Of a DNA stretch of 54,165 nucleotides, positions 1 through 54,165 are shown in pieces. Both the position numbers and the translations under genes were made by a program. Source of the DNA: Candidatus Marinimicrobia bacterium CG08_land_8_20_14_0_20_45_22 (lineage in GTDB: Bacteria; Fidelibacterota; UBA2242); assembly GCA_002774355.1 (NCBI GenBank), contig PEYN01000158.1, positions 1 through 54,165 on the forward strand, given 5' to 3'. Each line of letters starts with the position of its first letter. The first letter of the stretch is position 1. The notes under the pieces are model-generated. The model saw only the letters and a program-made list of their open reading frames with translations, was not told the origin of the DNA and made no database searches.

Positions 1-997
1 TCAAGCCTTGGTTAGAACAGATATTCGAAGTTGCTTTTTCGCGCCGAATATGTTGTTCGCGTGTTTGAAGCACGAGAACATAACCGCGTTTGCCATCGAC
101 ATCGACGGTTTGTCCGACGATTCTTCCCGGCATGTTTCTGACCAACGCTTTTTTTGCTGAGAATACGCCGAGGTAAGGACCGCCAAATGACTGATGAATA
201 CCCAGCGGCTGTCCTTCAGAAACGGCAATGTCAGCGCCCCATCCGCCCGGTGATTTCAGAATTCCCAGCGATATCGGATCGACGAAGAGAACGAACATCG
301 CATTCTTTTCATGAATCTTACCGGAAATACCCGTAAGGTCTTCGATCGACCCCAAAAAGTTCGGCGATTGAACCAGTACTGCCGCTATTTGTTCATCGAT
401 CAATTCCGGCAGAGTCGAAAAATCGGTCTGACCGTTCTTCTCCGGCAATAAAATGACTTCGATATTGCGATTGGGCAGATAGGTTTTCAACACCTTCATT
501 GTTCCGGGATTGATGAGTGGCGAAACCAACACTTTATCTTTTTTAGTAATGCCGCAGCTCATAATAGCCGCTTCCGCCAGCGCGGTCGCACCATCATACA
601 TCGAAGCGTTCGCAACTTCCATATCCATCAAGTGACAGGTGAGTGATTGGTATTCATAAATGGATTGGAGCGTTCCTTGACTGACTTCTGCCTGGTACGG
701 TGTGTAAGCGGTATAAAATTCAGATCGACCGATCAGAAAATCGACGACGGCAGGAATGAAATGATCGTAGGCACCGCCGCCCAGAAACGAAACCGTACCT
801 TCCGTATTACGATTCTGGTTGGCAAGGTTTTGAAGATGGCGGCTCGCTTCGAGTTCAGAGAGCGGTTCCGGTAAATGAATACGGCACTTTTCCAAAAATG
901 TTTTGGGAATGTCCACCAAAAGGTCTTCAAAACGCTGGACGCCGATAGCGTCGAGCAGTTCTTTTTCAACCTCTGGCGTGTTGGGAATTGTGTGCAT
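1..997 (-). CDS. gcvPA: Glycine dehydrogenase (decarboxylating) subunit 1, C-terminus beyond the window
   Basis: This is the first half of the P protein of the glycine cleavage system, which decarboxylates glycine on pyridoxal phosphate and passes the aminomethyl group to lipoylated H protein. Reading from ATG at 997, 332 residues are visible and the frame is open to the window edge. Family signatures are seen: VSFLGGGAYDHF near residue 70, a YTPYQAEVSQGT segment and, at the edge, TREQHIRREKATSNIC. The split-subunit form (about 450 residues) is expected, with gcvPB beyond position 1. It starts 3 bases after the gcvH stop, so the two are co-transcribed. No frameshift is seen. Confidence 0.95.
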   Translation of the reverse strand, partial: MHTIPNTPEVEKELLDAIGVQRFEDLLVDIPKTFLEKCRIHLPEPLSELEASRHLQNLANQNRNTEGTVSFLGGGAYDHFIPAVVDFLIGRSEFYTAYTPYQAEVSQGTLQSIYEYQSLTCHLMDMEVANASMYDGATALAEAAIMSCGITKKDKVLVSPLINPGTMKVLKTYLPNRNIEVILLPEKNGQTDFSTLPELIDEQIAAVLVQSPNFLGSIEDLTGISGKIHEKNAMFVLFVDPISLGILKSPGGWGADIAVSEGQPLGIHQSFGGPYLGVFSAKKALVRNMPGRIVGQTVDVDGKRGYVLVLQTREQHIRREKATSNICSNQGL

Positions 998-1000
998 AAA

Positions 1001-1378
1001 TCAACCGATCAGTTTTGAATATTCTTCGGATGTCAACATGCTTTTTGTTTCAGACGGATCGGAAATTTTAATCCGAGCAATCCAGCCTTCGCCGTAGGGA
1101 TCTTTATTGACCAGTTCTGCGGCATCTTTCAAGGCTTCGTTGATTTCGATGATCTCACCGGAAAGCGGCGAATAAATATCGGCAACGGTTTTGACGGCTT
1201 CGATAGTTCCGATTGAATCGCCTTTGGAAACCGGATCTCCGACAACGGGTAATTCAATATAGACAATATCTCCTAACTCATGTTGCGCATATTCTGTGAT
1301 TCCGACTTTTGCCTCATCGCCAGAGATTAGCGCCCATTCATGGTCTTTTGTAAATAATAAATCTGACGGCACATTCAT
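1001..1378 (-). CDS. gcvH: Glycine cleavage system H protein
   Basis: This is the lipoyl carrier that shuttles the methylamine intermediate from P protein to T protein and L protein in the cytoplasm. It has 125 residues, the usual length. The lipoylation lysine is K63 in GTIEAVKTVADIYSP, and the N-terminal KDHEWA motif is present. ATG at 1378 has a strong ribosome binding site (GGAGG, 6 bases away). It sits between accC and gcvPA on the same strand. gcvT is not in the window. Confidence 0.96.
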   Translation of the reverse strand: MNVPSDLLFTKDHEWALISGDEAKVGITEYAQHELGDIVYIELPVVGDPVSKGDSIGTIEAVKTVADIYSPLSGEIIEINEALKDAAELVNKDPYGEGWIARIKISDPSETKSMLTSEEYSKLIG

Positions 1379-1399
1379 AATTTTCCTCCTCTGAGAAGA

Positions 1400-2740
1400 T
1401 TAATAATGGAAAGTATCGAGAAAACCGGTGGTAAATTTACCTTCCCGGAACGACTTATCGCGCAGGATTGCCTGATGAAAAGGAACGGTTGTTGAAACTC
1501 CTTCAATAATCATTTCTTCCAATGCGCGTTCCATTCTGGCTAGCGACTCCTCGCGATTCTTACCATGCACAATTAATTTAGCCAATAGCGAATCATAGTT
1601 GAAAGGAATTTTATATCCGGCATAGACGTGCGTATCGACGCGAATCCCCGGGCCGCCAGACGCATGAAACGCGGTAATTACTCCAGGTGTTGGCAAGAAA
1701 TTACGGCGCGGGTCTTCGGCGTTTATTCGGCATTCAATCGCGTGCCCGCGGAGTTTGAATTTTTTCAGCCATTTCGGCAATTTATTATTGTCAGCCAACA
1801 GGATTTGTTCTTTCAGCAAATCGATGCCGGTTACCATTTCCGTCACTGGATGCTCAACCTGAATCCGCGTGTTCATTTCCATAAAATAGAATTTACGATC
1901 GCTACTCATGAGAAATTCGATCGTTCCGGCGCTGGAATAACCAACCGCATTGGCAATTTTCACAGCGTACTTCCCGATTTTTTCACGAAGTTCGGGCGTC
2001 ATGGCAGGCGATGGAGATTCCTCGATCAATTTCTGATGACGCCGCTGAATGGAGCATTCGCGCTCGCCCAGATAAGCGACTTCACCAAAATTATCGCCGA
2101 TAATCTGTACCTCGATGTGCCGTGCGTTCTCAATGAGTTTTTCAACATATAAATCCGGACTACCGAATGCAATCCGCGATTCTTCCTGTGCCGTGAGAAA
2201 AGCATTTTCCAGATCGGTGTCGGCTCGAACAATCCGCATACCTCTTCCGCCACCGCCTGCGGCCGCTTTTAAGATTACCGGATATCCGATGTTTTGAACA
2301 ATTTTATGGAGATCGGCAAAGTTCGTCACGACATCGTCGCTTCCCGGGATGATCGGCACACCAGCGCGCTTGACGGTTTTTCTGGCAACTGCTTTATTGC
2401 CCATCATGCGAATGACGCTCGATTTCGGCCCGATGAAAGTAATCTCGTTATCTTCGCATATCTGCGCAAAGTCGGCGTTCTCTGACAGAAATCCATACCC
2501 CGGATGAATCGCGTCCGCATTGGTCAATTCCGAAGCGCTGATGATCTGCGAAGTTTTAAGATAACTGTTTTTACTATCAGCGGGACCGATGCAGACCGCT
2601 TCGTCTGCAAACCGTACATGCAGAGAAAGCGCGTCGGCTGTCGAATAAACGGCAACCGTCGGGATATTCAATTCCTTGCATGCGCGGATGATCCGAAGTG
2701 CAATTTCGCCTCTGTTCGCTATCAGGACTTTTTTAATCAA
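1400..2740 (-). CDS. accC: Acetyl-CoA carboxylase, biotin carboxylase subunit
   Basis: This enzyme uses ATP and bicarbonate to carboxylate the biotin on AccB, the first half-reaction of fatty-acid synthesis. It has 446 residues, the normal AccC length. The order is: N-terminal biotin carboxylase domain (KVLIANRGEIALRI), ATP-grasp domain with glycine-rich loop AAAGGGGRGM, catalytic segment MEMNTRIQVEHPVTE, then the C-terminal domain. The start is TTG at 2740; the upstream Shine-Dalgarno is weak. It follows accB by 24 bases. A pyruvate or propionyl-CoA carboxylase subunit is possible in principle, but pairing with a short BCCP favours acetyl-CoA carboxylase. Confidence 0.95.
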   Translation of the reverse strand: MIKKVLIANRGEIALRIIRACKELNIPTVAVYSTADALSLHVRFADEAVCIGPADSKNSYLKTSQIISASELTNADAIHPGYGFLSENADFAQICEDNEITFIGPKSSVIRMMGNKAVARKTVKRAGVPIIPGSDDVVTNFADLHKIVQNIGYPVILKAAAGGGGRGMRIVRADTDLENAFLTAQEESRIAFGSPDLYVEKLIENARHIEVQIIGDNFGEVAYLGERECSIQRRHQKLIEESPSPAMTPELREKIGKYAVKIANAVGYSSAGTIEFLMSSDRKFYFMEMNTRIQVEHPVTEMVTGIDLLKEQILLADNNKLPKWLKKFKLRGHAIECRINAEDPRRNFLPTPGVITAFHASGGPGIRVDTHVYAGYKIPFNYDSLLAKLIVHGKNREESLARMERALEEMIIEGVSTTVPFHQAILRDKSFREGKFTTGFLDTFHY

Positions 2741-2764
2741 ATCTACCAGCCGGATTGTGTAGCG

Positions 2765-3244
2765 TTATGATTTTTCGATGACGAAAAGCGTCTGATTATA
2801 TTCGACCGGCTTACCATTTTCGACAAGTATTTTTTCGATTTTACCGGAAACTTCTGCCTCAATCACGTTCATGATTTTCATCGCTTCAATAATACAAAGC
2901 GGTTGTCCAACCTTGATCATGTCGCCGACCTTGACATACGGTTCTGCTCCCGTAGCCGGTGCGCTGTAAAAAGTCCCAACAATCGGCGATTTGACTTCAA
3001 TGCCTTTTTCGTTGATCTCTTCCGTCACGGCAGATTGAGATTCAAACGGAGGCGTATAATCGACGTAAGTCGATTGTTTCGGTTTCTGAAAATTCCGAAC
3101 GGTGGAAGGATTAAATTCTTGAAGCGGATGACCAGATTTGCCTTTGACAAGCCGGATTTTGGAATTCCATTTGGAATATTCGATCTCATCGAGATCGTAG
3201 GTTTCGAGAATTTTGATCATCTCAAATATTTTAGATGTTTTCAT
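2765..3244 (-). CDS. accB: Biotin carboxyl carrier protein of acetyl-CoA carboxylase
   Basis: This 159-residue protein carries biotin between AccC and the carboxyltransferase. The C-terminal biotinyl domain contains EAMKIMN with the biotinylated lysine at K123. A Pro/Ser-rich linker (about residues 40-80) separates it from a short N-terminal region. ATG at 3244 is preferred because GGAG lies 5 bases upstream; a TTG one codon earlier would be too close. It lies between efp and accC on the same strand, an order (efp-accB-accC) common in bacteria. Confidence 0.95.
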
Positions 3245-3259
3245 CAACGCTCCTTCAGA

Positions 3260-3820
3260 TTATTTGACGCGTTCAACATAACCTCCGGTTCGGGTGTCGA
3301 TTCGAATTGTATCGCCTTCATTCAGAAAGAGCGGGACAGCAACCTTTGCGCCCGTTTCCAGCGTGGCAACCTTCGTCGCCCCGGTGACAGTGTCACCTTT
3401 CAGCCCTGGCTCTGTTCCGATCACTTTTAAATTGACAAATAGCGGAATTTCGACATCGACCGGTGTTTCATCGTGGTACAAGACATGGATAATCTCATTT
3501 TCTTTGATGAATTTAGCCGCTTTCTCGAACAGGTCTTCATGAAAAGGATATTGCTCGAAGGTTTCAACATCCATCAAAATGTAGTTCGATCCGTCACGAT
3601 ACAAATATTGCATGTCTCTGGATTCTAAACGAACAATATCGATCTTCTCTCCCGAACGATAGGTATTTTCAACGACCAAACCTGTTTTGACATTTTTGAA
3701 TTTTGTCCAAACACGCGCGCCGCCACGCCCCAACTTGATATGCTGAAACTCAACAACTTTTAATAAATTCCCTTCTGAATTAATGACGATTCCATTTTTA
3801 ATATCTGCTGTAGTAGCCAA
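3260..3820 (-). CDS. efp: Translation elongation factor P, arginine at the tip position
   Basis: EF-P binds between the ribosomal P and E sites and relieves stalling at polyproline. It has 186 residues, full length, with KOW-like N-terminal, OB and C-terminal domains. The loop that reaches the peptidyl-transferase centre reads KLGRGGAR, putting arginine at residue 32 where many families have the modified lysine of PGKG. Arg-type EF-P is known from the EarP-rhamnosylated group; whether this one is modified cannot be seen. TTG at 3820 is the start, with GGGAG 6 bases upstream. First gene of the efp-accBC-gcv run. Confidence 0.95.
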   Translation of the reverse strand: MATTADIKNGIVINSEGNLLKVVEFQHIKLGRGGARVWTKFKNVKTGLVVENTYRSGEKIDIVRLESRDMQYLYRDGSNYILMDVETFEQYPFHEDLFEKAAKFIKENEIIHVLYHDETPVDVEIPLFVNLKVIGTEPGLKGDTVTGATKVATLETGAKVAVPLFLNEGDTIRIDTRTGGYVERVK

Positions 3821-3860
3821 GAAAAACTCCCTATTCTAAAAACATCATAAAGCGGTCAGC

Positions 3861-3889
3861 AATTTACACGCTATCCGCTTTAGAATCAA
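3861..3889 (-). promoter_or_regulatory. Candidate sigma-70 promoter of efp
   Basis: On the minus strand a TTGATT (-35, 3884-3889) and TAAATT (-10, 3861-3866) are separated by 17 bases. The expected start of transcription is about 35 bases before the efp TTG. The position in the divergent gap with the PHP gene fits. The boxes are imperfect. Confidence 0.45.
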
Positions 3890-4014
3890 TTGATTTTCGC
3901 CACCAACCGATCCAAGTCATTTTATGAAGATCATCTCATGCCGGAAAAATCCATCACGCGCTCTAATCTGAAAAATCTCCTCGCAAATAATAACTAAATA
4001 TTTTAAGTTTCGGT

Positions 4015-5664
4015 GTGATATTTGTGTCGATGTCAAACGGGTTGGAGTTGTGGCGCCACATCGGTTGGTTGATTGGTTTTCTGCCTATTTTTATGTATGC
4101 AGAGATTCATTACCGCCTTCCTTTCTTCAAGGGATTTTTATATCGCAAACAGCCTGAAATTATCTTCGATGCGCCGCACCGGATCGAATCTGACAGTTTA
4201 CCCGTTTTACTAATGATTAAAGATGCTAACTGGTTTCCGGTAAAATTGCTTAGCGTTACTGTAAAAATCAAATCGCCGATCTCCGGAAAGATACTATCAG
4301 AAAAATCTTGTGACGAGATCATCGATATTTCTCAAAAATGGTTCGTCAAATTTTACAATTTGGATGTTCATTCATGGAAAGACGAGCGGATTTTCATCGA
4401 GTGTCAGGCAACTGTACAGATTCGGAATCGGGTGATTACGGTGAAAAATGACAACTATCGAACCGCTTCGCACGCCGACTTTTCGATTTTTATCGACTCC
4501 GAACCGCTTCCATCTCCGAAAGATTGGATATGGGGCGATCTACACTGTCACTCTTCATGGACAGAAGATCAGGTAGAATTTGGGGTTCCGGCGGAAGCTA
4601 TCGAACCCATTGCTTCATCGATGGGAATTTCGTTTTGTACTTTAGTGGAACATTCGTACGATCTGGATGATTTGGACGGCACGTGGACTAAACGCGATCC
4701 CAATCTTCCAAAGTGGAAAATTTCACGCGAGACCATTCGGAATTTGAACATCCAATATCCAAATTTCCGAATCATCCCCGGCGAAGAAGTCTCGACCGAT
4801 AATGGTATCGGAAAAAACGTTCACATGGTGGTTTTGAATGACGACCAGTATTACCCGGGCGAAGGAGACGCTCTGGAAAAATCTCTCGCAAAAGCATCCG
4901 AACTCTATTATGGAAAAATCCTGGAATCTGTGCCGGAAAAGGCGCTCGTCTTTGCCGCGCACCCGTATGCTGATCCACCCTTTTTCCACAAACTTGGACT
5001 CAAACGAGGCTCATGGAATTACTGGGATAGCCATCGGAAACTCGGCGGTTTACAGTTCATGAACGGAATCATGGAGAATGAATATGAGCGAGGAAAACGT
5101 GAATGGATCCGACAATTATTGCGCGGCCGGCATTCGTATGTTTATGCTGGAAACGATTCGCACGGAAACTTCAACCGTTACCGACAGATTTATATGCCAA
5201 TGTTTTGTTTAAATGAAAAACCCACTCAAAAATTCGGCGAGCACCGAACGGGTCTCAAAGCCGCGGCAACAGAAGACGCAGACAGCCTAACGGCTAAGCT
5301 GAAAACCGGACAAGTCATTTCAACCAATGGTCCTTTTGCTAATATTTCCATTCAAAATGAGAATAAACGGGAATTTTACATCGGCGAAAATGTCGTGAAA
5401 CCACAATCCATTTCGGTTCAGGCAATTTCTTCGCGTTACTTCGGAAATCTTCGACAGATTCGTTTATATCTCGGCGATCTCGACCACAGACAGGAAGTCC
5501 TTTACCGAACCATTTCTTCTCTCTCCTCCTTCAGCAGAAAAACAGTTTCCATTCCGGTTGAAAATCTGCCAACAAGCGGGTATTTCCGCGCCGAAGTCGA
5601 AACCAATCAGAATAAAATCGCTTTGACTAATCCGATCTGGTTCACTCAGCACGAAATAACATAG
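4015..5664 (+). CDS. CehA/McbA-like PHP-domain metallohydrolase
   Basis: This protein of up to 549 residues has a hydrophobic N-terminal segment (about residues 13-30), a beta-rich region to about 165, and then a PHP-type metal-dependent hydrolase domain. Metal ligands are visible in GDLHCHSSW (D175, H177, H179), LVEHSYD, a KNVHMVV histidine, AAHPYADPP and AGNDSHGN. PHP domains hydrolyse phosphoesters or related bonds; CehA/McbA relatives include a carbaryl hydrolase, but the substrate here is unknown. The start is uncertain: GTG at 4015 or ATG at 4030; neither has a good Shine-Dalgarno. The N-terminus suggests membrane attachment facing the periplasm. Confidence 0.8.
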   Translation: MIFVSMSNGLELWRHIGWLIGFLPIFMYAEIHYRLPFFKGFLYRKQPEIIFDAPHRIESDSLPVLLMIKDANWFPVKLLSVTVKIKSPISGKILSEKSCDEIIDISQKWFVKFYNLDVHSWKDERIFIECQATVQIRNRVITVKNDNYRTASHADFSIFIDSEPLPSPKDWIWGDLHCHSSWTEDQVEFGVPAEAIEPIASSMGISFCTLVEHSYDLDDLDGTWTKRDPNLPKWKISRETIRNLNIQYPNFRIIPGEEVSTDNGIGKNVHMVVLNDDQYYPGEGDALEKSLAKASELYYGKILESVPEKALVFAAHPYADPPFFHKLGLKRGSWNYWDSHRKLGGLQFMNGIMENEYERGKREWIRQLLRGRHSYVYAGNDSHGNFNRYRQIYMPMFCLNEKPTQKFGEHRTGLKAAATEDADSLTAKLKTGQVISTNGPFANISIQNENKREFYIGENVVKPQSISVQAISSRYFGNLRQIRLYLGDLDHRQEVLYRTISSLSSFSRKTVSIPVENLPTSGYFRAEVETNQNKIALTNPIWFTQHEIT

Positions 5665-5670
5665 ATTTGA

Positions 5671-5793
5671 ATGTCCAATTTTTCATCAACAGAAGAGACT
5701 CCAATGAATGGTCTTCTTAATCACTTGGCTACAGCCACACACGATATTTCAAAAAAACTCGGCGGAAATAAAATTCAAATTTTCCTTAATTAA
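5671..5793 (+). CDS. Possible 40-residue small protein
   Basis: A 40-codon frame starts with ATG six bases after the PHP gene stop and ends with TAA directly against the ATG of the HAD gene. A second in-frame ATG lies at 5704. The peptide is polar, with a possible amphipathic helix in its second half. No Shine-Dalgarno is evident and I recognise no family. It may be only spacer sequence. Confidence 0.2.
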   Translation: MSNFSSTEETPMNGLLNHLATATHDISKKLGGNKIQIFLN

Positions 5794-6492
5794 ATGATAT
5801 CTATGGAAAAAGATTTTGACCTGATCATTTTCGACTTGGATGGTACACTATATCCAGTCAACCCGGGCATTGACTCCGTTTACCCAAAAATTGCCATCCG
5901 ATTTGCCGCTCAGGCGACCGGAAAAAGTGAAATGGAAGCCCAGACGGCTTTCATGAAAAAAAAAGAACAACTTGCAAAAATTATCAATGGCAGACCGACA
6001 AACACGCTGACATTGATTTATTTTTACGACGTGGATATGATGGAATATGAAAATGAGATCAACCGCGAACTTGATATCGAGTCTATCCTTACGCGAGACG
6101 AACGGTTGATCCGAATGCTGAAATCCGTTTCTTACCATTATCCAATACTCCTGTTCACCGGCAATAATGAGAAAGTTACCACGCGAATTCTAAACGCGCT
6201 GGGAATCACGGACTTTTTCCCCGAAAACCGTCGATACACATTCACCGACATTATGCGATTGCCGATTTCGGTCCGCGAAAAACTCAACTATATTAAACCA
6301 GCATTAAACGGATTCAAATCGGTTCTAAATCTGGCTAATGTCCATCCCGGAAAAGCATTGATGGTTGGAGATTCCGAAATCACAGATATTCTTCCTGCCC
6401 AAAAAATCGGCATCCAAACTTATCACGTTTCAACTCATGAGTCACTTTATGGGTTGCCCGAATGGCTGGGCATTGAACAAACCGAAGCGTAA
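5794..6492 (+). CDS. HAD-superfamily hydrolase, likely phosphatase
   Basis: This 232-residue haloacid-dehalogenase fold protein probably removes phosphate from a small metabolite. Motif I is FDLDGTLYP near residue 14 with the nucleophilic aspartate, motif II is LLFTGNN, the lysine of motif III lies in YIKPALNG, and motif IV is MVGDSEITD. A helical cap sits between motifs I and II. The layout resembles pyrimidine 5'-nucleotidase-like HADs, but the substrate cannot be read from sequence. Start ATG 5794 or 5803; neither has a clear ribosome binding site. Confidence 0.8.
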   Translation: MISMEKDFDLIIFDLDGTLYPVNPGIDSVYPKIAIRFAAQATGKSEMEAQTAFMKKKEQLAKIINGRPTNTLTLIYFYDVDMMEYENEINRELDIESILTRDERLIRMLKSVSYHYPILLFTGNNEKVTTRILNALGITDFFPENRRYTFTDIMRLPISVREKLNYIKPALNGFKSVLNLANVHPGKALMVGDSEITDILPAQKIGIQTYHVSTHESLYGLPEWLGIEQTEA

Positions 6493-6573
6493 AAATCCAA
6501 AATGACACGCGTCTTTCCTATTAAAAAACTTGTTATTGCTAATTTGATTGTTTTCCTATATTTTTGATTTGCT

Positions 6574-7152
6574 ATGGATAAGAACTCCAAAGAGTTATTC
6601 GAAGTCAGCGTTTCAGAAACTAAGACGCGGGTTTTGGCGACGACGATTTCGGGAATTTCCGTCGAGATAGTCGAACATCTCGGTGAAACCGATTATCCAA
6701 AAATAATCAAGATATCCGAAACATTGGTTGATAACTTCGGGCAGAATGCGCGTTTTAACCGAAATTCAATCAAAAAATATTTCAACTATCCAAAAACATT
6801 GCCATTCATCGTCAAAATTCGCGATCAGATCGAAGGATTCATCATCGGCGTTCCGCTGGAATATTTTGAAGAGGAAGAATGGGCAAAATACGACGAGAAC
6901 CTTGGGAAAAAGAATACGATCTACACATACGCTTTTATCGTTCGGAAAGAACATCGTCAGTTCGGACTTAGCAAGATGCTCAAGCGCGTTTATCAAAGTA
7001 CGTTAAAGCGAAAAAACTTCGAGTTTATTTCGGGACACGTGATGGAAGGTGTCGCCTCACAATTCACAAAATCCAGTCAGGTTGTACGTAAGTTCGCCAA
7101 CTGGAACAGTACAGGTTATACCTTTGAATATTATCGTTGTCCGCTAAAATAA
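6574..7152 (+). CDS. GNAT-like N-acetyltransferase
   Basis: This 192-residue protein has the layout of the GNAT fold: a strand pair around residues 80-95 (PFIVKIRDQIEGFIIG), a YTYAFIV strand near 125, then a helix start resembling the acetyl-CoA motif A (EHRQFGLSKML). The motif is weak compared with the consensus Q/RxxGxG/A. The substrate is unknown. An AT-rich stretch just upstream (TATATT close to the ATG) suggests a very short leader. It converges on the lipoprotein gene. Confidence 0.6.
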   Translation: MDKNSKELFEVSVSETKTRVLATTISGISVEIVEHLGETDYPKIIKISETLVDNFGQNARFNRNSIKKYFNYPKTLPFIVKIRDQIEGFIIGVPLEYFEEEEWAKYDENLGKKNTIYTYAFIVRKEHRQFGLSKMLKRVYQSTLKRKNFEFISGHVMEGVASQFTKSSQVVRKFANWNSTGYTFEYYRCPLK

Positions 7153-7205
7153 TCCGAGAGCGGTTGACGGTCGCAAAGTTGCAACCGATCCGCATCGGAA
7201 ATCAT

Positions 7206-8081
7206 CTACTTATCCGTCGTCAATAATACAGTAAACTTAAACGAGAAAGAGGATTGAAAGCCGCCATCCGGCTGTTCTCTGCCGCTTGAACTGCCTCGCA
7301 TGCCACTGCGGCCTCCTTGTCCATCCATCATTCCACCCTCTGATGGCGGTTCGCCGCCGTCAAATCCACCTCTACCACCGCCTTGAGATCCTTTGCCCAT
7401 TCCTCCTTTAGAATGTCCCATCAATTTTTCGGCTTTTTCTGTTTTCAGCGTAATATTTAAAGGATTCTTCGGAGATAGCGGTTCGGTTTTCAGTTGTTGG
7501 GCAATCATTTTCAGCGGAATTTGAATTTCGTACCCGAACTTTTGCCGATCCCGACTGATCTTAACGGAAAGTCCCTGTTTATTGATCAATGGCAGGATTC
7601 TCTCGTCATCCGTTCCGGATCCAATGACAATCATTTCAGTTTGAATATCATCCACCATATTTGATAGATTTTCTTGTTGTCCTGTTCGTCTTCCGGGCAT
7701 TGAGCCAGATTTCCCGAACGATCTCTCTCCCATTTCCACACCCGTTAGATTCTTTGCTAATGGAAATTTGATTCCAAAAACCCGTCCTTTCGAGCCTCTT
7801 TGCTGAATTGTCAAGGACAGTCCCTGCATCATGATTTGTCTTTCAAGATCGCGGTCTGAGCAAGTCATATAAAGGTAAAGATTACTTGAATCATTAGCGA
7901 CGCCGTAGCCGAATTTCATCTTTTCGTTCCACTTGATGCTGTTCTGCCATTCGTCTCCTTTCCCATCAACGACAATCTTTTTATCGCTCCAGAATTTTGA
8001 TGTTACAGATTCTTTACATCCATTCAACAACGTTGTCACAAAAGCCAAGCAGGAAATTAAAAGAAACATGTTTTTTTTCAT
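7206..8081 (-). CDS. Lipoprotein with glycine-rich C-terminal tail, ECF-regulon candidate
   Basis: The 291-residue product starts at ATG 8081 and has a lipoprotein signal (KKNMFLLIS, lipobox LLNGC). Residues 30-150 resemble the DOMON/CBM9-like beta-sandwich found in extracytoplasmic binding proteins (VVDGKGDEWQ, then LYLYMTCSD). Residues about 215-270 are a Gly/Met/Ser-rich low-complexity stretch, followed by a final beta strand. I recognise no named family. A promoter matching those of the neighbouring ECF sigma locus lies 134 bases upstream, so it is probably induced with the stress operon. Role unknown; envelope maintenance is a guess. Confidence 0.7.
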   Translation of the reverse strand: MKKNMFLLISCLAFVTTLLNGCKESVTSKFWSDKKIVVDGKGDEWQNSIKWNEKMKFGYGVANDSSNLYLYMTCSDRDLERQIMMQGLSLTIQQRGSKGRVFGIKFPLAKNLTGVEMGERSFGKSGSMPGRRTGQQENLSNMVDDIQTEMIVIGSGTDDERILPLINKQGLSVKISRDRQKFGYEIQIPLKMIAQQLKTEPLSPKNPLNITLKTEKAEKLMGHSKGGMGKGSQGGGRGGFDGGEPPSEGGMMDGQGGRSGMRGSSSGREQPDGGFQSSFSFKFTVLLTTDK

Positions 8082-8115
8082 TTTCGCACCTTTTAAATAC
8101 ATTTTTATGTAGCAT

Positions 8116-8138
8116 GAGGGCAACCAGAAGTTGCCCTC
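8116..8138. repeat. Perfect 9-bp inverted repeat in a 5' leader
   Basis: GAGGGCAAC (8116-8124) and GTTGCCCTC (8130-8138) form a stem with a 5-base loop, inside the predicted leader of the lipoprotein gene and about 35 bases before its start codon. On the minus strand no T-run follows, so it is more likely a leader structure than a terminator. On the plus strand four T follow, but no gene ends there. Confidence 0.5.
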
Positions 8139-8214
8139 TTTTCTCGGAGTATACACGGAGGTGTACGGTTTTAATTCTAGTTTTTCTCAGACTTTTTTGC
8201 TAAAAAACAAGTAT

Positions 8215-8243
8215 TAGACAGCCTAACTTTTTATTTTATTCCG
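8215..8243 (-). promoter_or_regulatory. ECF-sigma promoter candidate upstream of the lipoprotein gene
   Basis: CGGAATA (8237-8243, minus strand) and TGTCTA (8215-8220) are separated by exactly 16 bases. The same 13 bases at the same spacing occur upstream of the sigma gene and of the efflux operon. The -35 box resembles the GGAA core of ECF promoters. It gives a leader of roughly 125 bases. Confidence 0.75.
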
Positions 8244-8273
8244 CCTATATTTTATATTGGCGCGGATAAAATA

Positions 8274-8693
8274 TTATTCACCAAATGGCGGAGGCGGTGG
8301 AGGACCCGGACGACGATCGATTGGTCTTGGCGGTCGATGACGTATTTGTTCCATTCGATGTTCAAAACGTTTCATCTGATCCGGAGTGAGAACTTTGGAA
8401 AGTTCAAGATTCAGCGAATCGAGACTTACAACGAAAATACGAATTTGTTCGTCGCTAAACTTCTGAATCCATCTCGAATGTTTCTTCAAAATCAAGTGAA
8501 TCTGATCCTTTTGTTCGGGTCTGGGATCAATTATCCGTTCCATTTCGGATACAAATCCTCTACCGCGCCGGAACTCCGCCACTTTTCGCTCATGATGAAA
8601 ACGCAAGTAACTGGAAACTCCGACAGATCCAATTACAATCCCAATGATCAGAACGCCGATCAGTATCAGAGTAGTTTTCGTTGTTAGTTTCAT
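8274..8693 (-). CDS. Spy/CpxP-like periplasmic protein with membrane anchor and proline tail
   Basis: This 139-residue protein has an N-terminal membrane segment (about residues 7-28) and then a helical domain rich in Arg, Glu and Gln. The phrase LTPDQMKRFEHRMEQ is typical of Spy/CpxP/heavy-metal-sensor relatives, which act as periplasmic chaperones or stress sensors. The last 20 residues are almost all Pro and Arg. ATG at 8693 has GGAG 8 bases upstream, formed by the end of the anti-sigma gene. Third gene of the sigma operon. Function inferred from family and position. Confidence 0.75.
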   Translation of the reverse strand: MKLTTKTTLILIGVLIIGIVIGSVGVSSYLRFHHERKVAEFRRGRGFVSEMERIIDPRPEQKDQIHLILKKHSRWIQKFSDEQIRIFVVSLDSLNLELSKVLTPDQMKRFEHRMEQIRHRPPRPIDRRPGPPPPPPFGE

Positions 8694-8698
8694 AATTT

Positions 8699-9127
8699 TC
8701 ACTCCATTGTAAAATAATTGATAGGGTCAATCATCTCGTCCATCGAAATTTCATGAATGCCAATGGCAGAAGATAGATTCGTTTGGGTAGATGTGCTGAC
8801 ATTGAAAGCGAGAATCAATACAACCATCGCAGAGGCGATCACTGCGACCCTCCGGAACGCTGTTAAAAAGCCACTCAAAAAAAGATTGATGCTTTCTTTC
8901 TGATTCGACAGCACCCGAATCCGATTCATTGTCCGATCGACAAACCACGGGCTGAATGATATAGACTTTCTGATTGGCGCCCGTCGATAAATAGATTCAA
9001 GACTTTTTCTCTCTTCGATTAACTCGGGATGCTCTTTGAGCGCCGCTTCCAACAGTCTTTTCTCTCGGAGTTCTAAATCCCGATCGAAAGATTGAAACAA
9101 CAATTCTTGTGCACGAATTTTTCTCAT
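8699..9127 (-). CDS. Membrane anti-sigma factor candidate (no zinc motif)
   Basis: The product has 142 residues with a charged cytoplasmic N-terminal part of about 90 residues, one membrane helix (about 93-112) and a short periplasmic tail. The N-terminal helices (RDLELREKRLLEAAL) resemble the sigma-binding part of anti-sigma proteins, but it has no cysteine at all, so it lacks the HxxxCxxC zinc motif of ZAS factors. Its ATG overlaps the sigma stop in an ATGA, with GGAG 5 bases upstream, so translation is coupled. Assignment rests mainly on position and topology. Confidence 0.75.
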   Translation of the reverse strand: MRKIRAQELLFQSFDRDLELREKRLLEAALKEHPELIEERKSLESIYRRAPIRKSISFSPWFVDRTMNRIRVLSNQKESINLFLSGFLTAFRRVAVIASAMVVLILAFNVSTSTQTNLSSAIGIHEISMDEMIDPINYFTME

Positions 9128-9672
9128 AAATTCTCCTGATAAGGTTTAAGAATTTTCAGCAGTTGCTTTTTTGCACGCGAAAATCTGGACAACACTGTTC
9201 CAATCGGTATTTGAAGTATTTCGGCTGTTTCTTCCGTTGAACACTCGTCCATCATTCGTAGAACCAACGCAGATTGAAGTTTGGGTTCCAATTGACTAAT
9301 CGCCCAGTAAATAACGTCACGCGTTTCCTCGATTTCGATACGATTCCGGTTTTCATATAAACTTTCGGAAACTTCGGGATCATCGATAGAGGTATCACGC
9401 GAAGATTTCCGCTGACGGCGTTTCAATTCGTTCAGTGAAAGATTTATGGCTATTCGGGTTAAATAAGTTCCTACAGACGCTTCTCCACGAAAATTATTTA
9501 AATTGTTATAGAACCTGATAAAAGTTTCCTGACCGACATCTTCTGCTTCGGGGCATCTGCCCAGCATTCCAACGACTGTTCCTGCAATTTTCGATTCGTA
9601 CCGATGTATGATCTCTGCAAATGCGTCTGAATTTCCTGTCAAACATGCCTGTATTGCCTCATTATCGTTCAA
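9124..9672 (-). CDS. ECF RNA polymerase sigma factor (RpoE-like)
   Basis: The 182-residue product has sigma region 2 at about residues 20-88 (EAEDVGQETFIRFYNNL and the TRIAINL segment) and region 4 at about 118-172 (ECSTEETAEILQIPIGTVLS helix-turn-helix). There is no region 3, as in ECF sigma factors. The start is TTG at 9672 with GGAG 11 bases upstream. It heads an operon with an anti-sigma and a Spy-like gene and stands divergent to an efflux operon. A matching promoter in front of itself suggests autoregulation. Confidence 0.93.
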   Translation of the reverse strand: MNDNEAIQACLTGNSDAFAEIIHRYESKIAGTVVGMLGRCPEAEDVGQETFIRFYNNLNNFRGEASVGTYLTRIAINLSLNELKRRQRKSSRDTSIDDPEVSESLYENRNRIEIEETRDVIYWAISQLEPKLQSALVLRMMDECSTEETAEILQIPIGTVLSRFSRAKKQLLKILKPYQENL

Positions 9673-9708
9673 ACTTTTGATTTCTCCGATTCTATTTCAT
9701 CCATGTCT

Positions 9709-9737
9709 TAGACATTTGCACCGACAAATATATTCCG
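9709..9737 (-). promoter_or_regulatory. ECF-sigma promoter candidate upstream of the sigma gene itself
   Basis: CGGAATA (9731-9737, minus strand) and TGTCTA (9709-9714) are 16 bases apart, identical to the sites at 8215-8243 and 9783-9811. It predicts a leader of about 30 bases and autoregulation. A short dyad, ATGTCT-T-AGACAT (9703-9715), overlaps the -10 box. Confidence 0.75.
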
Positions 9738-9782
9738 CTTTCCCAATCTGTTCATCATTTTTTTTCAAATCAACCATCAAGC

Positions 9783-9811
9783 CGGAATAAAAGCCACTTT
9801 TGGATTGTCTA
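9783..9811 (+). promoter_or_regulatory. ECF-sigma promoter candidate upstream of the efflux operon
   Basis: CGGAATA (9783-9789) and TGTCTA (9806-9811) are 16 bases apart on the plus strand, divergent to the identical element in front of the sigma gene. Predicted leader to the adaptor ATG is about 43 bases. Confidence 0.75.
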
Positions 9812-9860
9812 TTGCATGAATTTGAAAAATGAAGAACCGATAAGATAAAAGGAAAAGATA

Positions 9861-11156
9861 ATGAAAAAGAAAAAATGGATAATACCAATAGCCGTTCTGA
9901 TAATTGGACTTGTCTGCTGGTTCGTTTTATCCCGTGAAAAGGAGAAATCCGAATCGCAATTTACCTACGCCAAGATCACTCGCGGAAATGTGGAAAATAC
10001 CGTTTCGGCAACCGGAACGATCAAAGCCCGCGGAACCGTTGAAGTCGGCACACAGGTCTCTGGCATCATCGACCATTTGTTCGTTGATTTCAACGACAAT
10101 GTGAAGAAAAATCAGGTGTTGGCAGTTCTTGATACGACGAAATTGGCGTTGGCTGTCCGTCAGGCTGAATCCGACCTCCAGCGCGTGCAGGCGCAATACG
10201 ATCAGACCATATATGAATACGACCGGAACACCGATCTATATCAGCAAAAATTAATTTCCGAACAGGATATTATCCAATCGAAGACGGATAAAAAAACGAC
10301 GGATGCATCACTGAAAACCGCCAAAATTGCACTGGATAGAGCCGTAAAAGAACTCAAATACGCCTACGTCAAATCTCCCATCGATGGAAAAGTAATATAT
10401 CGGAACGTCGAGGAAGGACAGACCGTAGCGGCGAGTTTTACCACGCCGACAATGTTCACAATCGCCGAAGATTTAACTAAAATGGAAATTCGCGCGCTCG
10501 TTGATGAGAGCGATATTGGCTCCATCAAAGTTGGGATGAAGGCGCGATTTACCGTTCAGAGTTATCCCAACGAGACTTTCACGGGAGTTGTCCGCCAAAT
10601 CTGGCTTCAGCCGGAAACAGTCTCGAACGTCGTCAATTATACGGTCGTTCTAGACGCGACGAACGAAAAGAACCTTCTGCTTCCCGGAATGACGGCAACG
10701 ATTGACTTTTTGATTGAACACAAGGAGAACATCCTGCTGGTTCCGAATCTGGCGCTGAAAATACAGCCAACGGATGAAATGATGGCGTCTCTCCGAAAAA
10801 ACATGCCGAAACGGAGACCGCCTCATCCAGATTCTTTGGCGGTAAAACAATTCGCATCTTACGGCAATCGGATAGCGTCGAAATCCACCAACGGACAAAA
10901 TCAGCGGTCATCTACAAACTCTATTCCAGAAAATATTGGAAGAGTTTGGTTTTTAGATAACGGCGGAGAACTTCAGTTAGAAATGATTCGCACCGGCATT
11001 ACTGACGGAAAATACACCGAGGTTGTCAACTCGCACCGGCTTTCCGAAGGAATGCAGATTATCGCCAGCGTAACATCACCCGACGGATCCGTGAAATCGT
11101 CCAACGCAAATAATTCACGACAGGGCGGGCCTGGCTTTGGACCGCATCCATTTTAA
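9861..11156 (+). CDS. MacA-like periplasmic adaptor of an ABC efflux pump
   Basis: The 431-residue protein links an inner-membrane MacB transporter to an outer-membrane TolC channel. An N-terminal membrane anchor (about residues 6-22) is followed by a split lipoyl domain (VSATGTIKARGTVEVGTQVSG and later AYVKSPIDGKVIYRN), a coiled-coil hairpin (about 85-150), a beta-barrel domain and a membrane-proximal domain. A Pro/Ser/Gln-rich insertion at about 310-350 and a Gly/Pro-rich tail are unusual additions. ATG 9861 has AAGGAAAAG upstream. First gene of adaptor-ATPase-permease-TolC. Confidence 0.9.
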   Translation: MKKKKWIIPIAVLIIGLVCWFVLSREKEKSESQFTYAKITRGNVENTVSATGTIKARGTVEVGTQVSGIIDHLFVDFNDNVKKNQVLAVLDTTKLALAVRQAESDLQRVQAQYDQTIYEYDRNTDLYQQKLISEQDIIQSKTDKKTTDASLKTAKIALDRAVKELKYAYVKSPIDGKVIYRNVEEGQTVAASFTTPTMFTIAEDLTKMEIRALVDESDIGSIKVGMKARFTVQSYPNETFTGVVRQIWLQPETVSNVVNYTVVLDATNEKNLLLPGMTATIDFLIEHKENILLVPNLALKIQPTDEMMASLRKNMPKRRPPHPDSLAVKQFASYGNRIASKSTNGQNQRSSTNSIPENIGRVWFLDNGGELQLEMIRTGITDGKYTEVVNSHRLSEGMQIIASVTSPDGSVKSSNANNSRQGGPGFGPHPF

Positions 11157-11203
11157 CGATCACGATACTTTAATCAAAAAGATCGACAGGAGTAAAAATT
11201 AAA

Positions 11204-11983
11204 ATGGAAAATAACGAAAACGTCATCGTCACGAACAATCTGACTAAAGTCTATCAAATGGGCGACGTCCGCATTCATGCGCTCAAAGGAATTAATTTAA
11301 CGGTTCGGCGTGGCGAGTTTATCGCCATTATGGGCGCTTCCGGGTCAGGAAAATCGACACTTATGAACATGCTGGGTTGTTTGGATCAACCAACATCAGG
11401 CGATTATTTTTTAGATGGAGAAAATGTCAATTCGCTCGACCGAAACGAGTACGCAGAAATTCGTAATCAAAAAATCGGTTTTGTCTTCCAGGGATTCAAT
11501 CTACTCGCCAGAACGACAGCATTGGAAAATGTCGAGTTGCCGCTAATGTATGACCGGCACAATCGGATCCAAGAGCCGCAGAAGGCGGCAAAAAGCGCGC
11601 TTGAGCGTGTCGGTCTCGCGGATCGAATGAACCATCTTCCTAATCAACTGTCCGGCGGACAACAACAGCGTGTCGCCATTGCCAGAGCATTGGTCACTCA
11701 GCCGGCGATCCTGATGGCCGACGAACCGACGGGAAATCTGGATAGTCTGAATTCAATTGAAATTTTCGGACTGTTTCAAACACTCAATCAGGAAGGAATT
11801 ACGATTGTAATGGTCACCCATGAACGCGATTTTGCTGATTACGCCACTCGCATCGTTGAAATGCGCGACGGTCGCATTCGCAAGGACTGGATCATCCAAA
11901 GTCGCCGAAATGCGCAAGCGGATCTGACTCAATATAAAGCAAACGGATCCGAGACGGAGGATGTTTATGAACAGAATTTATAA
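11204..11983 (+). CDS. MacB-type ABC transporter ATP-binding protein
   Basis: This is the nucleotide-binding subunit that drives the MacB-like permease encoded next. Its 259 residues include Walker A (GASGSGKST near residue 47), Q-loop FVFQGFNLL, signature LSGGQQQRVAIARAL and Walker B LMADEPTGNLD, followed by the H-loop MVTHE. It is a separate polypeptide here, whereas E. coli MacB fuses ATPase and permease. The last bases overlap the start of the permease gene. Confidence 0.95.
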   Translation: MENNENVIVTNNLTKVYQMGDVRIHALKGINLTVRRGEFIAIMGASGSGKSTLMNMLGCLDQPTSGDYFLDGENVNSLDRNEYAEIRNQKIGFVFQGFNLLARTTALENVELPLMYDRHNRIQEPQKAAKSALERVGLADRMNHLPNQLSGGQQQRVAIARALVTQPAILMADEPTGNLDSLNSIEIFGLFQTLNQEGITIVMVTHERDFADYATRIVEMRDGRIRKDWIIQSRRNAQADLTQYKANGSETEDVYEQNL

Positions 11984-13187
11984 TCTGATAAAAGTCGCGA
12001 TGAAAAGCATCGTGAAAAACCGGATGCGGAGCCTGCTGACCTCTTTGGGAATAATCATTGGCGTCAGCGCCGTGATTGTCATGGTGGCAGTCGGCCAAGG
12101 ATCACAGGAAAAAATCGCCGAACAGGTTGCGTCGCTTGGCACGAATCTGATCGTCATTTTTCCAGGCATAAGTAAATCGGGCGGTGTCAGCCAGGGCGCA
12201 GGCAGTTTCAACCGGTTCACATTAAAGGACGCCGAGAAAATTGCCGAACAGGCTACACTCGTGAAAGACGTGTCACCAATCGTCCGAAGCGGCGGCCAGG
12301 TAATCGGCGGCGGAACGAACTGGAGCACAACCATCAACGGCGTATCGCCCCAGTATTTCGATCTCCGTGAGTGGGGTCTGGAATACGGCGAGATTTTTAC
12401 CGAAAGAGATGTCCAGGTTTGTAAAAAGGTCGCAATCCTTGGTAAGACGATAGCAGACGAACTTTTTCCAGGACAAGATCCGACTGGCGAAACCATTCGT
12501 ATCCGAAACACACCTTTCACGGTAATTGGTGTATTAAAAGCAAAAGGCAAAAACGCGATGGGTAACGATCAAGACGACATTATCTTTGCGCCATCAACTA
12601 CAGTCTTGTACCGTCTCAAGGGACGACAATTTATCGATATGATCAACGCCGGAGCGGTTTCCACTGATAAAATGGATGCGGCGCAGGCGGAAATCCGAAG
12701 CATTCTTCGGGAAGCTCATAAACTCGATGAAGGCGACGACGACGATTTCACCATCACCAACCAGACCGAAATTACCGATATGGCATCTCAGACTTCCCGC
12801 ACGATGACGCTTCTGTTAGGAGCAGTAGCGGGAGTTTCGCTAATCGTCGGCGGCATCGGGATCATGAATATTATGCTCGTTTCCGTTACCGAGCGCACGC
12901 GGGAGATCGGAATTCGTCTTTCCATTGGAGCGCGAGCCAGTGACATTTTAGTCCAATTCCTGTCGGAATCAGTCGTTCTGAGCCTGTTTGGCGGAATCAT
13001 CGGCATTCTGCTCGCATTATTGATCTCTGGAATTCTAAATAATTTTACAGAATTGCGAACCGTTATCAAACCGTTTATCGTTATTCTCGCATTTGCGTTT
13101 TCGGGTTCAGTCGGCATTTTCTTTGGATTTTACCCCGCTCGCAAAGCCGCTAACTTGAGTCCGATCGACGCATTGCGTTACGAATAA
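11967..13187 (+). CDS. MacB/FtsX-type ABC transporter permease
   Basis: The 406-residue permease has one N-terminal membrane helix (about 20-42, LLTSLGIIIGVSAVIVMVAVG), a large periplasmic MacB-PCD domain and three C-terminal FtsX helices with the typical TERTREIGIRLSIGA segment between them. MacB transporters are mechanotransmission pumps that expel macrolides, peptides or toxins from the periplasm. ATG 11967 is chosen over 11961 because GGAGG ends right before 11961 and is 6 bases from 11967. Confidence 0.93.
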   Translation: MNRIYNLIKVAMKSIVKNRMRSLLTSLGIIIGVSAVIVMVAVGQGSQEKIAEQVASLGTNLIVIFPGISKSGGVSQGAGSFNRFTLKDAEKIAEQATLVKDVSPIVRSGGQVIGGGTNWSTTINGVSPQYFDLREWGLEYGEIFTERDVQVCKKVAILGKTIADELFPGQDPTGETIRIRNTPFTVIGVLKAKGKNAMGNDQDDIIFAPSTTVLYRLKGRQFIDMINAGAVSTDKMDAAQAEIRSILREAHKLDEGDDDDFTITNQTEITDMASQTSRTMTLLLGAVAGVSLIVGGIGIMNIMLVSVTERTREIGIRLSIGARASDILVQFLSESVVLSLFGGIIGILLALLISGILNNFTELRTVIKPFIVILAFAFSGSVGIFFGFYPARKAANLSPIDALRYE

Positions 13188-13202
13188 TTCAAAGAGGAAC
13201 TC

Positions 13203-14441
13203 ATGAAAAGATACCTATTTTTTATCTCGATTTTATTTCTATCAATAACAACAATACAAGCCGAATCGCTGACTCTACAGCAGGCAATCGACGAGGCGTT
13301 GCATAACAATCCATCGATTCGCGAAAGTTTGATCTCCGTTCGGCAATCGCAGATCGAAACCGGACAAGCCTACTCGTCGCTTTTTCCTTCGGTAAGCGCT
13401 TCCGCTTCCGGAAATGGGCAGAAAAATTCATCTCAGAATTCATGGAGTTCGAGATGGAGTATGAGTGGCGGCGTCAACCAGTCGATTTATCAGCCCGGCC
13501 TTCTGACGAACATCAAAATATCTAAAATTCAGGAATGTATCGCCAAAACGAATTCGGATGATCTCGCATCTCAGGTCAGACAAGAGATCGAATCCGCTTA
13601 TTATGGCATTCTCAGTTCCGATGCGTTAAAGGCGGTTTATGAGGAAAATATTCTCGCCGCTGACGAAAATATCCGTAAAATTCAGGCAATGTATAAGTTG
13701 GGTATTAAAACGGAATCCGATGTTCTGAAATCGGAAGTTCAGAAAGGCGAAGTTGAAAGTCTGCTTGTAAACGAGCAAATGAATCATACCAATCAGCAAC
13801 GGAATCTGCTTACATTGCTGGGACGCGAGCCAAACACTGAAATTGCACTTGAAAAAGTCGATGTGGAAGTCATCGTGGTTCCCGATTTAAAAACCGCTGA
13901 AAATACAATGCTTGGAAAAAACCGGGATATCCTAACACTCACACAGAACCGGAAAGTCAAACAATTGAACGTTCAGATTTCACGTGAATCCTTTCTGCCA
14001 TCGATCTCGGCAAATTATTCCATCGGAAAAAGCGGATCCGGCAGTACATCGTCCAACTTGTCTAATTCAATCGGTATTTCCGCTAACATCCCGATTTTCG
14101 ACGGATTCAACAAGCGAAAAGATGTTCGGAAAAGCAAATTAGATGTGGATAAAATCGATCTTGAAATCACACAATTAAAGCAAGACCTCCGGAAAATACT
14201 GGCTTCTTATTACTCCAGCCTGGAAACATATAATTCGTTGATTTCCATTCAGGAAAAAAATCTCTCGTCCGCCCAAAAAGACCTCGATCTGGTCACGCGC
14301 CAGTACGAACTTGGACTCGTCACGATATTGGATCAGATGAACGCGCAGACGTCGGTTTTGAGGGCTAAAAGCAATTTAGTTAAACTAAAATATTCCCGGA
14401 AGATCACCGAATCTCAGATCGTTCAATTAATCGGTGGTTAA
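13203..14441 (+). CDS. TolC-family outer-membrane efflux protein
   Basis: This 412-residue protein forms the outer-membrane exit duct of the pump. A signal peptide (about 1-20, KRYLFFISILFLSIT) is followed by LTLQQAIDEALHNNPSI, the usual start of TolC repeats, and two long coiled-coil repeats with a YSIGKSGSGS beta segment between them. It follows the permease by 15 bases with GAGG upstream and closes the four-gene operon. It converges with the GH9 gene with only 13 bases between stops. Confidence 0.92.
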   Translation: MKRYLFFISILFLSITTIQAESLTLQQAIDEALHNNPSIRESLISVRQSQIETGQAYSSLFPSVSASASGNGQKNSSQNSWSSRWSMSGGVNQSIYQPGLLTNIKISKIQECIAKTNSDDLASQVRQEIESAYYGILSSDALKAVYEENILAADENIRKIQAMYKLGIKTESDVLKSEVQKGEVESLLVNEQMNHTNQQRNLLTLLGREPNTEIALEKVDVEVIVVPDLKTAENTMLGKNRDILTLTQNRKVKQLNVQISRESFLPSISANYSIGKSGSGSTSSNLSNSIGISANIPIFDGFNKRKDVRKSKLDVDKIDLEITQLKQDLRKILASYYSSLETYNSLISIQEKNLSSAQKDLDLVTRQYELGLVTILDQMNAQTSVLRAKSNLVKLKYSRKITESQIVQLIGG

Positions 14442-14454
14442 GCCCACCGCGCGA

Positions 14455-16284
14455 TTATTCACTCCCAAAAGTCACGATGAAGAAAAGCGCTTCGGCGGTT
14501 CCATCCAATGTCGGTTCATTGGTCGAATAGTCGCCGACGTCATCATGATACACGACCAGATCGGACTGGAATTTTGCATACGGGTCGGGGTTGACCAATC
14601 GAATTCCTGCAAGGCTATTGTAAATTGAAGCATAAACCGGTCCATCGTTCATCGCGCCGGTAATCCTTCGATTTAAACCAGTCATCACAGAATGCGGATA
14701 GCGCGGCGTGTTGCCCTCTTTTTCCGGAATATCTACAAACTGACTGACGCCCCATGGATTTCTGCCGAGAAGCCAGTCGCGATGCGCGGACATAACGGGA
14801 CGGAATTGCTTATCGCCAGTCATTTTTTCATAGAGGATACATTGCGTCACAAACGCCGCCGCCAGATGATTGCTACACCAGATAAAAGGCATTCCGACGA
14901 GATATGGATTCGATTGCGCGTGTTTTAAAACCGCCTCGATTCCAGAACGGTAATAGCCGATGAGCGTATCGCGGAACGACGGTTCAACAACTTCAAAAAG
15001 CGCGTAATGTCCCATATTCATAAACGGGTAAAATTCGTAATGTCGAGCTGTGTCGGAACCCATCCATGACGTTGATTGGATCATCTTCGCGAAAATCTTG
15101 GCTTCATCTAAATACTTCTGCTGGTCGGTTAACTTAAACAGTTCCGTCGCGCCCCACTCCATATCGTCCGCCCATGTATTCTCGTAATATCGGTACGGTT
15201 GTGTGCAGGGCGTTCCTTCCTGACAGCCGGGTTGTTTTAGACCCATTTTATAAACTTCGATGCCGGCTTTCAAACACCGCTCGGCATAATTCAAATCTTT
15301 CAAGTCATTTTTCCAAATATCGTAAGCCATTGCCATCGCCGCGGCGTATCGTCCGGCGAGATTTGCAATTCCAGTCGAAGTATTTTGGAATTTCCTCAAT
15401 CCTTGCGGTTTTCCTGTCGCGTAGTAAACTGGTCTATATCCACCTTTTCCCCAACCGTAATCGGCAGTATCCAAATAAGGAAGTTTGAACCCGATATGAT
15501 CCCTGTCGTCACCAACCTGATGAAAGAGTTGATCGGGTTTCGGGTGCATTTTCAGCATCCAGTCGAGTCCCCATTTCGCTTCATCTAAAACATCCGGAAT
15601 ACCATTCGGTCCGGCATGACCCCATTCATCGACTACATCCGTAAATTTCGTTTTGTTTTGCTTATAGGCAAACAACAGACGACAAACCGTATTTCCTGAA
15701 GTCAATAAATATCGTAAATAATCCCCCGCATCATGCCAGCCGCCACTCGCGTCGATGTACGTGCTGTCCGGCATCGGTCCATACATCGTTCGCCCGTCTT
15801 TTTGATGGCAAACTTGATCGAGCACCGGATTGTAACCGCAACGTTGTTGGGTAATATATCGGACAATGAATTCCTGATAACCGTCATAGGCATTCTTCCC
15901 AATCGTAAATGGCAAAGAAACCGCATGGACAGTTTTTAACTGGATTTTATATCTACCGGGAACCTGAAAAGCGGAAAAATCCAAAAGAAAATGATATGAA
16001 AAATTCCCATATACTCCGACGCCCGCGCCAATTTTAGGTGATGACCAGACGATTTTTCCGGTAATCGCATCAATGAGATCGAATTTCTGATCGACTAACG
16101 GCGCTGTCGAAAAAGCAATGGCGACTTTCTCATCGTCGGGAAGATAACCAACCTGATTGGCTCGAATAAAAACTCCATTATCCGCGGCGATTAGGAATAA
16201 TGACACGCACAACGTCGCAACCATAACCCGCATAAAAATCCAAATTCCATGTCGTTTCAAAGTTATCTCCGATTTCTTCTTCAA
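14455..16284 (-). CDS. Secreted glycoside hydrolase family 9 (endoglucanase-like)
   Basis: The 609-residue enzyme is predicted to cleave beta-1,4-glucans. A signal peptide lies within residues 18-34. A CelD-type Ig-like N-terminal domain (FIRANQVGYLPDD to about 128) precedes the (alpha/alpha)6 GH9 domain. The catalytic pair D185 and D188 lies in GGWHDAGDYL, the conserved histidine in TPRYPHSVMTG, and the acid E590 in STNEPTLDG. All key residues are present. The start may be TTG 16284 or ATG 16233; both keep a signal peptide. The next gene upstream is a ChbG-type deacetylase. Confidence 0.92.
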   Translation of the reverse strand: MKKKSEITLKRHGIWIFMRVMVATLCVSLFLIAADNGVFIRANQVGYLPDDEKVAIAFSTAPLVDQKFDLIDAITGKIVWSSPKIGAGVGVYGNFSYHFLLDFSAFQVPGRYKIQLKTVHAVSLPFTIGKNAYDGYQEFIVRYITQQRCGYNPVLDQVCHQKDGRTMYGPMPDSTYIDASGGWHDAGDYLRYLLTSGNTVCRLLFAYKQNKTKFTDVVDEWGHAGPNGIPDVLDEAKWGLDWMLKMHPKPDQLFHQVGDDRDHIGFKLPYLDTADYGWGKGGYRPVYYATGKPQGLRKFQNTSTGIANLAGRYAAAMAMAYDIWKNDLKDLNYAERCLKAGIEVYKMGLKQPGCQEGTPCTQPYRYYENTWADDMEWGATELFKLTDQQKYLDEAKIFAKMIQSTSWMGSDTARHYEFYPFMNMGHYALFEVVEPSFRDTLIGYYRSGIEAVLKHAQSNPYLVGMPFIWCSNHLAAAFVTQCILYEKMTGDKQFRPVMSAHRDWLLGRNPWGVSQFVDIPEKEGNTPRYPHSVMTGLNRRITGAMNDGPVYASIYNSLAGIRLVNPDPYAKFQSDLVVYHDDVGDYSTNEPTLDGTAEALFFIVTFGSE

Positions 16285-16295
16285 TTTAATTTTTA

Positions 16296-17204
16296 TTATT
16301 CGGGACTTTTCATATTTACCAAACCGACTTTCCGGATCACATCACGATAAGTCATCAAATGGTATTTCCCTGTCCAGAGTATGTTACGAAAGTCTGTAGA
16401 CATCAAAGCATTTAATTCACCATTTCGATGGCGGCTCATATTTGAAAGTCCGAAGGAATTCATATCAATCATCGCATCCATTTCGGTGTTTTCGAGTCCG
16501 ATGTGAAAAACAAGCAGGTTTAGACGACCGGTGGGAAGTCTTTTGACAATTGCGACCAGACTATCCGGTTTAACGGATGGGTTTAGCGCATAAATACTCG
16601 GCGCATCGACTTCTCCAAAATACCGCGATATGCCGAGTCGGTATTCTGCCGCTAATTTTTCGACAATTCTCCTGTATTCCGGCTTGCTGACCGCAGTACC
16701 CATGTGATAATCCACATAGTCGATTTTAAGCCCGGAAGCAATCCCGCGTTCGATTTGCGCTCGCAATTCTTTTTCAATTTCATCAATTTTCGGATGATTT
16801 CCCTCAAAAGAAGCACGTGACGGGAAAAAATATCCGCATGTATCCACCAAACTGGGCGCCGCACAAACGCCAACGACCGGTCCCCAGCGAAAATTTTTCC
16901 ATTCAGCGTTCAGTGTTAAATGAATACCGACCGAAACTTCCGGATGCGCTTTGAGAATGTCCACCGCTTCCTGATACCACGGGCAGACGAACATTACCGA
17001 CGTTGAAACCGGCAATCCGGATTCGATCACACGCTGGATCGCCACGTTGACGGTGTGCGTCATGCCGATATCATCGCATCGTAAAATCAACCCAACAGAC
17101 GGATCATTGGGCATTGCTCCGTTTGCTCCCGAAAATCCCACAAAAATGACGAAAACACAAAAAGCGCCTACAATCCATAACAAGAGATAATCTTTTTTAT
17201 CCAT
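16296..17204 (-). CDS. ChbG/YdjC-type carbohydrate deacetylase, exported
   Basis: This 302-residue protein belongs to the YdjC/ChbG family, which removes acetyl groups from oligosaccharides such as chitobiose derivatives. An N-terminal hydrophobic segment (LLLWIVGAFCVFVIF) suggests export or membrane anchoring. Metal-binding motifs are RCDDIGMTH near the start of the domain and GIHLTLN. ATG 17204 is preferred, with GAGGG just upstream, over ATG codons earlier in frame. It lies 12 bases from the GH9 gene and is probably co-transcribed. Substrate not readable from sequence. Confidence 0.8.
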   Translation of the reverse strand: MDKKDYLLLWIVGAFCVFVIFVGFSGANGAMPNDPSVGLILRCDDIGMTHTVNVAIQRVIESGLPVSTSVMFVCPWYQEAVDILKAHPEVSVGIHLTLNAEWKNFRWGPVVGVCAAPSLVDTCGYFFPSRASFEGNHPKIDEIEKELRAQIERGIASGLKIDYVDYHMGTAVSKPEYRRIVEKLAAEYRLGISRYFGEVDAPSIYALNPSVKPDSLVAIVKRLPTGRLNLLVFHIGLENTEMDAMIDMNSFGLSNMSRHRNGELNALMSTDFRNILWTGKYHLMTYRDVIRKVGLVNMKSPE

Positions 17205-17284
17205 AACCCTCATTTCATTTTGAAGAACCGATTGGGGCTTTTCATGCAAAATTTACGACTTTCGTCGGAATTACCTCATCAATA

Positions 17285-18313
17285 TCAACGAGAAAGTCCA
17301 ATCGTAAAAGTATGAACTCCCTGAAAAATCCCGAAATCCTGATAGGCATAATCGACCCGGTATTTTACTCCGGAAAACGCTTGCCGGATTCCCAAACCGA
17401 AAGTCCAGCCACGCTCGTCGTAATTTGCCATATAACCGGTTCTCAGGATCAGCAAATTCTGAAACATATATTCGGCGCCGATTCTTATTTTTTCCCGATA
17501 ATCGCGTGGGTGATTCGTTTCGAAACCAATCATCAATGAATGAACCGATTCATCCGGCAAAAAGAATGTCAGCGGTTTGATTCCAATGCTGAAACTTACG
17601 GAAAATGGCAAAGGAAATTTCTCTCGCTCATAGCGGACTTCGCGGGAAAAATTCTGGATGACCGCACCAAATCGAATGCCGTTCTTGAGAAAATCGTACG
17701 CGGTTCCGATATCAATGGCAGGTTCGTAGGCGGAATAATTCCTCTGCTTCATGACGAGATTTGAATCATCAACGTCGGTTCCATTGAGTCCGACCCACGC
17801 GCTGTTCAAGTCCTGAACCGCATATTTCACACGAACGCCATACGAGAAGCGGTCGCTGACTTTCTGGCTATAGGTTAAACCGACAGAATACGCGGTTGGA
17901 GAAAATGTATCCGTATCTTCAAATCCCTGATCGTTATTCGCGCGGCGCGTTCCCTGAAACTCGCCATAATCCATGCTGAGCAGGTCGATCGCAACGACGC
18001 CAAACTTACCAAAGTGAGCCGCACCGACAAATGAATTGTAATTGATGTCGGCGATGCCTTTCGTATAGTTCGCATTGAAATCGTATTTTCCTTCCATCCA
18101 GCCAAGTCCGGCAGGATTCCAAAAAACCGCATTGGAATTCCGAAAAGTGATCAATCCCAAACCGCCTCTCCCGATCGCTTCGGCGGAAACAGGATTTTCA
18201 AGAAAACGAAAACCAACTTGACCTTTTTTAACAAAGCCCGCTTGGCTGGTATCGATCCAAAATAAAACCGTCAAAAGCGCTAAAATCCAGGGCAAATATC
18301 TATACTTTTTCAT
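17285..18313 (-). CDS. PorV/PorQ-family outer-membrane protein
   Basis: The 342-residue product has a signal peptide (KKYRYLPWILALLTVLFW) and a FadL-like beta-barrel pattern. The early motif AEAIGRGGLGLITF and VFWNPAGLG are typical of PorV/PorQ family proteins, which in Bacteroidetes are outer-membrane parts of type IX secretion. ATG 18313 has GGAGG 8 bases upstream. It follows the gene for a protein with a type IX-like tail by 12 bases, supporting a shared secretion role. Confidence 0.82.
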   Translation of the reverse strand: MKKYRYLPWILALLTVLFWIDTSQAGFVKKGQVGFRFLENPVSAEAIGRGGLGLITFRNSNAVFWNPAGLGWMEGKYDFNANYTKGIADINYNSFVGAAHFGKFGVVAIDLLSMDYGEFQGTRRANNDQGFEDTDTFSPTAYSVGLTYSQKVSDRFSYGVRVKYAVQDLNSAWVGLNGTDVDDSNLVMKQRNYSAYEPAIDIGTAYDFLKNGIRFGAVIQNFSREVRYEREKFPLPFSVSFSIGIKPLTFFLPDESVHSLMIGFETNHPRDYREKIRIGAEYMFQNLLILRTGYMANYDERGWTFGLGIRQAFSGVKYRVDYAYQDFGIFQGVHTFTIGLSR

Positions 18314-18325
18314 AATCATTTCCTC

Positions 18326-20458
18326 CTATCGAACCAACACGAATTTGACATACTGGTCTGGAAGTTTCTTCCCGTCAACGGATTCTGCTTTGGTCACGAC
18401 AAGAATATAAATACCGCTGGCCACATACTGATTGGAGTCCGTGCGCTGATCCCAGATTTCCTGATCGGTTCCAAAATGGTCGATTTCTGTTATAAAGTCA
18501 CCCGTTTCGGTATAGACTTTTAAATTGCATATATAAGGCAGTTTAGCAAATAGGATTTGATTGATATTTCCGGGAAAGCCCAATCCGCCCGCGTTGACTG
18601 TCGCTGGATTTGGAACGACGCGCACCATATTGGAAACAGAAAGACCAGCCTTGAAGGGAATCGCTGGCAATGCGGAGCGGTTGACATAGCGCGAACTTTC
18701 CAGTTTCATATTCGGAATGATGTCGTCTGGGTTTTGAGTTCCATTATCCACGGCAGTAACTGCATAGTAATAACTGACTCCTCGTGTCACGTTTTTGTCA
18801 ACATATGTTAGGACGTTCCGATCGGTTGTTTCATAGATTAATTTCCAAGTTTCGCCACTCTGCTTGTCTTCGGGATCGTTGGTCCAGGCGGCTCCCTTTT
18901 TCCGATAAACGCGCCAAGCATACCAATCATCTATACCGGTGTCCGGATCTCTGAAATACGACGCGCTTGGATAAGACCAGGAAATGTCAACTTTATCTGC
19001 ATCGCTTGTCACGACCATATCCGGGGGCGGCGGCGGATCGGGAATATCAAATCCGCGATTCCAAGCCCAATTTGCCCGATCTATAGCCTGAAAAAGCGAG
19101 TCTTTTCCGGTCATAATAATTGCATTTTTCATGGAATCGGTGATGATGTTCGATTCGTCGGGTTGTTTCAACCACTGATAGCCGATCGTATCGGCGGCAG
19201 TCCATGAAATCGACCCCGTTCCGATGGCATAGACGGCGCAGATTGAATCGCACTCATCGGGATTCGACCGTTTTTCCAGTTCGTAAGGTCCGATAGTGAT
19301 AAACCGCATCGGCCCTTTTTGGTAGGCACTTGCCGAAATCTCCCCTTCAGTTATTGGGTCCAGCGGAAATTTCCCCAGCGCATCGTGACCGATATAAGTG
19401 TCTCTCAATCCGAAGTCCCGACGCCCCCACAAATCATTTTCGATATCTGCGTGCGGCATCGAATACGGTTGAGTTAAATCATCATCAGTCGCTTCGAAGC
19501 TATTCTTTGCGGCATGAAGAAGAGCGAAGCCTGGAATTTGACACGACAGTAGATGACCCGACTTCCGATCGGGATCGCCGGTATCATCGGAACTCCCATT
19601 TGTATAGGACGAAGTACCCGGCGTTTTGTGATCCCAATAGTAGGCGACATACAGCGAATCGCGCCTGTTCCCGGGTAACAATGCCGAAGGTCTGGCAAAC
19701 CAGCTGTCCAGGTCATCCTGTCCTTCAAATGCAAATCCGCCCATCGTTGCATATTCGCCCGCTTTGGATGGGCCAAAACTGAACGAGAGTGGCCACCAGA
19801 TTCGCATCGTCTGATCGGGGAACACATCGCTGGAATCAGGGCTTTGCAAAGGCGTTTTGGTCTCGCCGGTAAATTTATAAGTTGCCTTCCAGATTAGATA
19901 GTTCTCGTGAAGCGGATGACTGAATCCGTACACTTCGATATGTGTCCGGATTCCCCAAAATGGAATAATGTCTTCCCAAACTGCACAGATGTCGGATTTC
20001 AGATCCGGATCCGTTTCCCATGTGTATTCCTGGCTTTGTGCGATGCCATCGACCGTGACATTTGGTGGACGATAGCGGCGGATTTCCTGAGAAAATACGT
20101 TTCTTCCATTACTGACGAACGTCTCCGGAATGATTTTTTTATCACCAAAATTATTGATAAAACCGTCATTGTCCGGGCAGATAGGGTTGAAAATCTGATA
20201 CAACAGACGTGAATGCCATTCATCCTGAGGATACTGCCAAATTTCATTCGAAACATTTCCATTCGCCAGTACCCAGCTGTATTGGGTCGTGAATTGCCCT
20301 TCTCCGGATACTTTTTTCATATCCAGTTTAATGGCATTAACATCGATAAACATCGGACGTCCGGATTCCTTTCGTTGACCGAACGCTATTGGGATATTAA
20401 TGAAAAGAAAAAGTACGACTAACCCCATGACTGCTGATTTTTTATTGACCCAATTCAT
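18326..20458 (-). CDS. Large secreted protein with fibronectin-III and type IX-like sorting tail
   Basis: The product has 710 residues and starts at ATG 20458 with GGAG 6 bases upstream. A signal peptide (NKKSAVMGLVVLFLF) leads into about 480 residues that I do not recognise, rich in Trp and Asp. A fibronectin type III-like domain follows at about 500-600 (PPPPPDMVVTSDADKVDISW). The last 100 residues have the pattern of type IX C-terminal sorting domains: VVPNP, LKVYTETGDFITEI and VASGIYILVV. It lies between the broken TonB receptor and the PorV-like gene. Likely a surface protein; activity unknown. Confidence 0.75.
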   Translation of the reverse strand: MNWVNKKSAVMGLVVLFLFINIPIAFGQRKESGRPMFIDVNAIKLDMKKVSGEGQFTTQYSWVLANGNVSNEIWQYPQDEWHSRLLYQIFNPICPDNDGFINNFGDKKIIPETFVSNGRNVFSQEIRRYRPPNVTVDGIAQSQEYTWETDPDLKSDICAVWEDIIPFWGIRTHIEVYGFSHPLHENYLIWKATYKFTGETKTPLQSPDSSDVFPDQTMRIWWPLSFSFGPSKAGEYATMGGFAFEGQDDLDSWFARPSALLPGNRRDSLYVAYYWDHKTPGTSSYTNGSSDDTGDPDRKSGHLLSCQIPGFALLHAAKNSFEATDDDLTQPYSMPHADIENDLWGRRDFGLRDTYIGHDALGKFPLDPITEGEISASAYQKGPMRFITIGPYELEKRSNPDECDSICAVYAIGTGSISWTAADTIGYQWLKQPDESNIITDSMKNAIIMTGKDSLFQAIDRANWAWNRGFDIPDPPPPPDMVVTSDADKVDISWSYPSASYFRDPDTGIDDWYAWRVYRKKGAAWTNDPEDKQSGETWKLIYETTDRNVLTYVDKNVTRGVSYYYAVTAVDNGTQNPDDIIPNMKLESSRYVNRSALPAIPFKAGLSVSNMVRVVPNPATVNAGGLGFPGNINQILFAKLPYICNLKVYTETGDFITEIDHFGTDQEIWDQRTDSNQYVASGIYILVVTKAESVDGKKLPDQYVKFVLVR

Positions 20459-20505
20459 TTCATTCTCCATTAATTCATCTGCATTGTCTAAGCCGCTCAC
20501 GTTCA

Positions 20506-23500
20506 TTAGAAATTCACTCTCAGACCAACCAGAATGCGTCTGGGATTCAAGAACAGCGGCGTTTGAAACCATCCGAGGTCTATATAATCTTTATCCCATT
20601 CGCCCCATTTATCATCTCCGTGCTGTTCTCCCGCTTCGAATGGAAAATGCAGAGACTCTTTGTACCGACTATACTGTGTCGTGGTAAATCCGCCGGTATA
20701 AAGTCGTTTTTCATTCAACAGATTTACGACGGTCACGACAAATTCCAGATTCACACCCGCTACCTGAAATGCCTTCGATGCGCGCAAATCGACATTGGAA
20801 TAGTCCACGGCATCAACCTTTCGGGCAATGCCGGTTACAGGATCGGTGAGAATGGTTATCCTCCCGCCGTCCTTCCAATCGACCATAAAATTGAAAACAA
20901 ACCCCGCCAATGGTCTAAAACCAAACAAATTTAATCCCCACTTCCTCGGCGTATGAAAGTTCACATTGAAATGCGCATTCGGTATAGGTTCTGTGACCGT
21001 CAGATTTGCAAGTCGTTCCTCATTGACAGCGAGAATTCTGTTTTCGTAGACGTAATCTAAACCATGCTGTCCCCAGCTCTGAAGCATGTATTCATAGTTT
21101 GCCCAGAACGTAAAAACCTGCCCAGCGTTTTCTCCAGCCGTACTTCAACACCACGAATATCCGAGTAAGCGTCCGGATAATAGCAAGCGACTTCGAATTC
21201 CTGCCAGTAGTCGATAAAATGGCGGCTAAGCGGATCGTTTTTCACGTCTTTGTAATACATGGTTGTATTGAAGAGGAAATCTCTCAGGAATCTCTGTTCG
21301 TAACCAAATTCATAAGCGACAGTCTTCCCCATTTCCAAATCAGTTGACGGAACAACGGCGCCCATTTGCGAAATTCCCAAATTGTAAAGGAATGTGATGT
21401 TCGGGCGCTGATAGAAATGTCCATAGTTGAAATACAACTTACTATTGATCGTTATCGGAAAAGAAACGCCGAGACGTGGAGACAGTTTCAATTGCTGTCT
21501 GACCTTTTCTGAAGGCCAACCCGGCGGATCGCCCAGCAATTCTCTAAATACCAGCCATCGTTCGTAACTTCCCCATTCGCCGGTTAAATAATCATAAACT
21601 TCCGAATAAAGTCCCTGATAATCTTCATCAAGCGGGAAACTGACTTTATAAGATGGCTTCTGCGGATTAAAATAATCAGCGCGAAGTCCGACGGAGGCAA
21701 TCATTCCTTCAAATTCGAGTTTATCTTGCAGATAAAAGCCGGCATCGATCGGTGCAATCTTGTAGTATTGCCAAGCATCCGGAATGCCGGGCGTCCAGAG
21801 CTTTTCGGATTGATACCAAGTCCCGGAATAAACGAACGAATAGGAATATTTAAATGCGAACCCGGCTTCGATTTGATGAAACCTTCCGATCTGAGCCGTT
21901 AAATCTCCTCTGAGGTTAAACGTCCAAGAATAAGATGAATCGACTTGTTGTAGTCCACCATAAATTCTGAATAAATCATTAATATCCTGAAGCGTATTTG
22001 TCGAACTGTTCGGCGTACCAATGTTCGGAAACGTCAGCGCACGCCAACTTCGTCCTAATGTCGTATCCACCCAAACCCAATTATCCGCATCCGATGTGTC
22101 TGAAGAGTACGGCTGGATTTCGTTATCCTGATAAGTATATTGCGCTTCGAGCGTGAAGAATGCTCTTGGAGAAACCGTATGATTGAGTTTGACACCGCTC
22201 ATTAACCAGCGTTGATCTAGATTTTGCAGACGGCTTTTGTTAAACATATTCACATAACCGTCGCCGCTTCCAAGTATCCGCGCCTGTTGTTCGACGGAAC
22301 TTTGTGTATTGCTGAGAAAATTGAACCGGCTGGAATAATCGAGCAGAGCGCCACCCATCGACGTCGGACGACCGCCTGTATTCGTTTCAACCTTTGCATA
22401 AAGCGCATTTGTTGAAATTTTCGTTTTCGGCGAAATTACCGTCGTTATTTTCAACTGCCCGTTATAATCGACATATGCATCCCGGGGACCAATGGGAAAC
22501 GCGAACTGAGTGTTTTCATATTTTCCGCCCAGCATGAATGTGGATTTTTCCAATACATTTCCGAGCAAAGGAATCCATCTTCCAGGAACCGGTCCGGTCA
22601 TCGTACCTTCGACATACATATCCGGTTTGGTAGCAAATTTGTAAAGTGGATGTTGTGTTTCCCAGAGTTTACGTTTTTGTTCGGCGGTCAACTTCTTTGT
22701 TCGTGGAATAATGAGTCCGATTTTTTCGTAATTCTTGGTACCTTCCAATTTATTATTCCAGCCCTTAAACGTCCAGAAGTCTTCCGGCACGCCTTCAGGG
22801 ATCAACGAATCGATAGGTTGGCCTTTATTATCCATCGCAAATCCGTCGTAACAAACAGTCTTTGTTTTTCCGTCGCGCGGATCAACATACTTGTACGTCG
22901 TATCGGTAAAAACCTTGTAAATCCAGGAATCTTTACTCCACTGGTTAGTTCCGAAGAATTTATAATCATTTGTCGTCGTATTGTCTATTTTCAGCGAGAC
23001 ACTGATCTTGTCGCGGCTTCCATCTTTGGTGACAACATTGACCAAACCAGAACGAAAACCGCCGTACTTCGCTTCGAACCCGCCGGTCAATACCTGCAAT
23101 TCGGCGACTGATGTTGAATTCAAAGAAAGATAGGAGTTTTCCGATCTCGGATCTCTGGCAGAAATACCGTCAATGCGAACGTCCGTTTCGCGCACGTCCC
23201 CTCCACGCACACTCAATCCGTTACCATCATTGTCGGAGACGAGTTCGACGCCCTTGATTTTGCCAACGAATTCATCAACGCGTAAAATTGGCGATTCAGT
23301 CAGTCGATCGACATTGATGACTTCCTGCGTTCCGGAAACGTCAGGTTTGATCACTTCTCGCTGGGCAACGACTCAAACAGCCTCCATTTCAATCGATGCT
23401 TGTTCCAATTCAAAATTTACCGTGATTGTGCGGTCGATATTGACGAGAACCTGTTCCATCTGGAGCGGCGTGTAACCAATCATCGTCGCTCTGATGTTAT

Positions 23501-23708
23501 AAATGTTCGGCGATACATTAAGAATGACGAAACGGCCGTCCGCGTCGCATGAGGCTCCTTGCTTATTTTCGACTTGAACAACTTTCCCATTATCCCAGAT
23601 GCTTTCGATCATGACGTTTGTTCCCGGAAGCGGTGCACCGGTCGTTTTATCCGTCACACGCCCTACAATTTTTCCATAATCAGCCCATGCACTTCCAAAA
23701 AGACTCAA
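20506..23708 (-). pseudogene. SusC-like TonB-dependent receptor, interrupted
   Basis: Three collinear pieces make one receptor. The N-terminal piece (23708-23373) is a carboxypeptidase-regulatory-like domain (GRVTDKTTGAPLPGTNV). An in-frame TGA at 23373-23375 separates it from the plug and most of the barrel (RVDEFVGKIKGVEL onwards), which continue in the same frame. At 21112-21116 a run of five T (minus strand) is one base short, shifting the frame; the last 190 residues continue in the other frame to 20506. The signal peptide is also missing: only SLFGSAWA remains after a TTG. Decay or assembly error are both possible; the lost signal peptide favours decay. Confidence 0.85.
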
Positions 23709-23717
23709 GGGGAGGTT

Positions 23718-24020
23718 TTACAATGTCAATAATTGGCTAATCTTGACCATCAAGACGTTGTCTCCGATGCTTCCGAACAACCGTTTGGTGTCTTTTGGAA
23801 GATCGAATCGTTTGAAGGTTTCATAATCCGTAAGGCATTGAGACCACACAAAATACACGACCGAACCGGTCATATATTCCCAACGAAGGACGAGATTTGA
23901 CCGAAATTGCTTATAATTAAAGTCTTCTTGTCCGCGGAAAGAATAATCGGTGATGCCATCTTTTGGTTTAGATATTGCTTGGCGGAATTCTGATCGGTCG
24001 CCGAACCAATTTACACCCAC
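23718..24020 (-). pseudogene. C-terminal remnant of a DUF5916 protein
   Basis: About 100 residues match the C-terminus of the intact protein at 30230-32893: both share YKQFR, NLV, RWEY, a VWS segment, FDL and a final NVL-VK-S-LL pattern. The frame upstream is closed by stops and 24021-24206 shows no further homology. The remnant ends 10 bases before the truncated TonB receptor, which marks a deletion junction. Confidence 0.8.
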
Positions 24021-24206
24021 GTATCATTGAATTTTTCTCCGGTGAACTTACTTATCTTTCATCAATAACTATGACCGTTTATGGAATTCTCACTGGTCGC
24101 GACACGAAACACTTCGGTATTGTTTAAAATGATGTACATGGCTATATTTACTTCCGGTTATTTACAAAGAACTATTATCCGATGCTTTTTCAGAAAGGGA
24201 TTCTTC

Positions 24207-25172
24207 ATGGCAGTAATCGGCATCGATCTCGGCGGGACAAAATCCGCGGCCGCAATATTTGACGAAAGCGGGCAAATCATTCATCGTAACATCTCGCCTT
24301 TAGATAAACGAACCGGCGGCGAAGTCGGTAAACTGATCCTGAACCAAATCGCTTCACTCAGACAATACGCCGCCGAAAAACGAGAAGATATTCGCGCAAT
24401 TGGCGTTTCCGTTCCCGGAATTTATTATGCAACGACCGGAAAAGTCTGGGCTCCAAATATTCCTGACTGGACGGATTACCCACTTCTGTACGAATTGACT
24501 TCGAATCTGAACGATTCTTCAATTCGTATCAAAATCGACAGCGATCGCGCAGCGTACATTCTGGGCGAAACATGGCAAGGTTGCGCCAAGGGTTGCCGGA
24601 ACGCTATCTTTGTTGCCGTCGGAACAGGCATTGGCGCGGGCATTCTCATCGACGGAAAAATCCTACGAGGAAGCCGAGATATTGCCGGAGCTACAGGGTG
24701 GATGGCATTGGACAAACCATTCAGACAGGAATATGTTTCCTGCGGTTGCTTTGAATACCACGCTTCGGGAGAAGGCATCGGCAAGGTCGCGCGTGAACTG
24801 CTCATAAAAAATCCGGACTATTCCGGCGTTCTTCGACAAAAACCGATCGATGAAATTAAATCTTACGACGTTATCGTTGCCTATTCTTCAGGCGACCCGA
24901 TTGCTAAGCAGACAATCGATTCCGCCATCGAATTCTGGGGAATGGCAGTTGCCAACTACGTCAGTTTATTTAACCCGGAAAAAATCATCTTCGGTGGTGG
25001 CGTGTTCGGTCCCGCGGCGCAATTCATCGACCGAATTCGGGCAGAAGCACTAAAATGGGCGCAACCGATCAGCATTCATCAGGTCTGCATCGAAGCCAGT
25101 ATTCTCGGCGGTGACGCCGGTCTAATCGGCGCTGGACGATTGGCACAATTGGAGATCGAATCCGATAATTGA
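24207..25172 (+). CDS. ROK-family sugar kinase
   Basis: This 321-residue kinase is predicted to phosphorylate a hexose or amino sugar. The phosphate-binding motif is GIDLGGTKSAAA at the N-terminus; GVSVPGIYY and VAVGTGIGAGILIDG follow, and the C-terminal lobe has IIFGGGVFG. The ROK zinc motif, usually CxCGxxGC, is reduced to SCGCFE, so zinc binding may be changed. ATG 24207 has AGAAAGGGA right upstream and fits the family N-terminus; earlier in-frame ATGs add an unrelated leader. Heads a run with MFS, SIS and MBL genes. Glucokinase or N-acetylhexosamine kinase are the main options. Confidence 0.88.
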   Translation: MAVIGIDLGGTKSAAAIFDESGQIIHRNISPLDKRTGGEVGKLILNQIASLRQYAAEKREDIRAIGVSVPGIYYATTGKVWAPNIPDWTDYPLLYELTSNLNDSSIRIKIDSDRAAYILGETWQGCAKGCRNAIFVAVGTGIGAGILIDGKILRGSRDIAGATGWMALDKPFRQEYVSCGCFEYHASGEGIGKVARELLIKNPDYSGVLRQKPIDEIKSYDVIVAYSSGDPIAKQTIDSAIEFWGMAVANYVSLFNPEKIIFGGGVFGPAAQFIDRIRAEALKWAQPISIHQVCIEASILGGDAGLIGAGRLAQLEIESDN

Positions 25173-25210
25173 GATGAATACAAAATTTCTAACCTTATCA
25201 ATAAGGATTT

Positions 25211-26371
25211 ATGTATAACAGAAAATTAGTATTTTGGGCGGCATGTCTCGGCATGTTGCTGTTTGGGATTGTGATGATTTCATTGGGAACCATCAATACC
25301 TTTTTGACGGAAAAATTCCAACTCGATCAACAGACCGTCGGCTCGTTAGCCGCTTTGTTGCCATTTGGGATTCTTGCGGGTTCACTGATTTTCGGCCCGA
25401 TTTGTGATCGTTACGGCTATAAAGGACTTCTGATAATTTCAACGATCCTAATTCTTATCGGTGTCGAAATAATTGCTTTTGCAAAGAGTTTTTCAGTACT
25501 TCGATACGCATTTTTTCTGATCGGATTCGGCGGCGGAATAATCAACGGCGGAACGAATGCGGTCGTCTCCGACATCAGCGCCGAAGAAAAGGGCGCAAAA
25601 CTGAGTTTACTGGGCGTATTTTTCGGAATCGGCGCGCTCGGAATGCCGGTTTTGGTCGGCGCGCTGAGTAAATATTTTTCAACAGAACGAATCGTGATGT
25701 GCGTCGGATTGCTGATCGTCGTGCCAATCGTTTTTTTCTCGCTGGTTCGTTTTCCCGAACCGAAACACAACCAAGGTTTTCCGCTTAAACAAGGACTCGG
25801 CTTGCTGAAAAACGGCACACTTATTCTCTTCGGCATCATCCTGTTTTTCGAAAGCGGCATGGAAGGAATGGTCAGCAACTGGTCAACGACTTATCTGGAA
25901 AAACATCTGTTCCTAACGTCAAAAGACGCTTTATATGCGCTCTCTTTTGTCATGCTGGGAATGACGGTTTCGCGGATTTTCCTCGGATATTTATTGACAA
26001 AAGTGCGAGATTACATCATCTTGCTTGTCTGCATCGTAATTATTATTTGCGCCGCGTTGATATTGAGATTTGCCGGCTCATTTCAAGTGGCAATCATCGG
26101 ATTGACGTTGTTCGGCGTCGGTTTCTCACCGGCTTTCCCAGTACTTTACGGATACGCCGGAAATTTGTACGCACAATACTCCGGAACAGCCTTCAGCATT
26201 ATCCTAACGATCGCTTTACTGGGAAATACGTTCCTTAATTATTCAATCGGCGTTATTTCCGATAACTATGGAATCGAACATTACCTGACCGTCATTTTAA
26301 TCAGTGCTGTTATCATGCTGATTTTAGTCGGGTTGATCACTAAGCGAACCTTGTCAAAATTAAAAATATAA
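25211..26371 (+). CDS. MFS transporter, probably sugar uptake
   Basis: The 386-residue protein has 12 predicted membrane helices. The first cytoplasmic loop carries the MFS signature GPICDRYGYKG, and a second copy appears in the second half (RIFLGYLLTKV). It lies 38 bases after a sugar kinase and 19 before a phosphosugar-binding protein, so uptake of the sugar processed by these enzymes is likely. ATG 25211 has AAGGATTT upstream. Confidence 0.85.
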   Translation: MYNRKLVFWAACLGMLLFGIVMISLGTINTFLTEKFQLDQQTVGSLAALLPFGILAGSLIFGPICDRYGYKGLLIISTILILIGVEIIAFAKSFSVLRYAFFLIGFGGGIINGGTNAVVSDISAEEKGAKLSLLGVFFGIGALGMPVLVGALSKYFSTERIVMCVGLLIVVPIVFFSLVRFPEPKHNQGFPLKQGLGLLKNGTLILFGIILFFESGMEGMVSNWSTTYLEKHLFLTSKDALYALSFVMLGMTVSRIFLGYLLTKVRDYIILLVCIVIIICAALILRFAGSFQVAIIGLTLFGVGFSPAFPVLYGYAGNLYAQYSGTAFSIILTIALLGNTFLNYSIGVISDNYGIEHYLTVILISAVIMLILVGLITKRTLSKLKI

Positions 26372-26390
26372 AAGTAAAGGAATCGAAATC

Positions 26391-27155
26391 ATGCAGTTAG
26401 CAAAAGAATGGCTGAATAACGCCAAAACCATTATGGAGAGAATTGATAACACACAAATGGAAAGCATCCAGAAAGCCGCCGATGTGATGGCTGATACCAT
26501 CGAATCAGGCCGATGGGTTCACACGTTCGGTTGCGGACATGCGACACTGCCAATTGAAGAAATGTATCCACGTATCGGTGGATTCGTCGGTTTTCATCCG
26601 ATGATCGAACTCCCACTCACCTTCTTCACAAACATTGTCGGTGGCATGAGCGTCCATCAGTTTGTATTTCTCGAACGCGTCGAAGGTTACGGCATCGAAA
26701 TCATGAAAGGATACAATTTTGATCCGCGCGACTGTATGTGGGTTTTCTCGCACACTGGAATTAATAATGTCAATATCGACATCGCACTGGAAGCAAAAAA
26801 ACGCGACATGACTGTCATCGCATACGGATCGGCGGCAGAAGCAAAAGGTAAACAAACGCGTCATTCCTGCGGAAAGACGATTTTTGACATCGCCGACATC
26901 GTAGTCGATACATGCGTTCCGATTCAGGATGCGTCGGTCACTTTAAAAAATCACTACGATAAAATCGGTCCTGTATCGACAATTGCATTCGTCACAGCAG
27001 TCTGGATGACGGTGACGACTGTCGCGGAAATTCTCGCAGACCGCGGAGTCAAACTTTACATTCACCCATCGCATAACGCCCCCGGCGACACGACAGCAAA
27101 GGAAAGGTTATCGGAAGCACTTGCAGTGTATAAAAAAAGAATCGCAGGCGTCTGA
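26391..27155 (+). CDS. SIS-domain phosphosugar-binding protein (UPF0309/COG4821-like)
   Basis: This 254-residue protein has a sugar-isomerase fold. The N-terminal helix region is followed by HTFGCGHATLPIEEMYPRIG, typical of the COG4821 group, then VFSHTGINNVNIDIALEAK, which is the SIS sugar-phosphate loop, and a C-terminal HPSHNAPGD. Members often sit in amino-sugar clusters. No nagB is visible in the window, so this protein may isomerise or deaminate the sugar phosphate made by the kinase and NagA; that is inference. Good ribosome binding site (AAAGGAATCG). Confidence 0.8.
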   Translation: MQLAKEWLNNAKTIMERIDNTQMESIQKAADVMADTIESGRWVHTFGCGHATLPIEEMYPRIGGFVGFHPMIELPLTFFTNIVGGMSVHQFVFLERVEGYGIEIMKGYNFDPRDCMWVFSHTGINNVNIDIALEAKKRDMTVIAYGSAAEAKGKQTRHSCGKTIFDIADIVVDTCVPIQDASVTLKNHYDKIGPVSTIAFVTAVWMTVTTVAEILADRGVKLYIHPSHNAPGDTTAKERLSEALAVYKKRIAGV

Positions 27156-27183
27156 ATTTTCACCGTATTCCAAAAGAAAACGT

Positions 27184-27200
27184 CTTTGGAAATTCCAAAG
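27184..27200. repeat. 17-base perfect palindrome between SIS and MBL genes
   Basis: CTTTGGAA and TTCCAAAG flank a single A, 30 bases before the MBL gene start. The loop is too small for a terminator. A dyad operator or a short leader hairpin is possible. I found no second copy near the other sugar genes. Confidence 0.4.
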
Positions 27201-27229
27201 AATTTTGATACGAAAAGGAAGATCATATA

Positions 27230-28045
27230 GTGAGTAATTTGCCGAAAAAAGCCATGGAGTTCTTGAAAAATCCCCTGATTAACGATTCGTTTTACCGGTT
27301 AAATCTCGGCATCACCAAATGCTATTTATTGAAATGCACAGACGGTTATTTGCTGATCGATACCGGATACAAACATAAATTCCGCAAATTTATTCGGGAA
27401 ATTCACCGCGTCGGCGTCAAAATTGTCGACATCAAATATATCCTTTTAACGCATCACCACGATGATCATGCCGGTTTTGTCGCGGAAATGCGAACTTATA
27501 CGAACGCACGGCTCATCATTCATGAAGAGTCCGCCCCTGCATTGCGAAAAGGTGAATCAGAAAATACGATGCAACCGATCAATCGCCGAATCAAAAAACT
27601 GTTCCCGATTTTCCGCCTCTTACACCCCGACTTCAAATTTCCACAAGTCTTTTTAAAAGAGGACGATATTCTGATCGCCAAAAATGACGACGAAATGCTG
27701 AGAACCATCGGAATTCATGGGCAAATCTTAATGACGCCGGGACATTCGCACGATTCTATGTCGGTTTTAATGGATGATGGAAGTGCATTCGTCGGTGATC
27801 TCGCAATGAACTTCCTCAAATGGACAGGCATTCGCTATCGACCGATCTATTATGAAAACATCGGCCAGGTTTTCGATAACTGGAAAAAAGTCGTGGATGC
27901 GGGAGCGAAGACGATTTACCCAGCGCATGGCAAACCGTTCCCAGCGGTAAAACTCATCGCATCGAAGTGGTACAAACTATATCGAAATCAAATCGATAGT
28001 AAGAACGCGCCTGCTGATCAACAGGCTGGTCCACCAAGTCGTTAG
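27230..28045 (+). CDS. Metallo-beta-lactamase-fold hydrolase
   Basis: This 271-residue protein has the MBL fold with the metal motif LTHHHDDHAG near residue 80, a later GHSHDS histidine, an aspartate in FVGDLAMN and a C-terminal AHGKP histidine, so both metals can be bound. It may be a glyoxalase-II-like or lactonase-like enzyme; the family does not tell the substrate. GTG 27230 is the start, with AAGGAAG about 9 bases upstream. It is the last gene of the kinase-transporter-SIS run, 74 bases behind SIS. Confidence 0.82.
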   Translation: MSNLPKKAMEFLKNPLINDSFYRLNLGITKCYLLKCTDGYLLIDTGYKHKFRKFIREIHRVGVKIVDIKYILLTHHHDDHAGFVAEMRTYTNARLIIHEESAPALRKGESENTMQPINRRIKKLFPIFRLLHPDFKFPQVFLKEDDILIAKNDDEMLRTIGIHGQILMTPGHSHDSMSVLMDDGSAFVGDLAMNFLKWTGIRYRPIYYENIGQVFDNWKKVVDAGAKTIYPAHGKPFPAVKLIASKWYKLYRNQIDSKNAPADQQAGPPSR

Positions 28046-28068
28046 ACGTCTGACTAACTTTCAGCTTT

Positions 28069-29226
28069 TCAGGAAGGAATAAAAACTTTCCCGCCAATTA
28101 TTGTTTTCCAAACGGATAAGTCCGGATTCAGCAAAACGATGTCGGCGTCTTTACCAGTTTCAAGTGAACCTTTCCGGTCGTCGATCCCCAGTAATTTCGC
28201 AGGATGGATTGTCACAGTGTCGATCGCTGTTTTTAAATCACACCCTGTAAATCGCATAAACCTTTTAGCGATTTCAAATACACTGAGAGCGGTGCCGATG
28301 AGTGTTCCATCCAGATAAGTGGCGGCACCATTCTTCGACTCATATTCTTTGCCATTGTAGATATACCGACCGTCCGGCAACCCCATCGCCTGAATTCCGT
28401 CGGTGATACAGATGCATCGCTCCTTACCTAAAATCCGGTAAAGCATATCGACAATTGCCGGATGCAGATGAACGCCATCACCGATAATTTGAGCGGTAAT
28501 CGTTTCGGACTCGAATATCGCCGTCAGCGGACCCGGAAACCGGTGGTGTAACGGCGGCATCGCATTAAAAATATGGGTAACATGATTAATCCCGAGATCA
28601 AATCCCGTGCGGGCTTCCTCATAACTGGCGTTTGAATGTCCAAACGATGGGATGATATTAGCATCTATCAGTTGACGAATGATAGGATGATTTCCAGCAA
28701 TTTCCGGCGCGATTGTCATCATTTTTAGATTTTTTCCGGTGATTTCAAGAATTTCGTCGAGTGAATTTCCCTTCGGCGGGTAGATACTCCGGATCGAAAT
28801 GCCGCCACATTTGACCGGATTGATGAATGGTCCTTCGAGATGAATACCGAGAATCGTGGCTCCGCTGAGATTTTTGCCAACATTTTGGGCAACAACACGC
28901 AAGTGATGATTCTTTTCACATGGCTTGACAACGGTTGTCGCGAGGAAGCCGGTGATTCCCAGACGCGCCAATGTACGAGACATGGTTTTCAAAGATTCAT
29001 CGGTTCCATCCAGAATATCCGCACCGCCCGCGCCCTGAATGTGAATATCAATCAGTCCCGGAATCATTGTTCGGCCGCCGGCATCGATCTCATGCTGAAA
29101 ATGCTCACTTTCGGAAAAATTGCCGAACGCCGCGATTTTCCCATCACGGATAGCAACGTCGGTGAGTACGCCGGGATTCTCAGCGTCATAAAGTTTGCAT
29201 TTGCGAATTAATAGTTGATTTTTCAT
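28069..29226 (-). CDS. nagA: N-acetylglucosamine-6-phosphate deacetylase
   Basis: NagA removes the acetyl group from GlcNAc-6-phosphate in the cytoplasm. The 385-residue product shows the amidohydrolase metal site: IDIHIQGAGG (H-x-Q rather than H-x-H, close to the E. coli type), the metal glutamate in IHLEGPFINP, histidines in FGHSNAS and THIFNAMPPLHH, and the catalytic aspartate in CITDGIQAMG. It is 13 bases after the deacetylase gene on the same strand. With the ROK kinase on the other strand it forms an amino-sugar route. Confidence 0.95.
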   Translation of the reverse strand: MKNQLLIRKCKLYDAENPGVLTDVAIRDGKIAAFGNFSESEHFQHEIDAGGRTMIPGLIDIHIQGAGGADILDGTDESLKTMSRTLARLGITGFLATTVVKPCEKNHHLRVVAQNVGKNLSGATILGIHLEGPFINPVKCGGISIRSIYPPKGNSLDEILEITGKNLKMMTIAPEIAGNHPIIRQLIDANIIPSFGHSNASYEEARTGFDLGINHVTHIFNAMPPLHHRFPGPLTAIFESETITAQIIGDGVHLHPAIVDMLYRILGKERCICITDGIQAMGLPDGRYIYNGKEYESKNGAATYLDGTLIGTALSVFEIAKRFMRFTGCDLKTAIDTVTIHPAKLLGIDDRKGSLETGKDADIVLLNPDLSVWKTIIGGKVFIPS

Positions 29227-29239
29227 AATTTCCCTAACT

Positions 29240-30040
29240 CTAAAACATTTCGTTTATTTTGACAAAGCGATAGCCCTTCGATATCAGAATATCCAGCAGT
29301 CCGCCGAGTCGATTATAGAATTTTTCCGTCCTTTCGGGATGCGTCCCAATATGCGTCAGCAGAAAAAAACCGTTTAGCCCGTTTGGGTCTTCCTTCTCAT
29401 AGTCCAGAATACTTTGAAAGATTGCATGGTTTGATCGGTAGTTCTTCATCGATGGAATTGTATAATCGGCGCTGGAAAGCGTTCCCGGCGTGTAGTTGAT
29501 TAACGTAATGCCCATCTGCTTTGCCCACACCGTTACCGAATCATTGTACCATTCGTATGGAGGCATAAAGTAACGATGTTTCTCATCGATTCCGAAGCGC
29601 TCCATTTCTCGGTAATTATCTAAAAGGTCCGATTGAAATTGCGCCTGATCAACCAACAGTGAATCACGTTTTTCCCATGAGCAATAGAGCAAATGTTTGT
29701 CCGAGTGCGGACCGAGATAATGTCCCGCATGAACGAGTTTCTGGATTAATTCCCATATTCCTGCGTTCCGGTAAAAGTCGCCTGTGAAAAAGAAAGTCGC
29801 CCGGATATTCCGTTCTTTCAGCGTATTCAAAATAATTTCACCGCCGTCATAAAAATCAGCACCTGTAAAAATCAGCGCAATGGTTTTTACCGACCTGTCA
29901 CCGCGTACGATTCCACCGCAGGCATAAGAATATTTCCCTTCATTTTTTGGACTCTGCACAAACAAACCGAATGAGCCGCAAAGCGCAAATATGATCAATC
30001 CGAAATATATCAGAAGTAAATTTTTGCTGTATCTTATCAT
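29240..30040 (-). CDS. Polysaccharide deacetylase family protein, exported
   Basis: The 266-residue product has an N-terminal signal or anchor (LLLIYFGLIIFALCGSF) and a NodB-homology domain: the usual TFDDG motif is altered to FTGADFYDGG, the HxxxH motif is HSDKH, and motif 3 is FMPPYEWYN. It probably removes acetyl or acyl groups from a surface polysaccharide or peptidoglycan outside the membrane. The change in motif 1 keeps an aspartate but alters spacing, so activity is not certain. Co-transcribed with nagA. Confidence 0.82.
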   Translation of the reverse strand: MIRYSKNLLLIYFGLIIFALCGSFGLFVQSPKNEGKYSYACGGIVRGDRSVKTIALIFTGADFYDGGEIILNTLKERNIRATFFFTGDFYRNAGIWELIQKLVHAGHYLGPHSDKHLLYCSWEKRDSLLVDQAQFQSDLLDNYREMERFGIDEKHRYFMPPYEWYNDSVTVWAKQMGITLINYTPGTLSSADYTIPSMKNYRSNHAIFQSILDYEKEDPNGLNGFFLLTHIGTHPERTEKFYNRLGGLLDILISKGYRFVKINEMF

Positions 30041-30229
30041 TTATTCCCTTTAGTTTCTGTTTGCATTAAGTGTTTCGGCAATGTGCACATTTCTTATAAA
30101 TGTAATCAGTTTTACGGTTTTTTCCCATTCCAACTTCTGGCCCCGTCGATTTAAATTTTATATGAGGCAACCTTTGATCACTTTATCTCGTCTTACAAAC
30201 GTTTTTTCAATACAATAACAGGGAATAAA

Positions 30230-32893
30230 ATGAATTTTAGGGCAACGTTAATTTTCTTCACGATTTCCATCATCGCTTTTGCTAAACCAAAACCCGACAC
30301 GACTTCATCGGACGTAACCGTGAAAACCGTTTTGGCTGTCCGGAAAGACGCCGAGCCGATAACGATCGATGGAAGAATGACTGAATCCGCGTGGAGTTTG
30401 GCACCGGAAGGTAAAGCGTTCATTCAGCGCGATCCAGATGAAGGAAAATCTTCGACCGAAAGAACAACTTTTAAAGTACTTTATGACGATCGGAATTTGT
30501 ATATCTGCGTCGTGGCATACGATTCAGAGCCATCAAAAATCCGCGGTATGCTGACGAGACGCGATACCGATTCGCCCTCTGATTGGATCGGGATTTCGAT
30601 TGACAGCTACAACGATAACCGAACGGCGTTTGAATTTGGCATAAATGCCGCTGGCGTCAAATACGACGTTATGCGCTTTGACGACGAATCTCAAGACTTC
30701 AACTGGGACGCAATCTGGGACGGAGCGTCAAATATTGATTCAGCTGGCTGGATCGCTGAGTTCAGGATTCCTTTCAAAGAACTACGTTTTTCAGATGATA
30801 ATAACGACGGCTGGGGTATTAATTTCATGCGGATTATATCACGAAAAAACGAGGAAACATACTGGGTTTCGATCCCCAAAAATGAATCCGGCTGGGTTTC
30901 TCACTATGGACGGCTAACCGGGATTTCTTCTATACCAAAGCAAAAACGGATTTACATTGCGCCATATCTGACCGCAGGATCGACGACATCTCAAGATTTA
31001 GTCACGGAAATTCATTCGGAAAAATATGACCGCGCCAGTAACATCGGCGCTGACATCAAATATGGATTGACCAACAATCTGACACTGGACATGACGATAA
31101 ATCCGGACTTCGGACAAATAGAAGCCGATCCCGGCGAATTCAACCTGACTGCTTTTGAATCGTACTTACCGGAGAAACGACCGTTTTTTACCGAAGGAAA
31201 CAATATTTTTAGTTCCAAGTTAGGATTTGGAGATGGCGACGAATCGCTAACGTCACTTTTCTACTCGCGGCGCGTCGGCAGAGCGCCTCACCGCGTTCTC
31301 GCAGATGAAGACGATAACGACACAACTTGGACAGAGGATCCAAAAATGACAAGCATTCTCGGCGCCGCAAAAGTTACCGGAAAAACGATAAATGGCTGGT
31401 CGATTGGGTTAATCAATGCGATAACCGACAAGGAAGTCGGAAAATTCATCTATCAATCCGGACGCACGGAATGGGAAACTATCGAACCTTTGACAAATTA
31501 TTCGATTTTGCGATTTCAGAAAGATTTCCGAAACGGGCAAACGACTATCGGCGGAATGGCGACCGCAACACTTCGAAAAATCGACAACCCGAACCTCGAA
31601 TTTCTCCACGATAGAGCATTGACTTCCGGGATCGACTTCTCGCACCAATTCCTGAATCACCGCTACATGATCGAAGGCACTTTTTCCGCATCGAATATTC
31701 ACGGCCGCCCTGAAGCTATTCTTCAAACACAATTAAGTCCTCGACGATATTTCCAACGACTCGATGCGCGTCATGTGAGAATTGATAGTTCGCGGACGTC
31801 ATTGACCGGTACGGCATATAAGTTTACTTTGGAAAAAACCGGCGGTAAACACTGGCAATGGGCAACAGGCGTTTTATCCTACAGTCCCGAATTCGAAATC
31901 AACGATGTTGGATACATTCGGCAGGTTGATCAAACATTGGAATTTGAATGGATAGGTTATTCCGAAAGAACGCCGGGCAAATGGTATCGTAATTACAATT
32001 TTAACATCTCGCAGTGGAACATTTGGGATTATGAACCGAAATATTTGGGATGGGGATCCAGCACGAATTTTTCCATCGAATTCTTAAACTATTGGGAAGC
32101 ATGGTGCGGAGTACAAAATAACAGCAGGGGAATTTCTAACGACGCCCTTCGCGGCGGTCCATCTTTTCTTGTGCCGGGGAGAACCAACTTCTGGTTAGGT
32201 GTCAATTCCGACTCCCGGAAAAAAATCTTCGGCGAATTAAAATTTAGCGGTTGGAGCACCACCGACCAATCTGTTGGGATGACCATCTCGCCAGAACTCG
32301 TATTCCGCCTAACAACAAATCTGAAAGCCACATTGAACCCAACCTTCCAAAGTGAATACGATTCATGGAGATGGGTTGATAATGTTGAAGATGCCACTGG
32401 CAATCGTCATTATATATTCGCGGAAATGCACCAGAAAACATTTTCCTGTATCGTCCGGCTGGATTTCACATTGACGCCGAATCTTTCTGTCCAATTCTAT
32501 GGCGAGCCATTCCTGACGGCAGGCAATTACCAGAATTTCACCGAAGCCGCTTATCCGCGCATGGGGCATTTTCAGGATCAATTCAGAGATTTTTCGTCCA
32601 ACGAGGTCACCTATTTCCCAAACGACAAACAGTTTGGCGTTGATAATGATTCCGACGGTTCTTATGAATATCGATTCAGTAAACCGGATTTCCATTACAA
32701 ACAATTCCGGTGCAATCTGGTAATCCGGTGGGAATATCTACCCGGTTCGTTGCTCTATTTAGTCTGGTCAAATGGATTAACAAACGCTAACGGCACCGGA
32801 ACGTTCGATTTAAGGCACGATATCCGCGAGTTATTTTCCACTTCGCCAGAAAATGTGTTGATAGTGAAATTGAGTTACTTGTTAAACCGATAA
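30230..32893 (+). CDS. DUF5916 outer-membrane protein with CBM9-like N-terminal domain
   Basis: The 887-residue protein has a signal peptide (LIFFTISIIAFA), a CBM9/DOMON-like beta-sandwich at about residues 40-200 (ITIDGRMTESAWSLA, YDDRNLYICVVAYDSEPSKI), and then the DUF5916 region of about 650 residues, with alternating aromatic beta strands that suggest an outer-membrane barrel. The function of the family is not known; members are common in FCB bacteria. RBS GGGAATAAA. A second, truncated copy remains at 23718-24020. Confidence 0.85.
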   Translation: MNFRATLIFFTISIIAFAKPKPDTTSSDVTVKTVLAVRKDAEPITIDGRMTESAWSLAPEGKAFIQRDPDEGKSSTERTTFKVLYDDRNLYICVVAYDSEPSKIRGMLTRRDTDSPSDWIGISIDSYNDNRTAFEFGINAAGVKYDVMRFDDESQDFNWDAIWDGASNIDSAGWIAEFRIPFKELRFSDDNNDGWGINFMRIISRKNEETYWVSIPKNESGWVSHYGRLTGISSIPKQKRIYIAPYLTAGSTTSQDLVTEIHSEKYDRASNIGADIKYGLTNNLTLDMTINPDFGQIEADPGEFNLTAFESYLPEKRPFFTEGNNIFSSKLGFGDGDESLTSLFYSRRVGRAPHRVLADEDDNDTTWTEDPKMTSILGAAKVTGKTINGWSIGLINAITDKEVGKFIYQSGRTEWETIEPLTNYSILRFQKDFRNGQTTIGGMATATLRKIDNPNLEFLHDRALTSGIDFSHQFLNHRYMIEGTFSASNIHGRPEAILQTQLSPRRYFQRLDARHVRIDSSRTSLTGTAYKFTLEKTGGKHWQWATGVLSYSPEFEINDVGYIRQVDQTLEFEWIGYSERTPGKWYRNYNFNISQWNIWDYEPKYLGWGSSTNFSIEFLNYWEAWCGVQNNSRGISNDALRGGPSFLVPGRTNFWLGVNSDSRKKIFGELKFSGWSTTDQSVGMTISPELVFRLTTNLKATLNPTFQSEYDSWRWVDNVEDATGNRHYIFAEMHQKTFSCIVRLDFTLTPNLSVQFYGEPFLTAGNYQNFTEAAYPRMGHFQDQFRDFSSNEVTYFPNDKQFGVDNDSDGSYEYRFSKPDFHYKQFRCNLVIRWEYLPGSLLYLVWSNGLTNANGTGTFDLRHDIRELFSTSPENVLIVKLSYLLNR

Positions 32894-32919
32894 ACGCGAC
32901 ACGATATACATCCCTCAAA

Positions 32920-32941
32920 GGGTCCGGAGAAATTCGGACCC
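32920..32941 (+). terminator. Candidate hairpin terminator after the DUF5916 gene
   Basis: GGGTCCG (32920-32926) pairs with CGGACCC (32935-32941) over an 8-base loop, 27 bases after the stop codon. The following ATTCTACTTT is only moderately T-rich. Confidence 0.5.
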
Positions 32942-33023
32942 ATTCTACTTTCACTCCAATATTTTTCAGGAATGACTTTTCCCAAACGCTTGAAAATTGT
33001 GTCCCAAAAAACGGTTTTTCCTC

Positions 33024-33052
33024 TTGAATATTTATCGAAATATCGGTAGCAT
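33024..33052 (+). promoter_or_regulatory. Candidate sigma-70 promoter of manA
   Basis: TTGAAT (33024-33029) and TAGCAT (33047-33052) are 17 bases apart, about 40 bases before the ATG of manA and after the preceding terminator hairpin. Boxes are imperfect. Confidence 0.35.
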
Positions 33053-33091
33053 AGGTTTGTTCATTTTGAAAACCATGAAACTATAAAAAAT

Positions 33092-34339
33092 ATGAAAACC
33101 TTTCCTCCGCTCCAACCTCAGCCACTTAGATTGGTCAATTCTATCCAACATTATTCGTGGGGCATGCGCGGAGAGTCTGCATTCATTCCAAAACTTCTCA
33201 ACATTCCGGCGGAATTGAACACGGCGTACGCCGAACTTTGGATGGGCGCAAATTCCAGCGCTCCTTCAAGAGTTTTGCTGGGCACTTCCCAAATTCCGCT
33301 AACAAAGTTGATTCGTCAATATCCCCAGGAAATCTTAGGACCGCAAGTCGTATCTCACTTTGGAAAACAGTTGCCATTTTTGTTCAAAATCCTCTCCGCC
33401 GGAGAAGTTCTGTCAATTCAGGCTCATCCAGATAAAAAACAGGCAGAAGCGATCCATCGAATCGACCCAAAACATTATCCCGACGATACCCATAAACCAG
33501 AAATTGCCATTGCGTTGGACGAACTGACAGCGCTTGTTGGTTTTAAAAATACGGCCGAGATTCTCTCGGTGCTGAAAAATTATCCCGAAATATCCGGCTT
33601 CATAGGACACGAGGTCGTATCATTTTTTCAGTCGAAGTCAAACAAGCCGGAAGTCAGGCAACAATTTCTCTCCACTTTCTTTCAATTTTCGATCAAAAAA
33701 AGAAGCGAGTTGTCTAATTCGATTGATTATCTCGAACGCCGTCTGTTGACTCTTTCCGCACAGACCGAAACGGAATCCCTCTTTCTGAAATTGCGAAAGA
33801 AATATCCCGGATCAGATATCGGACTGTTTGGACTTTTTTTCCTGAACCTGATTCATCTGAAAACCGGCGAAGCGATTTTCTTGCCGGCTGGCGTTCCGCA
33901 TGCTTATGTATATGGTAACATCGTTGAGTGCATGGCAAATTCGGATAATGTTGTCCGCGCCGGACTAACGCCTAAGTTTCAAGATGTACCGACGTTGATC
34001 AATATTCTTGATTATTCAGAAAAAAATGTTTCGATACTAACCGACGATAAGAACGCAGAACGCTTTACATATTCGACACCCGCTGATGAGTTTGCCGTCC
34101 AACGGTATCGGCTCTCGCTTAACAAGTCAATATTCGTTCAAAAGCCTCAAACACCGGAAATTTTGATCTGCATTGACGGCAAAGCCGATCTCCTCTTTCC
34201 AATTAACGGTTCGATACAAGCAATGCGCCTTAAAACCGGGGACTCGGTTCTTGTCCCGGCCGTCTTGGAACGTTACGAATTAAAAACTGCCGAACGATCT
34301 GTTATTTTCTCCGCTTCAACACCGCAATCCTCTTTCTAA
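33092..34339 (+). CDS. manA: Mannose-6-phosphate isomerase, type I
   Basis: The enzyme interconverts mannose-6-phosphate and fructose-6-phosphate, feeding GDP-mannose synthesis or mannose catabolism. The 415-residue product has the type I signatures: YSWGMRGESAFIP at the start, the zinc-site segment SIQAHPDKKQAEAIH, DDTHKPEIAIAL, and the C-terminal FLPAGVPHAYVYGNIVE with NSDNVVRAGLTPK. Full length. It is followed by an EamA transporter gene after 20 bases. Confidence 0.95.
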   Translation: MKTFPPLQPQPLRLVNSIQHYSWGMRGESAFIPKLLNIPAELNTAYAELWMGANSSAPSRVLLGTSQIPLTKLIRQYPQEILGPQVVSHFGKQLPFLFKILSAGEVLSIQAHPDKKQAEAIHRIDPKHYPDDTHKPEIAIALDELTALVGFKNTAEILSVLKNYPEISGFIGHEVVSFFQSKSNKPEVRQQFLSTFFQFSIKKRSELSNSIDYLERRLLTLSAQTETESLFLKLRKKYPGSDIGLFGLFFLNLIHLKTGEAIFLPAGVPHAYVYGNIVECMANSDNVVRAGLTPKFQDVPTLINILDYSEKNVSILTDDKNAERFTYSTPADEFAVQRYRLSLNKSIFVQKPQTPEILICIDGKADLLFPINGSIQAMRLKTGDSVLVPAVLERYELKTAERSVIFSASTPQSSF

Positions 34340-34359
34340 ACACTTCTGGAGAATAATTC

Positions 34360-35220
34360 ATGTGGTATTTAATTTCCCTACTTTCCGGCTTTTTCATGGC
34401 AACCGCCGACGCTTACACTAAAAAGGAATCCGCCCGCACACAGGCCGTCGTGTTGTCATGGATCCGCGAAGCCTATGCGCTTCCATTTCTATTGCCGATT
34501 CTCGCTTTTATCAATATTCCACCGATTGACTGGACGTTCATTGGCGCTATGGCAATTTGCGTCATCATCGATTTAATCTCGACCTTCCTATACATGCGCG
34601 CTTTGCAAATTGCTCCACTTTCTTTGACGGTTCCATACCTTGGATTATCGCCGTTATTTCTTCTCGTAATTCCGACCCTCTTTCTCGGCGAAACTCTTTC
34701 GCTTGCCGGAGTTCTTGGCGTGATTCTTATCTCGATTGGAACATACCTGTTACAAATCGACCGCGCGAAGTACGGACTATTTGAACCATGGCTGGCAATT
34801 TTTAAAAACCGCGGTTCGTTATACATGTTTATCGTCGCGATTTGTTACGCAGTCACCGCAACGCTTGGAAAATTGGCGATCCAGCATTCTTCGCCGCTTT
34901 TCTTTGCCACCGTTTACTTCTTCCTGCTAACCGTTGGATTTACACCGTTTGCGCTAATTACTAATAAGGGAAAAATCAAACCATTATTTCAATTCCCGAT
35001 AGAACGAATACGAATCGGTTTGGCAATGGCCTTGATGGCTATTCTCCACTTTACCGCCATTGGAATGATTCAGGTCGCTTATATGATTTCTCTGAAACGA
35101 CTTTCGCTATTGTTTGTAATTTTATATGGATGGTGGTTTTTTAATGAGAAAAACATCCGTGCGCGACTCGTTGGAGGGACAATTATCATTATCGGCGCGG
35201 TGTGCATCGCGTTCGCATAG
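34360..35220 (+). CDS. EamA/DMT-family membrane transporter
   Basis: The 286-residue protein has about ten membrane helices in two EamA repeats (about 1-135 and 150-286), the pattern of drug/metabolite transporters such as RhaT or RarD relatives. The ATG is preceded by GGAGAATAATTC. It is probably co-transcribed with manA. The substrate is unknown; a sugar or amino acid is plausible. It converges with the CARF gene, with 16 bases between stops. Confidence 0.85.
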   Translation: MWYLISLLSGFFMATADAYTKKESARTQAVVLSWIREAYALPFLLPILAFINIPPIDWTFIGAMAICVIIDLISTFLYMRALQIAPLSLTVPYLGLSPLFLLVIPTLFLGETLSLAGVLGVILISIGTYLLQIDRAKYGLFEPWLAIFKNRGSLYMFIVAICYAVTATLGKLAIQHSSPLFFATVYFFLLTVGFTPFALITNKGKIKPLFQFPIERIRIGLAMALMAILHFTAIGMIQVAYMISLKRLSLLFVILYGWWFFNEKNIRARLVGGTIIIIGAVCIAFA

Positions 35221-35236
35221 CCGCACCTGAAAAATT

Positions 35237-36322
35237 TTATATCGTAAAAATCGGAATCCTTCGTCCAACTACAACACTCACGCCAAGTTCACGCGCTCGT
35301 TCGATAAAGCCGTGATATATTTTGTGTGAAACGAAGACAAATCCTTTTGCATTCAGAAGTTTGACCGTTTGCTGAAAAGATTTCAATTCCATGAATGAGT
35401 CGTGCGTAATCGGATACGAAAAACACTGGAAAATATAGAGCGTGCTTCCTTTCATCATTGCAATATCGATCAGATTTTCGCTTTTATTGCCAAGAGGAAG
35501 AGATTCTTTATCAAGTCGGACATCTAACCGGACATCGTCGTACTGGCTCTTATGCACCCGGAGGAAAACCATTTCACGGAGCCAGCCGCCGTTTAGTAAA
35601 TATTCCTCGGGATTTTTGAAAATCTCAACCACTTTTTGACCGGCTCCGCCGCCAAATTTGCATTTCATTCGATCTTGCTCAGCATCATATTCGATCAAAA
35701 ATTTTATCCTTCCATCATCATAATCCCATTTTACACTTTGTTTGACATTGCCCATTTTAATCCATTCATCACGGATTTTATCAATATGAGGAACCAAATT
35801 ATCGATATGTACCGCAATGAAATAGGTCAGCGGGCTTCTCCTTCCGATCTCAGGATCAAAACGAGTTCCGTAGGTCATTTTGATACCTTGTAGCGCGATG
35901 AACTCATTCACAGTCAGCGCTGCTATCTGATAATATTTCGATTCGCCTAAACCAATATTGATAATCTTGAAGTGATGCGTATCGATGTAGAAGACCTCTT
36001 TATTGGCTTTTCGAAAAACATCCGCCGCCAGAACCGCCTGCAGGCGATCTCCGCCAGTAACATTCAGCAAAATCTCATGCTCTGGATAATCACGAAGAAT
36101 AGCCTGACAAATTTTGACAAAAGAATTGACATCATCGGAGAGAATTTCGCGCGTCTCAAACATAGGCGCCATGTAAGTTGCGACAGCCGCTTCGATTTGT
36201 TGAGCGATAGTTTTCTGATGTGGTGTCCGAAGCCATACGACGGCATCCGGCTTTTTAAGTACCAAGCCCAGAAAGCCATTGATCGGCGAATCATCCAGGA
36301 GGCAAACTTCCAACAAAGGCAT
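35237..36322 (-). CDS. Card1/Can2-like CARF protein (DUF1887) with degraded nuclease motif
   Basis: The 361-residue protein matches the DUF1887/Card1 layout: an N-terminal CARF (Rossmann) domain to about residue 145 with the ligand-loop signature LLNVTGGDR (85-93) and FYIDTHH, a linker, and a C-terminal PD-(D/E)XK-like domain from about 240 (LNGGWLREMVFLRVHK). In active relatives this domain reads like NELDV...IECK. Here D286 is kept in NLIDIAMM, but the ExK pair reads Q299-C-F301, so metal-dependent cleavage is doubtful. CARF domains bind cyclic oligoadenylate made by type III CRISPR or CBASS-like enzymes; no such enzyme or array is in the window. ATG 36322 has GGAG 6 bases upstream. Confidence 0.8.
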   Translation of the reverse strand: MPLLEVCLLDDSPINGFLGLVLKKPDAVVWLRTPHQKTIAQQIEAAVATYMAPMFETREILSDDVNSFVKICQAILRDYPEHEILLNVTGGDRLQAVLAADVFRKANKEVFYIDTHHFKIINIGLGESKYYQIAALTVNEFIALQGIKMTYGTRFDPEIGRRSPLTYFIAVHIDNLVPHIDKIRDEWIKMGNVKQSVKWDYDDGRIKFLIEYDAEQDRMKCKFGGGAGQKVVEIFKNPEEYLLNGGWLREMVFLRVHKSQYDDVRLDVRLDKESLPLGNKSENLIDIAMMKGSTLYIFQCFSYPITHDSFMELKSFQQTVKLLNAKGFVFVSHKIYHGFIERARELGVSVVVGRRIPIFTI

Positions 36323-36384
36323 CTTTAACTCCTTTTTTTCTGTTTTTCACACTGTCCAAACGCCTTAAAACTTATTAACACTTA

Positions 36385-36412
36385 AATTTACAAATAAATT
36401 TTTCTTTATCAA
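36385..36412 (-). promoter_or_regulatory. Candidate promoter of the CARF gene
   Basis: TTGATA (36407-36412) and TAAATT (36385-36390) on the minus strand are 16 bases apart. The site lies after the terminator of the upstream KamA operon, so the CARF gene appears to be a separate unit. Confidence 0.35.
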
Positions 36413-36442
36413 GAACGGATTTTCATTTCCTCCTGAAAAGAC

Positions 36443-36481
36443 AAAAAAATAAGCGGCTTCCGTTTTTGGAAACCGCTTATC
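36443..36481 (-). terminator. Rho-independent terminator of the KamA operon
   Basis: On the minus strand, AAGCGGTTTCC and GGAAGCCGCTT pair across a short A-rich loop with one mismatch and are followed by seven T (36443-36449 read as A on plus). It lies 25 bases after the kamA stop. Confidence 0.85.
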
Positions 36482-36505
36482 TTGGATATAAGATTGACGA
36501 GATGT

Positions 36506-37552
36506 CTATTTTATTGCAGGTTGCTGATAACGGAATATCTTTCCTTCGTAATTTTTCAGGATAACTTCATTATCGTTAATCTCCTGCAGATATTCAGGAA
36601 GGAGCGGGATCTTCCCGCCACCGCCTGGCGCATCGATAACAAAGTGCGGAACGGCCATGCCAGATGTCCATCCGCGAATCGCTTTGATGATCTCCAATCC
36701 TTTCTCGACTCGGGTTCGAAAGTGTTCCGTCCCATAAACCATATCCGCCTGATAGATATAGTAGGGTTTGACGCGAGTGGCTAACAATTTTTGCATGAGT
36801 TTTTTCATCACTGCCGGATCATCGTTGACGCCTTTGAGTAGAACAGTTTGACATCCCAACGGGATTCCCGCATCGGCAAGACGCCCCAGCGCTTTCACGG
36901 CAATCGGCGTCAGTTCGTCCGGATGATTGAAATGTACGTTTATATAGAGTGGATGATATTTCTTCAGTATTTTAACTAGTTTACTGGTGATTCTTTGTGG
37001 CAGGTAACACGGAACGCGCGAGCCGATTCGGAGAATCTCAATATGTTTGATTCCCCGAAGCCTTGACAAGATATTTTCGATCTGCTTATCGCCAAGAACC
37101 AGTGGATCGCCACCCGAAATGATAACGTCCCGGATTTCAGGATGGCTAGCAATATATTTGATTCCCTGATCGATAAATTTTAAACTGATTTTGGTCGGAT
37201 CGCCGACTTTCCGCTTTCGGGTACAAAACCTACAGTAGGAAGCACAATCATGCGAAACCAAAAACAGACATCTGTCAGGATAACGATGTACGATACTGGG
37301 AACGGGCGAATCCTTTTCCTCGCAAAGCGGATCAGAAAGCAGTTGATCCTGATGAAGTTCTGCCAGGTCGGGCACAACCTGTTTATAAATTGGGTCACCT
37401 TTTTCCTTGATTAGCGATAAATAATAAGGATTGATTTTGATATCGAACACCTTATCCAATCCCTTCAACTCTTCGATTGGGACGTTCAATTTCTCCGAGA
37501 TTTCTTCGATGGTTGTCAGACTTTTCTTTAGTATTTTTTGCCACTGCTCCAT
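36506..37552 (-). CDS. KamA-family radical SAM lysine 2,3-aminomutase
   Basis: The 348-residue enzyme has the radical SAM cluster C103-x3-C107-x2-C110 (HDCASYCRFC), SAM loop SGGDPLVL and the PLP lysine K314 in DAPGGGGKIPL. D270 and D307 are at the places of the two aspartates that hold the lysine side chain in clostridial lysine 2,3-aminomutase, whereas glutamate mutases have other residues there, so lysine to beta-lysine is the best guess. It is shorter than the clostridial enzyme (about 416), missing part of the C-terminus. It is the last gene of the ATP-grasp/ATP-grasp/GNAT/KamA operon. An EpmB-type role on EF-P is unlikely because EF-P here has arginine at the tip. Confidence 0.88.
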   Translation of the reverse strand: MEQWQKILKKSLTTIEEISEKLNVPIEELKGLDKVFDIKINPYYLSLIKEKGDPIYKQVVPDLAELHQDQLLSDPLCEEKDSPVPSIVHRYPDRCLFLVSHDCASYCRFCTRKRKVGDPTKISLKFIDQGIKYIASHPEIRDVIISGGDPLVLGDKQIENILSRLRGIKHIEILRIGSRVPCYLPQRITSKLVKILKKYHPLYINVHFNHPDELTPIAVKALGRLADAGIPLGCQTVLLKGVNDDPAVMKKLMQKLLATRVKPYYIYQADMVYGTEHFRTRVEKGLEIIKAIRGWTSGMAVPHFVIDAPGGGGKIPLLPEYLQEINDNEVILKNYEGKIFRYQQPAIK

Positions 37553-37566
37553 GGCTGTTTCGGCTC

Positions 37567-38061
37567 CTATTCTTTTTCTTTGGGTTTAAAATATTTGACA
37601 AAAATAACGCGATCATCGCCTTCACGGTAAAAATCCTTGATCTGAGCGGCAATCGTATAGCCGTTTCGCAAGTAAAATCCGCGGGTCGGTAAATACTTTT
37701 CGACCGAGGAGGTTTCTATAATGATCAATCTGCCGACTTTTCTGGAAACCTCACCTTCGACAAATTGAAGCAATTGTTTACCAATTCCCTGATTTTGGCA
37801 AACCACATCAACGACAATCCAGTAAAGATCAAAGGTTCCAACCGTTGCCGGGGTTGGTCCGTAGCATACATAACCGACAATAGAATCCGTTTCGTCTGTT
37901 GCCACGTGAATTTTGTAATCCTTTTGTTCTTTTTGATTCAAGCAGACGTCGATGAGTTCCATCGCCACATTCACCTCTTCCGAAGAAAACATGCCGGTAT
38001 GCTCGATTATATGAAGAAGAACCGGCCGGTCTTCCGGTTTAATTGAACGAATGTTAATCAT
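37567..38061 (-). CDS. GNAT N-acetyltransferase of the KamA operon
   Basis: The 164-residue protein shows a complete GNAT core: SIVGYVCYG strand, DLYWIVVDVVCQNQGIGKQL with the acetyl-CoA motif QNQGIG, and RGFYLRNGYTIAAQI near the end. Its start overlaps the stop of the upstream ATP-grasp gene by 8 bases and its stop is 14 bases before kamA, so the expression is coupled. It could acetylate beta-lysine or the ligase product. It is much shorter than AblB beta-lysine acetyltransferases, so the role is not proven. Confidence 0.82.
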   Translation of the reverse strand: MINIRSIKPEDRPVLLHIIEHTGMFSSEEVNVAMELIDVCLNQKEQKDYKIHVATDETDSIVGYVCYGPTPATVGTFDLYWIVVDVVCQNQGIGKQLLQFVEGEVSRKVGRLIIIETSSVEKYLPTRGFYLRNGYTIAAQIKDFYREGDDRVIFVKYFKPKEKE

Positions 38062-39076
38062 GATCCTTTCTTTTCATTGCCGTGTCAATCTGTGTTGCCA
38101 CGAATTCATCATAGGAAATTCCCGACGCTTTCAGCGCTTTAACATATCCCGCCGCGGGAGAAATGTCGGGATTCGGATTGTATTCAAGAATGTAAATCTC
38201 ACCCTGCGCGTCCATCCGAAAATCGATTCGCCCATAACCGTTTCCGCCCATTAACGCATATACCCGAAGCGCAAGCGATTGCAGACGGTCTTCCGTCGTG
38301 GAATCCAACATCGCCGGACAGATGGAAGGCGTCTTTTGGTAGATGGGATCATTTTCGTACCATTTGGCATCATAACTTGCGATATGCGGCAGATTGGCAT
38401 CCAGCGCATCGAAAAGTATTTCCGATGGTGGCAGAGCAACAGGTGAACCGTTTTCCAGAATGCCGACGGCAAATTCCCGTCCGTCAATAAACCGTTCAAC
38501 TAAAATCTCCTGACGGTATCTTTGCAATAACCGTTCGACCGAGATTTTCAATTCATCCAAATTGCGGATCACGGCATTCCGATCGATACCAATACTCCCG
38601 TCTTCTCTCGAGGGTTTGGCAATCAATGGAAATTGTAATTGCGTTATCACGGGTATATCGGAAAATGTTTCATATTCGGGAGTCATTAGACCGTTCGTCA
38701 CAAGCATTTGTTTGGTCAGGACTTTATTTTGAGCAGTTCCAATCGTCAGCGCATGGTTTCCGGTGTACGGAATACTCAGAAGTTCCCAAATTCCGGCGAT
38801 GAACATCTCATGCTGAGTGTTTCCGCGAAATCCTTCGCACAGGTTAAAAATGACGTCTGGTTGGAACGTAATGATCGTTTGAATATCCGAAGTCAGGTTC
38901 TTCAGCGGTAGAACGAGGATTTGATGCCCAAGTCTCTCCAGCGACTGCGAAACGGCATCCGCTTCGTCTTTGACACCGGCTTCTGATAAAAATTCGACAT
39001 TCTCCGGATCAGAGACGTCATCAAAAGAATTATAGACGACTGCGACTTTTTTTCGTTGTTCTTCTTCGGCAGTCAT
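38054..39076 (-). CDS. D-Ala-D-Ala-ligase-like ATP-grasp enzyme (second)
   Basis: The 340-residue protein has a Ddl-like N-terminal domain (PDVIFNLCEGFRG), ATP-grasp core (FPLIAKPSREDGSIGI, ILVERFIDGREFAVGI) and C-terminal metal-binding segment (YILEYNPNPDISP). ATP-grasp ligases join a carboxylate to an amine through an acyl-phosphate. Identity to the neighbouring ligase is low, so the pair probably does two different couplings or acts as a heteromer. Its ATG shares one base with the stop of the first ligase (TAATG). True peptidoglycan Ddl is unlikely in this context. Confidence 0.85.
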   Translation of the reverse strand: MTAEEEQRKKVAVVYNSFDDVSDPENVEFLSEAGVKDEADAVSQSLERLGHQILVLPLKNLTSDIQTIITFQPDVIFNLCEGFRGNTQHEMFIAGIWELLSIPYTGNHALTIGTAQNKVLTKQMLVTNGLMTPEYETFSDIPVITQLQFPLIAKPSREDGSIGIDRNAVIRNLDELKISVERLLQRYRQEILVERFIDGREFAVGILENGSPVALPPSEILFDALDANLPHIASYDAKWYENDPIYQKTPSICPAMLDSTTEDRLQSLALRVYALMGGNGYGRIDFRMDAQGEIYILEYNPNPDISPAAGYVKALKASGISYDEFVATQIDTAMKRKDHD

Positions 39077-40125
39077 TATCGGATGCCGTACCTCGCGGCG
39101 GATATGTCAAGGACTCGGTTGAGCATTTGTGAATACGAATAGCCAGCAGTTCGCGCGGCTTTGGGAAAGCAGGAATTCTCTCGTGGATCGGGAAGTATTC
39201 CCGGAAGCGGATTCAATTCGAGTACATTCGGAACGCCGTCCGCGTCCAAACGCACGTCGATCCGGCACCAATCGCGAATGTTTAAAACCTGATAAGCGCG
39301 TTTGACCGTTTTTTCTATCGACGCTCGCAATTCGGAAGAAATCTTCGCCGGACACTCAAAAATATCCAGTGGTTTTTCAGGAGTATCCCACACCCACTTC
39401 GCTTCGTATGAATAGATCGCCTGCGCTTCTTTCGGTAGATGAGAAAAATTCACCGAGATAATCGGTAGAACATCGACTTCATAACCATTCCCCCAAAGAG
39501 CGACGGTAAACTCACGCCCCGGTAAAAATTCCTCAACGATTACCGGTTGCTGATATTTGTCGAAGTTATCCCTCACGATTCGCCTTAACGATTCATAATC
39601 TTGGGCAACAGAATTGTTAAAAATTCCTTTACTGCTTCCTTCTGAGATCGGTTTGACGATTGATGGAAAAGAAATACTGTTTTCCGGAAATTCCTGATCG
39701 GGAAAAATCATCCAGAACCGCGGATTCGGAACACCGTAATAACTTAAAATTTCCTTGGAACGGGCTTTATTCAGGCAAATCGCCAGCGTCAGCGGGCCTG
39801 AACCCGTGTACGGCAGACCTAACCGCTCGCACATCAACGGGACATAAGACTCGCGCATGTCTCCAAATAATCCTTCGGCAACGTTAAAAACCAATTGCGG
39901 TCTGGCTTTTTCTAATCGTCGCATGACCGAATCGTCGCTTTCGAAGCCTACGACCTCATGTCCGTTTTCTTTGAATGAATTGATGATTGAATGTATCGTC
40001 CGAAGGCTATCACCTTCGGCAAAAAGGTCGGGAGGGATATCTTCGTCGTCCAGATCGGAGACGAAGCGTTTTGTGTACTCCTTCCCTAAACCTTTTTTTG
40101 TACTATAAGTGACAGCGATCTTCAT
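39076..40125 (-). CDS. D-Ala-D-Ala-ligase-like ATP-grasp enzyme (first)
   Basis: The 349-residue protein heads the operon. It has RPQLVFNVAEGLFGD, SFPSIVKPISEGSSKGI (ATP loop), VIVEEFLPGREFTVAL and VLELNPLPGILP, the usual order of Ddl-like ATP-grasp ligases. The C-terminal loop ELNPLPG is close to the Ddl ELNTLPG pattern but the substrate loops differ. Amino-acid or peptide amine and carboxylate substrates are expected; beta-lysine from the KamA enzyme encoded two genes later is a natural candidate. ATG 40125. Confidence 0.85.
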   Translation of the reverse strand: MKIAVTYSTKKGLGKEYTKRFVSDLDDEDIPPDLFAEGDSLRTIHSIINSFKENGHEVVGFESDDSVMRRLEKARPQLVFNVAEGLFGDMRESYVPLMCERLGLPYTGSGPLTLAICLNKARSKEILSYYGVPNPRFWMIFPDQEFPENSISFPSIVKPISEGSSKGIFNNSVAQDYESLRRIVRDNFDKYQQPVIVEEFLPGREFTVALWGNGYEVDVLPIISVNFSHLPKEAQAIYSYEAKWVWDTPEKPLDIFECPAKISSELRASIEKTVKRAYQVLNIRDWCRIDVRLDADGVPNVLELNPLPGILPDPRENSCFPKAARTAGYSYSQMLNRVLDISAARYGIR

Positions 40126-40228
40126 TTTTGTCGCGGTGAATTTAAGTATATTTTCACAGAAAGAAAGAAATATTTTTATGAATTATGAAAAAAATTATGC
40201 TCACTAAATATACAACCGGAAGCATAAA

Positions 40229-40879
40229 TTATTTCAATGGTACAATATATTTGACCATCAGGATAAAATGGCAAACACTGCCAAGAATCACAAACAAGTG
40301 GAAAATTTCATGAAAGCCAAAGACAGGCGGAAAAGGATTCGGCCATTTTCTTGAATATATAACGGCGCCAATTGTATAGAAAAGTCCACCTAATAATAAC
40401 CAAGTCAACGCCGTCAAACCTACGGCATGTAATAGCGGAACCAGTGCAATCATAGCCAGCCACCCCATTAAAACATAAATCGCCGCCGTGAGCCGACGAG
40501 GCGCTTCCATCCAAACAGTTTTTAGAACGATTCCAGCAATCGCCGTTGCCCAAACCAATCCAAACAGAGTCCAGCCCCATCCGCCGCGAAGCGGGATTAA
40601 ACAAATCGGCGTGTAGGTCGAAGCAATAAAAATGAAAATCATCATATGATCGATCCGTCGGAGTCGAAGTGTATTCTTCTCGGATAAATTTAGCCAGTGA
40701 TAAACTGTGCTTGCGGTATAGGACAACAGCATTCCGGCTCCATAAATCGAAAAACCGACAATATGCCACGGCTTTGCCGGATGGCTGGAGCGAACGATAA
40801 GAAAAACCAGCGCGGCGATAGACGCCAACACGCCAAGGAAATGCGTGAATCCACTGATAGGATCTTTAAGTTTTTTCAT
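40229..40879 (-). CDS. Hemolysin III / PAQR-family membrane protein
   Basis: The 216-residue protein has seven membrane helices. Family motifs are GFTHFLGVLAS at the start, STVYHWLN, DHMMIFIFIASTYTPI and GFHEIFHLF near the end, with the conserved His residues that bind zinc in PAQR proteins. Bacterial members (TrhA) influence membrane lipid homeostasis; haemolysin activity is not implied. ATG 40879 with AAGGAAT upstream. Confidence 0.9.
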   Translation of the reverse strand: MKKLKDPISGFTHFLGVLASIAALVFLIVRSSHPAKPWHIVGFSIYGAGMLLSYTASTVYHWLNLSEKNTLRLRRIDHMMIFIFIASTYTPICLIPLRGGWGWTLFGLVWATAIAGIVLKTVWMEAPRRLTAAIYVLMGWLAMIALVPLLHAVGLTALTWLLLGGLFYTIGAVIYSRKWPNPFPPVFGFHEIFHLFVILGSVCHFILMVKYIVPLK

Positions 40880-40930
40880 TTTGAATATTCCTTCTAAAAG
40901 CCAATAGCAATTGGCAAATTTAACAACAGA

Positions 40931-42109
40931 TTACTGTCTGATATCGAATGCCTTTTGCAGAGTTCTGAAATAGGACGGCTCGTCTGCAAACGTATCATAA
41001 GAAAAGAAAACCACATTTCGGAAACCGCTTGATAGACTAATCATTGTCTTTGCCACTGCATCAAATTTGTTTTGGTTATAAACACCGATTCCCATCCATA
41101 TTTTACTTTTTGGAATGGATGGATCAATTTTCAGCGTGATAGTTTCAAACCTATCAGCGTTTCTCGAATAATTCATCGGAACTGCAAAATCGATCCAATC
41201 GTTTTTCAACCAAGTTTCCCAATCCTGAAAGAAGTGATTTCTCGCTTCGAAGGGATCAGGTTTGACGGCGGCGCTCAGTTCAACAGGTTTTTGTAATGTT
41301 GCCAGAGACTCGCGGATACCGCGTATCAATTCGTTGACACCTTCTCTACGAAATTCGCTCCATTCATCTAAAGTATGTTCCAGCACTTGATCATCCCAAC
41401 CGGCATAAAATGATTTATTAGATATAGATAGAAGAATCGGATCGACACCATTTTTCTGCTTGAATCGAAACCGAGCCTGTTCGTTGAAGTCATAAGTATT
41501 TTTCGGATAGCGAACGTAATCTAAATGCACGCCGTCAATTGGATATTTCTGTACCAATTCCGAAATGATTTGAATGAGATGAAGCCTAACTTCGGGAACG
41601 AGTGGTGAAAGATAAATGCCTTCCGTTCCGTTTTTCCTGAATTCGTCAGATGAACGATCGATATCCCGAATTCCATTTGCATCGATCGCACACCATTCAG
41701 GATGTGCCCAGAAAAGATGTTCGCGGCTTTTCGGTCTATCATCCGAAGACCATAACAAATAAACGTTCAACCAAGCATGAACTTTCAACCCGTAGGCATG
41801 AGCGGCGACAAGAGCATAATCGAGCGGATCAAAGTCACTTCCGTTTAGGCGGTCGGCTACCGGCGCAATTTTCGAGCGATAATAAGCGTCACCACGACCT
41901 CTGACTTGTATAAAGATATCGGTAAATCCGTTAATTGATGCAAATTCTACAAAGCGATCGATACTTTTCTTATCTATCATCTGATTACGAACGACCCACA
42001 AGCCGAGATGATGTTCCTGCGGAAAGAGATGAGAAAAATTCGCCAAAATAAAAAGAAAGAGGGCAGTGAGTATCACTGCCCAACGGTTATTTCGCCGATC
42101 GTTATGCAA
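40931..42109 (-). CDS. GHL10/DUF187-type exported glycosidase-like protein
   Basis: The 392-residue protein has an N-terminal signal peptide (about 9-26) and a family-10-like glycosyl hydrolase barrel: HLGLWVVRNQM, GFTDIFIQVRGRGD, HAWLNVYLLWS and DGVHLDYVRYP, hallmarks of the GHL10 (DUF187) group. Substrates may be glycans, perhaps peptidoglycan; unproven. The TTG start at 42109 is uncertain. The codons of the signal peptide (W10 to about L24) coincide with the terminator of the ribosomal operon; transcription through it or from within is required. Confidence 0.82.
   Translation of the reverse strand: MHNDRRNNRWAVILTALFLFILANFSHLFPQEHHLGLWVVRNQMIDKKSIDRFVEFASINGFTDIFIQVRGRGDAYYRSKIAPVADRLNGSDFDPLDYALVAAHAYGLKVHAWLNVYLLWSSDDRPKSREHLFWAHPEWCAIDANGIRDIDRSSDEFRKNGTEGIYLSPLVPEVRLHLIQIISELVQKYPIDGVHLDYVRYPKNTYDFNEQARFRFKQKNGVDPILLSISNKSFYAGWDDQVLEHTLDEWSEFRREGVNELIRGIRESLATLQKPVELSAAVKPDPFEARNHFFQDWETWLKNDWIDFAVPMNYSRNADRFETITLKIDPSIPKSKIWMGIGVYNQNKFDAVAKTMISLSSGFRNVVFFSYDTFADEPSYFRTLQKAFDIRQ
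42045..42081 (-). terminator. Intrinsic terminator of the ribosomal operon, inside the next gene
   Basis: On the minus strand GGGCAGTGA-TAC-TCACTGCCC is a perfect 9-bp stem with 3-base loop, followed by a T-rich run (42060-42045). It lies 43 bases after the rplQ stop, within the first codons of the GHL10-like gene. Confidence 0.8.
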
Positions 42110-42123
42110 TCGGAAATCCGCTT

Positions 42124-42618
42124 TTATTCTCCCTGCTTCTCGGCTTTTGGAGCCGGAGCGGGAATTTCTGTTATTTCCTTAACTTCGGTGGTAACTCTCT
42201 TTTCTCTTTTGGCGGATTCTTTTTTAGACGGCTTTGCCGGTTTCTTTTCTTCGGCTGGTTTTTTATAATCGACAAACTCGATAAGCGAAACCGCGGCGGC
42301 GTCATTGTCGCGAAATCCTAATTTCACGATTCGTGTATACCCGCCATTACGGGTTGCATATTGCGGCGCGATGTGATCAAACAACAGTTTGACAAGAGTT
42401 CTGTCGTTCAAAACTTTATATGCGAGTCGTCTATGGTGAATCGTGCCTTTTTTTCCAAAGGTAATGAGACGTTCAACGACACGTCTGAGTTCTTTTGCAC
42501 GAGCATCGGTCGTCTTGATTTTTCCATGTTGGATCAGCGAACCTGCCATATTGGATAACATCGCCTTCTGGTGACTGGCTACCATCCCAAGCTTCGCTAC
42601 ACGTTTCTGATGGCGCAT
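42124..42618 (-). CDS. rplQ: 50S ribosomal protein L17 with C-terminal extension
   Basis: The conserved L17 core (MRHQKRVAKLG to FVDYK, about 117 residues) lies near the peptide exit tunnel. After it, about 47 residues rich in Lys, Ala, Glu and Pro form a low-complexity tail not found in E. coli L17. ATG 42618, GGAG 9 bases upstream. Last gene of the operon; rpoA-rplQ order as usual. Confidence 0.97.
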   Translation of the reverse strand: MRHQKRVAKLGMVASHQKAMLSNMAGSLIQHGKIKTTDARAKELRRVVERLITFGKKGTIHHRRLAYKVLNDRTLVKLLFDHIAPQYATRNGGYTRIVKLGFRDNDAAAVSLIEFVDYKKPAEEKKPAKPSKKESAKREKRVTTEVKEITEIPAPAPKAEKQGE

Positions 42619-42639
42619 TTCTACAAACTCCTATCGGTG

Positions 42640-43617
42640 TTAATCTTCTTTTTCAATTAAATATTTTTCGACGTCGATTCCGAATTCGAGGTTCATGCTC
42701 TTGAGTTTCGCCATCAGCTCGTTCAGCGACTTGCGTCCAAAATTCTTGAACTTCAGCATTTCTGACTCTTCTCTGGAAACTAGATCAGCGATTGTTCTGA
42801 TATTGTTGGCTTTCAAGCAATTATACGAACGAACGGAAAGTTCCATTTCATCGACGCTCTTCTTCAACAGATTCCGCACTTTGATTACGTCCTCGTTGGG
42901 AACGTCTCTCGTGAATTCGACTGGTTTGGATTCCACTTTTAAAAAGAGTCCAAAATATTCTCTCAGCAGATTCGAGGCAATGTCGATGGATTCTTCCGGC
43001 GTGATGCTTCCGTCGGTTTCGATATCCAGAATCATCTTTTCCAAAACCTCACGGGATGTTCCCGGTAGGTTTTCAACATGAAAAGAGACGTTAGTAATCG
43101 GCGAAAAAATGGAATCGATAAAAATCGTTCCAATCGGAAAATCCAGCGTTTTGTTTCTCTCAGCAGGAACCCAGCCGGTTCCGCGCGATATTTTTAACTC
43201 AATCGCGAAATCGGCTTTTTCATTCAGCGTACAAATGTGGAGATCTGGATTGAGGATCTTGAACTGTGTGGTGTCTTTGCCAATCTCTCCAGCAAGAAAT
43301 TCACCTTCGCCCTTAAATTGAAGATGAATCTTGTCAGGTTTCGGATCGAACAATTTGATACGCACCTGTTTTAGATTCAGGATTATATCCGCCACATCTT
43401 CCTTGACGCCGGTGATAGAGGCAAATTCATGAAGGACGCCGTCTATTTTGATCGACGAGATCGCGGCGCCGGGAATCGAAGTCAGAAGGACTCGCCTCAG
43501 CGCATTTCCGATCGTCGTACCAAAACCACGTTCCAACGGCTGTACGATATAAACGGCGTGTGTATCAATGGATTGCTCTTTTACAACTCTGGCTACGATT
43601 TGCTCTTGTATGGTCAT
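42640..43617 (-). CDS. rpoA: RNA polymerase subunit alpha
   Basis: The 325-residue subunit starts assembly of RNA polymerase and contacts activators and UP elements. N-terminal assembly domain (VYIVQPLERGFGTTIGNALRR) to about 230, linker, and C-terminal domain with two HhH motifs (LKANNIRTIADLVSRE, LKFKNFGRKSLNEL). Full length, no defects. Lies between rpsD and rplQ. Confidence 0.98.
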   Translation of the reverse strand: MTIQEQIVARVVKEQSIDTHAVYIVQPLERGFGTTIGNALRRVLLTSIPGAAISSIKIDGVLHEFASITGVKEDVADIILNLKQVRIKLFDPKPDKIHLQFKGEGEFLAGEIGKDTTQFKILNPDLHICTLNEKADFAIELKISRGTGWVPAERNKTLDFPIGTIFIDSIFSPITNVSFHVENLPGTSREVLEKMILDIETDGSITPEESIDIASNLLREYFGLFLKVESKPVEFTRDVPNEDVIKVRNLLKKSVDEMELSVRSYNCLKANNIRTIADLVSREESEMLKFKNFGRKSLNELMAKLKSMNLEFGIDVEKYLIEKED

Positions 43618-43628
43618 TTATCTCCTCA

Positions 43629-44258
43629 CTATTTAGAATAGAGTTCAACGACTAATTGTTCATTCACATCCATACCCATTTGGTCTCTTTCGGGGACCTG
43701 AACAAAAATGCCCTGCAATTTGGCTTTGTCAAGAATCAGCCATAAAAGTTCATGGTCTCCATGAATTCTTTTCATGGATTCATGAATAACTACCAACTTT
43801 CTGCTTTTTTCTTTGACCTGAATAACGTCGTTCGGTTTTACGAGATAGGAAGGAATGGTGACGATTTTCCCATTGACGGTAAAATGTCTATGGCTAACCA
43901 ACTCGCGCGCCATTTTCCGAGAAGATGCGAATCCAAGCCGATAAACGACATTATCAAGACGGCTTTCTAAAAGTTTCATCAGATTGGTACCTGTGATGCC
44001 TTTTTGCCCTGTCGCAATTTCAAAATAACGCCTGAACTGCTTTTCGTATATCCCGTAAATTCTCTTGATTTTTTGCTTTTCTCTTAACTGCAAACCATAG
44101 TTTGACAGTCGTCTACGATTGGTTTGTCCATGTTGTCCCGGAACATAGCTCTTCTTTTCGAAAGAACATTTGGTGCTGTTACACCGTTCGCCTTTTAAAA
44201 AGAGCTTTTTACCTTCTCTGCGACACAACTTACAAACCGGACCTGTATATCTTGCCAT
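43629..44258 (-). CDS. rpsD: 30S ribosomal protein S4, zinc-binding type
   Basis: S4 nucleates assembly of the 30S body. The 209-residue product keeps the N-terminal cysteine cluster (CKLC and later CNSTKC), the zinc form seen in thermophiles, and the S4 RNA-binding domain (LDNVVYRLGFASSRKMAREL). Gene lies 11 bases from rpoA. Confidence 0.98.
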   Translation of the reverse strand: MARYTGPVCKLCRREGKKLFLKGERCNSTKCSFEKKSYVPGQHGQTNRRRLSNYGLQLREKQKIKRIYGIYEKQFRRYFEIATGQKGITGTNLMKLLESRLDNVVYRLGFASSRKMARELVSHRHFTVNGKIVTIPSYLVKPNDVIQVKEKSRKLVVIHESMKRIHGDHELLWLILDKAKLQGIFVQVPERDQMGMDVNEQLVVELYSK

Positions 44259-44282
44259 CTATTTTACTCCCAAGATTTGACT

Positions 44283-44675
44283 TTATACTCTTCTGCGTTT
44301 CGGAGGTCTGCATCCATTATGCGGGATAGGTGTGACGTCCTTGATCGACATGATCTGGAGCCCTGCCAGATTCAGCGCGCGGATAGCGGCTTCTCTGCCA
44401 GCGCCCGGGCCTTTGACCCGAACCTCAACGCGGCTTAACCCAAGCTCCATCGCTTCCTTTGCGGCTTTCGTGGATGCCAGCTGGGCGGCAAACGGAGTGT
44501 TCTTCCGGGAGCCCTTGAAACCGGCAGCCCCTGACGACGCCCACGAGATCACATTCCCGAAGTTATCTGTGAGTGAAATGATCGTATTATTAAAGGTCGC
44601 TTTGACGGTCGCAATACCTTCGGCGTCAACCTTAATTTTTTTCTTTTTCTTCGTTGCGGCACGTTTTTGTGGCAA
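44283..44675 (-). CDS. rpsK: 30S ribosomal protein S11
   Basis: S11 lines the platform near the mRNA exit. 130 residues, with [30 protein letters not shown] and the C-terminal [13 protein letters not shown] tail. TTG start at 44675 with GGAGG 8 bases upstream; the N-terminus has a lysine-rich stretch as in many bacteria. Confidence 0.97.
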
Positions 44676-44692
44676 TTCAGATACCTCCTTTA

Positions 44693-45079
44693 TTATCCTT
44701 TCTTACCGACTTTCGTTTTCTTCCTGCTGACAGTGCGTCTTGGACCTTTAGCTGTGCGGGCGTTGGTCTTTGTGCGCTGTCCTCTGACAGGTAAGCCACG
44801 TCTATGTCTGAGACCACGATAGCTTCCGATTTCCATCAAACGTTTAATGTTCATCTGGAATTCCGTTCGGAGTGCGCCTTCGACTTTTTCTTCGTTGCTG
44901 ATCACATTTCGGATATCTTTGACCTGTTCTTCCGTTAGATTTTTCACACGGATTTCGGGATCAACATTTGCTTTCAGCAGAATGTTCATGGCTTTAGCTT
45001 GACCTATACCAAAGATGTAGGTCAAAGCAATTCTCACTTTTTTATCATTAGGTAAATCGACACCGGCAATTCGAGCCAA
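44693..45079 (-). CDS. rpsM: 30S ribosomal protein S13
   Basis: S13 sits at the head of the 30S subunit and contacts L5 and tRNA. 128 residues, [20 protein letters not shown] start, [20 protein letters not shown], and a basic C-terminal tail. TTG start at 45079 with AGGAGG 6 bases upstream. Confidence 0.98.
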
Positions 45080-45099
45080 AATTTCCTCCTACTACCCTG

Positions 45100-45213
45100 T
45101 TAACCCTGACGCTGTTTGTGCTTCGGGTTGCTACAAATGACTCTTACCACACCTTTGCGACGAATGATTTTGCATTTATCACAAATTTTCTTAACTGATG
45201 ATCTAACTTTCAT
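45100..45213 (-). CDS. rpmJ: 50S ribosomal protein L36
   Basis: A 37-residue protein, [20 protein letters not shown] at the start, with the CxxC-x12-C-x4-H zinc ribbon of L36 (CDKC then C and H near the end). Too short for many ORF callers. It lies between infA and rpsM, the usual place. Start ATG 45213. Confidence 0.97.
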
Positions 45214-45225
45214 GATCTTTCCACT

Positions 45226-45444
45226 TTATTTATATCTGTAAGTTATTCTTCCTTTGCTCAAGTCATACGGCGAGAGTTCCAACGTCACTTTGTCGCCCGG
45301 CAAAATCTTGATGAAATGCATCCTCATCTTGCCGGAAACATGCGCCAGAACTTCGTGCCCATTTTCAAGAACAACCCTGAATGACGCATTGGGTAAGTTC
45401 TCTTTAATCGTTCCATCCACCTTGATCAGTTTTTCTTTCGTCAT
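45226..45444 (-). CDS. infA: Translation initiation factor IF-1
   Basis: IF-1 blocks the A site and assists initiation. From ATG 45444 it has 72 residues, the normal length ([22 protein letters not shown] fold, [16 protein letters not shown]). An in-frame GTG at 45465 that overlaps the map stop would add seven residues. Lies between map and rpmJ. Confidence 0.96.
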
Positions 45445-45457
45445 GCGTTCTGTTCTT

Positions 45458-46207
45458 TCATTCACTCACGGACAGAATAACCGGTCCGGTTTCGGTGATG
45501 GCGATTGTATGTTCGTAATGTGCTGAAGGTTGATGATCGGCGGTGACTATTGTCCAACCGTTATCTAAGACATAAACCTCAAACGTTCCGGCGTTTACCA
45601 TCGGTTCGATCGCCAGACACATTCCAGGTCTAAGAATCGGTCCTTTGCCGGGGTCACCGTAATTGGGGACTTCCGGACTTTCATGAAGTCTCTGCCCAAT
45701 TCCGTGACCTACCATATCGCGCACGACGGAAAATCCATTCATTTCGACGTAGGACTGAACGGCATTTCCGATATCCGACAGATGCTTGCCCGGAAGCGCT
45801 TTTTCGATTCCTTTATACAGAGAATCCTTCGTAACCTGCATCAGATGTTTTTTGGTTTCGCTAACCTCGCCAACAGCAAATGTGTAGGCGGAATCACCGT
45901 AATAACCATCTTTCTCGGCGCCGACATCGACCGAAACAATTTGTCCTGCTCGGAGTTCTCTTTTTGACGGAATGCCGTGAACCACTTCTTCGTCAATACT
46001 GATGCAAATACTCGCCGGATACCCGCGATATCCTTTAAAAGCCGGATTGGTACCGCGACTGCGAATATACTCATCCGCAATCTTATCGAGTTTCCCAGTC
46101 TGAATACCGGGTTTGATCTCAAGACCGAGAATGTGTATAGTTTCAGCCACAATTCGGTTACTCTCGCGCATTTTCCCGATTTCTTCTTGTGAGCGAATAT
46201 AGATCAT
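45458..46207 (-). CDS. map: Methionine aminopeptidase, type I
   Basis: The enzyme removes the initiator methionine from new proteins. 249 residues with metal ligands visible in [16 protein letters not shown] (two Asp), [19 protein letters not shown] (His), AIEPM and the C-terminal EHTIAIT (Glu). It follows secY directly; adk, often found here, is absent between them. Confidence 0.97.
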
Positions 46208-46217
46208 ATGACGTTTT

Positions 46218-47555
46218 TTAATGACGACCTCTCATTTTACCGCTTTTCATAAATCCATCGTAATGCCGCATCAGCAAATGCGATTCGATCTGCTGAAGAG
46301 TATCCAGAGCGACTCCGACAATGATCAACAAACTGGTGCCGCCAAAAAATGACGCCAGATCGTAGTTAATATCCACAACGTTCATCAAGATATACGGAAA
46401 AATAGCGATGAACGCGAGGAAAATGGAACCAGGAAGAGTTACTTTCGTCAGAATATTATCGATGAACTCTGAGGTTTTTTTCCCAGGACGAATGCCGGGA
46501 ATGAAACCACCGTACTTCTTCATATTGTCAGCGACCTCGATCGGATTGAAGGCGATTGCCGTATAAAAATAGGTAAAAAACACAATGAATATACCGTAAA
46601 TCAGCCAGTAAACCGGCGATTGTACGCTAAAAAATCGCATCATCCCTTGAATGAAATCACTCTGCGGAAAAAATGTGGCGATCGTGCTGGGGATGAACAT
46701 GATCGATTGCGCAAAAATGATTGGCATGACGCCCGCTGTATTAACCCGCAAGGGAATATGTGTCGCCTGACCACCATAGACTTTTCGTCCGACGACCCGC
46801 TTGGCATATTGAACCGGAATTTTTCGTTGCCCCTGAGTCAGCAGTACTACAAACCCTACGATAACAAACATTAGACCGATTAGGATAACTTCGGTAAAAA
46901 TTCCGCGGACATCTTCTTTGATGAGTGCAAGTTCGCTAACAAACACATTGGGCAGACGCGCAATGATACCGATCATGATGATCAGGGAAATTCCGTTTCC
47001 GATGCCGCGTTCGGTTATTTTCTCACCAAGCCACATGATTAGCACAGTTCCAGCAGTCAACGTTAGCATCGACATCAATACAAAACCGATTCCGGGATGC
47101 GGAACGACCGGAAGAATCTGATTGCCGATGCGGGCTGACATCTGCGGACTCATCAGGAACTGGGCAATGCCGAATGCCTGAAGCGCCGAGATAAGGACCG
47201 TTCCGTATCGGGTTAGTTGGGTAATTTTTTTCCGTCCCTCTTCGCCTTCCTTTTGAAGCTTCTGAAAATAGGGAATCACAGCGCCGAGCAACTGAATGAT
47301 GATCGAAGCGCTGATGTATGGCATGATACCGAGAGCAAAGAGTGTTGCGCGTGAAAATGCGCCACCCGCAAAAAGATCATACAATCCGAACAGAGTATTG
47401 GAAAAATTTCGCATCGCCGCACCCATGACCTCGCTGTCGATGCCGGGGATAGGGATGTGCGAACCGATTCGAATAACGACGAGTATCGCTAAGGTGTAAA
47501 AAATACGTTTTCTTAGTTCAGGAATTCGAAAGATACTCTGGAATTGTTGTTTCAT
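46218..47555 (-). CDS. secY: Protein translocase subunit SecY
   Basis: SecY is the core channel of the Sec translocon in the inner membrane. 445 residues with ten membrane helices, including RIGSHIPIPGID in the first periplasmic region, PYISASIIIQLL and FNPIEVADNMKKYGGFIPGI, RPG in cytoplasmic loops. Start overlaps the rplO stop by 4 bases. Confidence 0.98.
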   Translation of the reverse strand: MKQQFQSIFRIPELRKRIFYTLAILVVIRIGSHIPIPGIDSEVMGAAMRNFSNTLFGLYDLFAGGAFSRATLFALGIMPYISASIIIQLLGAVIPYFQKLQKEGEEGRKKITQLTRYGTVLISALQAFGIAQFLMSPQMSARIGNQILPVVPHPGIGFVLMSMLTLTAGTVLIMWLGEKITERGIGNGISLIIMIGIIARLPNVFVSELALIKEDVRGIFTEVILIGLMFVIVGFVVLLTQGQRKIPVQYAKRVVGRKVYGGQATHIPLRVNTAGVMPIIFAQSIMFIPSTIATFFPQSDFIQGMMRFFSVQSPVYWLIYGIFIVFFTYFYTAIAFNPIEVADNMKKYGGFIPGIRPGKKTSEFIDNILTKVTLPGSIFLAFIAIFPYILMNVVDINYDLASFFGGTSLLIIVGVALDTLQQIESHLLMRHYDGFMKSGKMRGRH

Positions 47556-47989
47556 ATGATCTCAGCCTTTCCCCCAGATGCTTCGATTTTTTCTTTTGCA
47601 GTTTTGCTGAATGCATTGGCAATGACGCGAACAGGTTCGGTAATCTCGCCATTTCCAAGTATCTTGACTGGTTTTGCAGATGTCTTGATATATCCTTTTT
47701 GAAGTAGGGTTTCAATGGTTACTTCCGGCAATTGCAGACGCGCAATAATATCTAAATTGACAATTTGGACTTCTTCTTTAAAAATATTCGTAAATCCACG
47801 CTTCGGAAGCCTTCTGTAAATCGGCATCTGTCCGCCTTCATGCCACGGCCGAAATTTAGAACCAGCCCGAGAGCCAGCACCTTTACTTCCGCGTCCACTT
47901 GTGCCGCCTGTTCCGGAAGCGTTTCCTCTGCCTATCCGTTTTTCATTCTGCTTCGCGCCCTGCGCGTATTTGAGGGAACCTAAATTCAT
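47552..47989 (-). CDS. rplO: 50S ribosomal protein L15
   Basis: 145 residues; glycine- and basic-rich N-terminus (KRIGRGNASGTGGTSGRG) that winds through 23S rRNA, then the globular domain ending in KIEASGGKAEII. Overlaps secY by four bases. Typical length. Confidence 0.97.
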   Translation of the reverse strand: MNLGSLKYAQGAKQNEKRIGRGNASGTGGTSGRGSKGAGSRAGSKFRPWHEGGQMPIYRRLPKRGFTNIFKEEVQIVNLDIIARLQLPEVTIETLLQKGYIKTSAKPVKILGNGEITEPVRVIANAFSKTAKEKIEASGGKAEII

Positions 47990-47991
47990 AA

Positions 47992-48195
47992 CTATTCCTT
48001 GACTTCTTCAATTTTTAATAAATGTGAAATCGAATTGATCATTCCACGAATGGCAGGATTGTCCTGTTGGACGACCGTCTGGTGCATCCGATGAATTCCC
48101 AGTGCCTCTAAAGTCCGTTTGGCGCGCGCCCGATAATCGATTCCGCTTCTGATCTGCGTAATTTTCAACATATTATTTGCGCTTTTCTTTTTCAT
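47992..48195 (-). CDS. rpmD: 50S ribosomal protein L30
   Basis: 67 residues from ATG 48195, whose ATGA overlaps the rpsE stop. A second ATG at 48171 would give 59 residues (LKITQIRSGI start), the usual L30 length, so the start is open. The core LEALGIHRMHQTVVQQ and NPAIRGMI are typical. Confidence 0.93.
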   Translation of the reverse strand: MKKKSANNMLKITQIRSGIDYRARAKRTLEALGIHRMHQTVVQQDNPAIRGMINSISHLLKIEEVKE

Positions 48196-48698
48196 ATACC
48201 AAATATCTCCTGAACCGTCTTTTCTCGCTTGTGAGCGACGGAATATGGATCTCTTAACTTTTCAAGAGCAACCATCGTCGCTTTCACAACATTGTGAGTG
48301 TTATTGCTTCCGATCGATTTGGATAAAATATCTTTGATTCCCACTTGCTCCATGATCGCGCGAATCGCGCCACTGGCGATGATTCCCGTTCCCGGCGTTG
48401 CCGGTTTGAGGAACACTTTCGACGCACCGAATTTAGCGGTGACCATGTGAGGAATGGTGCCATTGATAACCGGCACTTTCACGATGCTCTTTTTGGCACT
48501 TTCTTTTCCCTTCGCCACGGCAGTCGTCACTTCCAATGCCTTTCCGGATCCGATCCCAACATGACCTTTTCCGTCGCCAACCGCAACGATGGCATTGAAT
48601 CGGAACCGGCGACCTCCGGTAACCACTTTCGAGACTCTATTAATCTTTACGACTTTTTCTTCAAGCAGCTCAAGCTGTGTAGCATCGACTGTTTTCAA
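48192..48698 (-). CDS. rpsE: 30S ribosomal protein S5
   Basis: S5 helps accuracy and helicase activity at the mRNA entry. TTG 48698 is chosen: GGGAGGAG lies 7 bases upstream and it gives 168 residues; the longer frame runs into rplR. Signatures: VSKVVTGGRRFRFNAIVAVG and GIIASGAIRAIMEQVGI. Confidence 0.95.
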   Translation of the reverse strand: MKTVDATQLELLEEKVVKINRVSKVVTGGRRFRFNAIVAVGDGKGHVGIGSGKALEVTTAVAKGKESAKKSIVKVPVINGTIPHMVTAKFGASKVFLKPATPGTGIIASGAIRAIMEQVGIKDILSKSIGSNNTHNVVKATMVALEKLRDPYSVAHKREKTVQEIFGI

Positions 48699-48717
48699 AT
48701 CTTGACTCCTCCCGAGT

Positions 48718-49092
48718 TTAGAATTCCAATCCGGCTTTTCTGGCGGCGTCGGCCAAGGCTTTGACGCGACCATGATATTTATATCCGCTCCGGTCGAAAA
48801 CTACCTTCGTTATTTTTTTCGATATTGCCTTTTCGGCTAAATACTGTCCGACGAGCGCACTTTTTTCGATCTTCTTAGTTCCCTTAGCAATTTTCTCTTT
48901 GATTTCGGGCGTCAGGTCCGAAACCGAGAAAAATGACGTGTGATTCGTATCGTCGATCAATTGTGCGTAAATGTGGCTCAGACTTCGAAACACGGCGAGC
49001 CGAGGTTTTTCCGGCGTGCCATGGACATTTTTTCTGATCCGACGTCTTCTTTTATTCCGAGCGAATTCTTTTTCTCTAGTGATATTTTCCAT
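48718..49092 (-). CDS. rplR: 50S ribosomal protein L18
   Basis: 124 residues, binds 5S rRNA. RRIRKNVHGTPEKPRLAVFR at the start and VVFDRSGYKYHGRVKALADA at the end match the family. Follows rplF by ten bases. Confidence 0.97.
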   Translation of the reverse strand: MENITREKEFARNKRRRRIRKNVHGTPEKPRLAVFRSLSHIYAQLIDDTNHTSFFSVSDLTPEIKEKIAKGTKKIEKSALVGQYLAEKAISKKITKVVFDRSGYKYHGRVKALADAARKAGLEF

Positions 49093-49102
49093 TCCGTTAC
49101 CC

Positions 49103-49645
49103 CTATTTCACTCCAACTTTCTTGCCGGCTTTTCTCCGGATATGTTCACCCTGATAACGAATACCAAACCCTTTGTAAGGTTCAGGCGGGCAGATGAGAC
49201 GCAATTTGGCGGCTACCTGTCCAACTTTTTGTTTATCAATGCCAGAAATCAGAATATTGAGATTCTTGGGCACTGAAAGAGTGATTCCTTCCGGTGGCGT
49301 AAACAAAATCGGATGTGAAAGTCCTACGTTCATAAAAAGCGATTTCCCTCTTAATTCGACAGAGAAACCAATACCTTCGATCTCCAGCAACTTCGTGAAT
49401 CCGGTAGAAACACCCTGAACCATATTAGCAATCAGCATTCGGGTCAGCCCGTGCAACTCCTTGTGCGTTTTACTATCGCTGGGGCGGGTTACAATGATTT
49501 CATTTCCGGTTTTCGTTACGGTCATGTCTGTTGGGTATTGCCAGTGCAATTGCCCTTTCAGCCCTTTGGCATCGATCGTGTTATTTTGAATTGAGATATC
49601 TACGCCTTTAGATATTTCAATGGGTTTTTTTCCGATTCGAGACAC
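49103..49645 (-). CDS. rplF: 50S ribosomal protein L6
   Basis: 180 residues with SRIGKKPIEI start and the C-terminal PEPYKGFGIRYQGEHIRRKA, near the sarcin-ricin loop. GTG start at 49645, with GGAG ten bases upstream. Confidence 0.97.
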   Translation of the reverse strand: MSRIGKKPIEISKGVDISIQNNTIDAKGLKGQLHWQYPTDMTVTKTGNEIIVTRPSDSKTHKELHGLTRMLIANMVQGVSTGFTKLLEIEGIGFSVELRGKSLFMNVGLSHPILFTPPEGITLSVPKNLNILISGIDKQKVGQVAAKLRLICPPEPYKGFGIRYQGEHIRRKAGKKVGVK

Positions 49646-49668
49646 TGTTTACTCCTTACTACCTATCA

Positions 49669-50067
49669 TTACCATATATAGCAAAGCACTTCGCCGCCGA
49701 CATTGTTTTTTCGGGCGACTTTATCGGTGACAACACCCAGCGGCGTGGAAAGGATGGCGATACCCAATCCTCCGACAACGCGGGGAACCTGCGATGACGG
49801 CACATAGTAGCGTCTGCCGGGTCGGCTAATTCTCTCAAGCCCTTCGATGACCGGTTCGCCCGTCTTCTGATATTTAAGATAAATACGAATCAGTCCCTGT
49901 TTGCCATCCTTGACCAGAATGAAGTCCTTGATATAGTTTTCATATTTCAGGATCAGAGCGATTTTCTTCTTCAAATTGGACGCTGGAATATCCACCCAGC
50001 GATGGTTCGCCGCCTGAGCATTTCTGACTCGTGTTAAAAAATCTGCAATTGAATCGGTTACTGGCAT
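49669..50067 (-). CDS. rpsH: 30S ribosomal protein S8
   Basis: 132 residues; binds 16S rRNA centrally and in many bacteria represses the spc operon. DSIADFLTRVRNAQAA at the start, STPLGVVTDKVARKNNVGG and GEVLCYIW at the end. Confidence 0.97.
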   Translation of the reverse strand: MPVTDSIADFLTRVRNAQAANHRWVDIPASNLKKKIALILKYENYIKDFILVKDGKQGLIRIYLKYQKTGEPVIEGLERISRPGRRYYVPSSQVPRVVGGLGIAILSTPLGVVTDKVARKNNVGGEVLCYIW

Positions 50068-50085
50068 ATTAAAAATACTCCTGTT

Positions 50086-50271
50086 TTACCAGCTAGCTTT
50101 TGTGATACCCGGAATTTCGCCCTTGAGCGCCAATTCCCTGAAGCATAAGCGACAAAGACCAAATTTGCGATAATATCCTCTGGGACGACCGCAGATCGAG
50201 CATCTGTTAACGCTTCTCGTTGAAAACTTCGGCTTACGTTTTGCTTTCGCAATTAAAGATTTCTTTGCCAT
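50086..50271 (-). CDS. rpsN: 30S ribosomal protein S14, type Z (zinc-binding)
   Basis: 61 residues from ATG 50271 ([13 protein letters not shown]). Zinc motif [20 protein letters not shown] with both CxxC pairs. The short form is the ancestral zinc-dependent S14. Upstream in-frame ATGs add non-homologous residues overlapping rplE. Confidence 0.97.
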
Positions 50272-50272
50272 A

Positions 50273-50866
50273 TCAATTTCTCTCCCCAGAAGTCGATGCG
50301 GCGGCACGCTTCTTGAACGGGAATCCGAAGCAAGCCAACAGTTCGTATGCCTCGGAATCCGTCTTTGCACTAGTCGTTATTGTTATATTCATTCCGCGGA
50401 TTTTATCGACTTTATCATACTCAATTTCCGGGAAAATAATCTGATCTTTCAATCCCATCGAATAGTTTCCACGCCCGTCAAACGATTTGTCAGATAATCC
50501 CGAAAAATCGCGAACGCGAGGGATGGCAGTTGAGATCAATCTATCTAAAAATTCGTACATTCTTTCGTGTCTGAGCGTTACAGAGCATCCGACCGGATCT
50601 CCGGTGCGAATCTTAAAGTTCGAGATCGCTTTCTTTGCACGGGTCGTGATTGGGTGCTGACCTGTTATCGTGCGAATATCCTCAATGGAATTCTTGAGAC
50701 TCGCGGGGTCTTCCTTGCTCTTACCAATACCAACGTTGATCGTAATCTTGATAAGTTTTGGAACCTGCATGACATTTTTGTACTCGAACTTTTTAATCAA
50801 TGCCGGAACGACCTCTTTTCCGTACAATTCGTATAATCTGGGTTTATATTCTGACTTCTTCGTCAC
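50273..50866 (-). CDS. rplE: 50S ribosomal protein L5
   Basis: 197 residues from GTG 50866, which has GGAG 6 bases upstream; a TTG two codons earlier would touch the Shine-Dalgarno. Binds 5S rRNA and contacts S13. Signatures: [35 protein letters not shown] and [20 protein letters not shown]. Confidence 0.97.
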
Positions 50867-50876
50867 TGACAACTCC

Positions 50877-51194
50877 TTATGATATGCTGTCGATTACTTC
50901 GTCTGTTTTTTTAGAATAGCGCACTTTTTTGCCATCCTTAAGGAAGCGGTAACCAACTTTGGTAGGTTCGTCCGTATGAATCAGGATAACCTTAGAAACG
51001 TTGATCGGCGCCTCTTTTTCGATGATTCCGCCCTGCGGATTTTTCTGGCTCTTGCGCATGTGTCTCTTGATAAAACTGACGCCTTCAACGATAACTGTAT
51101 TTTTATCGGGGAAAACTTTTAGCACTTTCCCAGTCTTTCCGCGGGATTCTCCCGTTGTCACTTTTACCATGTCATTTTTCCGAATACGAAACAT
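50877..51194 (-). CDS. rplX: 50S ribosomal protein L24
   Basis: 105 residues; KOW motif [15 protein letters not shown]. Initiator of 50S assembly. ATG 51194 with GGAG 7 bases upstream. Confidence 0.96.
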
Positions 51195-51206
51195 CCTGAT
51201 TCTCCT

Positions 51207-51575
51207 TTAAATCACTTCGGGTGCCATCGAGACGATTTTCATATAATTCTTTTCTCGCAGTTCTCGGGCGACGGGTCCAAAAATACGAGTACCCTTTGGC
51301 TCTAAATTATTGTCGATGAGAACCACCGCATTATCATCAAAGCGAATATAAGAACCGTCTTTTCGCCGAATTTCCTTCTTTGTGCGAACAACGACCGCTC
51401 GCGACTTGTCGCCTTTTTTCACCATTCCGCCGGGCGTCGCTTGCTTGACCGTCACGACCAGAACATCGCCAACCGACCCGAATTTCCTTCCGGAACCGCC
51501 TAAAACCTGAATACAAAGCACTTTTTTAGCGCCTGTGTTGTCTGCAACATTCAACCTTGTTTCTTGCTGTATCAT
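51207..51575 (-). CDS. rplN: 50S ribosomal protein L14
   Basis: 122 residues, [40 protein letters not shown]; the usual length. Forms the bridge to the 30S subunit. Confidence 0.98.
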
Positions 51576-51587
51576 TGGATTTTCACC

Positions 51588-51851
51588 CTACTCTTTCTCT
51601 GCTGATTTGACGATTTCCAACAAAGACCATCTCTTCAGCCGGCTCAGCGGTCGAGATTCAACGACTTTAACTACGTCGCCAATGGCGCATTTGTTTTCTG
51701 GATCATTGGCATAGAACTTGGATGTCCGTCTGACGTATTTTCCATAAGTTGCATGTTTTACGGTTCTTTCTACGGAAATGACGATAGTCTTGTCCATTTT
51801 ATTACTCACCACGGTGCCGGTGATAACTTTCCTTTTCTCTCGTGTCGTCAT
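51588..51851 (-). CDS. rpsQ: 30S ribosomal protein S17
   Basis: 87 residues, OB fold, GTVVSNKMDKTIVIS and KVVESRPLSRLKRWSLLEIV. ATG at 51851 overlaps the rpmC stop region. Confidence 0.97.
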   Translation of the reverse strand: MTTREKRKVITGTVVSNKMDKTIVISVERTVKHATYGKYVRRTSKFYANDPENKCAIGDVVKVVESRPLSRLKRWSLLEIVKSAEKE

Positions 51852-52087
51852 TTTTCAATTTCCTGTGTTTGTTTGCTCTTTTTGTCGATTGTTCGTTTGC
51901 CCAGTTCGAATTCGCGAAGAACCGTCTTGATTTGCGCGATCTCTTTCCGGACTTCCTTAATCTTTAGAGGATTTTCCAACTGCTGGAGCGCTTTCTGGAA
52001 ATGAAGATTTTCGAGAGCCGATATATCGTCTTTCAGTTTCGTTTCCAGTTCGGCGACGGATAATTCCGATAGTTTATTTTTCTTCAC
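51848..52087 (-). CDS. rpmC: 50S ribosomal protein L29
   Basis: 79 residues, slightly longer than usual. LSELSVAELETKLKDDI, then the helical hairpin typical of L29, at the exit tunnel. GTG start at 52087 with GGAG six bases upstream. Confidence 0.95.
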   Translation of the reverse strand: MKKNKLSELSVAELETKLKDDISALENLHFQKALQQLENPLKIKEVRKEIAQIKTVLREFELGKRTIDKKSKQTQEIEK

Positions 52088-52088
52088 G

Positions 52089-52508
52089 TTACGCTCCTAC
52101 TTCTCTGCGTGCGACAATCTTTGTCTTGATGGGCAATTTGAAAGCGCCTGTTTCGAAGGCTTCTTTGGCTTCCGTCTCATTGCCGACTTCTACTTCAAAT
52201 AAAATCCTGCCGGGTTTGACGACGGCGACCCAAAACTCGGGCGCGCCTTTGCCTTTTCCCATGCGGGTTTCTGCCGGTTTTTTGGTGACGGGCTTATCGG
52301 GGAAAATACGAATCCACATTTTTCCGTGTTTTCTTACCTTTCTGGCAATTGCGACGCGGACGGCTTCGATCTGACGGCTGTCGATCCAACCACATTCCAG
52401 CGCTTTTAGACCGAAATGCCCAAAGCAGACTTCGTTACCGCGATTGGCAACACCTTTCATCCTGCCTCTGTGCTGTTTTCTATGTTTTGTTTTTCGAGGT
52501 GCCAGCAT
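52089..52508 (-). CDS. rplP: 50S ribosomal protein L16
   Basis: 139 residues with [20 protein letters not shown] and the [18 protein letters not shown] loop near the peptidyl-transferase site. Full length. Confidence 0.98.
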
Positions 52509-52523
52509 TGTTCAATTCCTTTA

Positions 52524-53156
52524 TTACTTTTTCTTAAAAGTTTCTCCGTTACAAATCCAGACCTTGATGCCAATACATCCATAAGTCGTATGAGCCGTAA
52601 TCGAAGCAAAATCTATGTCAGCGCGCAAAGTATGCAGAGGAACGCGACCTTCACGAGCGGTTTCCCTGCGGGCGATTTCCGCACCGCCGAGTCTTCCGCT
52701 ACATTGAATACGAATACCTTCTGCTCCCATTCGCATGGTTGCCTGAATGGCTTTTTTCATTGCCCTTCTGTATGACACTTTCTTAACGATCTGTGCGGAA
52801 ATATTGTTACCAACTAACACAGCATTCAATTCAGGTCTCTTGATCTCATTGACATTGATTTGAACATCCGTCTTGGTAATCTTTTGGAGTTCCAGCTTCA
52901 ACAGATCGACTTCCTCGCCTTTCTTTCCAATAACAATGCCGGGGCGGGATGTATTGATTGTGATCGTGATCTTTTTGGAAGTCCGGTGAATGTCGATGCT
53001 GGCTATTCCGGCGTTCGGGATTCTTTTTAATAAATACCGGCGAAGTATTATATCTTCCGTCAGTTTATCTTTAAAGTTTTTTTCATCGAACCAGTTACTG
53101 CTCCAATCTTTATTAAATCCCAGACGAAAACCTATTGGATGAGTTTTTTGACCCAA
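52524..53156 (-). CDS. rpsC: 30S ribosomal protein S3
   Basis: 210 residues; KH domain with RPGIVIGKKGEEVDLLK, N-terminal GQKTHPIGFRLGFNKDW. Start TTG 53156 with GGAGG upstream. Forms the mRNA entry site. Confidence 0.98.
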   Translation of the reverse strand: MGQKTHPIGFRLGFNKDWSSNWFDEKNFKDKLTEDIILRRYLLKRIPNAGIASIDIHRTSKKITITINTSRPGIVIGKKGEEVDLLKLELQKITKTDVQINVNEIKRPELNAVLVGNNISAQIVKKVSYRRAMKKAIQATMRMGAEGIRIQCSGRLGGAEIARRETAREGRVPLHTLRADIDFASITAHTTYGCIGIKVWICNGETFKKK

Positions 53157-53167
53157 GAAACCTCCGA

Positions 53168-53542
53168 TTATTTTTTCTTTTGATTCTTGCCGACTTTATC
53201 TTTTTTCTCGGCAACGGTTACAGAAATGTGACTACTGCGCTTCCGGATAACCGACGCGCGCCCCATCGAGCCGGCGCGAAACCGTTTTACCGTTGCGCCC
53301 GCATCGACTAAAATTGTCTTCACGAATAAATCTTCCGGATTGACGCCGGCGCCGCCCTCCAGTGCCATGAGATTTGAAACGGCAGATCGAACGGTTTTTT
53401 CAACCCACTCCGACGCCCTTTTGTTGCTAAAATGCAGCTGATTTAGCACGGTCTCAACGTCTTTCCCTCGAACAAGGTCGGCAACCATGCGAACTTTTCG
53501 CGGAGATTGCTTGATATGTCTGCTGATGGCTTTTGCTTCCAT
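53168..53542 (-). CDS. rplV: 50S ribosomal protein L22
   Basis: 124 residues; beta hairpin reaching into the exit tunnel (GSMGRASVIRKRSSHISV). A lysine-rich tail of about ten residues at the end. MEAKAISRHIKQSPRKVRMV start. Confidence 0.97.
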   Translation of the reverse strand: MEAKAISRHIKQSPRKVRMVADLVRGKDVETVLNQLHFSNKRASEWVEKTVRSAVSNLMALEGGAGVNPEDLFVKTILVDAGATVKRFRAGSMGRASVIRKRSSHISVTVAEKKDKVGKNQKKK

Positions 53543-53547
53543 ATTCG

Positions 53548-53826
53548 TTACTTCGCACCCTTCTTTTCTGCTCCGGCATGTCCTCGGAATATTCTCGTGT
53601 GCGAAAACTCACCGAGTTTATGTCCTACCATATTTTCCGTAACAAATACCGGGATAAACTTATTTCCGTTATGAACGGCGACGGTTTGTCCGACAAATTC
53701 GGGAGAAATCGTCGATCTTCTGGCCCAAGTCTTGATGACCTTTTTCTTGCCCGAAGCATTCATCTGCTCAATTTTCACCAACAGTTTGGCGTCTATGTAT
53801 GGTCCTTTCTTCAGCGAACGACTCAT
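53548..53826 (-). CDS. rpsS: 30S ribosomal protein S19
   Basis: 92 residues, [53 protein letters not shown]. Located between rplB and rplV. Confidence 0.98.
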
Positions 53827-53838
53827 TCGTCTCTCTCC

Positions 53839-54165
53839 CTATTTAGCCCGTCTTTTTACAATGAATTTACTGCTCGGATTCCGTTTCTTGCGCGTCCGGT
53901 ATCCTTTGGTTGGTTTGCCCCAAGGTGTACAGGGATGTCTGCCGCCGGAGCTCTTTCCTTCTCCACCGCCCATCGGATGATCGATCGGGTTCATCGCGAC
54001 GCCTCTGACTTTCGGTCTGCGACCTAACCAGCGGTTTCTTCCTGCTTTTCCTAAAGAAATGTTCTCGTGCGTCTTGTTTCCAACAACGCCGACTGTGGCG
54101 TAGCATTCTTCAAAAACCAAACGTATTTCACCGGAAGGCATTTTTAACGTCACATACTTGCCTTC
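53839..54165 (-). CDS. rplB: 50S ribosomal protein L2, N-terminus beyond the window
   Basis: The visible part is the C-terminal 108 residues of about 275 ([40 protein letters not shown]), including the conserved histidine of the peptidyl-transferase region. The frame is open to the window end. Confidence 0.97.

Follow-up and report, generated by a model that had tools for sequence, protein, structure and literature searches.

The window, by which we mean the whole stretch of 54,165 nucleotides analysed here, very probably encodes an autoregulated envelope-stress ECF system with a putative anti-sigma factor and a Spy-like partner, the regulon of which would comprise its own operon, a MacAB-TolC-type efflux operon and the gene of a CBM9-like lipoprotein. 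One motif stands before all three, and it accompanies this sigma family from phylum to phylum. The sequence-only reading had proposed a local regulon of this composition and was right in its core, yet incomplete, as it missed the putative anti-sigma factor and the Spy-like protein of the sigma operon. Much is known about how Proteobacteria control envelope stress, but little about how uncultured bacteria of the FCB group and of neighbouring phyla do so, and a near-invariant motif beside one sigma family across phyla provides a ready predictor of regulons for uncultured genomes.

Three copies of the motif and the genes behind them

Searching the window for CGGAATA-N16-TGTCTA returned exactly three matches (Table 1), with the 13 bases, the 16-base spacing and the positions that the sequence-only reading had given, while 100 dinucleotide shuffles contained none, in line with its claim that such copies are rare by chance. 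All three sites are intergenic and each is directed toward a gene start, as had also been claimed; counted from the last base of the -10 box, the start codon lies 36 bp away in the sigma gene (TTG at 9672), 49 bp in the membrane fusion protein gene (ATG at 9861) and 133 bp in the lipoprotein gene (ATG at 8081). Extending the search to the full genome, a check that the earlier reading had proposed, showed that the window holds the only exact copies in this 97% complete draft (2,628,746 bases in 213 contigs), in which the reversed control pattern gave 0 matches. The genome-wide search used an IUPAC pattern and allowed 2 mismatches at most. Candidates for further regulon members in this genome were rejected: the four one-mismatch sites all overlap open reading frames, and the two best remaining matrix-like sites both lie within coding sequence, one (C29:2570) inside a 474-aa frame and the other (C41:146) inside an open frame that runs off the contig end.

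Table 1. Predicted promoters and genes of the ECF system in the window
Feature	Position	Strand	Evidence
Lipoprotein, 291 aa, CBM9/DOMON-like sandwich and Gly-rich stretch	7206..8081	-	Lipobox, 15-member family, Foldseek
ECF promoter (predicted) of the lipoprotein gene, just past the end of the sigma operon	8215..8243	-	Kept in L034, L035
Membrane-anchored Spy/CpxP-like periplasmic protein, 139 aa, Pro-rich tail	8274..8693	-	Homologs, LTXXQ, Spy profile, helical model
Putative anti-sigma factor, 142 aa	8699..9127	-	Position after sigma, topology, alignment, weak family matches
ECF sigma factor, 182 aa, TTG start	9124..9672	-	Sigma70_r2 5.2e-13, Sigma70_r4_2 2.1e-12
ECF promoter (predicted) of the sigma operon, CGGAATA-N16-TGTCTA	9709..9737	-	Relatives keep site: L005/L034, L006/L035; 72/79 homologous sigma genes
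ECF promoter (predicted) of the divergent MacAB-TolC-type efflux operon	9783..9811	+	Kept in L034, L035
Periplasmic adaptor (membrane fusion protein, MacA-like), Gly/Pro-rich C-terminus	9861..11156	+	HlyD_D23 3.9e-20; RND_mfp above cut-off
ABC ATPase, MacB/LolD type	11204..11983	+	ABC_tran 6e-36; best model MacB
MacB-type permease	11961..13187	+	MacB_PCD 4.4e-50, FtsX 3.1e-19
TolC-like outer-membrane channel	13203..14441	+	OEP 7.2e-57

The divergent operon holds, by domain content, what appears to be a full MacAB-TolC set, namely an adaptor, a MacB_PCD/FtsX permease together with an ABC ATPase, and a TolC-like channel. It resembles MacAB-TolC in having all of these in one operon, and differs from it in that ATPase and permease are split into two genes and in that the scores fall far under the MacA and MacB equivalog cut-offs.

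The lipoprotein gene follows the sigma operon and has a long 5' leader. Its product carries the lipobox LLNGC, and its model (pLDDT 71) gave a Foldseek match to CBM9 at 2.9e-4. Read-through out of the sigma operon could be an alternative source of its expression. The leader contains a perfect hairpin at window positions 8117-8142 (GAGGGCAACCAGAAGTTGCCCTC on the + strand), which is kept with an altered loop in the genome of the same genus and is not kept in G006, the second genome of the family; an Rfam search of the region gave no match.

The sigma operon and its candidate switch

The sigma promoter heads an operon of three genes, encoding the sigma factor, a putative membrane anti-sigma factor and a membrane-anchored Spy/CpxP-like protein, the ends of which overlap or nearly touch. 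The sigma factor has regions 2 and 4 only and a length of about 180 aa, which by sequence assigns it to the ECF (group 4) type, and it scores above the sigma70-ECF superfamily cut-off. ECF genes typically have an autoregulated promoter with -35 and -10 boxes at a fixed spacer of 16-17 bp, and sequence conservation predicts such a promoter before this gene, with a spacer of 16. The product of the second gene begins with a cytoplasmic part, continues with a single hydrophobic segment and closes with a short C-terminal tail; its family matches are weak, and position and topology point to an anti-sigma role. The third product carries LTPDQ, and its own match to LTXXQ (PF07813) is below threshold; 14 of 29 aligned homologs have the LTXXQ family match and a profile search matched Spy structures at 1.5e-5, so that, on family evidence, it is classed as Spy/CpxP-like. 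Its AlphaFold model is all-helical (pLDDT 88), and Foldseek found no significant match to this model and no solved relative.

The presence of the putative anti-sigma factor and the Spy-like protein in the sigma operon suggests how the system may be switched. In an unstressed cell, the anti-sigma factor would keep the sigma factor at the inner membrane, with the Spy-like protein assisting this retention from the periplasm. Periplasmic stress, in the form of misfolded protein or a toxic pump substrate, would pull the Spy-like protein off or alter it and thereby free the sigma factor, upon which RNA polymerase carrying the freed sigma factor would read GGAATA-N16-TGTCTA and more of the sigma operon, the efflux operon and the lipoprotein would be produced. 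We infer here that this sigma factor recognizes the promoters, and likewise the signal and the direction in which the Spy-like protein acts. With the motif, the hypothesis that an anchored Spy-like chaperone serves as the sensor of an ECF system becomes concrete and testable.

A similar set of parts is known from the CnrYXH system of Cupriavidus metallidurans, which consists of the ECF sigma factor CnrH, the anti-sigma factor CnrY and the periplasmic sensor CnrX, with an adjoining efflux operon. The window system shares with it an ECF sigma factor, a membrane anti-sigma factor (putative here), an anchored helical periplasmic protein and an adjoining efflux operon. This parts list, together with PF13801 (Metal_resist) matches in some homologs of the Spy-like protein and in several secreted proteins of the regulon, would fit a metal switch of the Cnr kind, in which the Spy-like protein is a CnrX-type metal-binding sensor signalling through the anti-sigma factor, with the regulon forming a metal-resistance island. 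We consider this unlikely. The pump is a MacAB-type ABC system, not an RND pump of the CnrCBA type, and the alignment of the Spy-like family contains no conserved His, Cys or Met except the start Met; the lack of any conserved metal-ligand residue in the family leaves CnrX-like metal sensing without support. The GGAATA/TGTCTA promoter and the hosts, FCB-group bacteria and neighbours, are further differences. On the features tested, metal ligands and an RND target, both are lacking, and the system falls outside the CnrYXH family. The CnrH-CnrY structure is cited in PMC8103513 and PMC7406223.

The LTxxQ motif, the helical make-up, the Spy profile match and the envelope-stress context liken the periplasmic protein to Spy and CpxP; unlike these, it is anchored in a membrane and shares its operon with an ECF sigma factor instead of being under a two-component system. 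Systems of the RpoE/SigW type also combine an ECF sigma factor and a membrane anti-sigma factor (putative here) with an autoregulated promoter (predicted here) and envelope functions; the window sigma factor, however, falls under the RpoE and SigW equivalog cut-offs, and its system has GGAATA as -35 box, TGTCTA as -10 box and a Spy-like third gene. In architecture the system would be analogous to CnrYXH and in the type of its periplasmic protein to Cpx/Spy, and it belongs to the ECF sigma superfamily.

The same genome contains a second ECF locus (L128; G000:C38:8800-12600) encoding a sigma factor, an anti-sigma factor in which HCxxCxxC forms a zinc-finger-like motif, and a pair of secreted proteins that are Spy/LTXXQ-like. 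The sequence upstream of this locus differs, showing AACTTT and GTCTAA boxes and lacking the GGAATA motif.

Conservation of the motif with one sigma family

Sixty relatives were searched for orthologs of the sigma factor, which were found in G001, a genome of the same genus (86% identical), in G006 (59%) and in G024 (45%). G001 and G006 have the same gene order and keep all three sites with 0-2 mismatches and with diverged spacers, and G024 keeps the site before the sigma gene and has a Spy-like gene after it.

G001 has one further site (C66), which precedes an acyltransferase-like gene; the counterpart region of the window genome is 75% identical and carries no exact site, and this candidate was set aside. 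The sigma locus is patchy, a close ortholog being present only in the window genome, G001 and G006 among the 16 genomes of family f1 (relatives G002-G015). This, together with sigma relatives of 50-60% identity in other phyla, suggests loss or horizontal spread of the locus.

A scan of genome contigs collected 80 loci, the sigma proteins of which are 45-86% identical; they come from KSB1, Calditrichota, Zixibacteria, Bacteroidota, Aminicenantes, Gemmatimonadota, Latescibacterota, Fibrobacteria, Eisenbacteria and others. Usable sequence upstream of the sigma gene was available for 79 of them, these homologs being mostly from other phyla, and 72 of the 79 had a site with at most 2 mismatches there, against 0.7 expected from shuffles. 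The family pattern NGGAATR-N15/16-KGTCHA likewise occurred just upstream of 72 of 79 sigma genes and of 0.0 in Markov-generated controls, with a spacer of 16 in 67 cases and of 15 in 5. A weight matrix made from 61 sites, with Neomarinimicrobiota, the phylum of the window genome, left out, ranked the three window sites first in the window (28.1, 23.7 and 20.2; next score 17.1), indicating that the motif is not just a pattern fitted to the window.

The motif is also specific. None of 25 other ECF genes of the relatives (at most 38% identical to the sigma factor) had a site within 2 mismatches, and GGAATA-N16-TGTCTA was found 8 times in the window genome, G001 and G006 together, versus 0 for the reversed control, and 18 times in the 58 genomes outside these three, versus 19 for the control. 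With no site before the other ECF genes and a chance-level frequency in the 58 genomes, the motif is not one that is widespread without relation to this sigma factor, an outcome that the sequence-only reading had named as speaking against it. The same results bear on which sigma factor reads the boxes. The window genome has at least four further ECF-like genes, and one of these could in principle encode the factor in question, the sigma factor of Table 1 then being a mere neighbour; we regard this as very improbable, given that the motif tracks this sigma family through many phyla, is missing before the relatives' other ECF genes and falls to chance level in relatives that lack a close ortholog. 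Least probable of all is that the sites are not promoters and instead serve a DNA-binding repressor or activator as operators, or represent copies of a small repeat, as three identical sets of 13 bases close together might suggest, for the two boxes are neither inverted nor direct repeats of each other, the sites are always oriented toward a gene, a spacing of 16, rarely of 15, holds in all phyla and the sequence around the three copies is not common to them.

Comparison thus strongly supports the earlier interpretation of the three sites as ECF promoters, through footprinting in two genomes, the 72 homologs, the 25 other ECF genes and the genomes that lack a close ortholog. Placement and conservation also support its proposal that the sigma factor probably drives its own gene, efflux and the lipoprotein, and conservation argues strongly for autoregulation and for the predicted membership of the regulon.

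Regulon content across relatives

Applied to all 80 loci (863 kb), the full matrix found 103 sites, including the sigma-gene sites used in training, versus 1 in reversed sequence. About 43 of them are other than the sigma gene's own promoter, and most of these lie 20-60 bases before genes for TolC, lipoproteins, adaptors or secreted proteins: TolC in 7 loci, the same lipoprotein family in 3 and an adaptor gene in 2. The TolC genes are those of L073, L081, L089, L091, L092, L096 and L120, with adaptor genes following in several, which indicates that this sigma family is linked to TolC-dependent efflux repeatedly, in other phyla as well. Efflux genes were detected in about 11-13 of the 80 loci, many of the contigs being cut, and efflux is therefore not a constant target. 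As to the other secreted proteins behind the extra sites, 16 of 20 tested match LTXXQ and/or Metal_resist (E up to 0.01, a few weakly). A simple BLAST search detected the anti-sigma factor in about 65 of the 80 loci and the Spy-like protein in about 62, both lower bounds, since similarity is low and a number of contigs stop early.

A wider reading, to which we give slightly less than even credence, sees here an uncharacterised ECF system spread across many phyla. An anchored Spy-like chaperone would act as the gate of an atypical anti-sigma factor, and folding stress in the periplasm would thereby be tied to efflux and to the secreted chaperones of Spy-like type. Such a system would be the counterpart, in the FCB group and its neighbours, of the Cpx and RpoE responses. 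Autoregulated ECF promoters are the expected kind of thing; the breadth, the near invariance of the motif and the Spy-like partner are less so. Among the papers searched, none described the motif together with an ECF/Spy system, which speaks weakly for novelty. The kind of system is known, and the variant described here is probably uncharacterised.

Four loci (L045, L066, L084 and L090) show an unusual combination, in that LTXXQ/Metal_resist-like proteins whose genes are preceded by the motif have FlgD_ig or type IX secretion sorting domains in addition.
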